Positions 1 through 64,000 of a stretch of 64,000 nucleotides of DNA are shown piece after piece; the stretch's first letter is position 1, and each line of letters starts with the position of its first letter. The notes beneath the pieces are model-generated. The model ran no database searches, was not told the origin of the DNA, and saw only the letters and a program-made list of their open reading frames with translations. Where the stretch lies: contig JAPWKC010000004.1 of assembly GCA_028283725.1 (NCBI GenBank), positions 1,550,001 to 1,614,000 of the forward strand, given 5' to 3'. The stretch is from Neorhizobium sp. GTDB lineage: Bacteria > Pseudomonadota > Alphaproteobacteria > Rhizobiales > Rhizobiaceae. A program made the translations under genes and the position numbers.

Positions 1-965
1 GAGAAGATCAGGCCGCCCAGCGTGTCGACGTCCTCGATCCGGTCGCGAATGTCGAAATCGTGGCCGATCGCCTCGGCGATCTCTTCCAGCTCGATGCGGG
101 CATCGGCCAGAAACACGTCTTCGCTGGTCTGCGAGAACATGACCTCTTCGTTGTCGTGCTCGTCCTCGACATCGCCGATCACCATCTCGACGATATCCTC
201 GTGGGACACGAGGCCGTCGGTGCCGCCATATTCGTCGATGACGAGCGCCATCTGGGTGCGGGCGGCCTGCATGCTCTGCATCAGGTCGGAGGCGAGCATT
301 GAGGGCGGGACGAAGAGGATCTTGCGGATCAGGCCGGCCTCGGCCACCGTCTCGCCGAGATTGACCCGGCCGAGATCGAAGGCGGCCTTCGGGGTGCGTA
401 CCGCTTTTTCCGGCTTTTCGGCCGCTGCGCCATTCGCAAGGTCGGCTGCTGCCGAAGCCTTGGCGGCGGCGCTGACGCGCGGACCGGTGCGGCGCTTGTT
501 GCGGGCCTGCTTGGCCAGATAGGACAGGAGATCGCGGATGTGGACGAAGCCGCGGGCGTCATCCAGATTGTCGCTATAGACCGGCATGCGCGAGCGGCCG
601 GTCTCTTCGAAATGGATCATCAGCTCGCCGATCGTCATATCCATATCGACGGCATCGATATCGGCGCGCGGCACCATGATGTCCTCCACCCGCACTTCGC
701 GGAAGCGGAGGATATTGTGCAGCATGGCGCGCTCTTCAGGCGAAAAGGCATTGCTGACATTGGTGTCGGTCAACAGCGCGTCGGCGAGATCCTCGCGAAG
801 CTGCTCGCCCTGCGACGGGCGCAGCAACCTGACCGCGCGCGACCAGAAAGAGTTGGTGGATTTGGGGTGGTGTTCGGATCGTGCCGAACTACTTCCCTCG
901 TCCGACGAGGAAGTGTCCGAACCGTCCTTGCCCTCGCGGGCAACATTGCTCGAATAATCGTTCAT
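1..965 (-). CDS. CorC/HlyC-type CBS-domain protein (partial, C-terminus outside window)
   Basis: The frame is open from the ATG at 965 to the window edge, so the C-terminal end is missing. After a Ser/Asp-rich start the product has a cytoplasmic CBS-pair region: a segment with MVPRADIDAVD and an EETGRSRMPVY stretch, then VIDEYGGTDGLVSHEDIVE, which is the signature of the CorC/HlyC family (CBS domains plus CorC_HlyC domain). A charged Ala/Lys-rich insert lies between the two CBS halves. It has no DUF21 membrane domain at its N-terminus, so it resembles CorC rather than the integral-membrane paralogues. Family members are linked to magnesium/cobalt efflux or are called hemolysin-like, without firm function. 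It lies 9 bases downstream of ybeY on the same strand, the usual phoH-ybeY-corC order. Confidence 0.9.
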   Translation of the reverse strand, partial: MNDYSSNVAREGKDGSDTSSSDEGSSSARSEHHPKSTNSFWSRAVRLLRPSQGEQLREDLADALLTDTNVSNAFSPEERAMLHNILRFREVRVEDIMVPRADIDAVDMDMTIGELMIHFEETGRSRMPVYSDNLDDARGFVHIRDLLSYLAKQARNKRRTGPRVSAAAKASAAADLANGAAAEKPEKAVRTPKAAFDLGRVNLGETVAEAGLIRKILFVPPSMLASDLMQSMQAARTQMALVIDEYGGTDGLVSHEDIVEMVIGDVEDEHDNEEVMFSQTSEDVFLADARIELEEIAEAIGHDFDIRDRIEDVDTLGGLIF

Positions 966-974
966 TGTTCCAAA

Positions 975-1481
975 CTACACTATCGGGTCCTGCCCCGCAT
1001 AGGGGTCAGATAGGCCGAGGACGGCCAAAATACGAGTCTCAAGTGCTTCCATGTCTTCCGCCTCGTCCTTTTCCATGTGGTCGTAACCGAACAGATGGAG
1101 GAAACCATGGACGAGTAGATGGGTGAGATGATCGCTGAAACTCTTGTCGAGATCAACCGCCTCGCGCTCGACAGTCTCGCGCGCAATGACGATATCGCCC
1201 AGCATCGGGCCGGGCATGCCGCCCGGTTCAAGCGGAAAAGCGGGGAAAGACAAGACGTTGGTCGGTTTGTCCTGATCTCGCCATTCGGCGTTGATTTCTT
1301 TTATCTCGGCATCGTTGGTGAAGACGAGCGAGACTTCCGCCGGCATTTTCGGGAAGGGCTGCGCCTCTTCCTTCTCCAGAAAGTCGGCCGCGGTCTCGAG
1401 GACCTTTTGCGCCATGTCAAGGAGGACCGGCTCTTGCGGCCAGCCCTCGTCCTCGACGCTGATCTGTATGTCTAGCTTCAT
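975..1481 (-). CDS. ybeY: YbeY endoribonuclease / rRNA maturation factor
   Basis: The 168-residue product carries the family zinc site HGFLHLFGYDH (pattern HGxLHLxGYDH) near residues 125-140, with all three histidines present. YbeY is a single-strand-specific endoribonuclease needed for 16S rRNA 3' end maturation and ribosome quality control. The ATG at 1481 gives the normal family length. The gene sits 23 bases downstream of phoH and just upstream of the corC-like gene, so the three are probably cotranscribed on the minus strand together with miaB. Confidence 0.96.
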   Translation of the reverse strand: MKLDIQISVEDEGWPQEPVLLDMAQKVLETAADFLEKEEAQPFPKMPAEVSLVFTNDAEIKEINAEWRDQDKPTNVLSFPAFPLEPGGMPGPMLGDIVIARETVEREAVDLDKSFSDHLTHLLVHGFLHLFGYDHMEKDEAEDMEALETRILAVLGLSDPYAGQDPIV

Positions 1482-1504
1482 GATGGAGTGGGGCCGCCCG
1501 CCTC

Positions 1505-2560
1505 TCAGCGGTCGGCTTCCTCGCTTTCGTCGTGGACGGCATATTGCGCGTCATAGGCCCTGACGATGCGTCCGACGAGCGGATGGCGCACGACATCGGT
1601 ATCCTTGAAGCGCACGACCGAGATGCCCTCGACGCCCTTCAGGATCTGCAGCGCCTCGACCAGACCGGACTTGACGCCACGGGGAAGATCCACCTGGCTG
1701 GGGTCGCCGGTGATGATCATCCGGCCGTTTTCGCCAAGACGCGTCAGGAACATTTTCATCTGCATCGACGTGGTGTTCTGCGCCTCGTCGAGAATGATGG
1801 CGGCATTTTGCAATGTGCGGCCGCGCATGAAGGCGAGCGGCGCGATTTCGATGACGCCGGCGGTGATCGCCCGTTCGACCTTGTCGCCGGGGATCATGTC
1901 GTAAAGCGCGTCATAGAGCGGGCGCAGATAGGGATCGACCTTCTCCTTCATGTCGCCGGGCAGGAAGCCCAGACGCTCGCCGGCTTCGACGGCCGGACGG
2001 GTGAGGATGATCTTGTCGACGGCGCCACGCTCCAGAAGGGCTGCCGCATGGGCGCAGGCAAGATAGGTCTTGCCCGTGCCGGCCGGGCCGACGCCAAACA
2101 CCATTTCGGCGCGTTCCAGCGCCCGCATATAGGCATCCTGGGTCGGCGTGCGCGCCTGGATGGTCTTCTTGCGGGTGGAGATCTGCGCCATGGAGAGCTT
2201 GGCCTTGCGTTCCAGCGTCGGCAGTGTCAGCTGGTCGTCGGCGGCCTGGGCCATGCGGATCGCCCCTTCCACATCGGAGGGTTCGATCGACTGCCCCTTC
2301 TGGGCTCGCTCGTAGAGACTGTCGAGTGCCCGCCTCGCCTGATTGGTGGCCACGACATCGCCCGATATCGAAACAGAATTGCCCCGTGCTGTCGCATCGA
2401 TATGCAAACGCTGCTCCAGAAGCTTGAGATTCTGGTCGAACTGGCCAAAAAGTTCGCTGGCGTAGCGGTTGTTCTCGAACGTCAGGACAAAGTGATTGGC
2501 GTCGGTCGCTGCGGTTTTGGGGTGGCGCGCGGATGAAGAAACCAATTCGTGTCCGTTCAA
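1505..2560 (-). CDS. phoH: PhoH-family ATPase
   Basis: The 351-residue protein has the PhoH P-loop GPAGTGKTYLA near residue 160, a Walker B region IILDEAQNTT and the downstream ITGDPSQVDLPRG motif, all typical of the PhoH/YbeZ family, which partners YbeY in RNA metabolism. No ATG is available at the N-terminus; the frame starts with TTG at 2560, preceded by a strong ribosome-binding site GAGGAG with 9 bases of spacing, which supports this unusual start. It is 24 bases downstream of miaB and 23 bases upstream of ybeY, so it is probably part of one operon. Confidence 0.94.
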   Translation of the reverse strand: MNGHELVSSSARHPKTAATDANHFVLTFENNRYASELFGQFDQNLKLLEQRLHIDATARGNSVSISGDVVATNQARRALDSLYERAQKGQSIEPSDVEGAIRMAQAADDQLTLPTLERKAKLSMAQISTRKKTIQARTPTQDAYMRALERAEMVFGVGPAGTGKTYLACAHAAALLERGAVDKIILTRPAVEAGERLGFLPGDMKEKVDPYLRPLYDALYDMIPGDKVERAITAGVIEIAPLAFMRGRTLQNAAIILDEAQNTTSMQMKMFLTRLGENGRMIITGDPSQVDLPRGVKSGLVEALQILKGVEGISVVRFKDTDVVRHPLVGRIVRAYDAQYAVHDESEEADR

Positions 2561-2584
2561 GTAAACAAGCTCCTCACTTGCTGG

Positions 2585-4021
2585 TTACGAACCCATTAAA
2601 CTCTCTGCCGGCTCGGCAAACAAGCTGTTCGGGCCAGTCCCGATGATTCGTACCCTGATAATCTCACCGATTTGCGATGTTTTTGCATCAACATTCACAG
2701 ACTGGAGCCACGGAGAGCGTCCGATGACCTGTCCCGGCATGCGGCCCGGCTTTTCCAGGAGCAGATCGATGGTCTTTCCGACGCAGGATGTGGCGAAGTC
2801 GGCCTGCTGTTTCAAGAGCAGCGTCTGAAGCCGCTCCAGCCGCTCGGTCTTCACCTCTTCCGGCACCTGATCCGTCAGATCGGCGCCCGGCGTGCCGGGG
2901 CGGGTCGAATATTTGAACGAGAAGGCCGAGGCGTAATTCACCTCTTCGACGATCTTCAGCGTGTCCTCGAAATCCCTGTCCGTCTCGCCGGGGAAGCCGA
3001 CGATGAAATCGCCGGACATGGCGATATCCGGCCGGGCGGCGCGGATCCGCTCGATCAGCCGCAGATATTCGGCGCCGGTGTGGCGGCGGTTCATGGCTTT
3101 CAGGATGCGGTCGGACCCGGCCTGCACCGGCAGATGCAGGTAAGGCATCAGCGAACGCAGATTGCGATGCGCGTCGATCAGCTTGTCATCCATGTCGCGC
3201 GGGTGGCTGGTCGTGTAGCGCAAACGGGCAAGGCCTGGAATATCGGCCAGCGTGTAGAGAAGATCGCCGAGGCTCCAGTTGCGGCCATCGGGGCCCTCGC
3301 CTGCCCAGGCATTGACGTTCTGGCCGAGAAGCGTGACTTCGCGCACGCCGGCATCGACGAGGCGCTTCGCCTCATCGATGATCTGCGACACCGGACGGGA
3401 GACTTCAGAGCCGCGCGTATAGGGCACGACGCAGAAGGTACAGAACTTGTCGCAGCCTTCCTGCACGGTCAGGAACGCGGTGACGCCGCGCGAGCGGATC
3501 TGCGCCTTCGAGGTCGCCGGCAGATGCTCGAACTTGTCCTCGACGGCATATTCCGTATCGACCACACGGGTGCCGGCACGGGCTGTCTTCAGCGCCTGCG
3601 GCAGACGGTGATAGGTCTGCGGGCCGATGACGACATCGACTGCCGGAGACCGGCGCAGGATCTCCTCGCCTTCCGCCTGCGCGACGCAGCCGGCAACGCC
3701 GATCATCAGTTCCCGGCCCTCGGCGGCGCGCGCCTTCTTCATGTCGCGCAGACGGCCGAGCGCCGAATAGACCTTGTCGGCCGCCTTCTCGCGGATGTGA
3801 CAGGTGTTGAGAAGGATGAGATCCGCCTCACCCATATCCTCGGTCGTGACGTAGCCATCGCCCGCCAGCGCATCGCCCATGCGCGTCGAATCGTAGACGT
3901 TCATCTGACAGCCGTAGGTCTTGATGAAGACCTTGCGGCTGTTAGACCTGATAGCCGCGTCATCGGCGCCAAGAGCGGCAGGGGCGGCAGGGGCGGCAGG
4001 GAGAGTGACGTGTTCGTTCAT
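2585..4021 (-). CDS. miaB: tRNA-2-methylthio-N6-dimethylallyladenosine synthase
   Basis: The 478-residue radical-SAM methylthiotransferase modifies A37 of tRNAs that read UNN codons. The N-terminal UPF0004 domain begins [12 protein letters not shown] and contains further cysteines ([16 protein letters not shown]) for one iron-sulfur cluster. The radical-SAM cluster motif is [11 protein letters not shown] (CxxxCxxC). A C-terminal TRAM domain follows ([11 protein letters not shown] region). The longest frame starts at a TTG at 4039, but the ATG at 4021 gives a protein beginning MNEHVT and is preferred; no strong ribosome-binding site favours either. The gene heads the miaB-phoH-ybeY-corC series. 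Confidence 0.95.
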
Positions 4022-4099
4022 GGCAGGCTCATAGCGCAAGAAGGGCCGGAATTGAAGCGTTTCGTTGAGATCGCTTATGGGCGCAGACCGATCCGTCTT

Positions 4100-4729
4100 T
4101 CAGCCTTCCGCCTCTGCCGCCGCTTTTCGCCTGCGCAGGCGGCGCCAGATGAAAAAGGCGATGCCTTCGACCACCATCAGGATGATCATCACTTCCAGCG
4201 CCAGTTCCGAAACATTGCCATCAAAGGACATGCGGGCGCAGACATAGCCGATGAGAAAGAAGAGACCGTTCCACACCGCCACGCCAAACCCTGCGGCGAG
4301 CGCGAACGGGCCGGGATTGACCTTCAACAGGCCGGCGATGGCCGGCGCCACCAGCCGCACCGTCGGCACCAGCTGGGCGGTGAAGGACAGAGCCGACTGG
4401 TTGGTGCGGAAATAGAGGATCATCTTCTCCACCTTGTCCGAAGAGGTGCCGAAGATCAGTGCGAAGCGGGTGAGAAACCGGAAGGAACGCTGTTCCGACA
4501 CGCTGGCTGCGCAGAAATAGTAGATCGAACCGCCGACATAGCTGCCGGCGATCGCGGCGATCAGGGCGGCGAGCGGCGACCATGCGCCGGATTCGGCGCC
4601 GATACCGACGGCGACCAGAATGGCGTAGGAGGGGAAAATCGGGATGATGCGTTCGGAAAAGACCACGAGGAAAACCCCGAGCAATCCGTATTCGGCAGAC
4701 CATTCAATCAGATGTCCAAGCGGATCCAT
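4100..4729 (-). CDS. DedA-family membrane protein
   Basis: The 209-residue protein has the DedA/SNARE-associated pattern: an N-terminal segment with ERIIPIFPSYAILVAVG, hydrophobic helices around residues 15-35, 50-70, 135-160 and 170-195, and a conserved central part ending in FTAQLVPTVRLVAPAIAGL, which is the family's re-entrant loop with its Arg. DedA proteins are inner-membrane proteins implicated in membrane potential and undecaprenyl-phosphate or phospholipid flipping. A short basic tail (WRRLRRRKAAAEAEG) is predicted to be cytoplasmic. A 195-base gap holding a 10-bp tandem repeat separates it from plsC upstream. Confidence 0.85.
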   Translation of the reverse strand: MDPLGHLIEWSAEYGLLGVFLVVFSERIIPIFPSYAILVAVGIGAESGAWSPLAALIAAIAGSYVGGSIYYFCAASVSEQRSFRFLTRFALIFGTSSDKVEKMILYFRTNQSALSFTAQLVPTVRLVAPAIAGLLKVNPGPFALAAGFGVAVWNGLFFLIGYVCARMSFDGNVSELALEVMIILMVVEGIAFFIWRRLRRRKAAAEAEG

Positions 4730-4840
4730 GCGGCTTTCCAGATGTTTTCGGTCATATCGGGAGACAGGGCGTCCGAAACAAGAGCTTCGGGCGAGATGAG
4801 GACCGAATGGCTTTCTCGATCCGTTCCACCCTCTGCTATG

Positions 4841-4900
4841 CTTGGCGACCCTTGGCTACCCCCGGCGACCTTTGGCGACCCTCGGCTATCCTCGGGCGTC
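4841..4900. repeat. Degenerate 10-bp tandem repeat
   Basis: Six consecutive decamers, read on the plus strand: cttggcgacc, cttggctacc, cccggcgacc, tttggcgacc, ctcggctatc, ctcgggcgtc. The shared core is CxxGGCgACC. The array lies wholly in the gap between the plsC stop and the DedA start. No protein reading of it looks genuine. Confidence 0.85.
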
Positions 4901-4924
4901 TTGCGCTTCGGGCATTGCCGACCT

Positions 4925-5773
4925 TCAGCTTTTCTCCGTCGCGTCGCTGCCATCGGGCTTCGGCGTGACGGCATAGAGATCATAATCGCGGCCGCGGATA
5001 TGGCGGATCAAAAGATTGCGCATGCGCGCCGTGATCGTCTGGCTTAAAAGCTTGCGGTTGTCGCCGGCGCGGAATTCGACCGGATCGCCAAAGGCCACAT
5101 CCACCTCGATCGCGCCTTCCCGCAGGATGCCGAGAAGGTGGGGACCAAGCTCGATATCGCCCGGCCAGGCGGCGATCGGCCGGTGATAGCGGCCCATTGC
5201 CATGCCATGGACGCCGGTATAGGCGATCGCCACCGGCTGGACATGCACGACGCCGCCCGGCGCAGACGGCACGGCGGCGGCCGCTGCACCGAAGAGCGAA
5301 GACTTGATCGGCAGAAGCCGGTTGCCATCCGACGTCGTGCCTTCGGGAAAGAGCACGACGATTTCTCCGCCGGCCATGCGCGAGGCAATCTCGTTGACCT
5401 GATCTCCGGTGCGGCGCTTTTCCTCGCGCACGACGAAAATCGTCTTCTGCAACTTGGCGAGAGTGCCGAAGATCGGCCAGTCGGCGACTTCAGCTTTCGC
5501 GATATAGGCGACATCGGCAATCGCGCCGAGTACCATGATATCCTTCCACGAGACGTGGTTGGACGACAGCATCAGCGGCCGGCGCGGATCGGGACGCCCA
5601 TGCACGCGAATGCGGATGCCGAGCAGGAAACAGGCGGCGCGATGCCAGAGCCGCGGAATGATGCGGCGGATCTTCAGATCGTATTTCAGACCGACGAGCT
5701 GGAAGGGCAAAAGCACGACTGTGACGAGGACGAGCGAGACGATGACGAGCCCGATACGGATATTGGTGATCAC
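4925..5773 (-). CDS. plsC: 1-acyl-sn-glycerol-3-phosphate acyltransferase (PlsC family)
   Basis: The 282-residue protein has an N-terminal membrane segment (residues 5-25, LVIVSLVLVTVVLLPFQLVG) and the acyltransferase HX4D motif NHVSWKD near residue 73, followed by the FPEGTTSDG motif of the PlsC superfamily. It probably acylates lysophosphatidate to phosphatidate in phospholipid synthesis; OlsA-type lyso-ornithine-lipid acyltransferases belong to the same family, and olsB is present in this window, so that is an alternative. The frame starts with GTG at 5773. It is 9 bases downstream of the fur/mur stop and is probably cotranscribed with it. Confidence 0.85.
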   Translation of the reverse strand: MITNIRIGLVIVSLVLVTVVLLPFQLVGLKYDLKIRRIIPRLWHRAACFLLGIRIRVHGRPDPRRPLMLSSNHVSWKDIMVLGAIADVAYIAKAEVADWPIFGTLAKLQKTIFVVREEKRRTGDQVNEIASRMAGGEIVVLFPEGTTSDGNRLLPIKSSLFGAAAAAVPSAPGGVVHVQPVAIAYTGVHGMAMGRYHRPIAAWPGDIELGPHLLGILREGAIEVDVAFGDPVEFRAGDNRKLLSQTITARMRNLLIRHIRGRDYDLYAVTPKPDGSDATEKS

Positions 5774-5782
5774 CTGGCGCCC

Positions 5783-6211
5783 TTACCGCTCATCGTCATC
5801 GAGCGGGATGCCGTAAAGCTCCAGCCGGTGGCCGACGAGGCGAAAGCCGTGCTCGCGGGCGATGCGCTCCTGAAGCGCTTCGATTTCCGCCGAGTGAAAC
5901 TCGATGACCGTGCCGGTCGCCACGTCGATCATATGGTCGTGATGCTCTTCCGGCACGGTCTCGTAGCGGAAGCGGCCATCGCGGAAATCATGCTTCTCGA
6001 TGATGCCCTCGTCCTCGAACAGTTTCACCGTCCGGTAGACCGTCGAAATCGAGATGCGCGGATCGACCTTGGTGGAACGGCGATAGAGCTCCTCCACGTC
6101 GGGATGATCATCGCTGTCCTGCAAAATACGGGCGATGACCCGGCGCTGGTCCGTCATGCGCATGCCCTTTTCGGCACACAGCTCTTCCAGCGTCTTTGAA
6201 AGATCCGTCAT
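5783..6211 (-). CDS. fur: Fur-family metal-responsive regulator (Fur/Mur)
   Basis: The 142-residue protein has the Fur layout: a winged-helix domain (residues about 10-80, with MTDQRRVIARIL and the recognition helix ISISTVYRTVKLFEDEGII) and a C-terminal dimerisation domain with the metal-binding HHDHMID stretch. The CxxC zinc pair of many Fur proteins is absent. In Rhizobiaceae the protein at this position is known as Fur or Mur and responds mainly to manganese; that assignment is by family and neighbourhood. The start is the ATG at 6211 with GAAGG upstream; the longer frame uses a TTG at 6229. plsC follows after 9 bases. Confidence 0.88.
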   Translation of the reverse strand: MTDLSKTLEELCAEKGMRMTDQRRVIARILQDSDDHPDVEELYRRSTKVDPRISISTVYRTVKLFEDEGIIEKHDFRDGRFRYETVPEEHHDHMIDVATGTVIEFHSAEIEALQERIAREHGFRLVGHRLELYGIPLDDDER

Positions 6212-6340
6212 GACGTTCGGCCTTCGCAAATCTCGGTTCTGGTCCAGCGCTCATCAGCGTCCGCAACGGACGCGCCCCAAGCACCGTAACACTGTGGGTC
6301 CTGCGGGGAATTGTTTTCCCGCGGTCTGCGCATCGCATAA

Positions 6341-6365
6341 CCCGAAAGCGGCGTTCGATTTCGGG
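6341..6365. other. Inverted repeat between rimI and fur
   Basis: CCCGAAA at 6341-6347 and TTTCGGG at 6359-6365 are perfect 7-base arms separated by 11 bases. The element is 15 bases past the rimI stop and about 130 bases before the fur start. It could be a transcript-end hairpin for rimI or an operator for fur; there is no clear T tract. Confidence 0.4.
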
Positions 6366-6380
6366 TCGATGCAGTAGGGA

Positions 6381-6875
6381 CTAGCGAAGAACGCGGCTCA
6401 TGACAAGCGCCGTGGAGCGCGTGCCATCGGCTGCGGTGTAATAGGCGGGACGTTCCCCAACCTTTGCAAAGCCGAGCTTGCCGTAAAGGGCAACAGCCGG
6501 GCGATTGGCCGCCTCGACCTCAAGGAACATCAGGTCTGCGCCGCGCACCTTCGATTCGCGCAGGGCTGCCTGCATCAGCCGCCATCCAAGCGCCTGGCGC
6601 GCGAATTTTTCGCCGACGGCAATCGTCAGGATCTCCGCCTCGCCACCCGCCTCGCGGGCAAGCACGAAGCCCGCCAGCGGCTTCGAAAAGAACGCATTGG
6701 TCTGGCGCACGACGAAGCCGAAGACATTGTGCTGCAACAGGAGATTGGAAAACTCGCCATCGTTCCAGCGGCGTGGAAAACGCTGGCCATGCAATTCCGA
6801 CACGTCGGCGCAATCCTGCGCCTCCATGGTGACAACTTCGAAAAACGGCTTCCAGCTCAGATATTCGTCGAACAT
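6381..6875 (-). CDS. rimI: Ribosomal protein S18 alanine N-acetyltransferase-like GNAT protein
   Basis: The 164-residue protein has a GNAT fold: the substrate-side helix with RFPRRWNDGEFSNLLLQ, the acetyl-CoA loop LTIAVGEKFARQALGWRLM, the ADLMFLEVEAANRPAVALYGKLGF segment (cut here into two motifs: FLEVEAANRPA and ALYGKLGF), which is typical of RimI. RimI acetylates the N-terminal alanine of S18. It lies 81 bases downstream of tsaB, the classical tsaB-rimI pair, with a Fur-family gene downstream. The ATG at 6875 lacks an obvious ribosome-binding site. Confidence 0.9.
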   Translation of the reverse strand: MFDEYLSWKPFFEVVTMEAQDCADVSELHGQRFPRRWNDGEFSNLLLQHNVFGFVVRQTNAFFSKPLAGFVLAREAGGEAEILTIAVGEKFARQALGWRLMQAALRESKVRGADLMFLEVEAANRPAVALYGKLGFAKVGERPAYYTAADGTRSTALVMSRVLR

Positions 6876-6956
6876 TTTTAGCAGTGTACCAGATGGGTAT
6901 GCTGGGGGAATGTCGCTTCAATCGCTTTTTCGCGAGCGAGGCTCAAGCCCCTTTTG

Positions 6957-7604
6957 TCAGGCCCTTGCGAGCGCAAAGCCTATCTGCGGCTTGGCGTCGG
7001 GACCGCGAAGATAGAGCGGTTTCGGCCTTTCTGCATCATCAGGCTTCTCCGCACCGATCCTTGCGACCATGGCAATATCGAACCGGTCTCGGGGATCTTC
7101 CTGATCGCGGCGCATCCAGGAGCCGGTCAGCACCGCAGCGTGGCGGGCGGCAAGCGCATCCACGTCTTCCGGCGCGAGGGCCGCAGGCTCACCCAAGGGC
7201 GCACCATCGGCACCGAATGCCTGGGCATAGACTTCGCCACGCTTGGCATCCATGGCAACGACCACCGGCCTGCCGGGGTTCTGCTTCAGATGCACGCGGG
7301 CCAAAACTTCGAGCGTGGTGACGCCGACCGAGCCGATACCGAGCGCCAGCGCCAGACCGCGTGCGGTGGCGACGCCGACGCGGATGCCTGTAAACGAACC
7401 GGGCCCGATGACGACCGCGACGCGGCCGATCCGATCGAGGTCCATGCCGGCCTTTGCCAGCGCCTCGTCGATCAGCGCCATCAGCCGTTCGGCATGGCCC
7501 TTGCCGATCTCGTCCGAGACGGCAGACAGGACTTTGCCCGCCTTGCCGTCAAACACCGCAGCGGAACAATCCACCCCGGCGGTATCGATTGAAAGCACGA
7601 TCAT
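6957..7604 (-). CDS. tsaB: tRNA threonylcarbamoyladenosine biosynthesis protein TsaB
   Basis: The 215-residue protein begins with the ASKHA-fold strand MIVLSIDTAG and carries GPGSFTGIRVGVATARGLA near residue 70, the diagnostic TsaB motif. TsaB is the non-catalytic partner of TsaD in making t6A at position 37 of ANN-decoding tRNAs. The C-terminal half has the usual weakly conserved tail ending PLYLRGPDAKPQIG. It is 20 bases downstream of the NfuA-like gene and upstream of rimI, so the four genes may be one operon. Confidence 0.95.
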   Translation of the reverse strand: MIVLSIDTAGVDCSAAVFDGKAGKVLSAVSDEIGKGHAERLMALIDEALAKAGMDLDRIGRVAVVIGPGSFTGIRVGVATARGLALALGIGSVGVTTLEVLARVHLKQNPGRPVVVAMDAKRGEVYAQAFGADGAPLGEPAALAPEDVDALAARHAAVLTGSWMRRDQEDPRDRFDIAMVARIGAEKPDDAERPKPLYLRGPDAKPQIGFALARA

Positions 7605-7624
7605 TGGGTTTCAAGTCTATCCGG

Positions 7625-8191
7625 TCAGAGCGCTTCGACCGCCTGAACCTCGGGCACGAAATGCTTGAGCAGGTTCTGCACGCCGTGCTTCAGGGTGGCG
7701 GTGGAGGACGGGCAACCGGCGCAGGCGCCCTTCATGTTCAAATAGACGGTACCGTCGCGATAACCCTTGAAGGTGATATCGCCGCCATCCTGGGCAACGG
7801 CCGGACGGACGCGGGTTTCCAGAAGTTCCTTGATCGTGGCGACGACCGTCTCGTCATCGGCATCGAAGAACTCGCCTTCCTCGTCGAAGTCTTCCGCCAA
7901 TGTCGAGGTGCCGCCCATGATCGGCTGGCCGGACATGAAATGTTCCATGATCGAGCCGAGGATCGCCGGCTTCAGGTGCTGCCATTCGGCGGCATCCTTG
8001 GTGACGGTGATGAAGTCATAGCCGAAATAAACGCCGGAGACGCCGCCGACATCGAACAGACGGGCGGCCAGCGGCGATGCCTCGGCTTCCGCCGCGTTGC
8101 GAAAATCGGCCGTGCCCTTTTCCATCACCACCTTGCCGGGGAGGAATTTCAGGGTCGCCGGGTTGGGCGTCGATTCCGTCTGGATGAACAT
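7625..8191 (-). CDS. nfuA: NifU/NfuA-like iron-sulfur cluster scaffold
   Basis: The 188-residue protein has an N-terminal Nfu_N domain starting MFIQTESTPNPATLKFLPG and a C-terminal NifU domain with the cluster-binding CAGCPSS motif (CxxC) near residue 160. Both cysteines are present. Proteins with this layout deliver Fe-S clusters to target enzymes; the mitochondrial homologue is NFU1. It may serve MiaB and other Fe-S enzymes encoded nearby, which is inference. A possible iron-responsive operator lies 35-60 bases upstream. Confidence 0.93.
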   Translation of the reverse strand: MFIQTESTPNPATLKFLPGKVVMEKGTADFRNAAEAEASPLAARLFDVGGVSGVYFGYDFITVTKDAAEWQHLKPAILGSIMEHFMSGQPIMGGTSTLAEDFDEEGEFFDADDETVVATIKELLETRVRPAVAQDGGDITFKGYRDGTVYLNMKGACAGCPSSTATLKHGVQNLLKHFVPEVQAVEAL

Positions 8192-8225
8192 GCTGGTCTC
8201 CTGAGCGCGATCAGGCGCGCGTCAA

Positions 8226-8250
8226 ACTTAGAATTCTTCAAAAGAAGATA
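8226..8250 (-). promoter_or_regulatory. Candidate operator upstream of the nfuA-like gene
   Basis: The minus strand reads TATCTTCTTTTGAAGAATTC then TAAG, with two overlapping dyads: TCTTC/GAAGA with a 4-base loop, and the 8-base palindrome AGAATTCT. The latter resembles part of rhizobial iron-control (Irr/ICE) boxes, TTTAGAA-N-TTCTAAA, but the match is partial. It sits 35-60 bases before the start codon, where an operator would act. Confidence 0.3.
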
Positions 8251-8450
8251 AGCCGCATCAGCTTTGCGTTCAAGTGCGCCTTTCTGCCGTTGCGGTCAAG
8301 ACAATGTTGACCGCCACTTTCATGTCTAGCGCAGGTGCTGCGACCGGTTGAAGCGTGTCGCGATCCTTCGGATCTGCTCCTGCGCTTTCAGCTCCTGTTG
8401 TGACGCATGTCGTGGTCGCAAAACCGCTGCGCACTTTTGCGCGGCATGCT

Positions 8451-8942
8451 TTAGGCCAGCGCGTCGATTTCCTCGTCGCTCAGCGTATCGGGCAGGACGG
8501 TGACAGGGATCGGGAAGGCAGCGCCTCTTCCGGCAACGGACGAGACGAGCGGGCCCGGACCTTCCTTGGCGGAGCCTGCGGCGAGAACGAGAATGGCGAT
8601 ATCGCGGTCTTCCTCGACCAGAAGATTGATCTGTTCGGTGGCCGCCCCCTCGCGGATCACCACTTCCGGATCGAGACCGATCGTCTCGCGCACCCTTTGC
8701 GCCGCCTTGGCCATGATCGATTGCGCCTCTTCCATGGCTTCGGCGCGCATGATCTGCTCGACACCCAGCCATTGCTGGAAATCGCCTTCGGGAATGACGA
8801 AGAGAAGCACGAGGCCGCCATTGGAATTCTTTGCGCGGCGGCCGGCATAATGCACCGCCTTGTCGCATTCCGGCGTACCGTCGATGACCGCCATGAACTT
8901 GCGCCGGTGCCCTTCGAGCCGCGAAAGCCGTGTCGAAACCAT
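8451..8942 (-). CDS. Universal stress protein family
   Basis: The 163-residue single-domain UspA-like protein begins with the strand KFMAVIDGTPECDKAV and continues through GGLVLLFVIPEGDFQQW, IVVREGAATEQ-like strand VIREGAATEQI and DIAILVLAAGSAKEGPGPL. The typical ATP-binding loop G-2x-G-9x-G(S/T) is only loosely matched at the end (AGSAKEGPGPLVSSV). Two starts are possible: the ATG at 8942, with GGGGG six bases upstream (chosen), or the ATG at 8969 adding nine residues. A perfect inverted repeat overlaps the upstream ATG. The gene lies between trpS and the NfuA-like gene. Confidence 0.85.
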   Translation of the reverse strand: MVSTRLSRLEGHRRKFMAVIDGTPECDKAVHYAGRRAKNSNGGLVLLFVIPEGDFQQWLGVEQIMRAEAMEEAQSIMAKAAQRVRETIGLDPEVVIREGAATEQINLLVEEDRDIAILVLAAGSAKEGPGPLVSSVAGRGAAFPIPVTVLPDTLSDEEIDALA

Positions 8943-8966
8943 GCGCAACCCCCGTGTCGCTTTTGC

Positions 8967-8991
8967 CATCACGACCCGGTGGGTCGTGATG
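8967..8991. other. Perfect 11-bp inverted repeat at the universal stress gene start
   Basis: CATCACGACCC (8967-8977) and GGGTCGTGATG (8981-8991) are perfectly complementary with a 3-base spacer. The left arm contains the upstream candidate start codon of the universal stress gene (ATG on the minus strand at 8969-8967). In RNA it would form a stable GC-rich hairpin; in DNA it could be an operator. Confidence 0.85.
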
Positions 8992-9079
8992 CGAACTTAT
9001 ACGATCGGCGGAAAATGAAAACCCGCCAATGACACCCGTCAGGGCGTCACGGCGGGTCGCATCGTCGAGGAGCGATCGA

Positions 9080-10144
9080 TCAGCGCAGGAAGCCGATGAT
9101 ATCGCAGACCTCGTTCATCACCTTTTCGGCACGGGCACCGGCGCGCTCGCCGCCATCCTTCAGGATGGCATCGATATGGCTGGTGTCGTCCATCAGGCGG
9201 CGCATCTCGGTGGTGATCGGCGCCAAGACATGGACGGCAAGATCGGCGAGCGCCGGCTTGAAGACGGAGAACTGCTGGCCGCCGAATTCCGACAGAACCT
9301 CAGCCTTCGTCTTATCGGCAAGGGCTGCATAGATACCGACGAGATTGTCGGCCTCCGGGCGACCGGCGAGACCCTCGAGTTCGCCGGGCAGACCTTCCGG
9401 GTCGGTCTTGGCCTTGCGGATCTTCTTCAGGATCTCATCGGCATCATCCATCAGATTGATGCGCGACAGATCCGACGGGTCGGATTTCGACATTTTCTTG
9501 GTGCCGTCGCGCAGCGACATGACGCGCGGCGCAGGGCCATCGATCATCGGCTCGACGAGCGGGAAATAGCCGTGGATCTTCTCTTCGCCGACGACCATGT
9601 CGACGCCGGTGCCGGTTTCGCGGATTTTCTCCTGGAAGTCGATGTTGAACTTCTGGGCGATGTCGCGGGCAAGCTCCAGATGCTGCTTCTGGTCGTCACC
9701 GACAGGCACATGGGTGGCGCGGTAGACGAGGATGTCGGCGGCCATCAGGCTCGGATAGGCCAGAAGACCGAGCGAGGCATTCTCGCGGTCCTTGCCGGCC
9801 TTGTCCTTGAACTGGGTCATGCGGTTCATCCAGCCGATGCGGGCGACGCAGTTGAAGACCCAGGCGAGTTCGGCATGCTGCGGCACGGAAGACTGGTTGA
9901 AGACGATATGCTTCTTCGGATCGATGCCGGAGGCGATGAAGGCTGCGGCAATCGAGCGGATCTGGCCGCGCAGGTCGGCATGAACCAGCTGGGCGGTGAT
10001 GGCATGCAGATCGACGACGCAATAGATGCAGTCGTTGTTTTCCTGCAGCGCCACGAACTTTCTGATGGCGCCGAGATAATTGCCGAGATGGAGATTGCCG
10101 GTGGGCTGGACGCCCGAAAAGACTAGCGGCTTGAAAGAGTTCAT
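9080..10144 (-). CDS. trpS: Tryptophanyl-tRNA synthetase
   Basis: The 354-residue class I synthetase charges tRNA-Trp. It shows the HIGH-type motif in [16 protein letters not shown] near residue 11 and the KMSKS motif in [10 protein letters not shown] near residue 217, together with VVDLHAIT and [13 protein letters not shown], which are TrpS-specific. The length is normal. The ATG at 10144 has AGGA upstream. It is followed by the universal stress gene. In related genomes trpS lies next to murJ; here about 2.7 kb separates the two. Confidence 0.97.
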
Positions 10145-10846
10145 ATTGTCCTCGAAAACAGGCTGGTGGAAGGCCTCAGGCCGTCAAGGTATACGCAGAC
10201 CGGAAGGTGTGCGTTCCCCCCGCCCTTGCGCCCCGCGGGCCATGTAGCTGCGGCGGCTTATGCACCCCGGATGTGACGGTATCAAGAGGCGCGGATGGCT
10301 TTATTTGCAGGCGGATTGCGCCCTTGGCGATCTCGATAATTTCAAGTTTCGGCCGGGACACGTCGGGTGCCTCGTAATTGAATTTTATAGGTGACACGCG
10401 ACGTGCCCCGTTCGGTGTGTTTTTCCGCGCAACTGCGATCCCTCGACGATCCGGCCCTGTTCTGGTGTTCCGTTTTTCAGGAACGGCACCGGATCGCGTA
10501 CGACACACGCAGCTCCAGCCCTCTTGCAGGCTGAAGGGAGATCATTTTCTGCGCAGCCCCCGGATCGGCGCCTGCATCTTGGCACGTTTCCGGATCACCG
10601 GTCCCGCCTCGCCGGCGATGCGCAACCGGTGTAGCCGATACGGGACGAGGAAAATTATGCGCGCCGTTTTCAGAGCGGGGACGAGATGGGTTCAAATATT
10701 TTTGCAGCCGGCGGCAAATGCGCGGAGGATCCGCCAGAGCCCTAACGGGATCATTAAAACTCGCCCTGTCGGATTTACGCCACCCTTCCGTTTTGCGGCT
10801 ATGAAGAGTTGCAGATTTGACGAGATTTTCGATTAAGGTGTTTTCA
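10145..10846. other. 702-base stretch without a convincing gene
   Basis: This gap separates trpS from the plus-strand diguanylate cyclase gene. It contains a weak hairpin near 10460-10485 (GTTCC/GGAAC arms) and two overlapping reading frames: one on the minus strand (10176-10508) whose central part, starting from a GTG near 10399 (SPIKFNYEAPDVSRPKLE), looks somewhat protein-like, and one on the plus strand (10378-10836) that looks random. Neither is recognised. The upstream region of trpS must lie here. Confidence 0.6.
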
Positions 10847-12043
10847 ATGAGCGCAGTGACGCTGGATCAGGTCCAGAACCAGATCGCACGTGGCTTTAGC
10901 CTGCTGCGCTTCACCCCGCAGATCGAGGCGCTGTTTCGGGCGGATTACGCCGAAGCGCGACTGCGGCTCATCGCCAACTGGGGCGTCGTCGGCGTCGCCA
11001 TCTACGATCTCGTCTATTTCGGCGACCGGATCATGGTGGCGGACGTGCTGCCGGCGCTGATGGTCGTCCGCTTCCTGATCTTCACGCCGCTTGTCATCGC
11101 CTGCGTCCTGATCGTGCGCCGCTTTCGCCATCCGTCGCTCTACGACGCGCTCGCCGTTGTCGTGGCCTTTCTCGGCGTCACCTTGCCAATGGCGGCGGCG
11201 GTGAACAGCCAGAGTTCCTACCTGTTCACCTACCAGAACTACAATGCCGCGGCCTTCCTGTTCTTCGTCATCTCGCTGCGGCCGCGTTTTCCCGCCCTGC
11301 TGATCGGCCTGTCACTGATGTGCGCTTCGCATTTCACGCTGACCTATCTTACCGGCGCCTTCGACGACGTCGTCTATACCGGCATCGTCACTTTCTACCT
11401 GACGCTCTCGGTGTTCCTGGCCGTGAGCGCCTATTTTCTCGAACGCACCGACCGGCAGAATTTTCTCAACCAGCTGCGCAGCGACATTCTCTACCAGCAG
11501 ATGAAGGAGAATGCCGGACGGGACGCATTGACCGGCCTGATGAACCGGCGGTCGCTCGCCCTTATCAGCGAGCGCATCTGGAAGGACGCGGACCGGACGT
11601 CGCTCGTCTCGGCCGTCCTGCTCGATATCGACCATTTCAAGCGCTACAACGACGTGCACGGCCATATCGAGGGCGATGCCTGCATTCGCGCCGTCTCGCA
11701 ATGCATTGCCGACACCGCCGATGCGGGGTGTTCCGTCTTCCGCTTCGGCGGCGAGGAAATACTGGTTCTGGCTCAGAACAGGGATGAACTCGCGATGCTC
11801 GCCCTGGCTGAAAAGATCCGCAGCGCCATCGAACGGCTTGGCCTGCGCCACGGTGGTCTGCCGGGGACAAATGGCGAGGGTCGCGTCACCGCGAGCCTCG
11901 GCGTCACGTCCGCGTCGATCGGAGAAACGACGCTGGAGAAGCTTTTGCAGACGGCGGACGAGGCGCTTTACGAGGCAAAACGCCGCGGGCGCAACATCGT
12001 GGCGCTCTACGATACACCGGAGCCGGATGTGCAGGTGGCATGA
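10847..12043 (+). CDS. Membrane-bound diguanylate cyclase (GGDEF domain)
   Basis: The 398-residue protein has about six hydrophobic segments in its first 210 residues, then a linker helix (ERTDRQNFLNQLRSDILY) and a GGDEF domain: DALTGLMNRRSL, LLDIDHFKRYND, the signature RFGGEEILVL and a closing ADEALYEAKRRGRN. The A-site reads GGEEI, a GGEEF variant expected to be active in making cyclic di-GMP. The product-inhibition I-site RxxD is not present before GGEEI. The longest frame begins at 10817; the ATG at 10847 (MSAVTLDQ) is preferred because it follows an AAGGTG. It stands alone between trpS and murJ and looks like an insertion. Confidence 0.9.
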   Translation: MSAVTLDQVQNQIARGFSLLRFTPQIEALFRADYAEARLRLIANWGVVGVAIYDLVYFGDRIMVADVLPALMVVRFLIFTPLVIACVLIVRRFRHPSLYDALAVVVAFLGVTLPMAAAVNSQSSYLFTYQNYNAAAFLFFVISLRPRFPALLIGLSLMCASHFTLTYLTGAFDDVVYTGIVTFYLTLSVFLAVSAYFLERTDRQNFLNQLRSDILYQQMKENAGRDALTGLMNRRSLALISERIWKDADRTSLVSAVLLDIDHFKRYNDVHGHIEGDACIRAVSQCIADTADAGCSVFRFGGEEILVLAQNRDELAMLALAEKIRSAIERLGLRHGGLPGTNGEGRVTASLGVTSASIGETTLEKLLQTADEALYEAKRRGRNIVALYDTPEPDVQVA

Positions 12044-12327
12044 CGCGGCGGCTTTTGGCCGTCTTTGCCTTTCTGCCGGTAATCAGCTGTTTTTCCATCG
12101 GAAAGTTGCATTTCTTCCGATTGCCACCAAACGGCGCGCCATCGGGAGCGGCGCTCGAACGCGGTTCAGCCACGACAATAGAGTTAACCATGGTTAACCA
12201 ATGCGGCAGAACAAACCCCAAAATGGAGTAAATTGCTCCTTACTCGCGCCTCTTTTGGGAATGAAATACCCGGCTCTTTCAATTCTGTCGGTCACGACTG
12301 ACAGACTATCGTTCCGGAGTATCCCTG

Positions 12328-12801
12328 ATGCGCAGCTTTTCCCGCGTCGCGCTCGCTTGTCTTAGCATAGCCAGCCTCACCCTCGCCGCCCCCCTGTCCG
12401 CCATGGCCGGCGGAACCGTCGCGCAGAAGAAGACGCTGACGACCTCCTTCTCGCATGACTATTCGGCCTATTACACGGTGCAGCGGGTGAGCGTTCAGAC
12501 CAACTGTTTCCCCGACAGGCTGGAGGCGATCTTGAAGCATATTGCCATCGAGACCGGGCACAAGCCGATGGTGACTTCCGGCCACAGGCCGCATTCGGGC
12601 CATTCGCAGCACAATCGCTGTTTCGCCGCCGATATCCGGGTGCCGGGCGTTTCCGACAAGACGATCCTGGCGGCCGCGGCAAGCGCGCCCGGCATCGGCG
12701 GCATCGGCCAATATTGCAACGGCATCATCCATGTCGATGTCGGTCCGAAGCGGACATGGAACTATTGCTCGAAACGCCGGAGTGGGTCGAAGAAGGGGTG
12801 A
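12328..12801 (+). CDS. Secreted M15-type zinc peptidase-like protein
   Basis: The 157-residue protein has a clear signal peptide with probable cleavage after SAMA-G near residue 27. The mature part carries the metal-binding pattern of M15A/DUF882-like D-Ala-D-Ala peptidases: SGHRPHSGHSQH, H95-x6-D102 and a later IHVDVG (H135-x-D137). It is short for this family, close to the catalytic core, so it probably acts on peptidoglycan cross-links in the periplasm. Cysteines 60, 98, 130 and 147 could form disulfides. It converges with murJ, whose stop is 30 bases away on the other strand. Confidence 0.75.
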   Translation: MRSFSRVALACLSIASLTLAAPLSAMAGGTVAQKKTLTTSFSHDYSAYYTVQRVSVQTNCFPDRLEAILKHIAIETGHKPMVTSGHRPHSGHSQHNRCFAADIRVPGVSDKTILAAAASAPGIGGIGQYCNGIIHVDVGPKRTWNYCSKRRSGSKKG

Positions 12802-12830
12802 ATACCCCTCCCTCTGCATGAATTGCCGCT

Positions 12831-14399
12831 TCAGGCGCGCCGCTTGCGCTTCAGGTTGCGCCTCAGCATGCCGAGATCGGCACCGCCGATCGCAAAGGCG
12901 CAGGCGAAATAGACGAGCATGGCAATCGCCAAAAGCACCGCCAGTGCCGCGACCTGATGCAGGAGCGACGACTGCGGCGTCAGATACGGTTCGGCGTGGC
13001 GCAGGGCATAGACGAGCGCCGCCGACATGACGCCGGTCGAGACCAGAAGAAGCGCCATGCGTTTTACCAGCACCCATTCCCATTGGAGATGGCCGCGACG
13101 CAGGAGCGTGAAGCCGAGCAGGATCGTGTTGATCCAGCCGGCGGTCGCTTCGGCGGTTGCGATGCCGCGTTCGGCAATCAGCGGGAAGAGCGTGATGGCG
13201 AGGCCTGAATTGACGATGACCGAGGCGATGGTGAAGCGCATCGGCGTCCTGGTATCCTCACGGGCGTAAAAGCCCGGCTGAAGCGCCTTGATCATCACGA
13301 AACCCGGCAGGCCGAGGCCGTAGATCGCGAGGATCGAGCCGACGACGGCGGTGTTTTCAGCGGAAAACTGGCCGCGCTCGTAGAGAACCCGGATGATCGC
13401 ATCCGACAGGATCCACAGGCCGGCTGCGGCCGGCAGCGTCAGGAACAGCACGAACTCGATCGAGCGGTTCTGGATAGTGCCCGCTTCCTTCGCATGGCCG
13501 GCTTTCAGCGCGCGCGCCAGTTCGGGCAAAAGCACGACGCCGACGGCGACGCCGACGACGCCGAGCGGCAGCTGGTAGATACGGTCGGCATATTGAAGGG
13601 CGGCAATGGCGCCTTCCTTGCTCGATGCGATCGCCTGGCCGATGATCTGGTTGATCTGGGTGATGCCGCCGGTGACGGCCGCAGGGACGGCGAGCAGAAG
13701 CAGACGCTTGACGTTGGGGGTCATGCGCGGACGCTTGAAGCCGATATTGATGCCCGCGTGGCGCACGCCGGCATAGACAACCGCCATCTGCAACACGCCG
13801 GCCGCCAGAACGCTCCAGGAGAGATACCAGGCGATCTCGCGCGGATCGGCATGGATCCACAGGCCATAGAAGAGCGCGCCGATCATCACCACGTTCAAGA
13901 ATACCGGGGCGACGGCAGCGGCAAAGAAGTGATGCAGCGAATTGAGCATGCCCGAAAGCATCGCCGTCAGCGACATGCACATGAGATAGGGGAACATCAC
14001 CGCCGCCATGCGGATGGTGAGTGCGGTCTTTTCCGCATCATCGGCAAAGCCCGGCGCGATGATCCACTCCACCAGCCACGGCATCATCAGTTCCATGACG
14101 ATGGTGATCAGCAGAAGTGCCGAGAAGAGGACGCCGAAGACTTCCTCGGAAAACCGCTTGGCGCCATCGACGCCATTGGCCTCGATCTCCTTGGAAAACA
14201 GAGGCACGAAGGCGGCGTTGAAGGCGCCCTCGGCAAACAGGCGACGGAAGAGATTGGGGAAGCGGAAGGCGGCATAGAAGACGTCGGCCATCGGCCCGGT
14301 GCCGAGTGCCGCCGCCATGAATGTCTCGCGGGCAAAGCCGAAGATGCGGCTGCCGAGCGTGGCACCGCCGACGGTCATGAATTTTTTCACGAGGCTCAT
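12831..14399 (-). CDS. murJ: Lipid II flippase MurJ (MviN)
   Basis: The 522-residue polytopic membrane protein starts MSLVKKFMTVGGATLGSRI and contains RETFMAAALGTGPMADVF and FRFPNLFRRLFAEGAFNAAF, the N-terminal MurJ signature, with about 14 hydrophobic helices. It flips lipid II across the inner membrane for peptidoglycan synthesis. It follows glnD on the minus strand with a 232-base gap. Its 3' neighbour here is the convergent M15-like gene rather than trpS. Confidence 0.96.
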   Translation of the reverse strand: MSLVKKFMTVGGATLGSRIFGFARETFMAAALGTGPMADVFYAAFRFPNLFRRLFAEGAFNAAFVPLFSKEIEANGVDGAKRFSEEVFGVLFSALLLITIVMELMMPWLVEWIIAPGFADDAEKTALTIRMAAVMFPYLMCMSLTAMLSGMLNSLHHFFAAAVAPVFLNVVMIGALFYGLWIHADPREIAWYLSWSVLAAGVLQMAVVYAGVRHAGINIGFKRPRMTPNVKRLLLLAVPAAVTGGITQINQIIGQAIASSKEGAIAALQYADRIYQLPLGVVGVAVGVVLLPELARALKAGHAKEAGTIQNRSIEFVLFLTLPAAAGLWILSDAIIRVLYERGQFSAENTAVVGSILAIYGLGLPGFVMIKALQPGFYAREDTRTPMRFTIASVIVNSGLAITLFPLIAERGIATAEATAGWINTILLGFTLLRRGHLQWEWVLVKRMALLLVSTGVMSAALVYALRHAEPYLTPQSSLLHQVAALAVLLAIAMLVYFACAFAIGGADLGMLRRNLKRKRRA

Positions 14400-14631
14400 G
14401 GATGGGGCTCCGGCGATTGGGCTGGGGCTGGCAGAGCTGCGTGCCGGGCAGCATTTTGTGCGAGGTTTCGGACGAGGTTGAGGACGGTATCCGGGTTGCC
14501 CGCTTGTGCGCTGCCGGTCTGCCGGGGGCGAGCCACGGGCGACACACCGCGCTCCGAGACCCCAGCCAAGGGGGAAATCGGATGGCGGTGCCGGTTTGCC
14601 AGAAAGTTTTCGAAAACGGATAGCTGACCGC

Positions 14632-17499
14632 TCACGCGTTGGCCTTCGACTTGCGCGCCGCCGGCTGGCCGCCGGATGGCGGGACGGAAGGGGCCGAAGC
14701 GACAGGCGTCGCGGCCGGCGCGATCATGCCGGTCGGCATGCCGCTTCGAAGCTCGTCCTCCTGCTCCGACATGACAGCCTTCAGCCTTGCCGCGATATTG
14801 GCCTGGCGGTGCTCGTTGGTGATCTTGTGGCCGACGAGATCGGTGACGTAGAACGTGTCGATGACCTTTTCGCCGAAAGTGGTGATACGGGCCGAGTGAA
14901 TGTCGAGCGACAGGTCGGCCAGAACCGCCGTCACATCCGCCAGAAGACCGGTGCGGTCGAGGCATTCGATCTCGATCACGGTGAACTTGTTCGACAGCGT
15001 GTTGGACAGGACGACCGAGGGCGGGATGGTGAAGGCCTTGTTGCGCTTCTTGCCCTTGGCGCGGGTGGCCATGACTTCCGGCAGGCGCTTCTTGCCCGAG
15101 AGAACATCCTCGATCATCCGGCCGATCGTGGCGGCGCGGCGCATCTCGTCCTCGTCCACCTGGAATTCGCGGTTGACCATGATCGTGTCGAGCGCACGGC
15201 CATCCATGGTGGTGAAGACCTGTGCGTCGGCGATATTGGCACCGGCGGCGGCGCAGGCGCCGGCGATGATCGACAGAAGGCGCGGATGGTCGGGCGCCAG
15301 AACCGTGATCTCGGTGATCGCGTTGAAACTGTCGGTGCGCACCATGGTGGTGAGCGCCTGGCCCTTGCGGTCGGCCTCACGGATGAAGGTCGCATGGCGG
15401 ATCTGGTCTTCCAGCGAGACCGACAGAAGATACGGCTGGTAATGGAGTTTCGAGTAGGTGCGGCGATCCTTCTGCGAGAAATCGGAGAGCGCCTTGTAGA
15501 GCGCCTCTTCTGCCGCCTTGGCACGCTCCTTGCGCGACACTTCGGAGAAGCCACCGGAGATCAGAAGCTCCGTCTCGTAATAGAGCGTGCGCAGGAGCTG
15601 GCCCTTCCAGCCGTTCCAGACACCCGGACCAACAGCGCGGATATCGCAGACGGTGAGGATCAGGAGCAGTTTCAGGCGGTCGAGCGACTGCACCTTTTCG
15701 GCAAAGTCGGTGATCGTCTTGCGATCGTTCAGGTCACGCGTCTGGGCCGTCATGGACATCAGAAGATGTTCCTCGATCAGCCAGGCGGCCAGTTCCGTCT
15801 GCTTGGGCGACAGGCCGAAGCGGGCGCCGAGCTTGCGCACGATGCGGGCGCCGGCCACCGAGTGATCCTCGTCGCGGCCCTTGGCGATATCGTGCAGGAA
15901 GACGGCGAAATAGAGGACCTCGCGCTCCTCGACGCTCGGCATCAGCTTGTTGGCGAGCGGATGGATCTCGGCGAACTTGCCTTCGTCGATCTCGCAGAGC
16001 GCCTCGACGGCGCGGATCAGATGCTCGTCCACCGTATAGTGATGATACATGGAGAACTGCATCATCGCCACGACCTTGCCGAAATCGGGAATGAAGCGGC
16101 CGAGCACGCCGGCCTCGTTCATCCGGCGCAGCATCAGCGCCGGGTCGCGGCGCGAGGTCAGGATGGACATGAAGAGGCGGTTCGCCTCGTCGTTTTCGCG
16201 CAGCGCAGGGTCGATCAGCGACAGCGAGCGGGTCATGCGCTTCAAGGCATCCGGGTGAAGTTCGAGCCCGGTCAGGTCTGCGACATGGAAGAAGCGGATG
16301 ATCGACACCGGATCGCGCTTGAAGACATCGGGATTGGCCAGCGTGATGCGGCCGCGATCCTCGACGAATTCCAGCGTGCCGGGGATCTTGCGCAGACGCT
16401 TGGTAAAGCGGGAGATGACGCGCTTGGTGAGGCCGGGTACGGCTTTTGCCTGCTGCTCTTCGAGTGCAGCGCAAAAGATGCGCGTCAGGTCGCCGACATC
16501 CTTGGCGACAAGGAAATAGTGTTTCATGAAACGCTCGACCGGCGAGAGGCCGGGGCGGGCGTTATAGCCGAGGCTGGCTGCGATATCCTTCTGGATGTCG
16601 AAGGAGAGGCGCTCTTCCGCCTTGCCGGTCAGAAAATGCATCTGGCAGCGCACGGCCCAGAGAAAATCGTCGGCCTTTTCGAACAGCCGCCATTCGGAGC
16701 GCGAGAGAACGCCGAGCTTGATCAGTTCGGCCGTGTCGCGGACGCGGTAATAGTATTTGGCGATCCAGAACAGCGTGTGCAGGTCGCGCAAACCGCCCTT
16801 GCCTTCCTTCACGTTGGGTTCGACCAGATAGCGGGTATCGCCGGATTTCTGGTGGCGCGTGTCGCGCTCGGCAAGCTTTGCTGCGACGAATTCCGGGCCG
16901 GTATCGGCGACGACTTCCGTATCGAAACGGCTTTCCAGTTCGTTGACCAGCGCCTCTCGGCCGCAGATATAGCGGTTTTCGAGGATGGCGGTGCGGATCG
17001 TCATGTCGGTCTTCGACAGACGGATGCATTCCTCCACGGTGCGGGTGGCATGGCCCACCTTGAAGCCGAGATCCCACAGCACGTAGAGCAGGAACTCGAC
17101 GGCCTTCCTCATGCGGTCGGAATTCTTTTCCGGCAGGAGGAAGAGAAGATCGATATCGGAGCCGGGTGCCAGCGTGCCGCGACCATAGCCGCCGACGGCG
17201 GCAATGGCGATATCGCTGCCCTCGGGATAGACCTTGTCGACGATCACCGTGTGCAGCGTGCAGATCAGCCGGTCCTGGATCCACGAGATGCGGCGGGCAC
17301 AGTTGAGGCCGCTGCCTTCCTCGTTCAGGCGTTCACGCGCCTTCTGGCGGCCATCGGTGCTTGCCTTGCGCAGGATCGGCAAAAGATCCGAGCGCATGTC
17401 GAGAAGCGCACGATCCTTGGCGCCGAGTACTGCCTGGCAATCGGCCGTCAGACGGTCGAGGTCGAGAAGTTCGGAAAAGTCGATATCGTGTCGGGCCAT
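14632..17499 (-). CDS. glnD: Bifunctional uridylyltransferase / uridylyl-removing enzyme GlnD
   Basis: The 955-residue sensor of glutamine uridylylates or deuridylylates PII proteins. In order: a nucleotidyltransferase domain with [10 protein letters not shown] (residues 113-122), a helical linker with [11 protein letters not shown], an HD domain with [14 protein letters not shown], and two C-terminal ACT domains (one near [17 protein letters not shown], one near [16 protein letters not shown]). A Pro/Ala-rich tail ends the protein. The longest frame begins at 17601, but the ATG at 17499 ([12 protein letters not shown]) gives the normal family start. murJ follows downstream; a membrane AraC-type gene lies upstream. 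Confidence 0.96.
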
Positions 17500-17597
17500 G
17501 TTTTCCTGCCGGTGCGGCCTTGCCGGGGAGGCTCGGTCGTCGATCACGCGCACCTTGTCAATGCTTATCACAATGGGGCTTATTGCAGAGGGATGTT

Positions 17598-18659
17598 TCA
17601 AAGTTGTTTCTTTGCGGCGGCCAGGTCAACCCTCTTCTTTGCCGAAGCGTCGTCCTGACGCGTCTGTCTTTGCGCTGCACGGTAGCGTGACGGGCTCATG
17701 CCGGTGACGCGGCGAAACTCACGGTTGAAATTCGACTTGGTGGAAAACCCGCATTCGAGCTGAACCGCCGTCACGCCCGCCTTCGTTTCCTCCAGCAGAC
17801 GGCAGGCTTCGGCAATGCGCCTGTTGTTGACGAATTGCGAGACGTTGAGACCAGTCACACGGTTGACCGCGCCGGAGACTTCGCGGGCGGTCAGACCGGA
17901 GCGGCGCGACAGAAGCGCCAGGCTGAGGTTCTCGTTTCTGAACAGCGCGTTCTCGTCGAGCGCCGACGATACCCGTGCCAGAATGCGTCCATCATCTTCG
18001 CTCGGCTGCTGCTGCAGGGTGTGAGACGGTGCAACCGCTGCCCTTCGGGACGACATGAGATAATAGGCGACGACCACGGCGATCGCGACCACGTTGGTGA
18101 CGGCAACGATGCGCGGAATGTTTTCGCGACCGTCAAAGGCGGCATAGACTGCGATAAAAAGATCGGCCGCGGCAAAGAACAGGATGAGAAAAGCGGTCAG
18201 CCGGGCTGCGGCCAGCGCCGGGCGCATCCTTTGCAGCGAGGCTTCCGCCATCACGTCGGGGCCGCCGGTGCGGGTAAACGCCAGAAGTTTGAGGCCGTAC
18301 CCGACAAAGGTGACGAAGAGCAGCGGATCGATGAGGACGGGCAGGCAAAGGGCCGCAACCAGCATGCACAAGGGGGCGGCAAGATGCCGCCAGGGATTGG
18401 CGATCACCTCCCCCGTCATGGCCCGGAAGGCGAGATAGGCGAGCGGCGGCATGCCGGCTGCCGTCACCGGCTGGAAAAGGGCGAGCGCATTGACGCCATA
18501 GCCGAAATGCAGGCCGACAATCATGCCCTGGAGCGCATAGAGCACGAGAAAGGCGATGAAATACCGCCGTGAACCGGCCGCCTCCACGCCTTTCAGGCTG
18601 TGGAAGAGCGAAAGCGCAAAGATGAGACCGGCCAGAAACGGCAAGGGAACGGAGAGCAA
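17598..18659 (-). CDS. Membrane-embedded AraC-family transcriptional regulator
   Basis: The 353-residue protein has six or so hydrophobic segments in residues 1-205 and a cytoplasmic AraC DNA-binding domain at residues 240-335, with two helix-turn-helix units ([19 protein letters not shown] and [20 protein letters not shown]) and the closing [12 protein letters not shown]. No ATG exists in frame upstream; the start shown is TTG at 18659, and the frame is closed by a stop at 18699-18701, so the N-terminus is uncertain by up to 13 residues. The ligand is unknown. It lies between glnD and mutS and may control the divergent secreted hydrolase gene. Confidence 0.85.
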
Positions 18660-18987
18660 GGCAAGACCCGAAAAAACAACGACCGCGATCGTGATCCGCT
18701 ACGGCCTTTATCACGATCGAGGTCGATTGGGATACGGAAAGCATGGCGTGATCGGTCTCGCCAGACCGTCTGGCGATCAACGTCAATCACGCTTTCGGGC
18801 GCTATCGCATCGCTACCCCCTCCCCCGGCCTGCCGGGAATGCCCCCGGAAAAGGGGGATAAACCCGCAGCACCGATTTACCCGGACCGGGCGTCATCGGT
18901 GCGGCCGGGTCAGCTCTCCGTCTTGCCGGGAGGGCGATCGGGGATGCCAACGCCATGGCCCTGATTTGCCACAGGAGAAGACCGACC
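18660..18987. other. Intergenic region between divergent AraC-type and hydrolase genes
   Basis: This 328-base gap must hold both promoters. It includes a C/G-rich palindromic patch at about 18816-18857 (ccccctcccccggcctgccg, then CCCCC at 18842-18846 pairing with GGGGG at 18853-18857), which looks like a dispersed intergenic repeat fragment. A ribosome-binding site AGGAGAAG lies just before the hydrolase ATG at 18988. No gene is recognised. Confidence 0.6.
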
Positions 18988-20034
18988 ATGACCTTTCCCC
19001 GCACAATCAAGGCAACGCTGCTTGCCTTCACCTTCCTCGTGCCCGCCATCATGCCGGCCTTCGCCTTCGAGGCGGGAACGCGCTGGATGACGATCACCGC
19101 GCCCGACCACAAGGAGGCCGAGCGGGTGCTGATCACCTATCCGGCGCTCGCCGATGGCGACGCCTATACGCTGGGCGGCGATCAACTGTGGACCGGCGTG
19201 CCCGCCCGCCGCAATGCGACACCGGTTGCGGAAAAATTTCCGCTCGTGATCCTCAGCCACGGCTCGGGCGGCAATGCGGCCGCACTCGGCTGGCTATCGG
19301 CCGAACTTGCCCGCAACGGCTTCATCGCCGCCGCCCCCAACCATATCCATTCGACATCGGGCGATTCCATTCCTGCCGACAGCATCAGGATCTGGGAACG
19401 CTCGCACGATGTCTCGGCGCTGATCGACAGGATGACCAGCGATGCCGACTGGGCTCCCATCGTCGACAAGGACAGGATCGGCGGCATCGGCTTTTCGCTC
19501 GGTGGTGTGACGATGATGCTGTCTGCCGGTGCGCGCGCTTCGCTGCCGCGTTTTGCCGCCTTCTGCGACGATCCCCAGAATGCCGATGCGGGTTGCGGAT
19601 GGTTCAAGCGCGGCGGTGTCGATTTTGCAAAGATCGATGCCGGCGCCTTCGAAGGCGATTATCGCGATCGGCGGCTTGCGGCCGTCGTTACCGTCGATCC
19701 GGGCCTTGCCATGGCCTATCAGGAGGACAGTCTTGCGGCGATCCATATGCCGATGCTGTTCGTCAATCTGGGGACGGGTGAACAGATCATGCGCGGCGTG
19801 CGGGCGCAAGCGCTGGCGGGGCAGATTGCCGGAGCCGGCTATGCCGCCATTCCCGACGCCATCCATTTCAGCTTCCTCGGCATCTGCAATCCCGGCGGAG
19901 CAGAACTCTTGAAGCGCTATGGCGAAGAGGACCCGATCTGCGCCGATGGCGGAAAGACACCGCGCGAGGAGCTGCACAAGCAGATCTTCTTCCAGATCGC
20001 CGTGTTTCTGCGACGGGAACTGGCAGAGCGGTGA
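18988..20034 (+). CDS. Secreted alpha/beta hydrolase (dienelactone hydrolase-like)
   Basis: The 348-residue protein begins with a signal peptide (MTFPRTIKATLLAFTFLVPA, cleavage near AFA-F, residue 24). The hydrolase fold is shown by the oxyanion-side LVILSHGSGGN, the nucleophile elbow GIGFSLGG (GxSxG) and a late histidine in DAIHFSFLG; an acidic residue in VTVDPG is a possible triad member. The substrate is unknown; related periplasmic hydrolases act on esters or platelet-activating-factor-like lipids. The start is the ATG at 18988 with AGGAGAAG upstream. Its end is 21 bases from the mutS stop on the opposite strand. Confidence 0.8.
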   Translation: MTFPRTIKATLLAFTFLVPAIMPAFAFEAGTRWMTITAPDHKEAERVLITYPALADGDAYTLGGDQLWTGVPARRNATPVAEKFPLVILSHGSGGNAAALGWLSAELARNGFIAAAPNHIHSTSGDSIPADSIRIWERSHDVSALIDRMTSDADWAPIVDKDRIGGIGFSLGGVTMMLSAGARASLPRFAAFCDDPQNADAGCGWFKRGGVDFAKIDAGAFEGDYRDRRLAAVVTVDPGLAMAYQEDSLAAIHMPMLFVNLGTGEQIMRGVRAQALAGQIAGAGYAAIPDAIHFSFLGICNPGGAELLKRYGEEDPICADGGKTPREELHKQIFFQIAVFLRRELAER

Positions 20035-20055
20035 GGCGCCCTGCCAAGCAATCCC

Positions 20056-22779
20056 TCACTTGCCCGACAGCTCTCTCTTCAGCGCGTAGAGCGCATCGAG
20101 CGCCTCGCGGGGAGAGAGGTCATCGGGATTGATCGCCTTCAGCGCCTCCTCGACTTTCGACGGGCCGGCGCGGTTTTCCTCTTTCCGCACCGCCACCTGG
20201 AACAGCGGCAGGTCATCGATCAGCTGGCTTGCCGGGTTCTTTCGGTCACTGTCTTCCAGCTTGGTCAGGACATCGCGGGCACGGGCGACGACGCTGTCTG
20301 GAAGACCCGCAAGCCTTGCCACCTGGATGCCGTAGGAGCGGTCGGCAGCACCGGGGCCGACTTCGTGGAGGAAGATCACCTCGCCATCCCATTCCTTCAC
20401 CTTCATCGTGGCGTTGGAGAGGCGGTTGAGCTTTTCCGAGAGCACGGTCAGCTCGTGGAAATGGGTGGCGAAGAGGCCGCGGCAGCGATTGCCCTCATGC
20501 AGATGCTCGACCGCCGCCCAGGCGATCGACAGGCCGTCGAAGGTCGCCGTGCCACGGCCGATCTCGTCCAGAATGACGAGCGAGCGGTCGGAGGCCTGAT
20601 TGAGGATTGCCGCCGTCTCGACCATCTCGACCATGAAGGTGGAGCGGCCACGGGCCAGATCGTCAGACGCGCCGACGCGGGAGAAGAGACGGTCGACGAT
20701 GCCGATATGGGCCGATGCCGCAGGCACGAAGGCGCCCATCTGGGCCAGAATGGCGATCAGCGCGTTCTGGCGCAGGAAGGTCGACTTACCGCCCATATTG
20801 GGGCCGGTCAGCAGCCAGAGGGCGCCGAAGCCCTGGCCGCCCTTGGAGGCAGGGTCGATCGGCGACAGATCGCAGTCATTGGCGATGAAAGGACCTGTCG
20901 ACTGGCGGCGCAGCGCCTGCTCGACCACAGGATGGCGGCCACCTTCGATTGAAAACATGCGGCTGTCATCGACGATGGGCCGGCGGTAATCCCATTCATC
21001 GGCCAGCATGGCGAGGCCTGCCGCGACATCAATGACGGCCAGCGCGCGGGCGCCGGCCTTGATCGCCTCGGCCTCTGCAATGACGGCCTTCACCATGCGG
21101 TCGAAGGCGGCAAGCTCGATGGTCAGCGCCCGGTCGGCGGCATTGGCGATGCGGGTTTCGAGATCGGCAAGCTCGGTCGTCGTGAAGCGCATGGCATTCG
21201 CCATCGTCTGGCGATGGATGAAGCGGGCCTTGGCTTCCGGCGTTTCGGTCATCGGCCCGGCATTGCCGGCAGTGACCTCGATGAAATAGCCCAGCACGTT
21301 GTTGTGCTTGATCTTCAGCGACTTGATGCCGGTTTCCTCGGCATAGTCGAGTTGCAGGCCGGCAATCACCCGGCGCGACTGGTCGCGGAGCGCCCGCACC
21401 TCGTCCAGCTCGGCGCTGGCGCCATCGGCGAGAAAGCCGCCGTCGCGTTTGAGAAGCGGCAGGTCTTCGGCAAGCGTGGTGGCCAAAAGCTGCTCCAGAT
21501 CGGCGGGGAGCGCCTTGAGGCCTGCCAGCGCTTCGGAAAGCTCTTCCGGCAGCATCTGGGCATCAAGGAAAGCCGCCACACCGCGAGCGGATTCGAGGCC
21601 GGCGAGGATGGCGCCGAGATCGCGCGGGCCGCCCCGGTCGAGCGCCAGGCGCGACAGCGCGCGCGGCATATCCGGCACATGCCTGAAGGCGCCGCGCAGA
21701 TCCGATGCCAGCGCCGTCTCGTCCTTCAAAAAGGAGATCGAATCGAGGCGAAGGTTGATGCGCTCGGGATCGGTCAAAGGCGACATCAGCCGTTCGGCGA
21801 GAAGCCGGGCGCCGCCGCCGGTGATCGTGCGGTCGATCGCCTTCAGAAGCGAGCCGTCGCGATCGCCCGAAAGCGTCTTCGTCAGTTCGAGATTGCCGCG
21901 GGTGGCCGGATCGATGAACAGCGTCGAGGCGCCGCTTTCGCGCTCCGGCCGTCCCAATGGGGGGCGTTCGGAGATCTGGGTCTTTTCGACATAGGCGATG
22001 GCCGCGGATGCGGCGGCCATTTCAGCGCGGGAAAATGTGCCGAAGCCATCGAGCGTGCCGACGCCGAAATAGCGGGCGATGCGGCCTTCTGCCGTCGCGC
22101 TATCAAACAGGACGGAGGGTTGCGGCTGGACGACGCGGCCAAGTATGTCGAAGACCGGCTTGAACTCGGCATCGTGGAAGATCACGTCCGGCACGATGAG
22201 TTCGCGCGGCTCGATGCGCAGGATATCGGCCAGAAGCCGGCCGATCTCGGTTTCCGCGAGGCGGAAGACGCCGGTGGAGATATCGATCCAGGCGAGCGCC
22301 AGAAGCGGCTCGGAGGAGCCCTTGATGCGGGCGAGCGTCATCAGGTAATTGGTTTCGGAGGCGACGAGCAGCTTTTCCTCGGTGATCGTGCCCGGCGTCA
22401 CGAGACGCACGACATCGCGCTTCACCACGGATTTTCCACCGCGCTTCTTGGCTTCGGCCGGATCTTCCACCTGTTCGCAGACGGCGACGCGGAAGCCGCG
22501 CGTGATCAGCTTCTGCAGGTAATCGTCGGCGGCATGGACGGGCACGCCGCACATGGGGATATCCTGCCCCATATGCTGGCCGCGCCGCGTCAGCGTGATG
22601 CCGAGCGCGCGCGAGGCCTCGATCGCATCCTCGAAGAACAGTTCGTAGAAATCGCCCATGCGATAGAACAGGAGCGAACCCTGATTGTTCGCCTTGATCT
22701 CGATGAACTGCTCCATCATCGGGGTGGCGGAGGCCCGGCTTTCTTCCGAAGCGAGCTGCTCGGTGGTCAAGGCATCCAT
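20056..22779 (-). CDS. mutS: DNA mismatch repair protein MutS
   Basis: The 907-residue mismatch sensor has the mismatch-contacting FYELF motif in [12 protein letters not shown] near residue 45, the connector and lever domains, and the ATPase core with [13 protein letters not shown] (Walker A) and [17 protein letters not shown] (signature with Walker B), then ATHFHEL. The C-terminus ends with the MutL/tetramer region. The length fits rhizobial MutS. It is transcribed divergently from the malic enzyme gene, with 159 bases between start codons. Confidence 0.98.
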
Positions 22780-22938
22780 GGACGATCTTTCAATTGAGGT
22801 CAGCGAACCGAGTTATTGTTGCGCGTTTGTTGTTGCGCATGGGAGGTGGCGACACTATCGATGTTGACCCCGCTAATTCAATGTCCGTCGCGGCCCGGAG
22901 GAGGGCTGCCCACAAAAAAGCTGGAGAGGTAATTGCCG

Positions 22939-25221
22939 ATGAACGAGAAGGCACCACACCGCACGCGCACATCCGTGACCGACCAGGAGGCGCTGGACTT
23001 TCACGCCGATGGCCGCCCCGGCAAGCTGGAAATCACGCCCACCAAGCCGATGGCGACGCAACGCGACCTGTCGCTCGCCTATTCTCCGGGCGTTGCCGTG
23101 CCGGTTCTCGCCATCGCCGCCGACCCGGCCAAGGCCTACGACTACACGACGCGCGGCAATATGGTGGCCGTCATTTCCAACGGTACCGCGATCCTTGGGC
23201 TGGGCAATCTCGGGGCGCTGGCTTCCAAGCCCGTGATGGAAGGCAAGTCTGTCCTCTTCAAGCGGTTTGCCGATGTCGACAGTATCGACCTCGAAGTCGA
23301 TACGGAAAATGTCGACGAGTTCATAAATTGCGTGCGCTTTCTCGGGCCTTCCTTCGGCGGCATCAATCTCGAAGACATCAAGGCGCCGGAATGTTTCATC
23401 ATCGAAAGCCGTTTGCGCGAGCTGATGGATATCCCGGTCTTTCATGACGACCAGCATGGCACGGCGATCATCGCCGCCGCCGGCCTGATCAATGCGCTGG
23501 AACTGACCGGCCGCGACCTGAAGACCACCAAGCTGGTCTGCAACGGCGCGGGTGCTGCCGCGATCGCCTGCGTCGAACTGATCAAGGCGATGGGCTTTGC
23601 GCCCGAAAACATCATCCTCTGCGATACCAAGGGCGTCATCTATCAGGGCCGCACCGAGGGCATGAACCAGTGGAAGAGCGCGCATGCGGCAAAGACCGAC
23701 AGCCGCAGCCTCGAAGAGGCGATGAAGGGTGCCGACGTGGTGTTCGGCCTTTCGCAGAAGGGCGCCTTTACCGAAGCGATGATCCGCTCGATGGCCGACA
23801 AGCCGATCATCTTTGCCATGGCCAATCCCGATCCGGAAATCACCCCGGAAGAGGTGGCGCTGATCCGCGACGACGCGATCATGGCGACGGGCCGTTCCGA
23901 CTATCCGAACCAGGTGAACAACGTTCTCGGCTTTCCCTATATCTTCCGCGGTGCGCTCGACGTGCGCGCCCGCCAGATCAACGATGCGATGAAGATCGCA
24001 GCCGCCCAGGCGCTGGCCGATCTCGCCCGCGAAGATGTGCCCGACGACGTGGCCGCCGCCTATCAGGGCAACCGGCCGCGCTTCGGCGCGCAGTATATCA
24101 TCCCGGTTCCGTTCGATCCGCGGCTGATCTCGGCCATTCCGGTAGCCGTCGCACGAGCTGCGATGGAAAGCGGAGCGGCACAGCGCGACATTGCCGATCT
24201 CGACGCCTATGGCCGCGAACTTTCCGCCCGCCGCGACCCGATCGCTGCGACGACGCAAGGCATCTATGACCGTGTGCGGCGCTTCCCCAAGCGCGTCGTC
24301 TTCGCCGAGGCGGAAGAAGAGCAGGTGATGCGGGCTGCGATCTCCTTCTGTCATCAGGGGCTCGGCACCGCCATTCTTCTCGGCCGCGACGACGTGATCC
24401 GCGCCACGGCGGAAAAGGCCGGCATCGATCTGGAACGCCCCGGCATCGAGGTCGTCAACGCCCGCATTTCGACCCGCGTCGATGCCTATGTCGACCATCT
24501 CTACGAGCGGCTGCAGCGGGAGGGTTTCCTTCTGCGCGACGTGCAGCGCCTGATCCATAACGACCGCAACCATTTTGCCGCCACCATGGTGGCGACGGGG
24601 GATGCGGATGCGATGGTGACGGGCACGACCCGCAATTATGCCACCGCCCTTTCCGACGTGCGCCGCTGCCTCGACGCCAAGCCGGGGCACCGGGTGATCG
24701 GCGTCTCCATCGTCGTTGCCCGCGGACGGACGATCTTCGTCGCCGACACCGCCGTGCACGACATGCCGAATGCGGAGGATCTTGCCGATATCGCGACGGA
24801 AGCGGCCCGCGTCGCCCGCCGGATGGGCTATGAGCCACGGGTGGCGATGCTTGCCTATTCCACTTTCGGCCAGCCGGTCGGCGAGCGCTCCGAGCGGGTG
24901 CGCGAGGCGGTGAAGATCCTCGACCAACGGCGCGTCGATTTCGAGTATGACGGCGAAATGGGGGCGGATGTGGCGCTCAACGCGCACCGGCTGGAACAGT
25001 ATCCGTTCTGCCGTCTCTCGGGCACGGCGAACGTTCTCGTCATGCCGGCGATCCATTCGGCCTCGATCGCCACCCGCATGCTGCAGGAAATCGGCGCCTC
25101 GACGGTGATCGGCCCGCTGCTCGTCGGCCTCGACAAGTCGGTGCAGATCACCCAGATGGGCGCCAAGGACAGCGAGATCGTCAATATGGCGGCGATTGCG
25201 GCATACAACGCCGGCAACTGA
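22939..25221 (+). CDS. maeB: NADP-type malic enzyme with phosphotransacetylase-like domain
   Basis: The 760-residue protein has an N-terminal malic enzyme domain (SLAYSPGVAVPVLAIA, VFHDDQHGTAIIAAAGL), a NAD(P)-binding domain with VCNGAGAAAIACVELI and MANPDPEITPEE, and a C-terminal phosphotransacetylase-like domain from about residue 435 (VVFAEAEEEQVMRA to the end). It oxidatively decarboxylates malate to pyruvate; rhizobia have two such enzymes, Dme and Tme, and the location beside mutS recalls Tme. The PTA-like part has no demonstrated transacetylase activity in this family. The ATG at 22939 with GGAGAGG upstream is chosen over a TTG two codons earlier. Confidence 0.95.
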   Translation: MNEKAPHRTRTSVTDQEALDFHADGRPGKLEITPTKPMATQRDLSLAYSPGVAVPVLAIAADPAKAYDYTTRGNMVAVISNGTAILGLGNLGALASKPVMEGKSVLFKRFADVDSIDLEVDTENVDEFINCVRFLGPSFGGINLEDIKAPECFIIESRLRELMDIPVFHDDQHGTAIIAAAGLINALELTGRDLKTTKLVCNGAGAAAIACVELIKAMGFAPENIILCDTKGVIYQGRTEGMNQWKSAHAAKTDSRSLEEAMKGADVVFGLSQKGAFTEAMIRSMADKPIIFAMANPDPEITPEEVALIRDDAIMATGRSDYPNQVNNVLGFPYIFRGALDVRARQINDAMKIAAAQALADLAREDVPDDVAAAYQGNRPRFGAQYIIPVPFDPRLISAIPVAVARAAMESGAAQRDIADLDAYGRELSARRDPIAATTQGIYDRVRRFPKRVVFAEAEEEQVMRAAISFCHQGLGTAILLGRDDVIRATAEKAGIDLERPGIEVVNARISTRVDAYVDHLYERLQREGFLLRDVQRLIHNDRNHFAATMVATGDADAMVTGTTRNYATALSDVRRCLDAKPGHRVIGVSIVVARGRTIFVADTAVHDMPNAEDLADIATEAARVARRMGYEPRVAMLAYSTFGQPVGERSERVREAVKILDQRRVDFEYDGEMGADVALNAHRLEQYPFCRLSGTANVLVMPAIHSASIATRMLQEIGASTVIGPLLVGLDKSVQITQMGAKDSEIVNMAAIAAYNAGN

Positions 25222-25247
25222 GGTTTCCAACCTCTATACCCGAAGAA

Positions 25248-25271
25248 GCAAGGCCCCCGACCGGGCCTTGC
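25248..25271 (+). terminator. Hairpin after the malic enzyme gene
   Basis: GCAAGGCCC (25248-25256) and GGGCCTTGC (25263-25271) are perfect 9-base arms with a 6-base loop, 27 bases after the stop codon. There is no T tract, so termination may be weak or Rho-assisted. The right-arm sequence recurs about 20 bases later as gggccttgctt. Confidence 0.6.
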
Positions 25272-25315
25272 CAAACGCATCCTACCAAAGGGCCTTGCTT
25301 GAAAGCGATGGCCGA

Positions 25316-25344
25316 TCGGATTACGCTATCGATGCGGGATCCGA
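25316..25344. promoter_or_regulatory. Candidate autoregulatory operator of the toxin-antitoxin pair
   Basis: TCGGAT (25316-25321) and ATCCGA (25339-25344) are perfect 6-base arms with a 17-base spacer, ending 14 bases before the antitoxin start. Antitoxin-toxin complexes of this class usually bind such dyads in their own promoter. The role is inference. Confidence 0.35.
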
Positions 25345-25358
25345 CCGGAGCGTTTCGC

Positions 25359-25637
25359 ATGAAGACCGTCAGCATCCATGAAGCCGAAACCAACCTTGCC
25401 CGCCTGATCGAAGAGGCGGCACGGGGCGATGAGCTCGTGATCGCCGATGCGGACGGCAAGCCGCTGGTGAAACTGGTGGCGGTGAAGGAGGCTAGACCTT
25501 CCGACGAGCCGATTGCCGAGGATGCGCCGCAGAAGCGGCGGATCGGGTTTCTCGACGGTAGATATTTCATTCCCGACGATCTCGACAGCGGTCTGGATGC
25601 AGAAATCGAAAAGCTATTCCATGGCATCAAGACATGA
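25359..25637 (+). CDS. vapB: Phd/YefM-type antitoxin of a VapBC-like module
   Basis: The 92-residue protein starts MKTVSIHEAETNLARLIEEA, then DELVIADADGKPLVKLV, the Phd/YefM DNA-binding fold found in antitoxins paired with PIN toxins. The C-terminal part (GFLDGRYFIPDDLDSGLDAE) is acidic and probably wraps the toxin. The longest frame begins at 25299, but the ATG at 25359, with GGAG upstream, matches the family start. Its last four bases overlap the toxin start (ATGA), implying translational coupling. Confidence 0.88.
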   Translation: MKTVSIHEAETNLARLIEEAARGDELVIADADGKPLVKLVAVKEARPSDEPIAEDAPQKRRIGFLDGRYFIPDDLDSGLDAEIEKLFHGIKT

Positions 25638-26023
25638 GGGTTTTGCTCGACTCTCATATGCTCGTCTGGCTGGTAGGGGCATCCGACAGACTGCCTGCGA
25701 AGGCCCGGATCGCGATCGAAAATCCGAGCAACCTTATTTTCTTCAGTTCGGCGAGCATTTGGGAACTGCAGATCAAGCATTCGACAGGAAGGGCACGACT
25801 GGCATTGCCTCCCGTCATTCTCCATCAGGTACTTGTCAGCAACCAGTTTCACGAGGTCCCGGTTACGTCTCAGCACGGCCTGAGGACTGCAGCGCTTCCA
25901 CCCATCCACCGGGACCCGTTCGACCGGATCCTGATCGCGCAGGCGATGGCGGAGGATATGCTGCTTCTCACATCCGATCAGATGGTCGGCCGTTATCCGG
26001 GGCCGATCATGCTCGTGCAGTGA
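25634..26023 (+). CDS. vapC: PIN-domain toxin (VapC-like ribonuclease)
   Basis: The 129-residue PIN-domain protein begins MRVLLDSHMLVWLV, with the first catalytic Asp in LLDSH, a Glu in ASIWELQIKH, and the last acidic site in HRDPFDRILIAQAMAEDMLLLTSDQ. All acidic positions of the PIN active site are visible. VapC toxins cleave tRNA or rRNA and stop translation until neutralised by the antitoxin. The gene overlaps vapB by four bases and converges on olsB. Confidence 0.92.
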   Translation: MRVLLDSHMLVWLVGASDRLPAKARIAIENPSNLIFFSSASIWELQIKHSTGRARLALPPVILHQVLVSNQFHEVPVTSQHGLRTAALPPIHRDPFDRILIAQAMAEDMLLLTSDQMVGRYPGPIMLVQ

Positions 26024-26046
26024 GTTTCTATCCCTATATCAGGGAT

Positions 26047-26919
26047 TTAGCTGATCAGGCGGTCGGTTGCGGCGCCGTAATAGTTGACGTAGCGGCTGGC
26101 GATCGAGGCGATCGGAAGAACCACGAGGACATCCGTCGTGTTGAAGGCGTGATCGACCACCGCGCCATCGCCGATCATTGCGCCGAGGCGCAGATAACCC
26201 TTGATCAGAGGCGGCAGCGCCGTCAGCGCCTTGCGGGCGTTGACGCCTTCGACCGGCATGAGATCCATGGCGCGATAAAGCTCGGGCAGTGCCGAGACGG
26301 CCCATTCACCCTTCGTCGCCACCGTGTGGTGCAGGAAGGAAAGCGCCAGCGCATGCTCTTCCGGCCGCGTGCCGGAGAAGGAGGCGCAGCCGAACATGGC
26401 GCCCATGCCGTGCTTGACGGAATAGGCCCAGTTGCCCTGCCAGAGAAGCTCGACCGTGCGCTTGGTGCGGTAATCGGGAATGACGCAGGAGCGGCCGAGT
26501 TCCATGAACTGCTTGTCGGGGTGGCGCGCGATCAGCGGCGCGATATCGTATTCGGAGGCCGAATAGAAACCGCCATTCTTCATCGCCACTTCCTGGCGCA
26601 ACAGACGGTAGGTACCGACGATCTGGTCCTCGATGTCGCCATCGATGCCGTAATCGACCACGAGAAGGTGGTCGCAGATCGCGTCATAAGCGTCGAAATC
26701 CCGGCGCGCGCGCATGGCTTCCGGCGGCAACTGCGCGCCCATTTCCTCGACGAAGACGCGGTAACGCACAGCCTGCGCGGCGTCGATTTCGCGCGCATTT
26801 CGGGCGAGACGCACTTCCAGCGTCCCGATGCGGCCGAAAACATCGCCGCTTACCGGATTAGGTGCCGGTGCCTGGGTTGTATCAGAGGTCAAGTCACGGT
26901 TCAGGAGTTCAATTGCCAT
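26047..26919 (-). CDS. olsB: L-ornithine N(alpha)-acyltransferase OlsB
   Basis: The 290-residue GNAT-fold protein makes lyso-ornithine lipid from ornithine and 3-hydroxyacyl-ACP, the first step of ornithine lipid synthesis used under phosphate limitation. Diagnostic parts are EVRLARNAREIDAAQAVRYR, VFVEEMGAQLPPE and MELGRSCVIPDYRTKRTVELLW, and the C-terminal INYYGA-like segment YVNYYGAATD. The length matches rhizobial OlsB. A dyad CGTCTCTG-CAACAGAGACG lies just upstream at about 26959-26980, possibly a hairpin in the leader. Confidence 0.88.
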   Translation of the reverse strand: MAIELLNRDLTSDTTQAPAPNPVSGDVFGRIGTLEVRLARNAREIDAAQAVRYRVFVEEMGAQLPPEAMRARRDFDAYDAICDHLLVVDYGIDGDIEDQIVGTYRLLRQEVAMKNGGFYSASEYDIAPLIARHPDKQFMELGRSCVIPDYRTKRTVELLWQGNWAYSVKHGMGAMFGCASFSGTRPEEHALALSFLHHTVATKGEWAVSALPELYRAMDLMPVEGVNARKALTALPPLIKGYLRLGAMIGDGAVVDHAFNTTDVLVVLPIASIASRYVNYYGAATDRLIS

Positions 26920-27018
26920 GGTGATTCATCCCGTCCCGGTTGGATCACCGCCATAAACCACGTCTCTGCAACAGAGACGTGACAAGCATTGTCACAATAA
27001 GAAGTCGCGGAAGGTGCG

Positions 27019-28812
27019 TCAACGCACCTGTTGACGATTTCCACCTGCGGGACAAATAAGCCGCACTTGTTCAGCCAGGATCCGCGGATCGACCGGCTTT
27101 TGCAACACGATCGCGGCGCCATCGGCGAGCGCCTGCTGGCGTATGTCGCTGCGCGCTTCGCCCGTCAGGACCATGATCGGGATCGGTTTGCCTTCCGGGT
27201 GCGCCGTCAGCGCCGCATGCTGCCCCAGAAAGGCTTCGAGCGTGCCGCCCGGCATGTGCATGTCGCAGATGACGAGATCGACGCGGCCACCATCGGCGCC
27301 GGATGCGGCGATCATCAGCGAGGGAAAGTCCTCCATCAGCCTGACGCGGTGGCCGGCCTTTTTCAGAACCGCCCTCACCAGCATCGCATTGACCGGATCG
27401 TCTTCGCCGAGAACGATATCGAGACCGGGTTCGGCGGAGGGATCGGCCGATTGCGGCAGGGCGCGGCTGTCGGCAAAGGCATCGCGCGGGCCGAAACGCC
27501 GCAGGCGGCCGCTCAGCACGTCGATCAGCGATTTTTCGCGCAAGGGGCGGATGAGCCACGCATCGAAGAAATCCTGCGGCTGCGAGGCGCGCTCTTCCGG
27601 ATTGACCAGAAGGATGCGGTGCAATGGCCCATGCGACGGCTCGCAGGCATAATCGGAGGCAAGCCGATGATCGACGATCAGGTCGGTATAGGCGCTAGGG
27701 CCGCCGGCGGCCCGATCGATCAGCATCTGCACGCGCGCCGGGCTGGAGACGTGGCGGCACTGGCCGCCCAGCGTCTCGATACTGGCGCAGGTGGCGGTGG
27801 CTGCCGGGCCATCGGGGGCGAGAAGCAGGACGCGCGTGCGGGCAAGCAGCGTGCCGCGATCGCCCTGGCCTGCCGGTGCATCTTCTGCCAGTTGCAGCGG
27901 AAAGCGGACGGTGAAGGTGCTGCCGGCGCCCTTGCGGCTGGATACGGACAGGGAGCCGCCGAATTCCGTCAATATGCGCGAGGCAATGCCGAGGCCAAGA
28001 CCGGTACCGCCGCTGCGGGTTTCCGCCGTGCCGCCCTGCTCGAACTCGCCGAAAACCTGCGCCTGCTCCTGCGCCGTCATGCCCGGCCCGGTGTCGTTGA
28101 CGGCGATCGAGACCGTCGATCCCTGCAGCGTGACGCGCACGAGCACGCCGCCGGTTACGGTGAATTTCACCGCATTGCCGATGACGTTGAACAGGACCTG
28201 GCGGATGCGGCCGGGATCGAAATCGAGAAATTCCGGGACGGCGGCATCGATCGTCGCGGCGATCTCCAGACGCTTCTCATGGGCGCGGGGTGCCAGAAGC
28301 TCGACGACGCTTTCGATCAGCTGGCGGAGATTTTCGGCCCGGTTGTTCAAGCGGAAGCGGCCGGCTTCCAGCGTCGAATAATCGAGAAGATCTTCCACGA
28401 GCTGGGCAAGCGCATAGCCGGACTGGCGGATGCCGCTCAAGTAATTCTGCTGCTCGGCCGTCAGCTTGGTCTGGCCCAGAAGATGGGTCATGCCGAGAAT
28501 GCCGTTGAGCGGCGTGCGGATCTCGTGAACGACGGTGGCGATCTGGCGGCTCTTGGCGGCACTTTCCGCCTCAGCATCGCGCAAGGCATCCGTCAGGCGC
28601 AGAACCGGGTTCTTGCGTCGCCAGGCGAAGATGCGGTTGAAGAGGTTGGAAAGCGGTGCGGGGGACAGTGCGCTGCCCACCCGCCGCATGCCAATCGGCG
28701 GAACGATCTGTTCCACCGTTGGATCAGAAGCGGGCGCGTCGGAAGGACCGGACGCTGCCGGCGAGGCAAAGGCCCTTGAAAGACGCTCCTGGATTTCGGC
28801 GATATCGCGCAT
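27019..28812 (-). CDS. Soluble hybrid sensor histidine kinase with C-terminal receiver
   Basis: The 597-residue protein has no transmembrane helix. In order: a variable N-terminus (1-60), a dimerisation/phosphoacceptor domain with H96 in VVHEIRTPLNGILGM, an ATPase domain (NVIGNAVKFT, NDTGPGM, GGTGLGLGIASRIL), a receiver-like middle region (about 330-440) that lacks the usual N-terminal acidic pair, and a complete C-terminal receiver (LGEDDPVNAMLVRA, phosphoacceptor Asp in VICDMHMPG, conserved Lys in LQKPVD). No sensor domain is recognised. It lies between olsB and lspA; its target is unknown. Confidence 0.9.
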   Translation of the reverse strand: MRDIAEIQERLSRAFASPAASGPSDAPASDPTVEQIVPPIGMRRVGSALSPAPLSNLFNRIFAWRRKNPVLRLTDALRDAEAESAAKSRQIATVVHEIRTPLNGILGMTHLLGQTKLTAEQQNYLSGIRQSGYALAQLVEDLLDYSTLEAGRFRLNNRAENLRQLIESVVELLAPRAHEKRLEIAATIDAAVPEFLDFDPGRIRQVLFNVIGNAVKFTVTGGVLVRVTLQGSTVSIAVNDTGPGMTAQEQAQVFGEFEQGGTAETRSGGTGLGLGIASRILTEFGGSLSVSSRKGAGSTFTVRFPLQLAEDAPAGQGDRGTLLARTRVLLLAPDGPAATATCASIETLGGQCRHVSSPARVQMLIDRAAGGPSAYTDLIVDHRLASDYACEPSHGPLHRILLVNPEERASQPQDFFDAWLIRPLREKSLIDVLSGRLRRFGPRDAFADSRALPQSADPSAEPGLDIVLGEDDPVNAMLVRAVLKKAGHRVRLMEDFPSLMIAASGADGGRVDLVICDMHMPGGTLEAFLGQHAALTAHPEGKPIPIMVLTGEARSDIRQQALADGAAIVLQKPVDPRILAEQVRLICPAGGNRQQVR

Positions 28813-28867
28813 AACGGGAGACTACCTGCAGTTTCCTTCCCATTCCTTAGAGCATGCTGGTAAAATT

Positions 28868-29359
28868 TTACTGATCTTTCTTTTTCGATCCGAGCAATTC
28901 ATCGAGAACAACCGAGGCCGCACCGACCGTGATGAAGCTGTCTGCGAGGTTGAACACGGCGAAAGACCAGCTCTGCGTATGAAAGAGAACGTAGTCGATG
29001 ACGTGGCCATAGGCAAAGCCATCGATCAGGTTGCCGATCGCGCCGGCAATAATGAGCGCGTAACCCAGATGGGCAAACGTCCTGTCCGGCGTGCTGCGAC
29101 GCCAGAGCCAGAGAACAAAGGCCACGATGATCACCCGCATGCCGATGATCCACTCTCGCTCCATGCCCGAGAACATCGAGAAGGCGACACCGAGATTATA
29201 GGTGCGATAAAGCGCCAAGACGGGCAGAAGCGCCACCGGCTCCTGCAACGGCAGGTAGGCCTCGACCGCCAGCTTGATGATCTGATCGAGAACCACGGCC
29301 AGCACGATGAAGGCCACCGCCAGCGGCGGCCGGGAAAGAAGTGCGCGGCGTGCGATCAT
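28868..29359 (-). CDS. lspA: Lipoprotein signal peptidase (SPase II)
   Basis: The 163-residue inner-membrane aspartyl protease removes signal peptides from diacylated prolipoproteins. It has four hydrophobic segments and the family boxes: [36 protein letters not shown] and VFNLADSF. The catalytic aspartates in GHVID and NLADS are present. The residue after NLID is Gly, where nearly all LspA proteins have Arg. The start is the ATG at 29359, which overlaps the upstream methyltransferase stop by four bases; the longer frame reading into that gene is a shadow. Confidence 0.95.
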
Positions 29360-30216
29360 GACCGGTCGTCCAGCGTCAGGAGATCGCGGCGGGCCTCGAA
29401 CAGCATGACGGCCGTGGCGACGCCGAGATTGAGGCTGTCGGCCCTGCCCTGCTGCGGAATGCGCACGGTGCGGTCGGCATCCTTCGCCAGATTGTCCGGC
29501 AGGCCGGACTGTTCGTTGCCCATCAGGATGACTATCGGCTTTGCCGCATAATCGACCTTGCGGTAGTCGATGGCGCCGGCCAGATGCGTGGCCACCACAT
29601 AGGCGCCGGAGCGCTTGTGCCAGGCCAGAAACTCTTCCGCCGTGCAGCGGACGACCGGCATGGCAAAGACCGAGCCCATCGTGGCACGCACGGTTTCCAA
29701 GGAGAACGGATCGGTGCATTCGCCGACCAGAATGGTGGCCGACGCGCCGGCGGCATCGGCGGTGCGGATGATCGTGCCAAGATTGCCCGGATCGCGAACC
29801 CGATCGAGCGCAACGAAGGTCTCGCCCTTTTGCGGCCTCAGCTCGTCCAGCCGCTTCCAGCGGTGCTCGAAAATGCCGACGACCATTTGCGGATTGTCTC
29901 GCCGGGTGATCGAGGACAGGACCTTTTCGGAGACTTCGAGCACGAGGCCGCCATGCGCGACGGTCTTCGTCGCCACCTGCTCAACCAGCGGCTTGCCCTT
30001 GGCAGCCTTGGCATAGACCAGCGTACGGATTTCCCAGCCGAGTTCCAGCGCGTCGATGACGAGCTTCAACCCTTCGGCCATGAAGGTGCCGGTTTCCTCG
30101 CGGTCCTTCTTGTTGGTGAGCGCCTTGATATCCTTGATGATCGGATTGGAAAGCGAGGTGACTTCCTTGACCTGGCCTACCTTGCGGGGACCGGGTTTGT
30201 GAAATGTGTCTGTCAT
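29356..30216 (-). CDS. SpoU/TrmH-family RNA 2'-O-methyltransferase
   Basis: The 286-residue protein has an N-terminal RNA-binding substrate domain ([29 protein letters not shown]) and a C-terminal SPOUT domain with the knot motifs [32 protein letters not shown] and [18 protein letters not shown]. These are the three classical SpoU motifs. The target is probably a ribose in 23S rRNA, but the position cannot be read from sequence. It overlaps both neighbours (lspA downstream, the other methyltransferase upstream) by four bases. Confidence 0.92.
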
Positions 30217-31496
30217 GCCGGTACCCAGCGACTGAAGAGGGAAGTGGAGAGCGCGCGGCCGGGCGTTTCGCCGTCGAGGCCTGCTTCGCGGATGACGAGT
30301 TCGCCCGATTCGACGACGCCGCCTTTACCGCGCATGATCTCGCGCATCAGCTCATGGATGGAATAGAAGCTGGCGCGGATCGAATAGGCCGTCAGCACCA
30401 GACCGACCGCCTTTTGCGACAGGAGTTCGCGGCAGACATCGAGCATCAGCGGCAGGTGGTCGAACAGGTGCCAGACTTCGCCATTCGGGCCGCGGCCGAA
30501 TTTTGGCGGATCGGTGAGGATGATATCGTATGTGTTGCCGCGGCGTTCCTCGCGCAGGATGAACTTCATGGCATCCTCGCAGATCCAGCGGATCGGCGCA
30601 CGGTCGAGACCGGCCAGAGACTGGTTTTCGCGCGCCCAGCCGATCGCCTTCTTCGAGGCATCGACATGGGTGACTTCGGCACCGGCGGCGGCTGCCACCA
30701 GCGATGCGACACCGGTATAGCCGAAGAGGTTCAGCACCTTGAGCTGCCGGCCTTCCCTTGCCCTCATCTCCTCGACGCGGGCCTTCATCCACTCCCAATG
30801 GACGATCTGCTCGGGGAAGACGCCGACATGGCGGAAGGCGGTGAAGCGGCCGAGAAAATCGACGCCGAGCAGCGACAGTGGCCAGGTTTCGCCCAGCGCC
30901 TCGCGGGAAAAACGCCAGCGGCCCATGCCGTCCTCATCCGTATCGCCGCTAAAGACGGCGTCGGCATTGTCCCAGACGTGATCGGCAAGCGTCGGCCGCC
31001 ACAGCGCCTGCGCCTCGGGGCGGACGATGCGGTAGGGGCCATACTGTTCCAGCTTCAGCGCATTGCCGCTGTCGATCAGGTGAAAATCGCCGGCACCTGC
31101 GCTTTCGAGAATGACCGGCACGCGTTCGGGCGGGCGTTCGCCGGTGCGGGCCATCAGGCTGCGCGTCTCGACCGGTGCTGCGGCAGGAGCCGGACGCGCG
31201 TTTCTTTCCGCAGCGGGCTTCGGATCGGGCCTCGACGCGGCGGGTCCTGCCGAGGCTGGTCTTCCCGGAGCCGGTCTTGCCGGGGCTGGCCGGTTGCCAG
31301 CAGAGGTGGCGCTTGCGGATTTAAGGCCGGCAGGCTTGGCGGAATAGGGGCCGGAGGGTTTGCCGGCAGCCGCCTTCGGGCCTGCGCCTTTCACGGATTT
31401 CGACGCTGGCCGCGCGGGTTCGCTGCGCCGGCCATCGGGCCGTGCCGGCCCGTCCGCGCGCGTCTTTCCTGCCGGACGCCTGTCCTTGTTCTTCAA
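30213..31496 (-). CDS. Class I SAM-dependent rRNA methyltransferase (COG1092-like) with Pro/Ala/Arg-rich N-terminus
   Basis: The 427-residue frame has a catalytic part from about residue 115: LNLFGYTGVASLVAAAAGAEVTHVD (SAM loop, LNLFGYTG), IRWICEDAMKFI and IILTDPPKFGRGP (NPPxF-type DPPKF motif), resembling RlmI/RlmK cytosine or guanine methyltransferases of 23S rRNA. Residues 1-110 are a low-complexity basic tract of repeated xxRPAPxRPA. The start is TTG at 31496 with only a weak ribosome-binding site; the first internal ATG is at 31154 (residue 115), so the tail may be untranslated or real. Its stop overlaps the next gene by four bases. Confidence 0.82.
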   Translation of the reverse strand: MKNKDRRPAGKTRADGPARPDGRRSEPARPASKSVKGAGPKAAAGKPSGPYSAKPAGLKSASATSAGNRPAPARPAPGRPASAGPAASRPDPKPAAERNARPAPAAAPVETRSLMARTGERPPERVPVILESAGAGDFHLIDSGNALKLEQYGPYRIVRPEAQALWRPTLADHVWDNADAVFSGDTDEDGMGRWRFSREALGETWPLSLLGVDFLGRFTAFRHVGVFPEQIVHWEWMKARVEEMRAREGRQLKVLNLFGYTGVASLVAAAAGAEVTHVDASKKAIGWARENQSLAGLDRAPIRWICEDAMKFILREERRGNTYDIILTDPPKFGRGPNGEVWHLFDHLPLMLDVCRELLSQKAVGLVLTAYSIRASFYSIHELMREIMRGKGGVVESGELVIREAGLDGETPGRALSTSLFSRWVPA

Positions 31497-31662
31497 TTCT
31501 TCACCCGTTCGTTCCAGATCGAGGCAGCAGATAGCACTTGCGCGGAAATCTTCAAAGCCATCTTCAAATTTCCCGCAGCAACCCGAGGCCGGATGGCGGT
31601 CGCGGTTGGACAGAGGGGAGCTGCCACCCTAAATAGCGGCCTTCGACATGAGGAGTGATGCG

Positions 31663-32133
31663 ATGGAACTGACAGGCGAAGAGCGGATCGAGGCACCGCT
31701 TGCGATCGTCTGGGCCTGTCTCAACGATCCGGCCGTGCTGAAAGACTGCATTCCCGGCTGCGAGACGCTCGACTGGGTTTCAGATCATCAGCTTGCAGCG
31801 GGCATCAAGGTCCGGTTCGGGCCGATCGGCGCCAGCTTTTCCGGCTCGCTGACCCTGTCGAACGTCGTGCCGCAGCAGAGCTACACGCTGACCGGCGAAG
31901 GCAAGGGCGGGCTTGCCGGCTTTGCCCGCGGCAGCGCCGACGTGTTTCTCACCGAAATCGGCGACAATACGCTGCTGCGCTATGCCGGACGGGCGGAGAT
32001 CAGCGGCAAGCTGGCCTCCCTCGGGGCGCGCTATCTCGGCTCAAGCTCGCAGAAGCTGGCATCGCGGTTCTTTGCCGGGCTCAACCAGACGATCGTCGAT
32101 GCCTACCGGAATGGGAACGTCGGCAAGACGTGA
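31663..32133 (+). CDS. CoxG-like SRPBCC-domain protein
   Basis: The 156-residue protein belongs to the carbon monoxide dehydrogenase subunit G (CoxG) group of the START/SRPBCC fold: MELTGEERIEAPLAIVW at the start, NDPAVLKDCIPGCETL and the GFARGSADVFLTE strand. CoxG helps recruit Mo-CO dehydrogenase to membranes, but no cox genes lie nearby, so the role here is unknown. The ATG at 31663 is chosen because GAGGAG lies 7 bases upstream; the ATG at 31648 lacks one. It is divergent from the methyltransferase gene. Confidence 0.85.
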   Translation: MELTGEERIEAPLAIVWACLNDPAVLKDCIPGCETLDWVSDHQLAAGIKVRFGPIGASFSGSLTLSNVVPQQSYTLTGEGKGGLAGFARGSADVFLTEIGDNTLLRYAGRAEISGKLASLGARYLGSSSQKLASRFFAGLNQTIVDAYRNGNVGKT

Positions 32134-32164
32134 CGCTCCACGTTTCATGCTTTGACGTCGAGGT

Positions 32165-32509
32165 TTAGCGGCTGGCGATCTGGGTGCCGGGCTGTGCCGG
32201 CGCATTGCGCTTGGCGACGGCCTCGTGCTCGGCCCGCCATTTTGTCGCCTCGCGCGCCTCGACGCGGGCCTTGCGGCGGTATTTCCCCTGGTTCCACCAG
32301 GTGACGAAGGAGCCGATGATCATGCCGGCGATGACGGCAATCAGGAGAAAGATGAAGAAGGGCGCGCTTACCGCCAGAACCGCATCATCCGGGCGGAACG
32401 GATTGAGCGCCAGCGTCACCACCTGGCGGTTGGCGACGGCCAGCACGATCAGGATGATACCGAGCGGAATGAAGACCACCAGACCGAGGATCCGTTTCAG
32501 CTTCTTCAT
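32165..32509 (-). CDS. lapA: LapA-domain (DUF1049) membrane protein
   Basis: The 114-residue protein has two hydrophobic helices (residues 6-26, LGLVVFIPLGIILIVLAVAN, and 46-70, FFIFLLIAVIAGMIIGSFV) joined by a short periplasmic loop with VVTLALNPF, then a basic cytoplasmic tail (KYRRKARVEAREATKWR). This is the LapA layout; E. coli LapA works with LapB in controlling LPS synthesis, but rhizobial members are uncharacterised. It is downstream of ihfB, a conserved pairing. Confidence 0.82.
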   Translation of the reverse strand: MKKLKRILGLVVFIPLGIILIVLAVANRQVVTLALNPFRPDDAVLAVSAPFFIFLLIAVIAGMIIGSFVTWWNQGKYRRKARVEAREATKWRAEHEAVAKRNAPAQPGTQIASR

Positions 32510-32693
32510 CAGGTACTCCCAGGATATTTTTCCGACGTCATGCGGCCGGTCTTTACGATGCCGGCCTCATGCAGAATAGGGATGAGGCCGGACCTTTCAA
32601 GGGCTGGCCGCCATTAAGCTGCCATGGGCGACGCTGCGACGCATCGTCTCCCATACCCCGTCAAACGCCGTTGCCGCGTCGCTGCGGAAACCA

Positions 32694-32999
32694 TCAGTCG
32701 GCATCTTCCTCGTCGACCAGATCGGGGTTGAGCCGCTCGCGCAGCTCCTTGCCGGTCTTGAAGAAGGGCACCCATTTTTCCTCGACGAAGACGCTTTCCC
32801 CGGTGCGCGGGTTGCGGCCCGAGCGCGAGGGGCGGTTCTTCACCGAGAAGGCGCCGAAGCCGCGCAGCTCCACGCGGTTGCCGCCCGCGAGCGCATCGGT
32901 AATCTCGTCCAGCACCGCGTTGACGATATTCTCGACATCGCGGTGATAGAGGTGCGGATTGCGCGCCGCAACGATCTGGACCAATTCCGACTTGATCAC
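32694..32999 (-). CDS. ihfB: Integration host factor subunit beta
   Basis: The 101-residue DNA-bending protein has the HU/IHF fold: [41 protein letters not shown] with the GFGxF signature, and the beta-arm [14 protein letters not shown] including the Pro that kinks DNA. The start is GTG at 32999 with AGGGGG six bases upstream. It follows sppA by 26 bases and is probably cotranscribed with it. IHF assists sigma-54 promoters, and rpoN is about 4 kb away. Confidence 0.95.
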
Positions 33000-33025
33000 G
33001 TTTGCCCCCTGAAAAAATTAGGTTT

Positions 33026-33982
33026 TCAACGGGGCCCAACCTGCCAAACGGAAACCAGACCGTCAAGAAACAACTTGTCGGTACCCCATGGACCGGACGC
33101 CGCCGGAAGGAATGCCGGGTCCAATCCGGCGAAGCGCATGACCTGCGAGATGGCGCTCGACAGGAAGAAGTTCGAGCCTTCCTTCTTCGCCTTCCATTCG
33201 ACGAGCGGCAGATTTTTCGCCACGCCGCGCGTTTCGAGCCAGGCGCGGATATCGCGATCGCCGCCGAGTTCGTCGACCAGCTTGACCTTCAACGCCTGCC
33301 GGCCGGTATAGATCGTGCCGTCGGCAAGTTTCAGAACCTCGTCGCGCGGCAGTTTGCGGCGATCGGCGACGAGATCGACGAACCAGGCGTAGCTGTCCAT
33401 CACCATCGAACGGATCATCGCCTTGGCATCGTCGCTGGCCGGATGGAAGGGCGACGGTTCCGCCTTCAAGGGCGCCGACTTGATCTCCTCCATGGAGACG
33501 CCGATCTTCTTCATCACCTCGTCGATCTGCGGATACTGGAAAATCACGCCGATCGAGCCGGTGATCGAGCTTTCGCCGGCCACGATATGATCGCCAGCGG
33601 AGGCGATCATGTAACCGGCGGATGCCGCCAGCGTGCGGACGTCGGAGACCACGGGCTTCTTTTCGGAGACGTGGCGGATCGCCTTGAAAATGCGTTCGCC
33701 GCCATAGGTGGTGCCGCCGGGAGAATTGATCGAGACGACCAGTGCCTTCACCGCATCGTCGTCGGCGATCTTGTCGAGACGGTCGAGAAGCTCGCGGTCG
33801 TCGGTGATCATGCCGGAGATGCGGATCTGCGCGACATGCGGGCGGGCGGTCTCGGTGTCCGAGGCGAAGGTTGTGTAGAGCGCAAAGCCGATGGCCACCA
33901 GAAAGACCAGCGCGACGATGCGCCAGAAACCGACCTTGCGTCTCAGCTGCCGCCGCTCGGCCATTGCCATTGCATCCATCAT
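33026..33982 (-). CDS. sppA: Signal peptide peptidase SppA (short form)
   Basis: The 318-residue protein has an N-terminal membrane anchor (WRIVALVFLVAIGFALYTTF) and a single S49 peptidase domain: SINSPGGTTYGGERIF, the catalytic-serine region LAASAGYMIASAGDHIVA, and SITGSIGVIFQYPQ. It degrades cleaved signal peptides in the membrane. The longest frame starts at 34189 but runs through the divergent promoter region; the ATG at 33982, preceded by GGGAG, gives the usual start MMDAMAMAERRQ. ihfB follows. Confidence 0.93.
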   Translation of the reverse strand: MMDAMAMAERRQLRRKVGFWRIVALVFLVAIGFALYTTFASDTETARPHVAQIRISGMITDDRELLDRLDKIADDDAVKALVVSINSPGGTTYGGERIFKAIRHVSEKKPVVSDVRTLAASAGYMIASAGDHIVAGESSITGSIGVIFQYPQIDEVMKKIGVSMEEIKSAPLKAEPSPFHPASDDAKAMIRSMVMDSYAWFVDLVADRRKLPRDEVLKLADGTIYTGRQALKVKLVDELGGDRDIRAWLETRGVAKNLPLVEWKAKKEGSNFFLSSAISQVMRFAGLDPAFLPAASGPWGTDKLFLDGLVSVWQVGPR

Positions 33983-34189
33983 CCGCGCTCCCTTTCTCGT
34001 CAACCGAGCAAAGCTAGGGCTTCGCGTCCAATTGTCAGGGGGCCATATCACGAATTTATGTTGCCCGTTATTGTTTGTTGATGGATAAACGCCATATTCG
34101 CAGGCGAAAGACCGGCCCGGACGCTCCACACAATCGTCCGCCACCGAAGACATGCCGCCTCGATCGGCTACAAGGAACCAGGCCTGCAT

Positions 34190-34906
34190 ATGCTGCAGCA
34201 GATGAGAAACACGTCAGGGATCACGCCCGGTTCGGGCGCGAAGGCGAGCGCCTATGATGCGGCCCTATCGCATTCGCGGCTCGTTGGCCGGTTGCGCGTT
34301 CTTCTGCCGATTGCCGCCGGCGTGATTTCGCTCTGTTTCATCGGCGTGGCCGTGGTCAAGGCCTATCTGCCGGAAAATCTCAGAGTGGAAAGCGCCCGTA
34401 TCGAGGACGGCAAGATCGTCATGGAAAAACCGGCGATCGCCGGTCGCAACAGCCAGGGCATCGACTATTCGATGATCGCCGACAGGGCGTTGCAGGATAT
34501 CGCCAATCCCGACCATATGACGCTGCAGGACGTGAAGGCCGCCGTGCCGATCAACGAGGACGTCGTGGCGCGCGTCGTTGCCAGCACTGCCGATTTCGAC
34601 CGGGGCGCCAACAAGCTCAATCTGCCGTCGCCCTTCGACGTGAACCTGAGCAATGGCGTGACCGCGCATTTCAACTCCGCCAAGCTGGACATTCCAGGCG
34701 GCGTGATGGAGAGCGACACACCGGTGAATATTACCACCACCGGCGGGTCCATTGTTGCACAGTCCATGAAGATAACGGATAAGGGTCATACGATTACCCT
34801 TATCGGGCAGGTCCGGGCCAATCTCGATCCTGTCGCGCTTCGCAATCAAGCTGCTACCAACAAAGCCAAGTCCAACCAGTCCGAGACCAACCAGGGCAAG
34901 AAATAG
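34190..34906 (+). CDS. lptC: LPS export ABC transporter periplasmic protein LptC
   Basis: The 238-residue protein has one N-terminal membrane anchor (residues 35-55, VLLPIAAGVISLCFIGVAVV) and a periplasmic LptC beta-jellyroll domain containing VESARIEDGKIVMEKPAIAG and DVNLSNGVTAHFNSAKLDI. It passes LPS from LptBFG to LptA. It starts the lptC-lptA-lptB-rpoN series and is divergent from sppA across about 207 bases. An ATG four codons later is an alternative start. Confidence 0.9.
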   Translation: MLQQMRNTSGITPGSGAKASAYDAALSHSRLVGRLRVLLPIAAGVISLCFIGVAVVKAYLPENLRVESARIEDGKIVMEKPAIAGRNSQGIDYSMIADRALQDIANPDHMTLQDVKAAVPINEDVVARVVASTADFDRGANKLNLPSPFDVNLSNGVTAHFNSAKLDIPGGVMESDTPVNITTTGGSIVAQSMKITDKGHTITLIGQVRANLDPVALRNQAATNKAKSNQSETNQGKK

Positions 34907-34918
34907 AGCACGGCCGTC

Positions 34919-35506
34919 ATGATGTATCGTAACCTTCGTACTTCTTCCGCCGCCGTGATCGCTGCCGGCTGCGTTTTTATGATCGCGTTTTCAGCACAGG
35001 CGCAGTCGACAACCAGCAGCATGTCCGGAATGAAGCTTTCCAAGGACGAGCCGATCCAGATCCAGAGCGACCAGCTGGAAATCAAGGATCAGGAAAAGAA
35101 AGCGTTCTTCACCGGCAACGTTCAGGTCGTGCAGGGCACGACGACGATGAAATCCGGCAAGATGACGGTGCTCTACACCGGCGAAGGCGCCTCGGTGTCT
35201 TCCGGCAGCACCAATATCGACAAGATCTTCATGGACGACAAGGTTCTCCTGACCTCCGGCGACCAGCAGGCGACGGCCGATAACGGCCAGTTCGACATGC
35301 CGTCGCAGACTTTCGTGCTGACCGGCAAGCAGGTCGTGCTGTCGCAGGGGCAGAACGTCTTCAAGGGCTGCAAGCTGACCGTTCACATGCAGACGGGCGA
35401 AGCCAAGCTCGATGCCTGCGGCGGCCGGGTCGAGATCATGCTCGATCCGAAGTCGCAGCAGAAGCCTGGCACCCCAGGCGCGCCTGCACCGGCCCCAAGC
35501 AAATAA
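34919..35506 (+). CDS. lptA: LPS transport periplasmic protein LptA
   Basis: The 195-residue protein has a signal peptide (cleavage near AQAQS, residue 29) and an OstA/LptA domain: EPIQIQSDQLEIKDQEKKA, FTGNVQVVQGTTTMKSGKM and ADNGQFDMPSQTFVLTG. It forms the periplasmic LPS bridge to the outer membrane. The tail is Pro/Ala-rich. It lies 12 bases after lptC and 25 bases before lptB. Two adjacent ATGs (34919 and 34922) are equally possible. Confidence 0.92.
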   Translation: MMYRNLRTSSAAVIAAGCVFMIAFSAQAQSTTSSMSGMKLSKDEPIQIQSDQLEIKDQEKKAFFTGNVQVVQGTTTMKSGKMTVLYTGEGASVSSGSTNIDKIFMDDKVLLTSGDQQATADNGQFDMPSQTFVLTGKQVVLSQGQNVFKGCKLTVHMQTGEAKLDACGGRVEIMLDPKSQQKPGTPGAPAPAPSK

Positions 35507-35531
35507 TTAGACTGAAGTAGATCTGGCCCCC

Positions 35532-36335
35532 GTGAAAATACCGTTCTCCTCAAAGCCGTCGGACAGCAAGGCGTCATCCGAACCCTTCGCCATTCGCGAC
35601 AAGGCTCGCTATGAAGGCACGCTCGTCGCACACGGCCTGTCGAAGACCTATGATACGCGACGCGTCGTCAACGGCGTGTCGCTGGTGGTCAGACGCGGCG
35701 AAGCCGTCGGCCTTCTCGGGCCGAACGGCGCGGGCAAGACGACCTGTTTCTACATGATCACCGGCCTCGTGCCGGTGGACGAAGGCATGATCGCGATCAA
35801 CGGCAACGAAGTGACGCGCATGCCGATGTATCGGCGCGCGCGCCTCGGCGTCGGCTACCTGCCGCAGGAAGCCTCGATCTTTCGCGGGCTGACCGTCGAG
35901 CAGAACATTCTTGCCGTGCTCGAAGTGCACGAGCCGAACCGCGACAAGCGGCATGCCAAGCTCGACGAGCTGCTCGAAGAGTTCCATATCAGCCAGCTGC
36001 GCAAATCGGCCGCCGTGGCCCTGTCGGGCGGCGAGCGACGCCGTCTGGAAATTGCCCGCGCGCTCGCGACCGATCCGGCCTTCATGCTGCTGGACGAGCC
36101 ATTTGCCGGCGTCGATCCCATTTCCGTGTCCGACATCCAGAATCTGGTTCGCCACTTGACGGCACGCGGCATCGGCGTACTGATAACCGATCACAACGTG
36201 CGCGAGACGCTCGGGCTGATCGACCGGGCCTATATCATCCATGCCGGTGAAGTCCTCACCCACGGCCGCGCCGACGACATCGTCAACAACCCCGATGTCC
36301 GCCGCCTCTATCTGGGTGACAAGTTCAGCCTCTGA
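35532..36335 (+). CDS. lptB: LPS export ABC transporter ATPase LptB
   Basis: The 267-residue ATPase has Walker A GPNGAGKTTCF, the Q-loop region GYLPQEASIFRGLTVEQN, the ABC signature LSGGERRRLEIARALA and Walker B FMLLDEPFAGVDP, then the H-loop ITDHNVRETL. The motif SIFRGLTVEQN is typical of LptB. It drives LPS extraction with LptFG, which are not in this window. An N-terminal extension of about 30 residues is present compared with E. coli. rpoN follows. Confidence 0.96.
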   Translation: MKIPFSSKPSDSKASSEPFAIRDKARYEGTLVAHGLSKTYDTRRVVNGVSLVVRRGEAVGLLGPNGAGKTTCFYMITGLVPVDEGMIAINGNEVTRMPMYRRARLGVGYLPQEASIFRGLTVEQNILAVLEVHEPNRDKRHAKLDELLEEFHISQLRKSAAVALSGGERRRLEIARALATDPAFMLLDEPFAGVDPISVSDIQNLVRHLTARGIGVLITDHNVRETLGLIDRAYIIHAGEVLTHGRADDIVNNPDVRRLYLGDKFSL

Positions 36336-36523
36336 GCCACCCGTCGCTCGCCAGGGGACAAAGAATCTCCCGCCTTCGCCTTCGCGACGCTTGACCAAAT
36401 CTTTCAAAAAAGCAATTCTTGTGCCAGATTGAATTTCAGCCGGGTGGAGGCCCCGTTGGAAATCTTCAGCGGCGCGTCATGACGGCGCGATCCGAGGGTA
36501 TCACGGGGAGTTTTGCGTCCACC

Positions 36524-38215
36524 ATGGGTTTATCCGCCAGCCTTTTTCTGCGACAGACCCAATCGCTGGTGATGACACCGCAGCTGATGCAATCCATCCA
36601 GCTGCTGCAGATGACGCATTTCGAACTCAACCAGTTCATCGCCAACGAAGTCGAAAAGAATCCGCTGCTCGAATTTTCGCCATCCGACGGCCCGAACGGC
36701 GCGGAAATGAGCGGTGCCGAGATGAGCGGCGTTGACTTCAGCGGTCTTGACTTGGGCGGCCTCCACACGGGTAGTCCGGAGATGCGCGACGGCGAGCATC
36801 CGGGCCATGGCGATTTTTCCGGTGCGGGCGATCACGGCATGGCGGGCCGTTCCGAGGATCGCGGCGGGCTCGAGGCCGGTGCCGACGGTTCGGAAGCCGG
36901 TTTCGAGGCCGGCAGCGACTGGTATGACGGCGCACCATCGCTCTCGCCCACCGGGCTTAGCGAGCATCTCGATACCGACTATGAAAACGTCTTTCCCGAC
37001 GACGCTCCGGCGCCGCGCGCCGATGCGCCGGAACTGCTCAGCCAGTGGAAATCGATGCCGGGCGGCGATAGCGACGGCGATTACGATCTCAACGATTTCG
37101 TTGCCGGGCACGTGACGCTGCGCGATCACCTGACACAGCAGACGCCTTTCGTGGTCGCAGACCGGACCGACCGGCTGGTCGCCCAGTATCTGATCGACCA
37201 GATCGACGATGCCGGATATTTCCTCGGCGACATCGCCGATATCGCCGACAAGATCGGCCGGCCGCAGGCCGATGTGGCACGCGTGCTCGAAGCGCTGCAG
37301 ACGCTCGATCCACCAGGCGTATTCGCCCGTTCGCTCGGCGAATGCCTGGCCATCCAGCTTCGCCAGAAAGACCGGCTCGACCCGGCCATGGCGAGCCTCG
37401 TGCGCCATCTCGACCTTCTTGCCAAGCGCGACTTCGCCTCGCTGCGCAAGATCTGCGGCGTCGACGACGAGGACCTTCTCGACATGCTCGGCGAAATCCG
37501 CCAGCTGAACCCCAAGCCGGGCGCGAGCTTCGATGCCAGCCCTTCAGAGGCGATCTCGCCCGATATCGTCGTGCGGCCGGCCTCGGATGGCGGCTGGCAA
37601 ATAGAGCTCAATCCCGACACGTTGCCGCGCGTGCTGGTCAACCAGACCTATTACCAGACCGTGTCGCGCAACCGCCCGCGCGGCGGCGAGGACCAGAACT
37701 TTCTCTCCGAATGCCTGCAGAACGCCAACTGGCTGACACGCAGCCTCGACCAGCGGGCAAAGACGATCATGAAGGTAGCAACCGAGATCGTGCGCCAGCA
37801 GGACGCCTTCCTGATCCATGGCGTCGATCACCTGCGGCCGCTCAACCTGAGGACCGTCGCCGAGGCGATCAAGATGCATGAATCGACGGTGAGCCGCGTC
37901 ACCTCGAACAAATACATGATGACGCCGCGCGGCCTGTTCGAACTGAAATATTTCTTCACCGTCTCGATCGGCTCGGCCGAAGATGGCGGCGACAACCATT
38001 CGGCGGAGGCCGTGCGCCACCGCATCCGCCAGCTGATCATCCAGGAACTGCCCGAGGCCGTGCTTTCCGACGACGATATCGTCCTGATTTTAAAGCGCGG
38101 CGGGGTGGAACTGGCGCGCCGCACCGTGGCCAAATATCGGGAAGCGATGAACATTCCCTCCTCGGTGCAGCGCCGCCGCGAAAAGCGCGCCATGGCGAAA
38201 CTGGCGGCTGTCTGA
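36524..38215 (+). CDS. rpoN: RNA polymerase sigma-54 factor
   Basis: The 563-residue sigma factor recognises -24/-12 promoters of nitrogen and other genes. Region I begins MGLSASLFLRQTQSLVMTPQ; region II (about 55-190) is acidic and Gly-rich and longer than usual; the core-binding domain follows (LREHL-like VTLRDHL, DPPGVFARSLGECL); then the helix-turn-helix region (LRTVAEAIKMHESTVSRVTS) and the RpoN box ARRTVAKYRE. The longest frame starts at 36419, but the ATG at 36524 matches the family start. Residues 58-80 contain four pentapeptide-like units (GAEMS, GAEMS, GVDFS, GLDLG). Confidence 0.94.
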   Translation: MGLSASLFLRQTQSLVMTPQLMQSIQLLQMTHFELNQFIANEVEKNPLLEFSPSDGPNGAEMSGAEMSGVDFSGLDLGGLHTGSPEMRDGEHPGHGDFSGAGDHGMAGRSEDRGGLEAGADGSEAGFEAGSDWYDGAPSLSPTGLSEHLDTDYENVFPDDAPAPRADAPELLSQWKSMPGGDSDGDYDLNDFVAGHVTLRDHLTQQTPFVVADRTDRLVAQYLIDQIDDAGYFLGDIADIADKIGRPQADVARVLEALQTLDPPGVFARSLGECLAIQLRQKDRLDPAMASLVRHLDLLAKRDFASLRKICGVDDEDLLDMLGEIRQLNPKPGASFDASPSEAISPDIVVRPASDGGWQIELNPDTLPRVLVNQTYYQTVSRNRPRGGEDQNFLSECLQNANWLTRSLDQRAKTIMKVATEIVRQQDAFLIHGVDHLRPLNLRTVAEAIKMHESTVSRVTSNKYMMTPRGLFELKYFFTVSIGSAEDGGDNHSAEAVRHRIRQLIIQELPEAVLSDDDIVLILKRGGVELARRTVAKYREAMNIPSSVQRRREKRAMAKLAAV

Positions 38216-38293
38216 GGCCTGCGAATCTCTTACCCGTTCCGGTCCTGTTCCCGGTCATGGCAGGCTGTGATTGCGGCGTCAAAGCGGCAAAGA

Positions 38294-38322
38294 TTGACTT
38301 TGCGTTAATGCGGCGCTAGAAG
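38294..38322 (+). promoter_or_regulatory. Candidate hpf promoter with overlapping dyad
   Basis: TTGACT at 38294-38299 and TAGAAG at 38317-38322 are separated by 17 bases, a possible vegetative promoter about 155 bases before hpf. The -35 overlaps a perfect inverted repeat, GCAAAG (38287-38292) and CTTTGC (38298-38303). The -10 is poor. Confidence 0.35.
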
Positions 38323-38476
38323 CCCGCCGCAACGAAATGGAGCCTCTTTCACCTATCTTGCCTGCGATCCGGCGGCGTCACGGTGCATTTTGCCCCCGCC
38401 GCATGTCTGCGCTTGGATGAGAAGGCGGCTTGGCGTAGACTGGAACATGCAAGTCACGACAAGAAGGAAGAATTCC

Positions 38477-39049
38477 ATGAGTGTGCGTGTATCCGGTAAG
38501 CATATGGAAATCGGCGACTCGTTCCGTCAAAAGATCGAGGGTCAGATCGGAGAAGCGGTTACTAAATATTTCGATGGCGGCTATTCCAGCCAGGTCATCG
38601 TGGAAAAGTCCGGTTCGCGTTTTTCGGCCGACTGCAAGGTGCATCTCGATACCGGGATCGTCCTGCATGCGGCAGGAGAATCGAACGACCCTCAGGGCAG
38701 TTTCGACGCCGCGGCGGAGCGGATCGAAAAGCGCCTGCGCCGCTACAAGCGGCGTCTGAAGGACCACCACGGAAACAATGCGGGAAATGGCATCGAAATT
38801 GCCTATACGGTCATGGACCGTGTACCGGATGAAGCAGAGGAAGTGCCCGAAGACTTCGCGCCGACCATTGTGGCGGAAAGCACGAAGCAGTTGAAGACGA
38901 TGTCCGTCGCTAGCGCCGTTCTGGCGCTCGACATGACCGACGAACCTGTTCTCCTCTTCCGCAGCCTCGGCAAGGAAGAGCTGAACATCGTGTATCGCCG
39001 CAATGACGGCAATATCGGCTGGATCGATCCGGCCGGCATCAAGACCTAA
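38477..39049 (+). CDS. hpf: Long-form ribosome hibernation promoting factor
   Basis: The 190-residue protein has an N-terminal YfiA/RaiA domain (MSVRVSGKHMEIGDSFRQKI) that binds the 30S decoding region and a C-terminal dimerisation domain (residues 130-190, VLALDMTDEPVLLFRS, GNIGWIDP), so it is the long HPF that makes 100S dimers. The start is the ATG at 38477 with AAGGAAG upstream; the frame is open further upstream to 38390. The rpoN-hpf-ptsN order is conserved in proteobacteria. Confidence 0.95.
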   Translation: MSVRVSGKHMEIGDSFRQKIEGQIGEAVTKYFDGGYSSQVIVEKSGSRFSADCKVHLDTGIVLHAAGESNDPQGSFDAAAERIEKRLRRYKRRLKDHHGNNAGNGIEIAYTVMDRVPDEAEEVPEDFAPTIVAESTKQLKTMSVASAVLALDMTDEPVLLFRSLGKEELNIVYRRNDGNIGWIDPAGIKT

Positions 39050-39057
39050 GAAACATC

Positions 39058-39081
39058 GGGAGAGCGCCCAGGCGCTCTCCC
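39058..39081 (+). terminator. Strong hairpin between hpf and ptsN
   Basis: GGGAGAGCGC (39058-39067) and GCGCTCTCCC (39072-39081) are perfect 10-base arms with a 4-base loop, starting nine bases after the hpf stop. No T tract follows, so it may attenuate transcription or protect the hpf mRNA 3' end rather than fully terminate before ptsN. Confidence 0.7.
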
Positions 39082-39110
39082 TCGCCCTCGCGGCCCAAAG
39101 GATTAAGAGA

Positions 39111-39575
39111 ATGGCTTTGGCAGATTTGCTGCAGCAAGATGCGATTATCCCTGCCCTGAAAGTGACCTCCAAGAAGCAACTGCTGCAGGAACTGGCTGTT
39201 CGCGCGGCCAAGCTGACGGGTGTTTCCGAGCGGGAGATCTTCGACGTCATCCTGCAGCGCGAACGCCTGGGTTCCACCGGCGTCGGCCATGGCATCGCCA
39301 TCCCGCACGGAAAATTGTCCAGCATCTCGTCGATCAAGGGCGTGTTTGCCCGCCTCGACCAGCCGATCGATTTCGAAGCGCTCGACGACGAGCCGGTCGA
39401 TCTCGTTTTCCTGCTGCTCGCTCCCGAGGGCGCCGGCGCCGATCACCTGAAGGCCCTGTCGCGCATTGCCCGCGTGCTGCGCGACCCGGATCTCGTCGCC
39501 AAACTGCGCCAGACCGATTCCGCCTCCGCCATCTATGCCTTCCTCAACCAGGAACAGGCCAATCACGCGGCCTGA
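39111..39575 (+). CDS. ptsN: PTS IIA-like nitrogen regulatory protein (EIIA-Ntr)
   Basis: The 154-residue protein has the phosphorylatable histidine in GVGHGIAIPHGK and downstream DLVFLLLAPEGAGADHLKAL, diagnostic of EIIA-Ntr. It receives phosphate through PtsP and NPr and regulates potassium, nitrogen and envelope functions. The longest frame overlaps hpf; the ATG at 39111 (MALADLLQQDAI) is chosen by homology. It ends the lpt-rpoN-hpf-ptsN series. Confidence 0.95.
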   Translation: MALADLLQQDAIIPALKVTSKKQLLQELAVRAAKLTGVSEREIFDVILQRERLGSTGVGHGIAIPHGKLSSISSIKGVFARLDQPIDFEALDDEPVDLVFLLLAPEGAGADHLKALSRIARVLRDPDLVAKLRQTDSASAIYAFLNQEQANHAA

Positions 39576-39692
39576 TTGAGCGCCTCTCCTTCACTCGCGC
39601 AGACCCATGAATATTTGATTTTTGTCAAACCGAGGCCTTTGCCTTTGGGGCAGAATGCTACATGTTCATGACTTGGTGTGTGGAGGAAAGAT

Positions 39693-39929
39693 ATGAATGA
39701 CGAAGCGCGTGCGCGCATCGCTGCCAATGACAGATTGCTGAAAGCAGTCATTACATTGCTGGCTATCAAAGACCCTGACTTGCTTGACGAACTCGACGTT
39801 ATATTTGCGGTTGCAAGCGAACAGGGCAATCCCATCGGCGAGGCCGACCGGAGAACGCGGGAACATCTTCGCGAAGAACTGGATCTGATCCGGTCGCTGG
39901 CACATTCGGCTCTCGAAACCGCCCATTGA
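39693..39929 (+). CDS. Small helical protein of unknown function
   Basis: This is a 78-residue acidic protein (MNDEARARIAANDRLLKAVI at its start) without cysteine or membrane segment, predicted to be mainly alpha-helical, with DPDLLDELDVIF and a C-terminal LREELDLIRSLAHSAL helix. I do not recognise a family. It has a good ribosome-binding site (GGAGGAAAG, 4-5 bases before ATGs at 39693) and amino-acid composition unlike shadow frames, so it is probably real. It follows ptsN by 117 bases. Confidence 0.65.
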   Translation: MNDEARARIAANDRLLKAVITLLAIKDPDLLDELDVIFAVASEQGNPIGEADRRTREHLREELDLIRSLAHSALETAH

Positions 39930-40208
39930 GGCAGTGACCGCGGACAGGCAGCAATGACGAGCCCAAGGGCGCCGGGAGGAGGCGTTCGACGGTTTTGCTG
40001 TCTTGCGGGGCCCTGGCCGCGAACGTATCGCCCGAAGGGGTTGGACGGCGGTCAACAATCGCAGCGACGATCCGCCGACAACGGCCGTCACGATCAACAT
40101 CAGTGAAAAAAAAGTCCGCGGCGAAACCCTTGCCAAAAGCGGGAGAGTTTTCTCCAGCCGCATGTGCCGGAAACCTGTGAGGCATATCGGTGCCGGGCGT
40201 TTGCTCCC

Positions 40209-40223
40209 CTCCCCGTCGGGGAG
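40209..40223. repeat. Palindromic core of a rhizobial intergenic repeat
   Basis: CTCCCC-GTC-GGGGAG is a perfect hairpin core (6-base arms, 3-base loop). It sits in a longer unit (about 40185-40245) with the text gggagatggccggcagacgg, which resembles dispersed mosaic repeats common between genes of Rhizobiaceae. Identification is by recollection of the pattern. Confidence 0.55.
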
Positions 40224-40241
40224 ATGGCCGGCAGACGGCAA

Positions 40242-40275
40242 GGGATGGGATGGGATGGGATGGGATGGGATGGGA
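40242..40275 (+). repeat. Pentanucleotide (GGGAT)n tract with G-quadruplex potential
   Basis: The plus strand reads GGGA followed by six perfect TGGGA units: seven GGG runs each separated by only AT. Any four adjacent runs fit a two-tier-or-three-tier quadruplex with 2-base loops. It lies between the 78-residue gene and the grpE terminator. Confidence 0.92.
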
Positions 40276-40315
40276 CGAGGCATGACCGTCGCCACAAGCA
40301 AAGCATCGTCATGGA

Positions 40316-40349
40316 AAACAGGCCGCCGGGTTTCCCCGACGGCCTGTTT
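40316..40349 (-). terminator. Rho-independent terminator of grpE (possibly bidirectional)
   Basis: AAACAGGCCG (40316-40325) and CGGCCTGTTT (40340-40349) are perfect arms, extended inside by CCGGG/CCCCG. The stem ends in A's on one side and T's on the other, so it could work in both directions. It begins 25 bases after the grpE stop. Confidence 0.8.
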
Positions 40350-40373
40350 GATACACGTCACGGAGCCTGACGA

Positions 40374-41000
40374 TCAGGCGTTCTTTTCGGCCTCGGCCGC
40401 TACTTCGACTTTCGGCCCGCCCTTGGCGACGCCGACCATGGCCGGGCGCAGGACGCGCTCGCCGATGGTGAAGCCGGCCTGCACGACCTGAACCACCGTA
40501 TTGTTCGGCACATTCGGGTTGGGCACTTCGAACATCGCCTGATGGAAGTTCGGGTCGAACTTCTGGCCTTCCGGCTCGATCTTCTGCACGCCATGACGCT
40601 CCAGCGCCGACAGCATCGAGCGCTCGGTCATCTCCACGCCTTCGAGAAGCGTGGTGAGCGCTGCATCGGCTGCGGCACGGGTTTCTGCCGGCACGGCATC
40701 CAGCGCACGGCGCAGGTTATCCGATACGCCGAGCATGTCGCGGGCAAAGCCTGCAACGGAATAGGACTTGGCGTCCTTGACGTCGCGTTCGGTGCGGCGA
40801 CGCAGATTGTCCATTTCGGCAGCAAGGCGCAGGAGGCGGTCGCTGAGATCGGCTTTCTCGGCCTTCAGGATCTCGATCGGATCCGGCTCTGCGGCAGCTT
40901 CGGCAGCCTCTGCCACATCGTCAAAGGCAGACGCCGCAGCTTCGGCCGCGTTCTCGTGGGCGGCCGCGTCAGGTCCGTTCTTCTTGGTTTCGTCGGTCAT
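40374..41000 (-). CDS. grpE: GrpE, nucleotide exchange factor for DnaK
   Basis: The 208-residue protein has an acidic disordered N-terminus, a long coiled coil (residues 40-90, [19 protein letters not shown]) and the C-terminal beta domain with [24 protein letters not shown] and [19 protein letters not shown], the GrpE signature. It releases ADP from DnaK. It follows hrcA by 91 bases on the minus strand and ends at a strong terminator. Confidence 0.97.
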
Positions 41001-41091
41001 GACGGTCTCCGGTTACTCAAGTTTTCGTTCAATCGGCTTTTGCGCCCGATATCGAGGTTCCCAAGGGAAAAATCAAGGCTTTGAGGGCAAG

Positions 41092-42177
41092 TCAGAGCGG
41101 ACGGCGTGACAGGCGGGCAAGAAGCTGCGCCGTATAGTCCACCATCGGCACGATGCGGGAATAGTTGAGCCGGGTCGGACCGATGACGCCGACGGCGCCG
41201 ACGATGCGCTCCTCGCTGTCGCGATAGGGCGCCACGATCAGCGACGAGCCCGAAAGCGAGAAGAGCTTGTTTTCCGAACCGATGAAAATCCGCACGCCCG
41301 GCCCGCTTTCGGCCAGATCAAGGATCTCAATCAGGCTGTCCTTCTTTTCAAGGTCGTCGAAGAGAAGGCGCAGACGATCGAGATCGGCGGCATCGGCGAG
41401 GCCCTCGAGAAGATTGGCACGGCCGCGGACGATCAGCTGCGCCGGCTTTCCCTCTTCGTGGTCGCCCGACCAGATGGCAAGGCCGCGTTCGACGAGATCC
41501 TGCGACAGCGCATGCAGCTCGCCCTGCACTTCGACCTTCAGGGTCTTCAGCTGGCCGCGCAGTTCAGGCAGGGTCTGGCCCGCCAGATGGGCGTTCAGGA
41601 AATTCGCCGCTTCCGTCAACTGCGAGGAAGTGACGCCGGCGGGAAGATCGATGATGCGGTTTTCGACCTGGTTGTGATCACCGACGAGCACGGCAAGCGC
41701 CCGCGTCGGCTCCAGCCTGATAAACTCGACATGTTTGAGAACCGGATCGTTTTTCGTGGTGATGACGATGCCGGCACCGCGCGAGACGCCCGACAGCATC
41801 AGGCTCGCATCCGACATGAGGCTCTCGATCGGCTGGTCACGATCGGCCAGACGGACCTGCCGGTCGATATTGGCGCGCTCCTGTTCGGAGAGATCGCCCA
41901 CCTGCATGAAGGCATCGACGAAGAAGCGCAGGCCGCTCTGGGTGGGAAGCCGGCCGGCGCTGATATGCGGCGAATAGATCAGGCCAAGCTCTTCCAGATC
42001 GCTCATGACATTGCGCACGGAGGCCGGAGACAACGAGGTGGCGAGGAGACGGGAGAGATTTCGCGAGCCGACGGGCTCGCCTGTCTCCAGATAACTCTCG
42101 ACCACCCGGCGGAAAATTTCGCGCGAGCGGTCGTCAAGAACGGATACGCCATCCTTTTCCGGTCGCGGGAATGCCAT
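41092..42177 (-). CDS. hrcA: Heat-inducible transcription repressor HrcA
   Basis: The 361-residue repressor binds CIRCE elements before groESL in alphaproteobacteria. The N-terminal winged helix has YLETGEPVGSRNLSR and LSPASVRNVMSDLEELGLI; the GAF-like domain and C-terminal dimerisation part follow (IVAPYRDSEERIVGAVGVIG, RLNYSRIVPMVDYTA). The ATG at 42177 is chosen. No CIRCE element is visible in its own promoter region. It is divergent from rph. Confidence 0.95.
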   Translation of the reverse strand: MAFPRPEKDGVSVLDDRSREIFRRVVESYLETGEPVGSRNLSRLLATSLSPASVRNVMSDLEELGLIYSPHISAGRLPTQSGLRFFVDAFMQVGDLSEQERANIDRQVRLADRDQPIESLMSDASLMLSGVSRGAGIVITTKNDPVLKHVEFIRLEPTRALAVLVGDHNQVENRIIDLPAGVTSSQLTEAANFLNAHLAGQTLPELRGQLKTLKVEVQGELHALSQDLVERGLAIWSGDHEEGKPAQLIVRGRANLLEGLADAADLDRLRLLFDDLEKKDSLIEILDLAESGPGVRIFIGSENKLFSLSGSSLIVAPYRDSEERIVGAVGVIGPTRLNYSRIVPMVDYTAQLLARLSRRPL

Positions 42178-42213
42178 CTATCGGTCACCGTGCTGTTGAA
42201 CTCTCACACATGA

Positions 42214-42241
42214 AATATAATGACTGACGGTGCGTTGGCAA
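42214..42241 (-). promoter_or_regulatory. Candidate hrcA promoter
   Basis: On the minus strand TTGCCA (42241-42236) and TATATT (42219-42214) are separated by 16 bases. The -10 region CATTATAT also fits the alphaproteobacterial heat-shock pattern CNNTATNT, though the -35 reads TTTG rather than CTTG. It lies about 37 bases before the start codon. A plus-strand TATAAT (42216-42221) overlaps it and could serve rph. Confidence 0.4.
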
Positions 42242-42395
42242 AACGGAAAACGCGGTTCCTTACGCAGATGCACAATGTGAGTGTCCCGGAAGCGGTTGCG
42301 GATAGCGGTGGGGCTTGCGTGGAACCCGGCTTTATTCTTTGCAAAAGCCTTGCCGGAGCCTTAGAAGGCGAAGATTGGAATTCAGGGAGCATGAT

Positions 42396-43112
42396 ATGCG
42401 GCCTTCAGGCAGACAGACGAACCAGATGCGCAAGATTTCTTTCGAGCGCAATTTCTCCAAGCATGCGGAGGGATCCTGCCTCGTCAAATTCGGCGATACG
42501 CATGTGCTTTGCACCGCGAGCCTGGAAGAGAAGACCCCGCCGTGGCTGAGAAACTCCGGCAAGGGCTGGGTGACGGCGGAATACGGCATGCTGCCGCGCG
42601 CGACCGGCGACCGGACGCGCCGTGAAGCCGCAAGCGGCAAGCAGGGGGGCCGGACGCTGGAAATCCAGCGGCTGATCGGGCGTTCACTGCGCGCCGTGGT
42701 CGATCTCGAAGCGCTCGGCGAAAAGCAGATCACCATCGACTGCGACGTCATCCAGGCGGATGGCGGCACGCGCACGGCTGCCATTACCGGCGGCTGGATC
42801 GCGCTGCACGACTGCCTGAAGTGGATGGAGGCCCGCTCGATGGTCAAGCTCGACAAGGTGCTGAAGGACCATGTCGCGGCAATCTCCTGCGGGATCTTTG
42901 CCAACCAGCCGGTGATCGACCTCGATTATCTCGAGGATTCCTCGGCCGAGACCGACGCCAATTTCGTCATGACCGGTTCCGGTGGCATCGTCGAGGTTCA
43001 GGGGACTGCGGAAGGCAAGCCGTTCAGCCGCGACGAGCTGCTGACGCTGCTTTCACTGGCCGAAGCCGGCACGCAGGAACTGGTGGCGCTGCAGAAGCAG
43101 ACGATCGCCTGA
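42396..43112 (+). CDS. rph: Ribonuclease PH
   Basis: The 238-residue phosphorolytic exonuclease trims tRNA 3' ends. It starts [20 protein letters not shown] and has [42 protein letters not shown] and the catalytic-site [18 protein letters not shown]. The start at 42396 gives the standard length; the longer frame from 42315 is not supported. It is followed by a hairpin and rdgB. Confidence 0.97.
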
Positions 43113-43131
43113 ACCTGACTTGAGACGACAC

Positions 43132-43157
43132 GCGGCAGCCTTTCATACGGCTGCCGC
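43132..43157 (+). terminator. Hairpin after rph
   Basis: GCGGCAGCC (43132-43140) and GGCTGCCGC (43149-43157) are perfect 9-base arms with an 8-base loop, 19 bases after the rph stop. The following sequence is C/T-rich rather than a T tract. Confidence 0.6.
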
Positions 43158-43159
43158 CT

Positions 43160-43205
43160 CTTCCCTCGCGAACGGGCAGAGGGTTAGGGTGAGGATATCG
43201 CCTCC
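43160..43205. repeat. Dispersed intergenic repeat fragment upstream of rdgB
   Basis: The sequence contains ccctcgcgaacgggcagagg followed by gttagggtgagg and cctcccctcg. Text such as GAGGGTTAGGGTGAGG is typical of widespread small palindromic repeats in proteobacterial intergenic DNA. The unit sits only about 30 bases before the rdgB start. Confidence 0.45.
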
Positions 43206-43233
43206 CCTCGCGGATTTTGAAAAACGGAACGCC

Positions 43234-43878
43234 ATGCGCAAGCTCGATACCAAGACCATCGTCGTCGCCAGCCACAATGCGGGGAAAATCCGCGAGATCG
43301 CCGAGCTGATCGAGCCTTTCGGCTTTTCGGCCTCGTCGGCTGCCGCGCTGAATTTCGCGGTGCCGGAGGAGACGGGGACGACATTCGAGGAAAATGCCGC
43401 GATCAAGGCGCTCGCCTCGGCACGCGCTTCGGGCCTGCCGGCGCTTTCCGACGATAGCGGGCTCGTCATCGACGCGCTCGACGGTGCGCCCGGCGTCTAC
43501 ACCGCCGACTGGGCGGAAACCGGCGACGGCACACGCGATTTCCAGATGGCGATGCAGAAGGTCGAGACCGCACTTCAGGAAAAAGGGGCGAGTGAGCCTT
43601 CACAACGGACATGCCGTTTCGTCAGCGTGCTCTGCCTTGCCTGGCCGGACGGCCATACCGAGCTTTTCCGCGGCGACGTGGAGGGCGTGATCGCCTGGCC
43701 GCCGCGCGGCACGGCCGGTTTCGGCTACGATCCGCTGTTCCAACCGGAAGGCTACGAGACGACCTTCGGCGAGATGACGAGCGAGGAAAAGCACGGCTGG
43801 AAGCCGGGCGATGCGGCGGCACTCTCCCACCGGGCGCGGGCTTTCAAGCTCTTCGTCGAAACCTGCCTGGAGGCCTGA
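43234..43878 (+). CDS. rdgB: RdgB/HAM1 non-canonical purine NTP pyrophosphatase
   Basis: The 214-residue enzyme hydrolyses dITP, ITP and XTP to prevent their incorporation. It has [16 protein letters not shown] (the SxNxxK nucleotide loop), [24 protein letters not shown] and [12 protein letters not shown], all family signatures. The ATG at 43234 ([11 protein letters not shown]) is chosen; the longer frame reads the intergenic repeat. hemW begins eight bases after its stop. Confidence 0.96.
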
Positions 43879-43886
43879 GCCACACC

Positions 43887-45113
43887 GTGGATTCGACCCT
43901 GCCTTTCCTGCCATCCACACCGAGCGAACCGGCCTTTGCGCTGGCACCCGGCGTCTTGCCCGATACCGGCGAGCCGGGTTTCGGCGTTTACGTCCATTGG
44001 CCCTTCTGTGCGGCCAAATGTCCGTATTGCGACTTCAACAGCCATGTGCGCCATCAGCCGGTGGACCAGCCGCGCTTCACCGCCGCCTTCCTCAAGGAGA
44101 TGGAGACGGTGCGCCGGATGAGCGGGCCGAAGACGGTGACAAGCATCTTTCTCGGCGGCGGCACGCCCTCGCTGATGGACCCGGCAACGGTTGCCGCCAT
44201 TCTCGACGGCATCGCCCAGCAGTGGCATGTGCCTGACGGGATCGAGATCACGATGGAGGCCAATCCGTCGAGCGTCGAGGCGACGCGCTTTCGCGGATAT
44301 CGCGATGCCGGCGTCAACCGCGTCTCCATGGGCGTGCAGGCGCTCAACGATACGGATCTGAAATTTCTGGGCCGGCTGCACAATGTCGAGGACGCGCTGA
44401 AGGCCATCCGGCTGGCGCGCGAGATCTTTCCGCGGATGAGCTTCGACCTTATCTATGCAAGGCCGAACCAGACGGTGGAAGCCTGGGAGGCGGAGCTGAA
44501 ACAGGCGATCTCCTATGCGGTTGATCATCTGTCGCTCTACCAGCTGACGATCGAGGAAGGCACGCCCTTCTACGGCCTGCACAAGGCGGGCAAGCTGATC
44601 GTGCCGGATGGCGACCAGTCGGCGCTGCTTTACGAGGCAACCCAGGAGCTCACCGCCCTGCACGGCATGCCCGCCTATGAAGTGTCGAACCACGCCCGCC
44701 CCGGCGCCGAAAGCCGGCACAACCTCACCTACTGGCGCTACGGCGATTATGCCGGGATCGGCCCCGGCGCGCATGGACGCCTGACACGCGGCTCATCCAA
44801 GATCGCGACCGCCACCGAGCGGCGGCCGGAAACCTGGCTTGAACAGGTCGAGGCGCAGGGCCATGGCATGCTCGACCAGGAAATGCTGGGCTATGAGGAA
44901 CAGGCGGACGAACTGCTTTTGATGGGGCTTCGCCTGCGCGAAGGCGTCGATCTCGCCCGCTGGCAGCAGCTTTCCGGCCGCGACCCGGACCCTGTTCGCG
45001 AGGAGAGGTTGCTGGAGCATGGGTTCATCGAGCGGATCGGCAATTCGCGGCTGCGCTGCACGCCATCCGGCATGCTGATCCTCGACGCCGTGGTGGCGGA
45101 TCTCGCCTGCTGA
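43887..45113 (+). CDS. hemW: Radical SAM protein HemW (heme chaperone)
   Basis: The 408-residue protein has the radical-SAM cluster motif CAAKCPYCDFNSH (CxxxCxxC), SIFLGGGTPSLM, TMEANPSSVE and SMGVQALNDTDLKFLGR, typical of HemW. HemW was long annotated as coproporphyrinogen oxidase but lacks HemN's extra residues and acts as a heme-binding chaperone. The start is GTG at 43887 with GGAGG 13 bases upstream; the longer frame runs back through rdgB. It is coupled to rdgB. Confidence 0.93.
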   Translation: MDSTLPFLPSTPSEPAFALAPGVLPDTGEPGFGVYVHWPFCAAKCPYCDFNSHVRHQPVDQPRFTAAFLKEMETVRRMSGPKTVTSIFLGGGTPSLMDPATVAAILDGIAQQWHVPDGIEITMEANPSSVEATRFRGYRDAGVNRVSMGVQALNDTDLKFLGRLHNVEDALKAIRLAREIFPRMSFDLIYARPNQTVEAWEAELKQAISYAVDHLSLYQLTIEEGTPFYGLHKAGKLIVPDGDQSALLYEATQELTALHGMPAYEVSNHARPGAESRHNLTYWRYGDYAGIGPGAHGRLTRGSSKIATATERRPETWLEQVEAQGHGMLDQEMLGYEEQADELLLMGLRLREGVDLARWQQLSGRDPDPVREERLLEHGFIERIGNSRLRCTPSGMLILDAVVADLAC

Positions 45114-45116
45114 CAG

Positions 45117-45713
45117 TCAGGCCTTTGACTTGATGGCCGTTACGTGCAGCCAATCCGTGGGGCGGTCGTCATAGGCGCCGCCGTGATGGCCATCGATGCC
45201 GATTGCCGCCCAGGGAAGCCGCTGATACAGGTCACGCAGCCAAGCCTCCGACGGATAATTGTAATAGCGGCCGAGCGCATCATGCCCTTCGCTTTTCCCC
45301 GCCTTGAAGCTCGCGTAGAAAGTGCCTGACGGACTCAGGGCCCGATGGATGGTGGCCAATACGTGGGGCAAATCCGGGCGCGCGACATGCAGGAGTGCGG
45401 CACTCGCCCAGATGCCATCGAAGGCTGCATCAAAATCGAGGTCTTCGAAGCGCAGAAGACCCACCGGCCGGCCGAGCAGGATTGATGCCTCCGTGGCGAT
45501 TTCGGGCGTGCCGTCCGTTGGGGTTACGTCATAACCGCGCAACAGCATTTCGGCGCTATCGCGGCCATTGCCACAGCCGAGTTCTAAGATGGTCGAGCCT
45601 TGCGGTAGGTGGCGGAGAAAGCCAGCAAGCCGTGCGTGATGCGGCGTGGAAAAACGCCTGACATAGGCTGCGGCATTCTCGGCGTAGAAGCGGTCGGTTT
45701 CCGTGTCTCTCAC
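45117..45713 (-). CDS. Class I SAM-dependent methyltransferase (small-molecule type)
   Basis: The 198-residue protein has the SAM motif ILELGCGNGRDSAEMLLRG near residue 42 and the later GIWASAALLHVARPDLP, resembling TehB/Methyltransf_25 proteins. The start FYAENAAAYVRRF is common in this group. The substrate is unknown. The frame starts with GTG at 45713, preceded by GGAGCGAGG. It converges with hemW with only three bases between stops. Confidence 0.8.
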   Translation of the reverse strand: MRDTETDRFYAENAAAYVRRFSTPHHARLAGFLRHLPQGSTILELGCGNGRDSAEMLLRGYDVTPTDGTPEIATEASILLGRPVGLLRFEDLDFDAAFDGIWASAALLHVARPDLPHVLATIHRALSPSGTFYASFKAGKSEGHDALGRYYNYPSEAWLRDLYQRLPWAAIGIDGHHGGAYDDRPTDWLHVTAIKSKA

Positions 45714-45736
45714 GCCTCGCTCCGCATGCCGCGTCT

Positions 45737-46357
45737 TTATCGCTGCGAGGTCAGAAGCCGCGTGCCGAAGCCGACGAAGACGATGCCGGTGGCAAGATCG
45801 AATTTCTTCTTCGCCTTCAGATAGGCGCGCGCCACGCTGCGATGGGTGATCAGGCCGATGAGCACGGTATAATAGAGCGTCGAGACCGACAGCATGACGG
45901 CAATGGCGGCGAGGCCATAGAGGAACGGCGTGCCGGCCGGCATGGTGGCGGCAAACAGGCTGGCGACGAACAGCGCCGATTTCGGATTGGCGAGATTGGT
46001 GGCAAGGCCCATGCGATAGGCGCGGCCAAGCGGGATTTCGACCGGCGCGGCATCAAGATCGGCGATCGGCCTGTCCTTGCGCAGGTCGATGAGCATGCGC
46101 AGGCCGAGATAGACCAGATAAAGTCCGCCAGCGATCTTCAGTGCCATATAGGCAACCGGCACCGCCTGGAACAGAACATTGATGCCGAGCCAGCCGGCAA
46201 GGCCCCAGGCAAGCGTGCCGGTGATGGTGCCGAAGGCGGCAGCGATCGCGACACGTCGGTGAGCCGTCAGCGCATAGCGCATGGCCAGAAGTGTGCTGGG
46301 CCCCGGCGTGATGCACGCAAGGGCCCAGATGGTCGCGACGGAGAGCAGAAAGCTCAT
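45737..46357 (-). CDS. LysE-family amino acid exporter
   Basis: The 206-residue protein has about six hydrophobic helices and the LysE/RhtB signature [17 protein letters not shown] near residue 18, then [15 protein letters not shown] and [17 protein letters not shown]. Family members export amino acids or homoserine lactones by proton antiport. The substrate cannot be told. It lies between a methyltransferase and dnaA, both on the minus strand. Confidence 0.88.
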
Positions 46358-46442
46358 GTCATATCCGTTTTCCCGAAACCCCTGACACCAGGCTTCGGAT
46401 CGTGTTGGAAGCTCGCTTCAAGGCGGAATGCCCCGGCTTGTG

Positions 46443-48020
46443 TCAGGCGTTGTTTTCGTTGATCAGGCGCTTCAGAAGTTCGATCTCGTGGCCGAGCTTG
46501 ACATCGCCGGAGATCAGTTCCTCGATCTTGCGGACCGCATGCAGAACCGTCGTGTGGTCACGACCGCCGAAGCGACGGCCGATTTCCGGGAAGGAACGCG
46601 GCGTCAGCGTCTTCGACAGATACATGGCGATCTGGCGCGGCTTGACGATGACGCGGGTACGGCGGTTGGAGACCAGTTCCTGGCGCGAGACGTTGTAGTG
46701 ACGGGCGACGATGCGCTGGATGTCCTCGATGCGGACGCGCCTGGCCTCACCGGCACCGACCAGATGGGCGAGCAGCTCATCGACGCGGTCGATCGACAGC
46801 GTCGGCTCGAAGGAGCGACGGAACAGAAGCTGGTTGAAGGCGCCTTCCAGCTCGCGGCCGCTTGCGGTAATCGAACGGGCAACGTGATTGAGGATCTCGG
46901 CATCGATCGTCAGCGACGGATCGTCCTGGCGGGCGACATCGAGGCGGCCCTGCAGCATTTCGAGACGCATGTCGTAATCCGGCGCCTCGACTTCGATGGC
47001 GACACCGCCCTGAAGGCGCGAACGGACGCGCGGATCGAGCGATTCCAGTTCCCACGGCGCGCGGTCTGCGGCAACCACGACCTGCTTGGCGCTGTCGAGC
47101 AGCATGTTCAGGAGATGGCAGAACTCGTTCTGGATCATCTTGCCCTGCAGGAACTGCATGTCGTCGATGATCAGGAGATCGATGTTGCGCAGGCTATCCT
47201 TGAGCGTCAGGGCATCGTTGTCGCGGATCGCGGTTGCGAAGCGCCACATGAAATATTCGGCGGTCAGGTAGACGACGCGCGGATTGCGGGCACTGCCGAC
47301 GGCGGCATTGGCAATGGCCTGCAGAAGATGCGTCTTGCCGAGGCCGACGCCCGAATGGATGAAGAGCGGATTGAAGCGCACCGCACCAGCACCGGCTTCC
47401 GCAATCGTGCGGGCGGCGGCGAGTGCCACGCGGTTCGAGGCGCCTTCGATAAAGGTATCGAACGTGTAGCGGCTGTCGAGCGGCGAACCGAAGAGCGGGC
47501 TCTGCTGCGAGGCCGAACGCGCCGCGCTTGCCGACGGCTGGTTCGGGAAGGCGGCAATCTTGCCGATTTCGCGCGGGGCCTGCGAACGGGGATAGGTGGT
47601 GGAGGCGGCGGGTGCCGTGTCGGAGACCGAAGAACGGTCATCGGCGGACGTGGCCGGCTTGATGCTGCGGCTTGCGGTGCGCACCAGGATCTCGACCTTC
47701 AGGATCTCCGGATCTTCCGCCTGCAGAATGGTGGTGATGAGGTCCAGATAACGGTTGTTGATCCAGGACTTGAGAAAAGTCGTCGGAACCGTCAGCCGCA
47801 CGACGCTCTTGGAAACGGAGTGCAGCTTGAGCCGTGCAAACCAGCTCTGGAATACGTCCTGACCGACCTGCGCACGCAGACGGGCGCTGAATCGCTCAAA
47901 AAGAGCATCATGCTTCATTTCCGATGTATCCCCTGCCGCCTGGGAGCAAACTGAACCCAACTCTTCCCGCGCCTGACCATCATGTCCCGTCGCACGGACT
48001 GATACGGTATTCATCTGCAT
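46443..48020 (-). CDS. dnaA: Chromosomal replication initiator DnaA
   Basis: The 525-residue initiator has domain I ([20 protein letters not shown]), a variable Pro/Ala/Ser-rich domain II, the AAA+ core with [17 protein letters not shown] (Walker A) and [13 protein letters not shown] (Walker B), and the DNA-binding domain IV with [18 protein letters not shown]. The ATG at 48020, with AAAGGCGG upstream, is preferred; the ATG at 47918 (MKHDALFER) is an alternative and 48083 is the longest. No cluster of DnaA boxes is seen nearby; rhizobial oriC usually lies elsewhere. Confidence 0.96.
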
Positions 48021-48672
48021 AGTTTCGCCGCCTTTTTTATCGAGCCTGGCAGTTCTTTCGCCGCCAGAGCAAACTTCATTCAAGGCAAAGGCTCACCATT
48101 CCCGATCATCGAGAACCGTCGCCGCCCGTCCCCATTCCTTGCCCGCGACCGCTCGTGACGATCACCGACCTTGGCAGGCCCACCTCGTACTGGACCCACC
48201 AGCGGAAGCCACTCCGCAATTTCCCGACAATCCATCCTCATCATGGACTGCCCGGAACCTTACCCATGTCCGGTCTTTCCCCGGCCTCGTCTTTCCCCGG
48301 CACGCTCGTTGACGCTAAGCCGGCTCAATATTGACGCAAGACGGCTGTCTCCGGAAATGCCACAATCCGAAGCGCAACCGTAGGTTATATGGGAAACGGG
48401 TGATACTCGACCCGTTGCAAGAGACAAAAACTCACCGCACAGTCTTCGACAGACCGTGTATGGCAGCCTTCTGGAAAAGTGTCCCGCGCCCCTTGCTGGA
48501 GGCCATTTAGGCAGGATCGATTGCCGAGATCAATGGTGAATTTTACGCAAAATTAATGGCCGACCGTTGACTCGTGGGACAGGATTTGAATGCCCCTCAA
48601 GACCTCTCGGAGAATCGCTTTTGAATCAATGGGATTCAATTTCAGGCTTGTCCGAACCTGTCCATTTCGGCG

Positions 48673-48713
48673 AAAAATAAAAAAATCCTTGACTCGCAAT
48701 GCGGGTACCAAGG
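48673..48713 (-). terminator. Second minus-strand terminator-like hairpin
   Basis: On the minus strand CCTTG (48713-48709) pairs with CAAGG (48691-48687), with a small inner stem CGCA/TGCG, followed by ATTTTTTTATTTTT. It is 130-170 bases beyond the rpsT terminator, so it may end a separate short transcript. Confidence 0.5.
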
Positions 48714-48844
48714 GCAGCCAAAAGGCCGAGGCCACATTAAGTCACCTCACGCAATTACTTGTTTTAGAACGGTATTTTCTGTCACGGCCCAGACATGAAA
48801 GCTTCAATGAGCCGGATAAGGAATTGCTTAGGAAGCAGAATCGC

Positions 48845-48871
48845 AAAAAGCCCGGTCGCGAGACCAGGCTT
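48845..48871 (-). terminator. Rho-independent terminator of rpsT
   Basis: On the minus strand AAGCCTGGTC, a 4-base loop and GACCGGGCTT form a 10-base stem with one G-T pair, followed by TTT. It starts 28 bases after the rpsT stop codon. Confidence 0.85.
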
Positions 48872-48898
48872 CAAACGGCGAATTGAATTTCGGCTATA

Positions 48899-49165
48899 TC
48901 AGGCCGAAAGAGCCTTCACGCGGGCTGCCAGACGCGACACCTTGCGGGATGCCGTGTTGCTGTGCAGAACGCCCTTGGTGGCAGCGCGTGCGATCTCCGG
49001 CTGGGCAGCCTTCAGAGCAGCGGCAGCAACCGAAACGTCACCCGTTGCGATCGCTTCTTCAACCTTGCGGATGAAGCCACGGACGCGCGAACGGCGCGAC
49101 TTGTTGACTGCAGTACGGCGTGCGATCTTGCGGGTCGCCTTTTTCGCCGAAGTTGTATTGGCCAT
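48899..49165 (-). CDS. rpsT: 30S ribosomal protein S20
   Basis: The 88-residue basic helical protein begins [20 protein letters not shown] and has [19 protein letters not shown] and [19 protein letters not shown], the S20 signatures. It binds 16S rRNA early in 30S assembly. The ATG at 49165 is chosen; the frame extends to 49192 without support. It is followed by a clear terminator, and dnaA lies downstream on the same strand, the usual rhizobial order. Confidence 0.98.
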
Positions 49166-49404
49166 ATCTGCCTCTCTACGAATTCGAACCAAAACTCCGC
49201 CGTTGCCGCGCTGGTCTCGCGACCTAGTCCTTCAGCAATTCGGGAGCAATAGAGGAAGCCGTGATGTGATCAGGCTTTCCCAACTGTGGGCGGGCATATA
49301 GCGGGAATACCGGTGCCAGTCAACGCAGATTCTCGGGAGATTCTGGCGCAGACGCTTCCCGCGCCGATTCCGGCTGCCCCGGAATGGCGGATTTGCGACC
49401 GCGA

Positions 49405-50193
49405 TCAGCGATCCTTGAAATCCGGCCGGCGCTTCTCGATGAAGGCGGCCATGCCTTCCTTCTGGTCCTGCGTTGCAAACAGAGACTGGAACGAACGGCG
49501 CTCGAACCGCAGGCCTTCGGCAAGCGTGGTCTCAAACGCCCTGACGACCGCCTCCTTGGCCATCAGCACCGAGGGGCGCGACAGCGAGGCGATCCTGGCA
49601 GCCACCTCCAGAGCCTCGTCCATGAGCCTCTCCGGCGCCACGACACGCGATACCAGCCCTGCCCGCTCCGCTTCCTCGGCATCCATCATCCGGCCGGTTA
49701 AAACGAGATCCATCGCCTTGGCCTTACCGATCGCCCTTGTGAGGCGCTGCGAGCCACCGAGGCCCGGAATGATGCCGAGCGTGATTTCCGGCTGGCCGAA
49801 TTTTGCGGTTTGCGAGGCGATCATGATGTCGCACATCATGGCGAGCTCGCAGCCGCCGCCGAGGGCGAAGCCCGAGACGGCGGCAATGATCGGCTTGCGT
49901 ACCGCAGCCACCGCATCCCAGCCGGAGATGAAATCCGACAGATAGGCATCGGCAAATGCGAGCGGCTGCATTTCCTTGATGTCGGCGCCGGCGGCAAAGG
50001 CCTTTTCCGAGCCGGTCAGCACGATGGCGCCGATCGCGGCATCGTCATCCAGCGACGTCAACAGGCCGGTCAGCTCGCGCATCATCACCGAGTTCAGGGC
50101 ATTCAGCGCCTTGGGGCGATTGAGCGTCACAAGCGCCACGGCACCTCCCGTCTCGGCGACCCGCGTCTCGACCAGCAGTGTCTCGTAATCCAT
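49405..50193 (-). CDS. Enoyl-CoA hydratase
   Basis: The 262-residue crotonase has the oxyanion-hole motifs [19 protein letters not shown] and [17 protein letters not shown], and the catalytic-glutamate region [20 protein letters not shown]. Two glutamates are present as in classical short-chain enoyl-CoA hydratases of beta-oxidation (FadB1x/PaaF type). It is a single-domain enzyme of usual length. It lies between mutM and rpsT on the minus strand. Confidence 0.92.
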
Positions 50194-50255
50194 GTCCTGT
50201 CCTCCTTGTCCGTCTCGTCTCGTTTAACCTGGCGCTTTTGCCATTTCCGGCCGGC

Positions 50256-51137
50256 CTATTCCTGGCAGGTGGGGCAATAGAATGTCGAGCGCCCGGATTG
50301 CACGATGCGGGCAACCGTGCCGGAGCAGCCCGGCGTGCGGCACGGCTCGCCTTCCCTGTCATAGACGGAAAAGGAATGCTGGAAATAGCCGAGCGAACCG
50401 TCCGTCTGGATATGATCCTTGAGCGACGAGCCGCCGGCGGCGATCGCGTCTGCAATCACCGCGCGGATATTGTCGGTCAGGACCGAGAGTTCCGCCTTCG
50501 GCCGCCCGGTCTTCGTCACCAGCGTGCCGGAGGCCCGTTTCGGCGACAGGTGCGCGCGCCACAGGGCCTCGCAGACATAGATATTGCCGAGACCGGCAAT
50601 GACCGACTGGTCGAGCAGCGCCCCCTTCAGCGGTTGCGCCTTGCCGGCAAGGCGCGCCGCCAGATAATCCGCATCGAGCGCATTGCCGGTGGGCTCGGGG
50701 CCGAGTGCTGCGAAAGCCGGATAGAGATCGAGTTCGCTGCGCTTCCACACATGCATGAAGCCGAAACGGCGCGGGTCATTATAGATGACGCGCTTTGGAA
50801 CCCCGTCCTTCTCTATACGGAAGACGACGTGATCGTGCTTCACATCCTTCGAGCGGGGATGGTGGAAGTCTCCGATCGTTTCCTCCTCTTCTATACGGAA
50901 GGAGCCGGACATGCCGAGATGGCTGATGATGGTCAGGTCGTCTTCGAGATCGATCAGCAGATATTTGGCGCGACGGCCGAGCGCGACGATGCGCCGCCCG
51001 CGCGCCATATCGGCAAGGCCGTCCGGCAGCGGAAAGCGCAGATCGGGCCGATTGAGGACGAGTTCGGCAATGATCGCGTCCTCCATCGCCGGTGCGAGCC
51101 CGCGGCGAACGGTTTCCACCTCTGGCAATTCGGGCAT
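50256..51137 (-). CDS. mutM: Formamidopyrimidine-DNA glycosylase
   Basis: The 293-residue base-excision enzyme removes 8-oxoguanine. The N-terminal [14 protein letters not shown] supplies Pro1 and Glu2 of the active site after Met removal; the H2TH part has [20 protein letters not shown]; the C-terminal zinc finger reads [10 protein letters not shown] ... FYCPTC with all four cysteines. The ATG at 51137 is required by the Pro nucleophile, so the longer frame to 51206 is rejected. It is divergent from ubiE, as in many rhizobia. Confidence 0.97.
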
Positions 51138-51287
51138 GATGTTCCTAACTTCCTGTTTCGCCGGCCGCTCGGCTGGTCTATAGACCGGGCAGAGGGTCGC
51201 GCCCAATGTTTATTGCGCTGCCACAGATAGCGATGGAAAGACGTTTCCGCTATCGTCTGCCACGACAGGACATGAAGGATAAGAGCG

Positions 51288-52064
51288 ATGACCGAAGCCC
51301 GCACCAGCGCCGATGGCGGCATGGAAACATCCTACGGTTTCCGCCAGGTGGCAGAGGGCGAGAAGCAGGGTCTCGTCAACGACGTGTTCCATAAGGTGGC
51401 CAAGCGCTACGACGTGATGAACGACGTGATGTCGGCCGGCATGCACCGGGTGTGGAAGGATGCGATGATCGCATCGCTGACGCCGCGCAGGGACGAGACC
51501 TACAGGACGCTCGACGTTGCCGGCGGCACCGGCGATATCGCTTTCCGCATTGTCGAAGCCTCGGGCCGCAAGGCACATACGACGGTGCTCGATATCAATG
51601 GCTCGATGCTTGCAGTCGGCGCCGAGCGCGCCGAAAAGAAGAACCTCTCCGGCAATCTCGATTTCGTCGAGGCGAATGCGGAAGAACTGCCCTTCGAGAA
51701 CAATTCCTTCGACGCCTATACGGTCGCCTTCGGCATCCGCAACGTGCCGCGCATCGATGTGGCGCTGAAGGAGGCTTTTCGCGTTTTGAAGCGCGGCGGG
51801 CGGCTGCTCGTCCTGGAATTTTCCGAGGTCGAGATGCCGTTCCTTGAAAAGGTCTATGAGGAATGGTCGTTCAAGGCGATCCCGCGCTTCGGCAAGATGA
51901 TCACCGGCGATGCGGAACCCTACCAGTATCTGGTGGAATCGATCCGCAAGTTCCCCAACCAGGAAAATTTTGCCGCGATGATCCGCGACGCCGGATTTTC
52001 GCGCGTGACCTATACCAATTATACCGGCGGCATCGCGGCCCTGCATTCGGGCTGGAAACTCTGA
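51288..52064 (+). CDS. ubiE: Ubiquinone/menaquinone biosynthesis C-methyltransferase UbiE
   Basis: The 258-residue methyltransferase C-methylates the demethoxy ubiquinone precursor. It has [54 protein letters not shown] and the UbiE-specific end [14 protein letters not shown]. The ATG at 51288 follows AAGGATAAG. ubiB begins four bases after its stop, so the two are coupled. Confidence 0.96.
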
Positions 52065-52068
52065 CCGT

Positions 52069-53631
52069 ATGAGCACAATCGGCGCCTATCTGCGGCTTGT
52101 CCGCGTCGGCTGGGTCCTCGTGCGCGAGGGCGTGGTCTCCGACATGCCGACCGAAGGCCTTCCGGCCTTTGTCGGGCTGATGAAATCGATGATCCAGCCG
52201 TTTGCCAGCAAGAAGGCGCTGAAGCAGAAGCGCGCCGAGCGACTGGCGCGCGCCGTCGACCGGCTCGGGCCCTCCTATGTGAAGATCGGCCAGTTTCTGG
52301 CGACCCGCCCTGATGTCGTGGGCGTCGACTGGGCCGTCGATCTGGCGCTTCTGCAGGACCGCATGGCGTTCTTTCCGACGAATGCGGCCCGCAGCGCCAT
52401 CGAAGCCTCGCTCGGGCGCAAGGTGGACGAGCTCTATACGAATTTCGGCGAGCCGATTGCGGCGGCCTCGATCGCGCAGGTCCACCCTTGCGTCGTCAAC
52501 GACCGCAAGGTGGCGGTCAAGGTGGTGCGGCCCGGCGTGCGCCAGCGTTTCGCCAACGACATCGAGGGCCAGTATCTGCTCTCGCATCTGCAGGAGCGGT
52601 TCGTGCCGTCGAGCCGGCGCCTGAAGCCGGTTGAAGTCACCCGCACGCTCGAACAGACGACAAAGATGGAAATGGATCTGCGGCTGGAAGCCGCCGCCCT
52701 TTCCGAAATCGCCGAAAACACCAGAGACGACCCCGGCTTCCGTGTGCCGACCGTCGACTGGGAGCGCACCGGCCGCGACGTCATCACCATGGAGTGGATC
52801 GACGGCGTCAAGATGAACGATATAGAGGCCCTTCGCGCCGCCGGCCACAATCTGGAAAAGCTCGCCGAGACGCTGATCCAGTCTTTCCTGCGGCATACGC
52901 TGCGCGACGGCTTCTTCCATGCCGACATGCATCCGGGCAATCTCTTCGTCGATAGCAGCGGCACGATCGTCGCCGTCGACATGGGGATCGTCGGGCGGCT
53001 GGGAAAGAAGGAACGGCGGTTCCTTGCCGAAATCCTGTTCGGCTTCATCACCCGCGATTACCTGCGCGTCGCCGAAGTGCATTTCGAAGCCGGCTACGTG
53101 CCGGCCCATCACGACGTTTCCGCCTTTGCCCAGGCGATCCGCGCAATCGGCGAGCCGATCCACGGCCAGCCGGCCGAGACGATCTCGATGGCGCGCCTGC
53201 TGGCGCTGCTCTTCGAAGTCACCGATCTTTTCGAGATGCAGGCGCGGCCGGAACTTGTTCTTCTGCAAAAGACGATGGTCGTCGTCGAAGGCGTATCGCG
53301 CATGCTCGATCCGCGCTTCAACATGTGGAAGGCATCCGAACCGGTGGTTGCCGGGTGGATCAAGGACAATCTTGGGCCGAAGCGCATCGTGTCCGATTTG
53401 CGCGACAGCGTGAAGGCGGTCGTCAAGCTTGCCGAAGCCGCCCCCGAGATCGCCGCAAAGACGGAAAAATTCCATCACGACCTGATGCAGATGACCGAAA
53501 ACGGCCTGCGCTTCGATGCCGAGACCGCAGATGCCATCGGAAAATCCGAAGCCCGTCACAGCCGCTCCGGCCGCTGGGCGCTCTGGATCATCGCGCTCAC
53601 GCTGCTTTATATCGCCTATCTGATCACCTGA
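52069..53631 (+). CDS. ubiB: Ubiquinone biosynthesis atypical kinase UbiB
   Basis: The 520-residue ABC1/ADCK/UbiB protein has the family's KxGQ motif in YVKIGQFLATRPD, an Ala-rich loop GEPIAAASIAQVHPC, the invariant Lys in VAVKVVRPG, ExD in EMDLRLEAAAL, and the catalytic/metal region FFHADMHPGNLFV and AVDMGIVGRL. Two C-terminal hydrophobic stretches end in WALWIIALTLLYIAYLIT, a membrane anchor. It acts in the membrane Q-biosynthesis complex. Confidence 0.95.
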   Translation: MSTIGAYLRLVRVGWVLVREGVVSDMPTEGLPAFVGLMKSMIQPFASKKALKQKRAERLARAVDRLGPSYVKIGQFLATRPDVVGVDWAVDLALLQDRMAFFPTNAARSAIEASLGRKVDELYTNFGEPIAAASIAQVHPCVVNDRKVAVKVVRPGVRQRFANDIEGQYLLSHLQERFVPSSRRLKPVEVTRTLEQTTKMEMDLRLEAAALSEIAENTRDDPGFRVPTVDWERTGRDVITMEWIDGVKMNDIEALRAAGHNLEKLAETLIQSFLRHTLRDGFFHADMHPGNLFVDSSGTIVAVDMGIVGRLGKKERRFLAEILFGFITRDYLRVAEVHFEAGYVPAHHDVSAFAQAIRAIGEPIHGQPAETISMARLLALLFEVTDLFEMQARPELVLLQKTMVVVEGVSRMLDPRFNMWKASEPVVAGWIKDNLGPKRIVSDLRDSVKAVVKLAEAAPEIAAKTEKFHHDLMQMTENGLRFDAETADAIGKSEARHSRSGRWALWIIALTLLYIAYLIT

Positions 53632-53707
53632 CCGGGGCTTATATTCCGGCGGGAGCATGTTCCCTTTGGGCGCCAGTGCTGTAGGCTTGGCGCGAGTGAG
53701 GAACCGC

Positions 53708-55315
53708 ATGCCCCAAGATATGAGCCCGGACGACAGAAACCCGCAAGAGCAGATCCAGCAGGACAGGACGCCGATCGAACTTTCGGGACAGCCGATCGGC
53801 TTTGCCGAACTCTTTCTGATCGGGCGGGGAGAGGCCGCCGTGTCGGCCGATCCCGATGGTCTTCAACGGGTGCGTGCCGCCCGTGCCGTGGTGGAACAGG
53901 CGATTGCCGACGGCGAGCCAGTCTATGGCGCAACCACAGGCGTCGGCGCGATGAAGGATGTCGCGTGGTCGAGCGAAGATCTCGACGCCTTCAATCTCGG
54001 CCTCGTGCGCGCCCACCATTTCGGCACCGGCGACCCGTTTCCGCTCTCCGTCGTGCGCAATGCGATGGCGATGCGCGTCAATACGGCGCTGACGGGTTAT
54101 GTCGGCTGCTCGACCGAACTGGTGCAGGCCTATCTCGACCTTCTTTCCGCCGATCTCATTCCCGTGGTGCGACGCACCGGCTCGATCGGCTGTGCCGATA
54201 TCGGCCTGATGGGACAGATCGGTGCCGTCTTGACCGGCGTCGGCGAAGCCGTCTACCGGGGCGAGCGCCTGCCCGCCGCCGAGGCCTTCGAGAAAGCGGG
54301 CCTCAAACCCAGCCGCATGGCGCCGCGCGACAGCCTTGCCTCGCTCAGCGTCAATTCGGTGAGCTTTGCGGCGGCGGCCGAAGCGACGCGGGATGCGGCG
54401 GCGGCCCTGCGCACGCTGCTTGCAACGGGACTTGCCGCGTCTGGCGCGATGGGCGCCTCGCGCGATCCGTGGATCGCCGTCACCCATGTGGGCACGCCGC
54501 GCGAGGCGATGATCGGCAAATGGCTCTGCACGGCATCCGAGGGATGGGACTGGCCGACGGGCACGCATGTACAGGACCCGCTCAGCCTGCGCATGGTCGC
54601 GCAGGTCTTCGGTGCCGTCTTCGAAAGCGTGCTGACGGCCGGCCACAAGGTGCTGGCCGCCACCGGCCGCAGCGACGACAATCCGGTGGTTGCCGATGGC
54701 CGGGTGCTGACGTCGGGTGGATCTCTTCCGCTCGACGTGACCGTGCTTCTGGAATCGGCCTCGCTTTGCATGGCGCATGCGGCGCGCAACGCGTTCAACC
54801 GCTGCGTTCTTCTGGGCAACGGCCAGCGGCGCAACCTGCCGGTCAATCTGGTGCCGGAAGGGGCGATCGCCACCGGTTTCGGGCCGATCATCAAGCTGGC
54901 CGGCGAGATCTTTTCCCGCGTCCTGTCGATGACCAATCCCGTCTCCGCCCAATCGCTTGTCGTTGCCGGCGGGATGGAGGACGAGGCCGCCTTCCTGCCG
55001 CTCGTCATCGAGCGTTTCGACCGGCAGACGCGGGCGCTGAAGCGGCTGGCGGCGCTCGAAGCGCTGCTTGCGGCGCAGGCGATGGATATCCATGGCGATC
55101 AACCCGGTGGGGCCGTGAAGCTCGTCTATGACGTGGTGCGCCGGCATGCGACATTCTACCGGGTCGACCGGCCACTTTCCGCCGAGGTGGAGGCGATCGA
55201 GGACGAGCTTGCCTCCGACGCGTTTCTCACCGACCTGATCGCGCTGTCGCCGATCCACGCGATCGACGGGTTTTTCGCACTCGGCGGGCTCGGCATGCAG
55301 GGCGTTGCCCGCTGA
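53708..55315 (+). CDS. Aromatic amino acid lyase-like (HAL/PAL superfamily) protein with altered MIO site
   Basis: The 535-residue protein has the superfamily fold and several conserved stretches: VYGATTGVGAMKD (the loop tyrosine at about 73), QDPLSLRMVAQVFG and SDDNPVV. The MIO-forming sequence normally reads GSxGASGDLxPL; here it reads GSIGCADIGLMGQIG, with Cys162-Ala163-Asp164 in place of Ala-Ser-Gly, so the usual electrophilic prosthetic group should not form. Function is therefore uncertain. The ATG at 53708, with GAGGA nearby, is chosen over 53657. It follows ubiB by 76 bases. Confidence 0.8.
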   Translation: MPQDMSPDDRNPQEQIQQDRTPIELSGQPIGFAELFLIGRGEAAVSADPDGLQRVRAARAVVEQAIADGEPVYGATTGVGAMKDVAWSSEDLDAFNLGLVRAHHFGTGDPFPLSVVRNAMAMRVNTALTGYVGCSTELVQAYLDLLSADLIPVVRRTGSIGCADIGLMGQIGAVLTGVGEAVYRGERLPAAEAFEKAGLKPSRMAPRDSLASLSVNSVSFAAAAEATRDAAAALRTLLATGLAASGAMGASRDPWIAVTHVGTPREAMIGKWLCTASEGWDWPTGTHVQDPLSLRMVAQVFGAVFESVLTAGHKVLAATGRSDDNPVVADGRVLTSGGSLPLDVTVLLESASLCMAHAARNAFNRCVLLGNGQRRNLPVNLVPEGAIATGFGPIIKLAGEIFSRVLSMTNPVSAQSLVVAGGMEDEAAFLPLVIERFDRQTRALKRLAALEALLAAQAMDIHGDQPGGAVKLVYDVVRRHATFYRVDRPLSAEVEAIEDELASDAFLTDLIALSPIHAIDGFFALGGLGMQGVAR

Positions 55316-55462
55316 AACGCGCGAATGTGGGGGCGTAAAGGCCCGATTGATCGCTCCGCGTGGCAAAGGCCACCGCGCAACCTTCGGTCGGCCTTCATTC
55401 CGCTGTATTTTCATCTACCGTTAAGGAATTCATTCCTGCAACGTCGATCATCCGGAGAGTTC

Positions 55463-56983
55463 ATGGCGCTTGGGGCTTCGCAACGCTTATCTGACGGCAT
55501 TGCCGCCGTCGAAACCATGACGCGTTTCGCGCTCGCCGTTCTGGCGCTCGCCTCCGGCGTCTATACGTATCTCGGGGCACGCACGATCCTCGACGGATCG
55601 CCGACGGCGGTGTTCTTTGCGGCGATCATCTATTCGGCTTCGGTCTCGGTCGGCATCTACGCCTTCTGGTCCTATATGGCGCGCTTCTTTCCGCATGTGA
55701 CGACGCGGACCGGGCGCGGCGCGATGCTGGCCGTGATGGCCTGCGGGGCGGCGATGATCATCGCCATGTCGAGCTGGCTGAATGCGGCAGCGCTTGCCGG
55801 TTCGGCCGCCGTCGAGCAGCATCTGTCGGAAACCGTCGAAGGATACACGCAGGACCTCGACCGGGCACACCAGAACGCGCTTTCGGCCCAGGGCCTGCTG
55901 CCGGATATCCAGCGTGCCGGCCAGCGCTTTGCCGAGCTTGCCGGCGTCGAGCGGCAATCCGGCGCACTCACCGGCACGACCGGGTCGGGCAGCGTCGTGC
56001 AGCTTCTGAGCCAGATGTCGGCGCAGATGAAAGATCTCGAAAAGAGTATCAACGCCTCGCGCGAAACGACGGACGACCTGTTCCAGCAGGGCCAGAAACG
56101 GCTTGCGGCGATGCGCACGCTGATCAGCGCGCCAGGCGCGATCGAGCCGCGTGCCGACCAGTTTTCGAGCGAAGCCGTGGCCCTGACCGGGATCATGACC
56201 TCGCTTGCCCAGACCTCCGTCGCTCCCTCGATCCGCCGGGCAGCGGACGATCTGTCCGCCGGTTTCATCGCACCGGTTCCCGATGGCGCAGCGCCCGATC
56301 TCGTCAACCGGCAAAACCAGGTGATGGACACGGTACGCACCTCGGTTGCCGCGCAATCGAAGGCGCTGGCAAGGGCCGCAGACGACATTCTCTCGCGTCC
56401 GCCGGTTGCCGAACGGCGCTTCGTGCCGCTATCGCCGGCCGCCGCCGTTCTGCACTACGCGGCCGATTTCATTCCCGCCTGGGCGGGCGCCATCTCCATC
56501 GACCTTCTACCGGGTGTCATGGTCTTCATTCTGGCCGTCGTGCATGCGGCCATCCGCAGGCAGGACGAGAAATTGCCGTTTGCCGACCGGATCACTGCCG
56601 GCGAATTGCTGAGAGCGCTCGAGGTGCAGCGGGCGATTGCCGCGAATGGCCTGACGGTCGAACAGGCTGCGGCCATTCAGGCCGAGACGAGCGCCGGGGC
56701 AAGGGCGATTGCCGACAGCGAAGCGCAGCGACAGGTGGCCGAAGACACGGCTCTCGCGGAGCTTCGACGCGAAGACACCGGCGGGCAGAATGCCGATCAC
56801 CACCAGCCGCATGATCTCCGGGCCGGTCGTCTGGAGGGTGATGGCGGCAGCGGCGCCGCCAACACCCATGTCGACGAGGCAACCGACCACAACGCCTCCG
56901 GCGACAGGCTTCAGGACGAACCGAACAACATCACCAGTCTCGACCGGAAATCCCGCCGGGATCGCTCGCACGAGGACCGCTGA
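55463..56983 (+). CDS. Membrane protein with periplasmic helical domain, unknown function
   Basis: The 506-residue protein has three hydrophobic segments near residues 19-40, 50-72 and 94-115, a long helical Ala/Gln/Ser-rich region (about 118-335, including MSAQMKDLEKSINASRETTD, likely coiled coil), another hydrophobic segment near 355-385 (FIPAWAGAISIDLLPGVMVF) and a hydrophilic C-terminal tail rich in Asp, His and Arg. I do not recognise a family. The ATG at 55463, with GGAGAG upstream, is chosen. Its TGA overlaps the start of the ClpP-like gene (TGATG), so the two are coupled. Confidence 0.75.
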   Translation: MALGASQRLSDGIAAVETMTRFALAVLALASGVYTYLGARTILDGSPTAVFFAAIIYSASVSVGIYAFWSYMARFFPHVTTRTGRGAMLAVMACGAAMIIAMSSWLNAAALAGSAAVEQHLSETVEGYTQDLDRAHQNALSAQGLLPDIQRAGQRFAELAGVERQSGALTGTTGSGSVVQLLSQMSAQMKDLEKSINASRETTDDLFQQGQKRLAAMRTLISAPGAIEPRADQFSSEAVALTGIMTSLAQTSVAPSIRRAADDLSAGFIAPVPDGAAPDLVNRQNQVMDTVRTSVAAQSKALARAADDILSRPPVAERRFVPLSPAAAVLHYAADFIPAWAGAISIDLLPGVMVFILAVVHAAIRRQDEKLPFADRITAGELLRALEVQRAIAANGLTVEQAAAIQAETSAGARAIADSEAQRQVAEDTALAELRREDTGGQNADHHQPHDLRAGRLEGDGGSGAANTHVDEATDHNASGDRLQDEPNNITSLDRKSRRDRSHEDR

Positions 56984-57960
56984 TGGGCGAGGCTTTTGGC
57001 GCACGGCAGGCGGATGGGCCGAGAGCAGCGGCGAGCCGTGGGGCGATGCCCGTCGTCAGCCCGGTGGTGCAGAAAGAAGAGCGGCGCTCACTCATCCGCC
57101 GGCTGGCGGCAATCGACGACGGCCAGATCATGCGGGTGGCCTTCTATGCGCTTCTGTCGGCCGCCGTCGTCTTCATCGGGCTCGACATGCGCGAGATGAT
57201 CACCCGCAACGACGGGCTGCCCGCCTATGATCCGCTGCATGGCGACCCCGCCATCCTGCCGCCGGCTCTGACCAGAGGCGTGCCCGATCAGCCGCCGATC
57301 GATCCGGCGACAAAGCCCGACGTGCTGCGTCAGCCGATCCGCTTCACGCTGGAAAAAGGCGGCGTGATGAAGGCCGAGGGAGCGATCGATCCCGGTGCCG
57401 CCGACAGGTTCAAGGCCGAGCTCGACCAGCGCGGCGAATATGTGAAGACGATCTCGCTCGACAGTCCCGGCGGCTCCGTCAGCGACGCGATCGCGATGTC
57501 GGCGCTGATCCGCGAGCGGAAGCTCGACACGATCGTGGCCACGCGGGCGCTCTGCGCCTCCTCCTGCCCGATCATCTTGTCCGGTGGCGTCAAACGGGTG
57601 GCGCAGAAGGATGCGATCATCGGCGTGCATCAGGTGTTCAGCGGCGGCGGGCCTCTCCCGAGCGCCGCCGAGGCGATGTCATCGGCCCAGACGACGACGG
57701 CGAGGATCGCCCGGCATCTCGACCTGATGGGGATCGCACCCGGCCTGTGGCTGAAGGCACTGGAAACGCCACCCGACCGGCTCTCCTATCTCACGGCGAA
57801 GGATATGGCGGATTTCCGGCTGACGACGCCTGTCGCGGCCACGACACCGGCACCTTTACCGACATCAGGTCAGGCGCCTGCCGGTGCTGCGGCGCCTGCC
57901 GCTCAGCCCGCCCCCGCGGCAAAGCCGGCCGTGGCTGCGCCCGTCCGGCGTAACGGCTGA
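56983..57960 (+). CDS. Membrane-anchored ClpP/crotonase-like protein (COG3904-like)
   Basis: The 325-residue protein has one membrane helix (residues 51-67), a Pro-rich stalk and a ClpP-fold domain (about 118-285): SLDSPGGSVSDAIAMSALI (residues 158-176), the nucleophile-region CASSCP (191-196) and GVHQVF with His216, which line up with the Ser and His of ClpP/SppA-type proteases. A Pro/Ala-rich tail follows. It is probably periplasmic. The substrate is unknown. The gene overlaps the preceding membrane gene and converges with the MFS gene. Confidence 0.8.
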   Translation: MGEAFGARQADGPRAAASRGAMPVVSPVVQKEERRSLIRRLAAIDDGQIMRVAFYALLSAAVVFIGLDMREMITRNDGLPAYDPLHGDPAILPPALTRGVPDQPPIDPATKPDVLRQPIRFTLEKGGVMKAEGAIDPGAADRFKAELDQRGEYVKTISLDSPGGSVSDAIAMSALIRERKLDTIVATRALCASSCPIILSGGVKRVAQKDAIIGVHQVFSGGGPLPSAAEAMSSAQTTTARIARHLDLMGIAPGLWLKALETPPDRLSYLTAKDMADFRLTTPVAATTPAPLPTSGQAPAGAAAPAAQPAPAAKPAVAAPVRRNG

Positions 57961-58007
57961 ACCGTCGCGGCGGTTAAGCCAGGCCGTTCGCCTCAGGGCC
58001 GTCGGTT

Positions 58008-59324
58008 TCAGGTCGGTATTTTCGAGAGGCGGCGGGCCTGAAGGCCGGCCGCAAGGCCGATCACCAGCAGCGTGCCGGTGAAGGCAACGACCGCCGGCCA
58101 GCCACCGGCGCTCCAGAAATGACCACCGATCGAGCCGGCGACGCTGGAGCCGAGATAATAGGCCAGAAGATAGAGCGCCGAAGCATGACCCTTGGTGCCG
58201 CGTGCCAGACGGCCGACAAGGGCGCTTGCGACCGAATGGGCGATGAAGAAGCCCGAGGTCAGGAGCACGATGCCGATGATGATCTGCGTCATGCCTGAGC
58301 CGAGCGTCAGAAGCACGCCGACCAGTTCCGCGGCAATGCCGATCGGCATGACGACGAACTGGCCGAAACGATCTCCCAGAAGGCCCGCGATCCATGAGCC
58401 GAAAATGCCAAAGACATAGACGGTGAAGATCAGGCCAAGCTCGGTCTGGCTCAGATTGTAGGGCGCTTCCACCAGACGGAAGCCGGCATAATTATAGATG
58501 GTGACGAAGGCGCCCATCAGCACGAAGCCGATGACGAAGAGATAGGGCAGCGCCGGCGCCTTCAGGTGGCCGATCCAGGCTTCCGCGTGATAGCGGATAT
58601 CCGACCTGCGCGGCGCAAAATTGCGCGATGGCGGCAGGAGCAGGAAGAAGCCGATGGCAGCGGCAACGCCGAGGCAGCCCATGCCGGCAAGCGCCGGGCG
58701 CCAGGAGAGATACTCGGCCAGAATGCCCGTCACGACCCGTCCCGCCATGCCGCCGAAGGCATTGCCGGCGATATAGAGGCCCATGGCACCGCCGAGGCTT
58801 TTCGGATCGATCTCTTCCGACAGATAGGCCATGGCAACCGCCGGCACCCCGCCGAGCAGGATGCCTTCCAGCGCCCGGATGACCAGCAGCATGTTCCAGT
58901 CCGGCATGACGGCGCAGGCGATGGTGCAGAGCGAGGCGCCGAGAAGCGAGCAGAACATCAGGCTGCGGCGGCCGAACCGTTCCGACACGATGGCGGCGCA
59001 GAAGATGGCGACCGCGAGAAAACCGGTCGAAAGCGACAGAGACAGCGAGCTTGCTGCAGGGCTGACGCCGAAATCTTGCGAAAAGATCGGCATCAGCGGC
59101 TGGACGCAATAGAGAAGCGCGAAGGTGGAAAAGCCGGACAGGAAGAAGGCGAAGCTGGCCTTGCGGAAGGCCGGCGTGCCCTTGACGAGAAAGCGCGGCG
59201 GCGACTGGCTGTCCATGTCGCCGGTTTCGATGGCGGGGGCGAATTCTTCCGTCTTGGCGAGGGGTGCCTGGGTGACGGATGTCTGGGTAACGGATGTCTG
59301 GGCGACGGATGCGGGGCTCGGCAT
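58008..59324 (-). CDS. MFS transporter (YnfM-like)
   Basis: The 438-residue protein has twelve predicted membrane helices, with the MFS loop ERFGRRSLMF between helices 2 and 3 and GLLGDRFGQFVVMPIG in the second half. It resembles YnfM/arabinose-efflux-type drug or metabolite exporters. The N-terminus before helix 1 contains a Thr/Gln/Ser/Val repeat (SVAQT, SVTQT, SVTQA) coded by three 15-bp units. It is divergent from a LysR regulator that probably controls it. Confidence 0.88.
   Translation of the reverse strand: MPSPASVAQTSVTQTSVTQAPLAKTEEFAPAIETGDMDSQSPPRFLVKGTPAFRKASFAFFLSGFSTFALLYCVQPLMPIFSQDFGVSPAASSLSLSLSTGFLAVAIFCAAIVSERFGRRSLMFCSLLGASLCTIACAVMPDWNMLLVIRALEGILLGGVPAVAMAYLSEEIDPKSLGGAMGLYIAGNAFGGMAGRVVTGILAEYLSWRPALAGMGCLGVAAAIGFFLLLPPSRNFAPRRSDIRYHAEAWIGHLKAPALPYLFVIGFVLMGAFVTIYNYAGFRLVEAPYNLSQTELGLIFTVYVFGIFGSWIAGLLGDRFGQFVVMPIGIAAELVGVLLTLGSGMTQIIIGIVLLTSGFFIAHSVASALVGRLARGTKGHASALYLLAYYLGSSVAGSIGGHFWSAGGWPAVVAFTGTLLVIGLAAGLQARRLSKIPT
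59266..59310. repeat. 15-bp tandem repeat within the MFS coding region
   Basis: Three units: gcctgggtgacggat, gtctgggtaacggat, gtctgggcgacggat. They code for the repeated five-residue motif near the N-terminus of the transporter. Confidence 0.85.
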
Positions 59325-59446
59325 GGGTGACGTTTTCGAGGCACCGCATCAGGGCGTCCCGAATTCCTTTTGTCTGATTTTTTCAAAACTGCGGGCCGCA
59401 TCACGTGCAGCGACACTGGAAGTGGTAGCCAAAGCGGCTCAATTTG

Positions 59447-59459
59447 TCCAATATATGGA
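59447..59459 (+). promoter_or_regulatory. Candidate LysR-type regulator binding box
   Basis: TCCAATATATGGA fits T-N11-A with dyad symmetry, the LysR-type box. It lies 32 bases before the lysR start in the 167-base gap between the divergent genes. Binding is inference. Confidence 0.4.
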
Positions 59460-59491
59460 ACAGCCGTTCTCAATAGCTTTTACAGATACCG

Positions 59492-60379
59492 ATGGAACTC
59501 AGACATATCCGTTATTTCCTTGCCGTCGCCGAGCAGGGCAATTTTACGCGGGCAGCGGGCAAGCTCGGCATCGGGCAACCGCCGCTCAGCCAGCAGATCC
59601 GCGACCTGGAAACCGAGGTCGGCACCGCCCTGTTCCACCGGGTGCCGCATGGCGCCGAACTGACGGCGGCGGGCGAAGCCTTTTTGCCGCAGGCCCGTGC
59701 CTCGCTTGCGGCGGCGGACGCAGCCAAGCTGTCGGCCCAGCGCGCTGCGCGCGGCGAGACCGGGCGGCTGGCGCTCGGCTTCACGGCCTCGGCCGCCTTC
59801 AACCCGGCGGTGACGGGCGCGATCCGCCGGTTTCGCAGCGCATGGCCGGAGGTGCAGCTGGCGCTCACCGAGATGAACAGCGACGGGCTGATGGTGAAGC
59901 TGATGCGCGGCGAGATCGATGCCGCCTTCATCCGCCCCGGTCTGGAAGACCCGAGCGCCGTGCGGATCAACCGGCTGGCGGACGAGCCGATGATGCTGGC
60001 GCTGCCGGCCAACCACGCGCTTGCCGGTACGCGACGGCCGCCGCTTGCGGCGATTGCCGGCGAGCCTTTCGTGCTTTTTCCGCGCACGGTGGGCCTCAGC
60101 CTCTATGACGATATCGTCCGCGGCTGCCGCGATGCGGGGTTCGAGCTGGTGGTGACGCAGGAGGCGCCGCAGATCCCCTCCGTCATCAATCTCGTTGCCG
60201 CAGGGCTCGGTGTCTCTATCGTGCCGGCCTCGATCGCCAAGATCGCCATGGAGGGCGTCGTCTACCGGGAGATTGATCACGGCGCGATCGAGGGGCCGCC
60301 ACTGATCGCACGGCTGGGGCTTGCCATCCTCAAGGGGCAGCGGTCGCCGATCGCGCTCAACCTGATGAGTTTGGTCTGA
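59492..60379 (+). CDS. LysR-family transcriptional regulator
   Basis: The 295-residue protein begins MELRHIRYFLAVAEQGNFTR, the LysR helix-turn-helix domain (AAGKLGIGQPPLSQQIRDLE), followed by a periplasmic-binding-like effector domain. The sequence is close to the BenM/CatM and related subgroup. The inducer is unknown; the divergent MFS gene is the likely target. Confidence 0.93.
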   Translation: MELRHIRYFLAVAEQGNFTRAAGKLGIGQPPLSQQIRDLETEVGTALFHRVPHGAELTAAGEAFLPQARASLAAADAAKLSAQRAARGETGRLALGFTASAAFNPAVTGAIRRFRSAWPEVQLALTEMNSDGLMVKLMRGEIDAAFIRPGLEDPSAVRINRLADEPMMLALPANHALAGTRRPPLAAIAGEPFVLFPRTVGLSLYDDIVRGCRDAGFELVVTQEAPQIPSVINLVAAGLGVSIVPASIAKIAMEGVVYREIDHGAIEGPPLIARLGLAILKGQRSPIALNLMSLV

Positions 60380-60388
60380 CGCGCGATG

Positions 60389-60805
60389 TCAGCTTTCCAC
60401 CTTGATCTCGCGTTCGCAAAAGGTGATGCGATTGCTGAACGGATCGGTGACGGAGACTTCCAGACCCCAGGGCGCCTGTTTAAGACCCGGCCGCATATAG
60501 GGATAGTTCTTCGCAATCAGTTCCGCATGCAGCGCCTTGACCCCGCGCATCGGCACGAAGACGCGAGCGCCCGGAGACGCATCGCCCGCATGCTCGGACA
60601 GATGCAACTGCATGCCGCTGCGCGACACCTGGCAATAAAGCGGCATGCCCGGCTCGAAACGATGTTCCCAATCGACCGTGAAACCCAGAAAGTCGCGGTA
60701 GAATTCCATGGCCTTTTCGACGGAGAAGATGCGGAAGATCGGTACCGCCGGTTCGATCTCGACGTTGCCGTCTGCCTGCGCGGTCGTTGCGTAAGTTTCG
60801 GCCAT
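60389..60805 (-). CDS. Glyoxalase/bleomycin-resistance fold protein
   Basis: The 138-residue VOC-fold protein contains VPIFRIFSVEKAMEFYRDFL, LYCQVSRSGMQLHLSEH and VSVTDPFSNRITFCE, typical of the glyoxalase-superfamily proteins that include bleomycin-binding proteins. It may bind or modify a small hydrophobic ligand; no substrate can be named. Its stop is ten bases from the lysR stop (convergent). Confidence 0.82.
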   Translation of the reverse strand: MAETYATTAQADGNVEIEPAVPIFRIFSVEKAMEFYRDFLGFTVDWEHRFEPGMPLYCQVSRSGMQLHLSEHAGDASPGARVFVPMRGVKALHAELIAKNYPYMRPGLKQAPWGLEVSVTDPFSNRITFCEREIKVES

Positions 60806-60951
60806 GGCCTTCCTCCCTGATCTGATGGTGGCGGCAAGCTAGAGGAAAGCGACGTGAAAATCGATTTCGATTTTCGCCTCAATGCTGTAGCGTCCGCTCC
60901 ACCTCCGGCAACCGACCCCATCATCACACGGCGGGGCATAAAGAGCAGGTC

Positions 60952-62184
60952 ATGACAGTTTCCGGCAAGCGCATTCTTCTGATCATTTCCGGCGGAATTG
61001 CCGCCTATAAGAGCCTCGACCTCATCCGCCGCCTGCGCGAGCGCGGCGCGGTGGTGAGGCCCGTCATGACCAAGGCGGCGCAGGAATTCATCACGCCGCT
61101 TGCCGTCGGCGCGCTGTCTGCTTCCCACGTCTATACCGAGCTGTTTTCGCGCGAGGACGAGCAGGATGTCGGCCATATCAGGCTGGCGCGCGACACCGAC
61201 CTCATCATCGTTGCGCCGGCGAGCGCCGACCTGATGGCAAAGATGGCGCATGGGCTTGCCGACGATCTTGCCAGCACGATCCTGCTTGCGACCGACCGGC
61301 CGGTTCTCGTGGCACCGGCGATGAACCCGAAAATGTGGGCGGCAGCGCCGACCACGCGCAATGTCGCGACGCTTTCAAGCGACGGTATCCGCTTCATCGG
61401 CCCGATGGCCGGCGAGATGGCGGAAAACAACGAGGCCGGTTTGGGGCGGATGGCCGAACCGCTGGAAATCGTCGCTGCCGCAGAAGCTCTTTTCGCCGGC
61501 ACCTCATCTGGCGATCGGCCGAAACCGCTTGCCGGCCGCACCGCGATCGTGACGTCGGGCCCGACGCATGAGCCGATCGACCCGGTGCGCTACATCGCCA
61601 ACCGCTCCTCCGGGCGGCAGGGCCATGCGATCGCGGCCGCTCTTGCAAAGCTCGGCGCAGACGTGACACTCGTCTCCGGACCGGTGGCGATTGCCGATCC
61701 TTCCGGCGTGACGACGGTGCATGTGGAACGCGCCGATGAGATGCTGGAAGCCGTCTCCGGCCTGTTGCCGGCCGATATCGCCGTGATGGTGGCGGCGGTT
61801 GCCGACTGGCGGGTGGCATCCTCTTCCGACCAGAAGATCAAGAAGCAGCCGGGCGAGGCGCCGGCTCCGATCCTTCTTACCGAAAATCCCGATATCCTGA
61901 AGACGGTGGGGCATCACGCACAGCGGCCCGGGCTTGTGGTCGGCTTTGCCGCCGAGACGCAGGATATCGAGAAAAACGGCCGTGCAAAACTTCAGCGCAA
62001 GGGTGCCGACATGATCGTCGCCAACGATGTCTCGCCGGAAACCGGGATCATGGGCGGCGTGCGCAACAGTGTGAAGATCATCAGCGCCGACGGCGTCGAC
62101 GCATGGCCGGATCTCGACAAGGACGAGGTGGCGACGCGGCTTGCAGCGCTGATTGCGGAGAGACTGGCGGCGAAGACGGCCTGA
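60952..62184 (+). CDS. coaBC: Bifunctional phosphopantothenoylcysteine decarboxylase / synthetase
   Basis: The 410-residue protein makes 4'-phosphopantetheine for coenzyme A. CoaC (1-190): flavoprotein motif LIISGGIAAYK, catalytic His75 in GHIRLARDTD, PAMNPKMW (122-129). In most CoaC proteins the active-site segment has ACGxxGxGRM; here it reads AENNEAGLGRM (157-167) with no cysteine. CoaB (190-410): VTSGPTHEPIDPVRYI and NRSSGRQGHA, and the clamp KIKKQPG. The length is normal. Confidence 0.95.
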   Translation: MTVSGKRILLIISGGIAAYKSLDLIRRLRERGAVVRPVMTKAAQEFITPLAVGALSASHVYTELFSREDEQDVGHIRLARDTDLIIVAPASADLMAKMAHGLADDLASTILLATDRPVLVAPAMNPKMWAAAPTTRNVATLSSDGIRFIGPMAGEMAENNEAGLGRMAEPLEIVAAAEALFAGTSSGDRPKPLAGRTAIVTSGPTHEPIDPVRYIANRSSGRQGHAIAAALAKLGADVTLVSGPVAIADPSGVTTVHVERADEMLEAVSGLLPADIAVMVAAVADWRVASSSDQKIKKQPGEAPAPILLTENPDILKTVGHHAQRPGLVVGFAAETQDIEKNGRAKLQRKGADMIVANDVSPETGIMGGVRNSVKIISADGVDAWPDLDKDEVATRLAALIAERLAAKTA

Positions 62185-62312
62185 GGCAATCACACGGACG
62201 CTGCACACCCGGCTTTCGGCCATGAAACGTAGGTGGGGACAGATGCTCGTGACAAGCCCGCGCATGACGAAGACAAGACGATCAGCATGGCGACAGCCAC
62301 CTGCCTGCCGTC

Positions 62313-62336
62313 ATCCTCGGGTTCGGCCCCGAGGAT
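62313..62336. repeat. Palindromic intergenic repeat between coaBC and the amidotransferase gene
   Basis: ATCCTCGGG (62313-62321) and CCCGAGGAT (62328-62336) are perfect 9-base arms with a 6-base loop. The surrounding text (gtcatcctcggg, gaggatctaacg) is a familiar dispersed repeat of rhizobia. It could also serve as a terminator for either convergent gene. Confidence 0.65.
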
Positions 62337-62396
62337 CTAACGCTTCAATGATAAGGAAAAATTCCGCACAGGCCCGTCTTTTGACGCTCACGCCGC

Positions 62397-63203
62397 TCAC
62401 GCCGCCTCGGCTATCCGCGCCGGCTGGAAGAGCGAGGCGTGCAGGCCATCGGCATTGACCTTTACGGCGCTGCCGTCAGGGATTTCCACCCAGGTATCGG
62501 CCTCGTCGTTGAGCGGTTCGGAGACGAGGCAATGGCCGGTCTTTTCGCCGCGCGGACCGGTCATCGGCGCCGCATAAAGCGTCGGCGGCCTGTGATCGGT
62601 GGCGTAACGCACGGCGTAGAGATCGCGGCCATCGGAAAAGGCGGCGGTGAAGCGCACCAGCGCCTCGCCGGAGCGCTCGATCGAGAGCTGTTCGATCGTG
62701 GCGATCGCCTTTTCCATCGCGCCGAGCGGATCTCTCTCGAGGCCGAACTGGATGGCGAGCAGGAACAGCATCTCGGAATCGGTCGTGCCCATGCGGGCGG
62801 AAAACAGCTCGTCGGAGAGAAGCGCTTCCATGCCGCGGCGAATGCGATCGAAATTGGCGATCTGGCCGTTATGCATGAAGGACCAGCGGCCATGGACAAA
62901 CGGATGACAGTTGTCGCGGCGGGTGGCGCCATTGGTGGCGGCGCGGACATGGGCGAGAAACAGCGGAGAGCGGATCTGCCGCGCCAGGCTCTTCAGGTTA
63001 CAGTCGGACCATGCGGGAAGAATGTCGCGGTAGCGGCCGGGTTCCGGTCTGTCGCCATACCAGGCGACACCGAAGCCATCGCCATTGGTGGCTGTCTTGG
63101 CGCGCGTGGCGCAATGCGACTGTTCGATCAGGGAATGCGCCGGGGAGGTCACGAGTTCTTCAAGGAAAAGCGGTTCGCCCCGATAGGCTGCCCAACGGCA
63201 CAT
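62397..63203 (-). CDS. Class II glutamine amidotransferase (YafJ-like)
   Basis: The 268-residue Ntn-hydrolase begins MCRWAAYRGEPLFLEELV, so removal of Met leaves the catalytic Cys at the N-terminus; this fixes the start at 63203, not the GTG at 63215. Further family motifs are NGDGFGVAWYG, RDNCHPFVHGRWSFMHNGQI and GTTDSEMLFLLAI. It is a stand-alone amidotransferase of the YafJ/EgtC type; the substrate is unknown. Confidence 0.88.
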   Translation of the reverse strand: MCRWAAYRGEPLFLEELVTSPAHSLIEQSHCATRAKTATNGDGFGVAWYGDRPEPGRYRDILPAWSDCNLKSLARQIRSPLFLAHVRAATNGATRRDNCHPFVHGRWSFMHNGQIANFDRIRRGMEALLSDELFSARMGTTDSEMLFLLAIQFGLERDPLGAMEKAIATIEQLSIERSGEALVRFTAAFSDGRDLYAVRYATDHRPPTLYAAPMTGPRGEKTGHCLVSEPLNDEADTWVEIPDGSAVKVNADGLHASLFQPARIAEAA

Positions 63204-63394
63204 GGATCTGTTCACCCTTATGATGCCGCTTCGACGCGGCTTGAAATCAGTCTCTAGAGTTTCAGCGAATTGATTAACGAGACATGAATTGCCTTGCTTT
63301 ATGACAGATTTCCGACAGATCTCCGATCACTTTTTGCAACGCAATATTGCCTCGCGTGGTTGCCGGATCGGCTTTGTGGCCTAAATCTGTTCTC

Positions 63395-64000
63395 ATGTCG
63401 CATCAGGATCAAAAGAATGGGCCGTCGCATGCCGGTCCATCCGGCGAGACCATTCTCAGCCATGTCGCCGCCCAACCCGAAGGCTGGGCCCTGTTTCTCG
63501 ATATCGACGGCACGCTGATCGATCTGGCGGAAACGCCTGACGGGATTGTCGTCCCGGACGGTCTTGCCGGCAACCTGCAAAGCCTGTCCGATCATCTCGG
63601 CGGCGCGCTGGCGCTCGTCACCGGCCGGGCGCTCCCCTATGCCGACCGGCTGTTTGCGCCGCACCGCTTTCCGATCGCCGGCCTGCATGGCGCCGAACGG
63701 CGTGATGCGGCCGGAACCATCAGCCGCTTCGAGCCGGATGCCGCATTCGAGATCCTGAAGGCGGAGATGGTGACGGAAGCCGGGCGATGGCCGGGCGTCC
63801 TCATCGAGGACAAGGGCGCTGCGGTTGCCGCCCATTACCGCCGGGCGCCGGAGGCGAAGGACGAGGTCGAGGCGATGATGCAGCGGGCGCTTGCAAGTGC
63901 CGGCGCCGATTTTGCCCTGCAATTCGGCAAGATGGTGATCGAGATCCGTCCGGCCGTGGCAAGCAAGGGGCGCGCGCTGGAAGCCTTCCTCGGCGAGGCT
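63395..64000 (+). CDS. otsB: Trehalose-6-phosphate phosphatase (partial, C-terminus outside window)
   Basis: The frame runs from the ATG at 63395 to the window end (202 codons). HAD-type motif I reads LFLDIDGTLIDLAETPD, followed by LALVTGRALPYADRLF, IAGLHGAERRDA and the motif III region IRPAVASKGRALEAFLGE, all typical of OtsB. It dephosphorylates trehalose-6-phosphate to trehalose in the cytoplasm. The usual partner otsA (synthase) would be expected just downstream, outside the window. Confidence 0.9.
   Translation, partial: MSHQDQKNGPSHAGPSGETILSHVAAQPEGWALFLDIDGTLIDLAETPDGIVVPDGLAGNLQSLSDHLGGALALVTGRALPYADRLFAPHRFPIAGLHGAERRDAAGTISRFEPDAAFEILKAEMVTEAGRWPGVLIEDKGAAVAAHYRRAPEAKDEVEAMMQRALASAGADFALQFGKMVIEIRPAVASKGRALEAFLGEA

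Follow-up and report, generated by a model that had tools for sequence, protein, structure and literature searches.

What reaction could a protein of the histidine/phenylalanine ammonia-lyase (HAL/PAL) fold catalyze without the electrophilic MIO group? The question is raised by an ORF of Neorhizobium sp., located in a stretch of 64,000 nucleotides analyzed here as a whole (the window), for which a preliminary description reported a HAL/PAL-superfamily protein with its MIO tripeptide replaced by Cys-Ala-Asp. The ORF is intact (positions 53708-55315, + strand, ATG start) and encodes a protein of 535 aa (P0001), characterized in this work as an ergothionase-like, MIO-less lyase of the HAL fold from the ORF, profile and PDB matches, alignment and tree. 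Membership in the superfamily was confirmed by the PF00221 (Lyase_aromatic) profile (score: 303 bits; gathering cut-off: 27.3); the score for the hutH equivalog TIGR01225 (221 bits; cut-off: 539) places P0001 outside the HutH family, and the NCBIfam scan of P0001 matched no dedicated model. The genome also encodes a separate canonical HAL with urocanase downstream, so the use of histidine does not need the MIO-less lyase.

The upstream neighbor, as already noted in the preliminary description, is ubiB (52069-53631, + strand, profile match), which holds this position in 79 of the 80 "named loci" (the best 80 of 280 relatives confirmed by a contig scan, hence the nearest ones), the exception, L078, being cut by the contig end. 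The lyase gene is followed by an uncharacterized gene (55325-56983, + strand; a listed ORF whose true start may be later), whose product has neither a Pfam nor an NCBIfam match, and by a gene encoding a weakly ClpP-like protein (56983-57960, + strand), for which a Pfam match is absent and the sole NCBIfam match, to a ClpP-like model, is weak and below the cut-off. Both these genes occur near the lyase site in 20/80 named loci (best 80 of 280). The promoter scan found 0 candidates, and the terminator scan found 2 (1.2 expected).

MIO arises from an Ala-Ser-Gly triad. P0001 reads GSIGCADIGLMGQIG, with the codons of the GSIGCAD stretch at 54179-54199 (+ strand). In the alignment with P. putida HAL (GSVG-ASG-D vs GSIG-CA-D), Ala142 corresponds to Cys162, Ser143 to a gap, Gly144 to Ala163 and Asp145 to Asp164; the position of the gap inside the loop is a choice of the alignment, but the loop is without Ser either way. 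Because the triad that serves as the source of MIO is absent, MIO cannot form in P0001. The preliminary description was therefore right about the loss of Ala-Ser-Gly, but the exchange is not three-for-three, since the loop is one residue shorter; the change is better put as "ASGD became CAD" than as "ASG replaced by CAD".

The preliminary description also suggested a search for a clade with conserved CAD-like triads. We searched 397 genomes of the order with the lyase and defined the clade by the 28 genomes with a match at E <1e-90. Ala-Ser-Gly is kept in none of these 28 rows, and the Cys proved variable (loops: 20 CAD, 5 AAD, 2 TGD, 1 TAD). The gap at Ser143 and the absence of Ala-Ser-Gly extend to 29/29 clade rows, and all 80 named loci (best 80 of 280) combine this gap with Cys at the Ala142 position. 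As the latter position varies within the clade, Cys is not a required residue. The possibility that Cys-Ala-Asp forms a new catalytic triad, or a unit of any kind, was rejected: its first residue varies (C, T or A within the clade; E in ergothionase), and its Asp is the ordinary conserved Asp145 of HAL.

The remaining active-site positions, all identified by alignment and encoded on the + strand, are well preserved. Tyr73 (53924-53926) corresponds to HAL Tyr53 and, by analogy with the role of the latter, is likely the catalytic base; His103 (54014-54016) corresponds to HAL His83; Arg295 (54590-54592) to HAL Arg283, which binds the carboxylate in HAL; and Glu424 (54977-54979) to HAL Glu414 and ergothionase Glu411. 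Lys396 (54893-54895) is kept in the rows with a shortened loop, whereas the 6 HAL rows have Val or Tyr. All five residues are retained in 29/29 clade rows and in 80/80 named loci (best 80 of 280), and they include Tyr, Arg and Glu, which take part in catalysis in HAL. Their conservation in the clade, together with the placement of the relatives' gene beside a catabolic pathway (see below), argues against the preliminary suggestion of a non-catalytic relative, while a chemistry and a substrate different from those of HAL, also proposed there, are most likely. The lyase is under purifying selection (dN/dS ~0.12, close to ~0.11 for ubiB); with the ORF intact, this led us to reject the pseudogene interpretation, in line with the earlier view that the gene is not decaying.

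A search of the PDB sequences reported the ergothionase from T. denticola (6s7j) as the best match of P0001 (E-value 7e-54; next match: 2e-41); the preliminary description had not connected P0001 with this member of the family. The ergothionase structures (6s7j, 6s7q) share the HAL fold and a MIO site one residue shorter, with ~25% identity to P0001 over the fold match for 6s7j. The 6s7j loop reads SSIG-EG-D, with Glu/Gly where P0001 has Cys/Ala, and both keep the Tyr, His, Arg, Lys and Glu. Ser214, Asn216, Leu292 and Lys396 are among the positions common to at least 26/28 clade rows and 6s7j and found in 0/5 HAL rows; the authors of 6s7j reportedly discuss a Lys and a Glu at the positions of Lys396 and Glu424. 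The position of HAL Phe329 is occupied by Phe in 6s7j but by Ser in the clade, hence the two pockets differ. HAL (1gkj and 1b8f from P. putida, and the HAL of the window's own genome, L001) has the fold, Tyr53, His83, Arg283, Glu414 and Asp145 in common with P0001, and differs from it in Ala-Ser-Gly, Asn195, Tyr or Phe280, and Val/Tyr at the Lys396 position.

The AlphaFold model of P0001 (mean pLDDT 73.5) confirmed the HAL fold, with several loops that carry active-site residues below 50. Foldseek searches with this model placed P. putida HAL (2e-23) just ahead of 6s7j (1.5e-22); the fold by itself does not tell ergothionase from HAL. A tree was calculated for 31 chosen rows, PAL and TAL not among them. 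Its 25 shortened-loop rows are set apart from the 6 HAL rows with the support of 100/100, and a branch with the support of 96/95 has on one side the clade, 6s7j and a relative from Polaromonas (L254). An exclusive group of the clade and 6s7j was rejected (p-AU 0.002), since L254 is the partner of 6s7j; support exists for the group of all three. P0001 combines the HAL/PAL fold and the absence of the MIO triad with 6s7j as its nearest relative by sequence among solved proteins, as expected for an ergothionase.

Analyses of genomic context revealed what this lyase is associated with in relatives. In Rhizobium johnstonii 3841 (L113) it is followed by genes for an amidohydrolase, an M20 hydrolase, an S-Me-THD-like protein, a TfoX_N-like protein and a urocanase-like protein. 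Four of the products exceed the cut-offs of NCBIfam models for ert (ergothioneine-utilization) genes (NF058530, NF058529, NF058538, NF058540): thiourocanate hydratase (score: 1061; cut-off: 930), thiohydantoin desulfurase (602; 440), hydantoin-5-propionate amidohydrolase ErtD (776; 600) and N-carbamyl-L-glutamate amidohydrolase ErtE (636; 520). The hydratase is above the cut-off of hutU as well (695 >375), and the ErtE-like protein scores higher with a generic Zn-hydrolase model (850 >486). Judging by these models, the genes following the lyase in R. johnstonii encode a putative ergothioneine-to-glutamate pathway. The S-methylergothioneine route was considered for this operon and rejected, as the hydratase and the desulfurase remain below the cut-offs of the S-methyl models NF058531/NF058532 (737 <880 and 283 <450). 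The same gene run contains the small TfoX_N-domain protein (L113:15352-15681).

By similarity, ert genes follow the lyase in most named loci (best 80 of 280), unlike in the window, where they are not next to it. A relative of the hydratase is encoded in the same locus in 63/80 named loci (best 80 of 280), is absent from 16, and in the remaining one (L097) the locus is cut by the contig end. Additionally, a gene of a betaine-type ABC importer, identified as a relative of the L045 binding protein, typed OpuAC/OsmF, lies near the lyase in 15 of the 16 clade loci that belong to other families of the order.

The association with the desulfurase persists at the level of whole genomes. In the order sample (397 genomes) the lyase is present in 28, the desulfurase scores over the cut-off in 31, and 25 have both; thus, the desulfurase occurs in 25/28 genomes with the lyase vs 6/369 without it (Fisher 8e-31, ignoring shared ancestry). 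The lyase alone was found in the window's genome, G182 and G119, and the desulfurase alone in G207, G226, G236, G294, G355 and G367, of which G367 has a partial match to the lyase at 35%; stretches of 6-20 kb around the desulfurase of these six genomes (L255-L260) contain no lyase. In the genus sample (57 genomes, overlapping those of the named loci) the desulfurase accompanies the lyase in 21/26 genomes and is found in 0/31 without it (Fisher 3e-11, again ignoring shared ancestry). Among the five genomes of this sample with the lyase and without the desulfurase over the cut-off, the latter is in pieces in G454 and G462 and does not exceed the cut-off in G000, G458 and G460.

The isolated position of the lyase is not peculiar to the window: it stands alone after ubiB in the window and in 16/80 named loci (best 80 of 280), and in 15 of these 16 it is followed by the same two downstream genes as in the window (L053 is without them). 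Five relatives (L064, L066, L069, L072, L073) carry ert genes between the lyase and those two genes, so that the lone state is most simply explained by the loss of genes from this interval; in L064 and L066 it additionally contains an MFS gene, and in L064 and L069 ErtD was not detected in it. Elsewhere in the 16 lone-lyase genomes the hydratase exceeds the cut-off in 14 and the desulfurase in 13, with two more desulfurases in pieces; the L065 genome (G408) has neither over the cut-off. The corresponding second loci (L213-L227; 15 stretches of 19 kb each) include no lyase (0/15); a search for ErtD detected it in 9 of them and not in 6. A sixteenth stretch (L228) encodes a canonical HAL together with a urocanase that scores below the cut-off. 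In a tree that left out rows shorter than 450 aa (L045, L046), 14 hydratases of the second loci group together (100/100), separately from 11 hydratases of the ubiB loci. The picture is that of a split pathway, with the old lyase kept and the remaining steps supplied by another copy. The lone copies are as constrained as the operonic ones (median dN/dS 0.124 for 11 loci vs 0.150 for 14 loci; ubiB in the same comparison: 0.107 and 0.121, respectively). In the nearest record, Shinella sp. UYSO24 (as named; 93%, among the best 80 of 280 relatives), the hydratase and desulfurase genes are broken into several frames (L213:7881-10598), which may reflect decay or an assembly error.

The absence of the MIO triad, the conserved residues, the relation to 6s7j, the neighborhood in relatives and the co-occurrence are matters of observation, and from them we infer that P0001 is an ergothionase, i.e. 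a MIO-independent trimethylamine-lyase of the HAL/PAL fold acting on ergothioneine, with a probability of roughly 0.85. The substrate, the chemistry and the roles of individual residues, as we infer them, would be the following. The α-trimethylammonium of the antioxidant ergothioneine would already be a good leaving group, and hence the electrophilic MIO would not be needed to activate the amine. Arg295 would hold the carboxylate, as its counterpart does in HAL, Tyr73 would take the β-proton while the thioimidazole ring stabilizes the charge, and trimethylamine would leave with the formation of thiourocanate; we speculate that Lys396 and Glu424 interact with the thioimidazole or with the leaving group. 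In the relatives thiourocanate would then be converted to glutamate by the successive action of thiourocanate hydratase, thiohydantoin desulfurase, ErtD and ErtE. An ergothionase without MIO is already known (PMC13405746 describes ergothionase as lacking MIO, citing Maurer et al. 2019), and P0001 represents a well-supported Rhizobiales branch of this kind of enzyme. If so, a kind of gene annotated as aromatic amino acid ammonia-lyase moves to the first step of rhizobial ergothioneine degradation.

Other interpretations have to be weighed against the same data. The PF00221 match, the HAL fold and the annotation of two plasmid homologues as "aromatic amino acid ammonia-lyase" would agree with an ordinary histidine or aromatic ammonia-lyase in which MIO is formed elsewhere, or with a non-catalytic relative, but we regard both as extremely improbable: Ala-Ser-Gly is lost and the gap at Ser143 present throughout the 29 clade rows, the hutH score is less than half of the cut-off (221 vs 539 bits), a canonical HAL, with urocanase downstream of it, is encoded separately in the genome, and the catalytic residues are conserved. 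It is also rather improbable, yet less so, that the enzyme is MIO-less and uses the same chemistry on a related betaine, such as hercynine, S-methylergothioneine, ergothioneine sulfonate or another N-trimethyl aromatic amino acid. The pocket unlike that of 6s7j at the HAL Phe329 position and the existence of lone copies would fit such a substrate. On the other hand, the hydantoin steps would be unnecessary for the sulfonate or hercynine routes, and in R. johnstonii the partners exceed the cut-offs of the thiourocanate and thiohydantoin models and stay below the S-methyl ones (737 <880, 283 <450). A bacterial ergothioneine-sulfonate pathway, which would favor the sulfonate, is cited for Agrobacterium radiobacter in PMC13405746.

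The interpretation as an ergothionase leaves room for a different fate of the enzyme in this particular strain and in some other lone-lyase genomes, where it could have a private role (e.g. merely freeing trimethylamine) or be the remnant of a lost pathway, either of which is compatible with an ancestral ergothionase. Thiourocanate-processing genes are linked to the lyase in relatives, but the window's genome has no match over the cut-off in any of the three families searched (thiourocanate hydratase, desulfurase, ErtE); the fragmentary partners in Shinella sp. UYSO24 (as named), the L065 genome (G408) with neither hydratase nor desulfurase over the cut-off, and the six of 15 second loci in which ErtD was not detected point in the same direction. 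We consider this scenario unlikely, since the assembly of the window's genome is incomplete (78%), the lone copies are under no weaker constraint than the operonic ones (0.124 for 11 loci vs 0.150 for 14), and most of the 16 lone-lyase genomes encode the hydratase (14/16) and the desulfurase (13/16) over the cut-off elsewhere.

Beyond what is known of ergothionase, the Lys that is absent from HAL is common to diverse relatives whose loops are shortened to the same extent. From a longer list of weaker matches in the order sample we examined 22 (~28-34% identity). The loop is one residue short in 18 of them (PF00221 rows L031, L032, L164-L167, L169-L179 and L181; loops AAD, AGD, EAD, MAD and ASD) and canonical in L180 and L182; L183, too short for counting, and L168, taken out of the counts, make up the rest. 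The ergothionase Lys is kept in 18/18 of the shortened-loop rows as well as in 6s7j and L254, as opposed to Val/Tyr in the 6 HAL rows, and 15/18 have Arg at the HAL His83 position. The weakest case is L181, as its A-S-D loop still holds Ser. Eleven of these other-lineage rows were included in the alignment used for the shared residues, and all of them in the larger conservation alignment. ORF calling at 15 shortened-loop loci revealed no one neighborhood common to them, and the proteins L254, L261 and L265 exceeded no NCBIfam cut-off. It is conceivable, at somewhat less than even odds, that a broad half of the HAL/PAL superfamily does without MIO and that ergothionase is a single branch of it. 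The other lineages would be quaternary-ammonium (betaine) lyases whose substrates bring along a good leaving group in place of the cofactor, with the Lys as the marker of this change. We also propose a simple sequence test, a MIO loop one residue short together with the Lys, to separate presumed MIO-free from MIO lyases; it may point to further presumed MIO-free lyases and help to trace the turnover of trimethylamine and ergothioneine in soil and root bacteria.

As to the distribution of the clade, a phylum sample (398 genomes) yielded 5 matches at E <1e-60, all within the family of the window, and in the denser order sample (397 genomes) the clade lyase occurs in other families too. Two plasmids carry homologues. 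On the 750-kb plasmid of Rhizobium sp. SL42 (L253) the lyase lies beside four ert-type genes, with a globin gene after them, and the annotations read only ammonia-lyase, amidohydrolase, Zn-dependent hydrolase, DUF917 and urocanate hydratase. Plasmid 1 of Polaromonas sp. JS666 (L254) encodes the shortened-loop relative grouped in the tree as the partner of 6s7j; its loop reads GSVGAADI, and its gene adjoins an ornithine cyclodeaminase-family gene and genes for two substrate-binding proteins, between IS elements.
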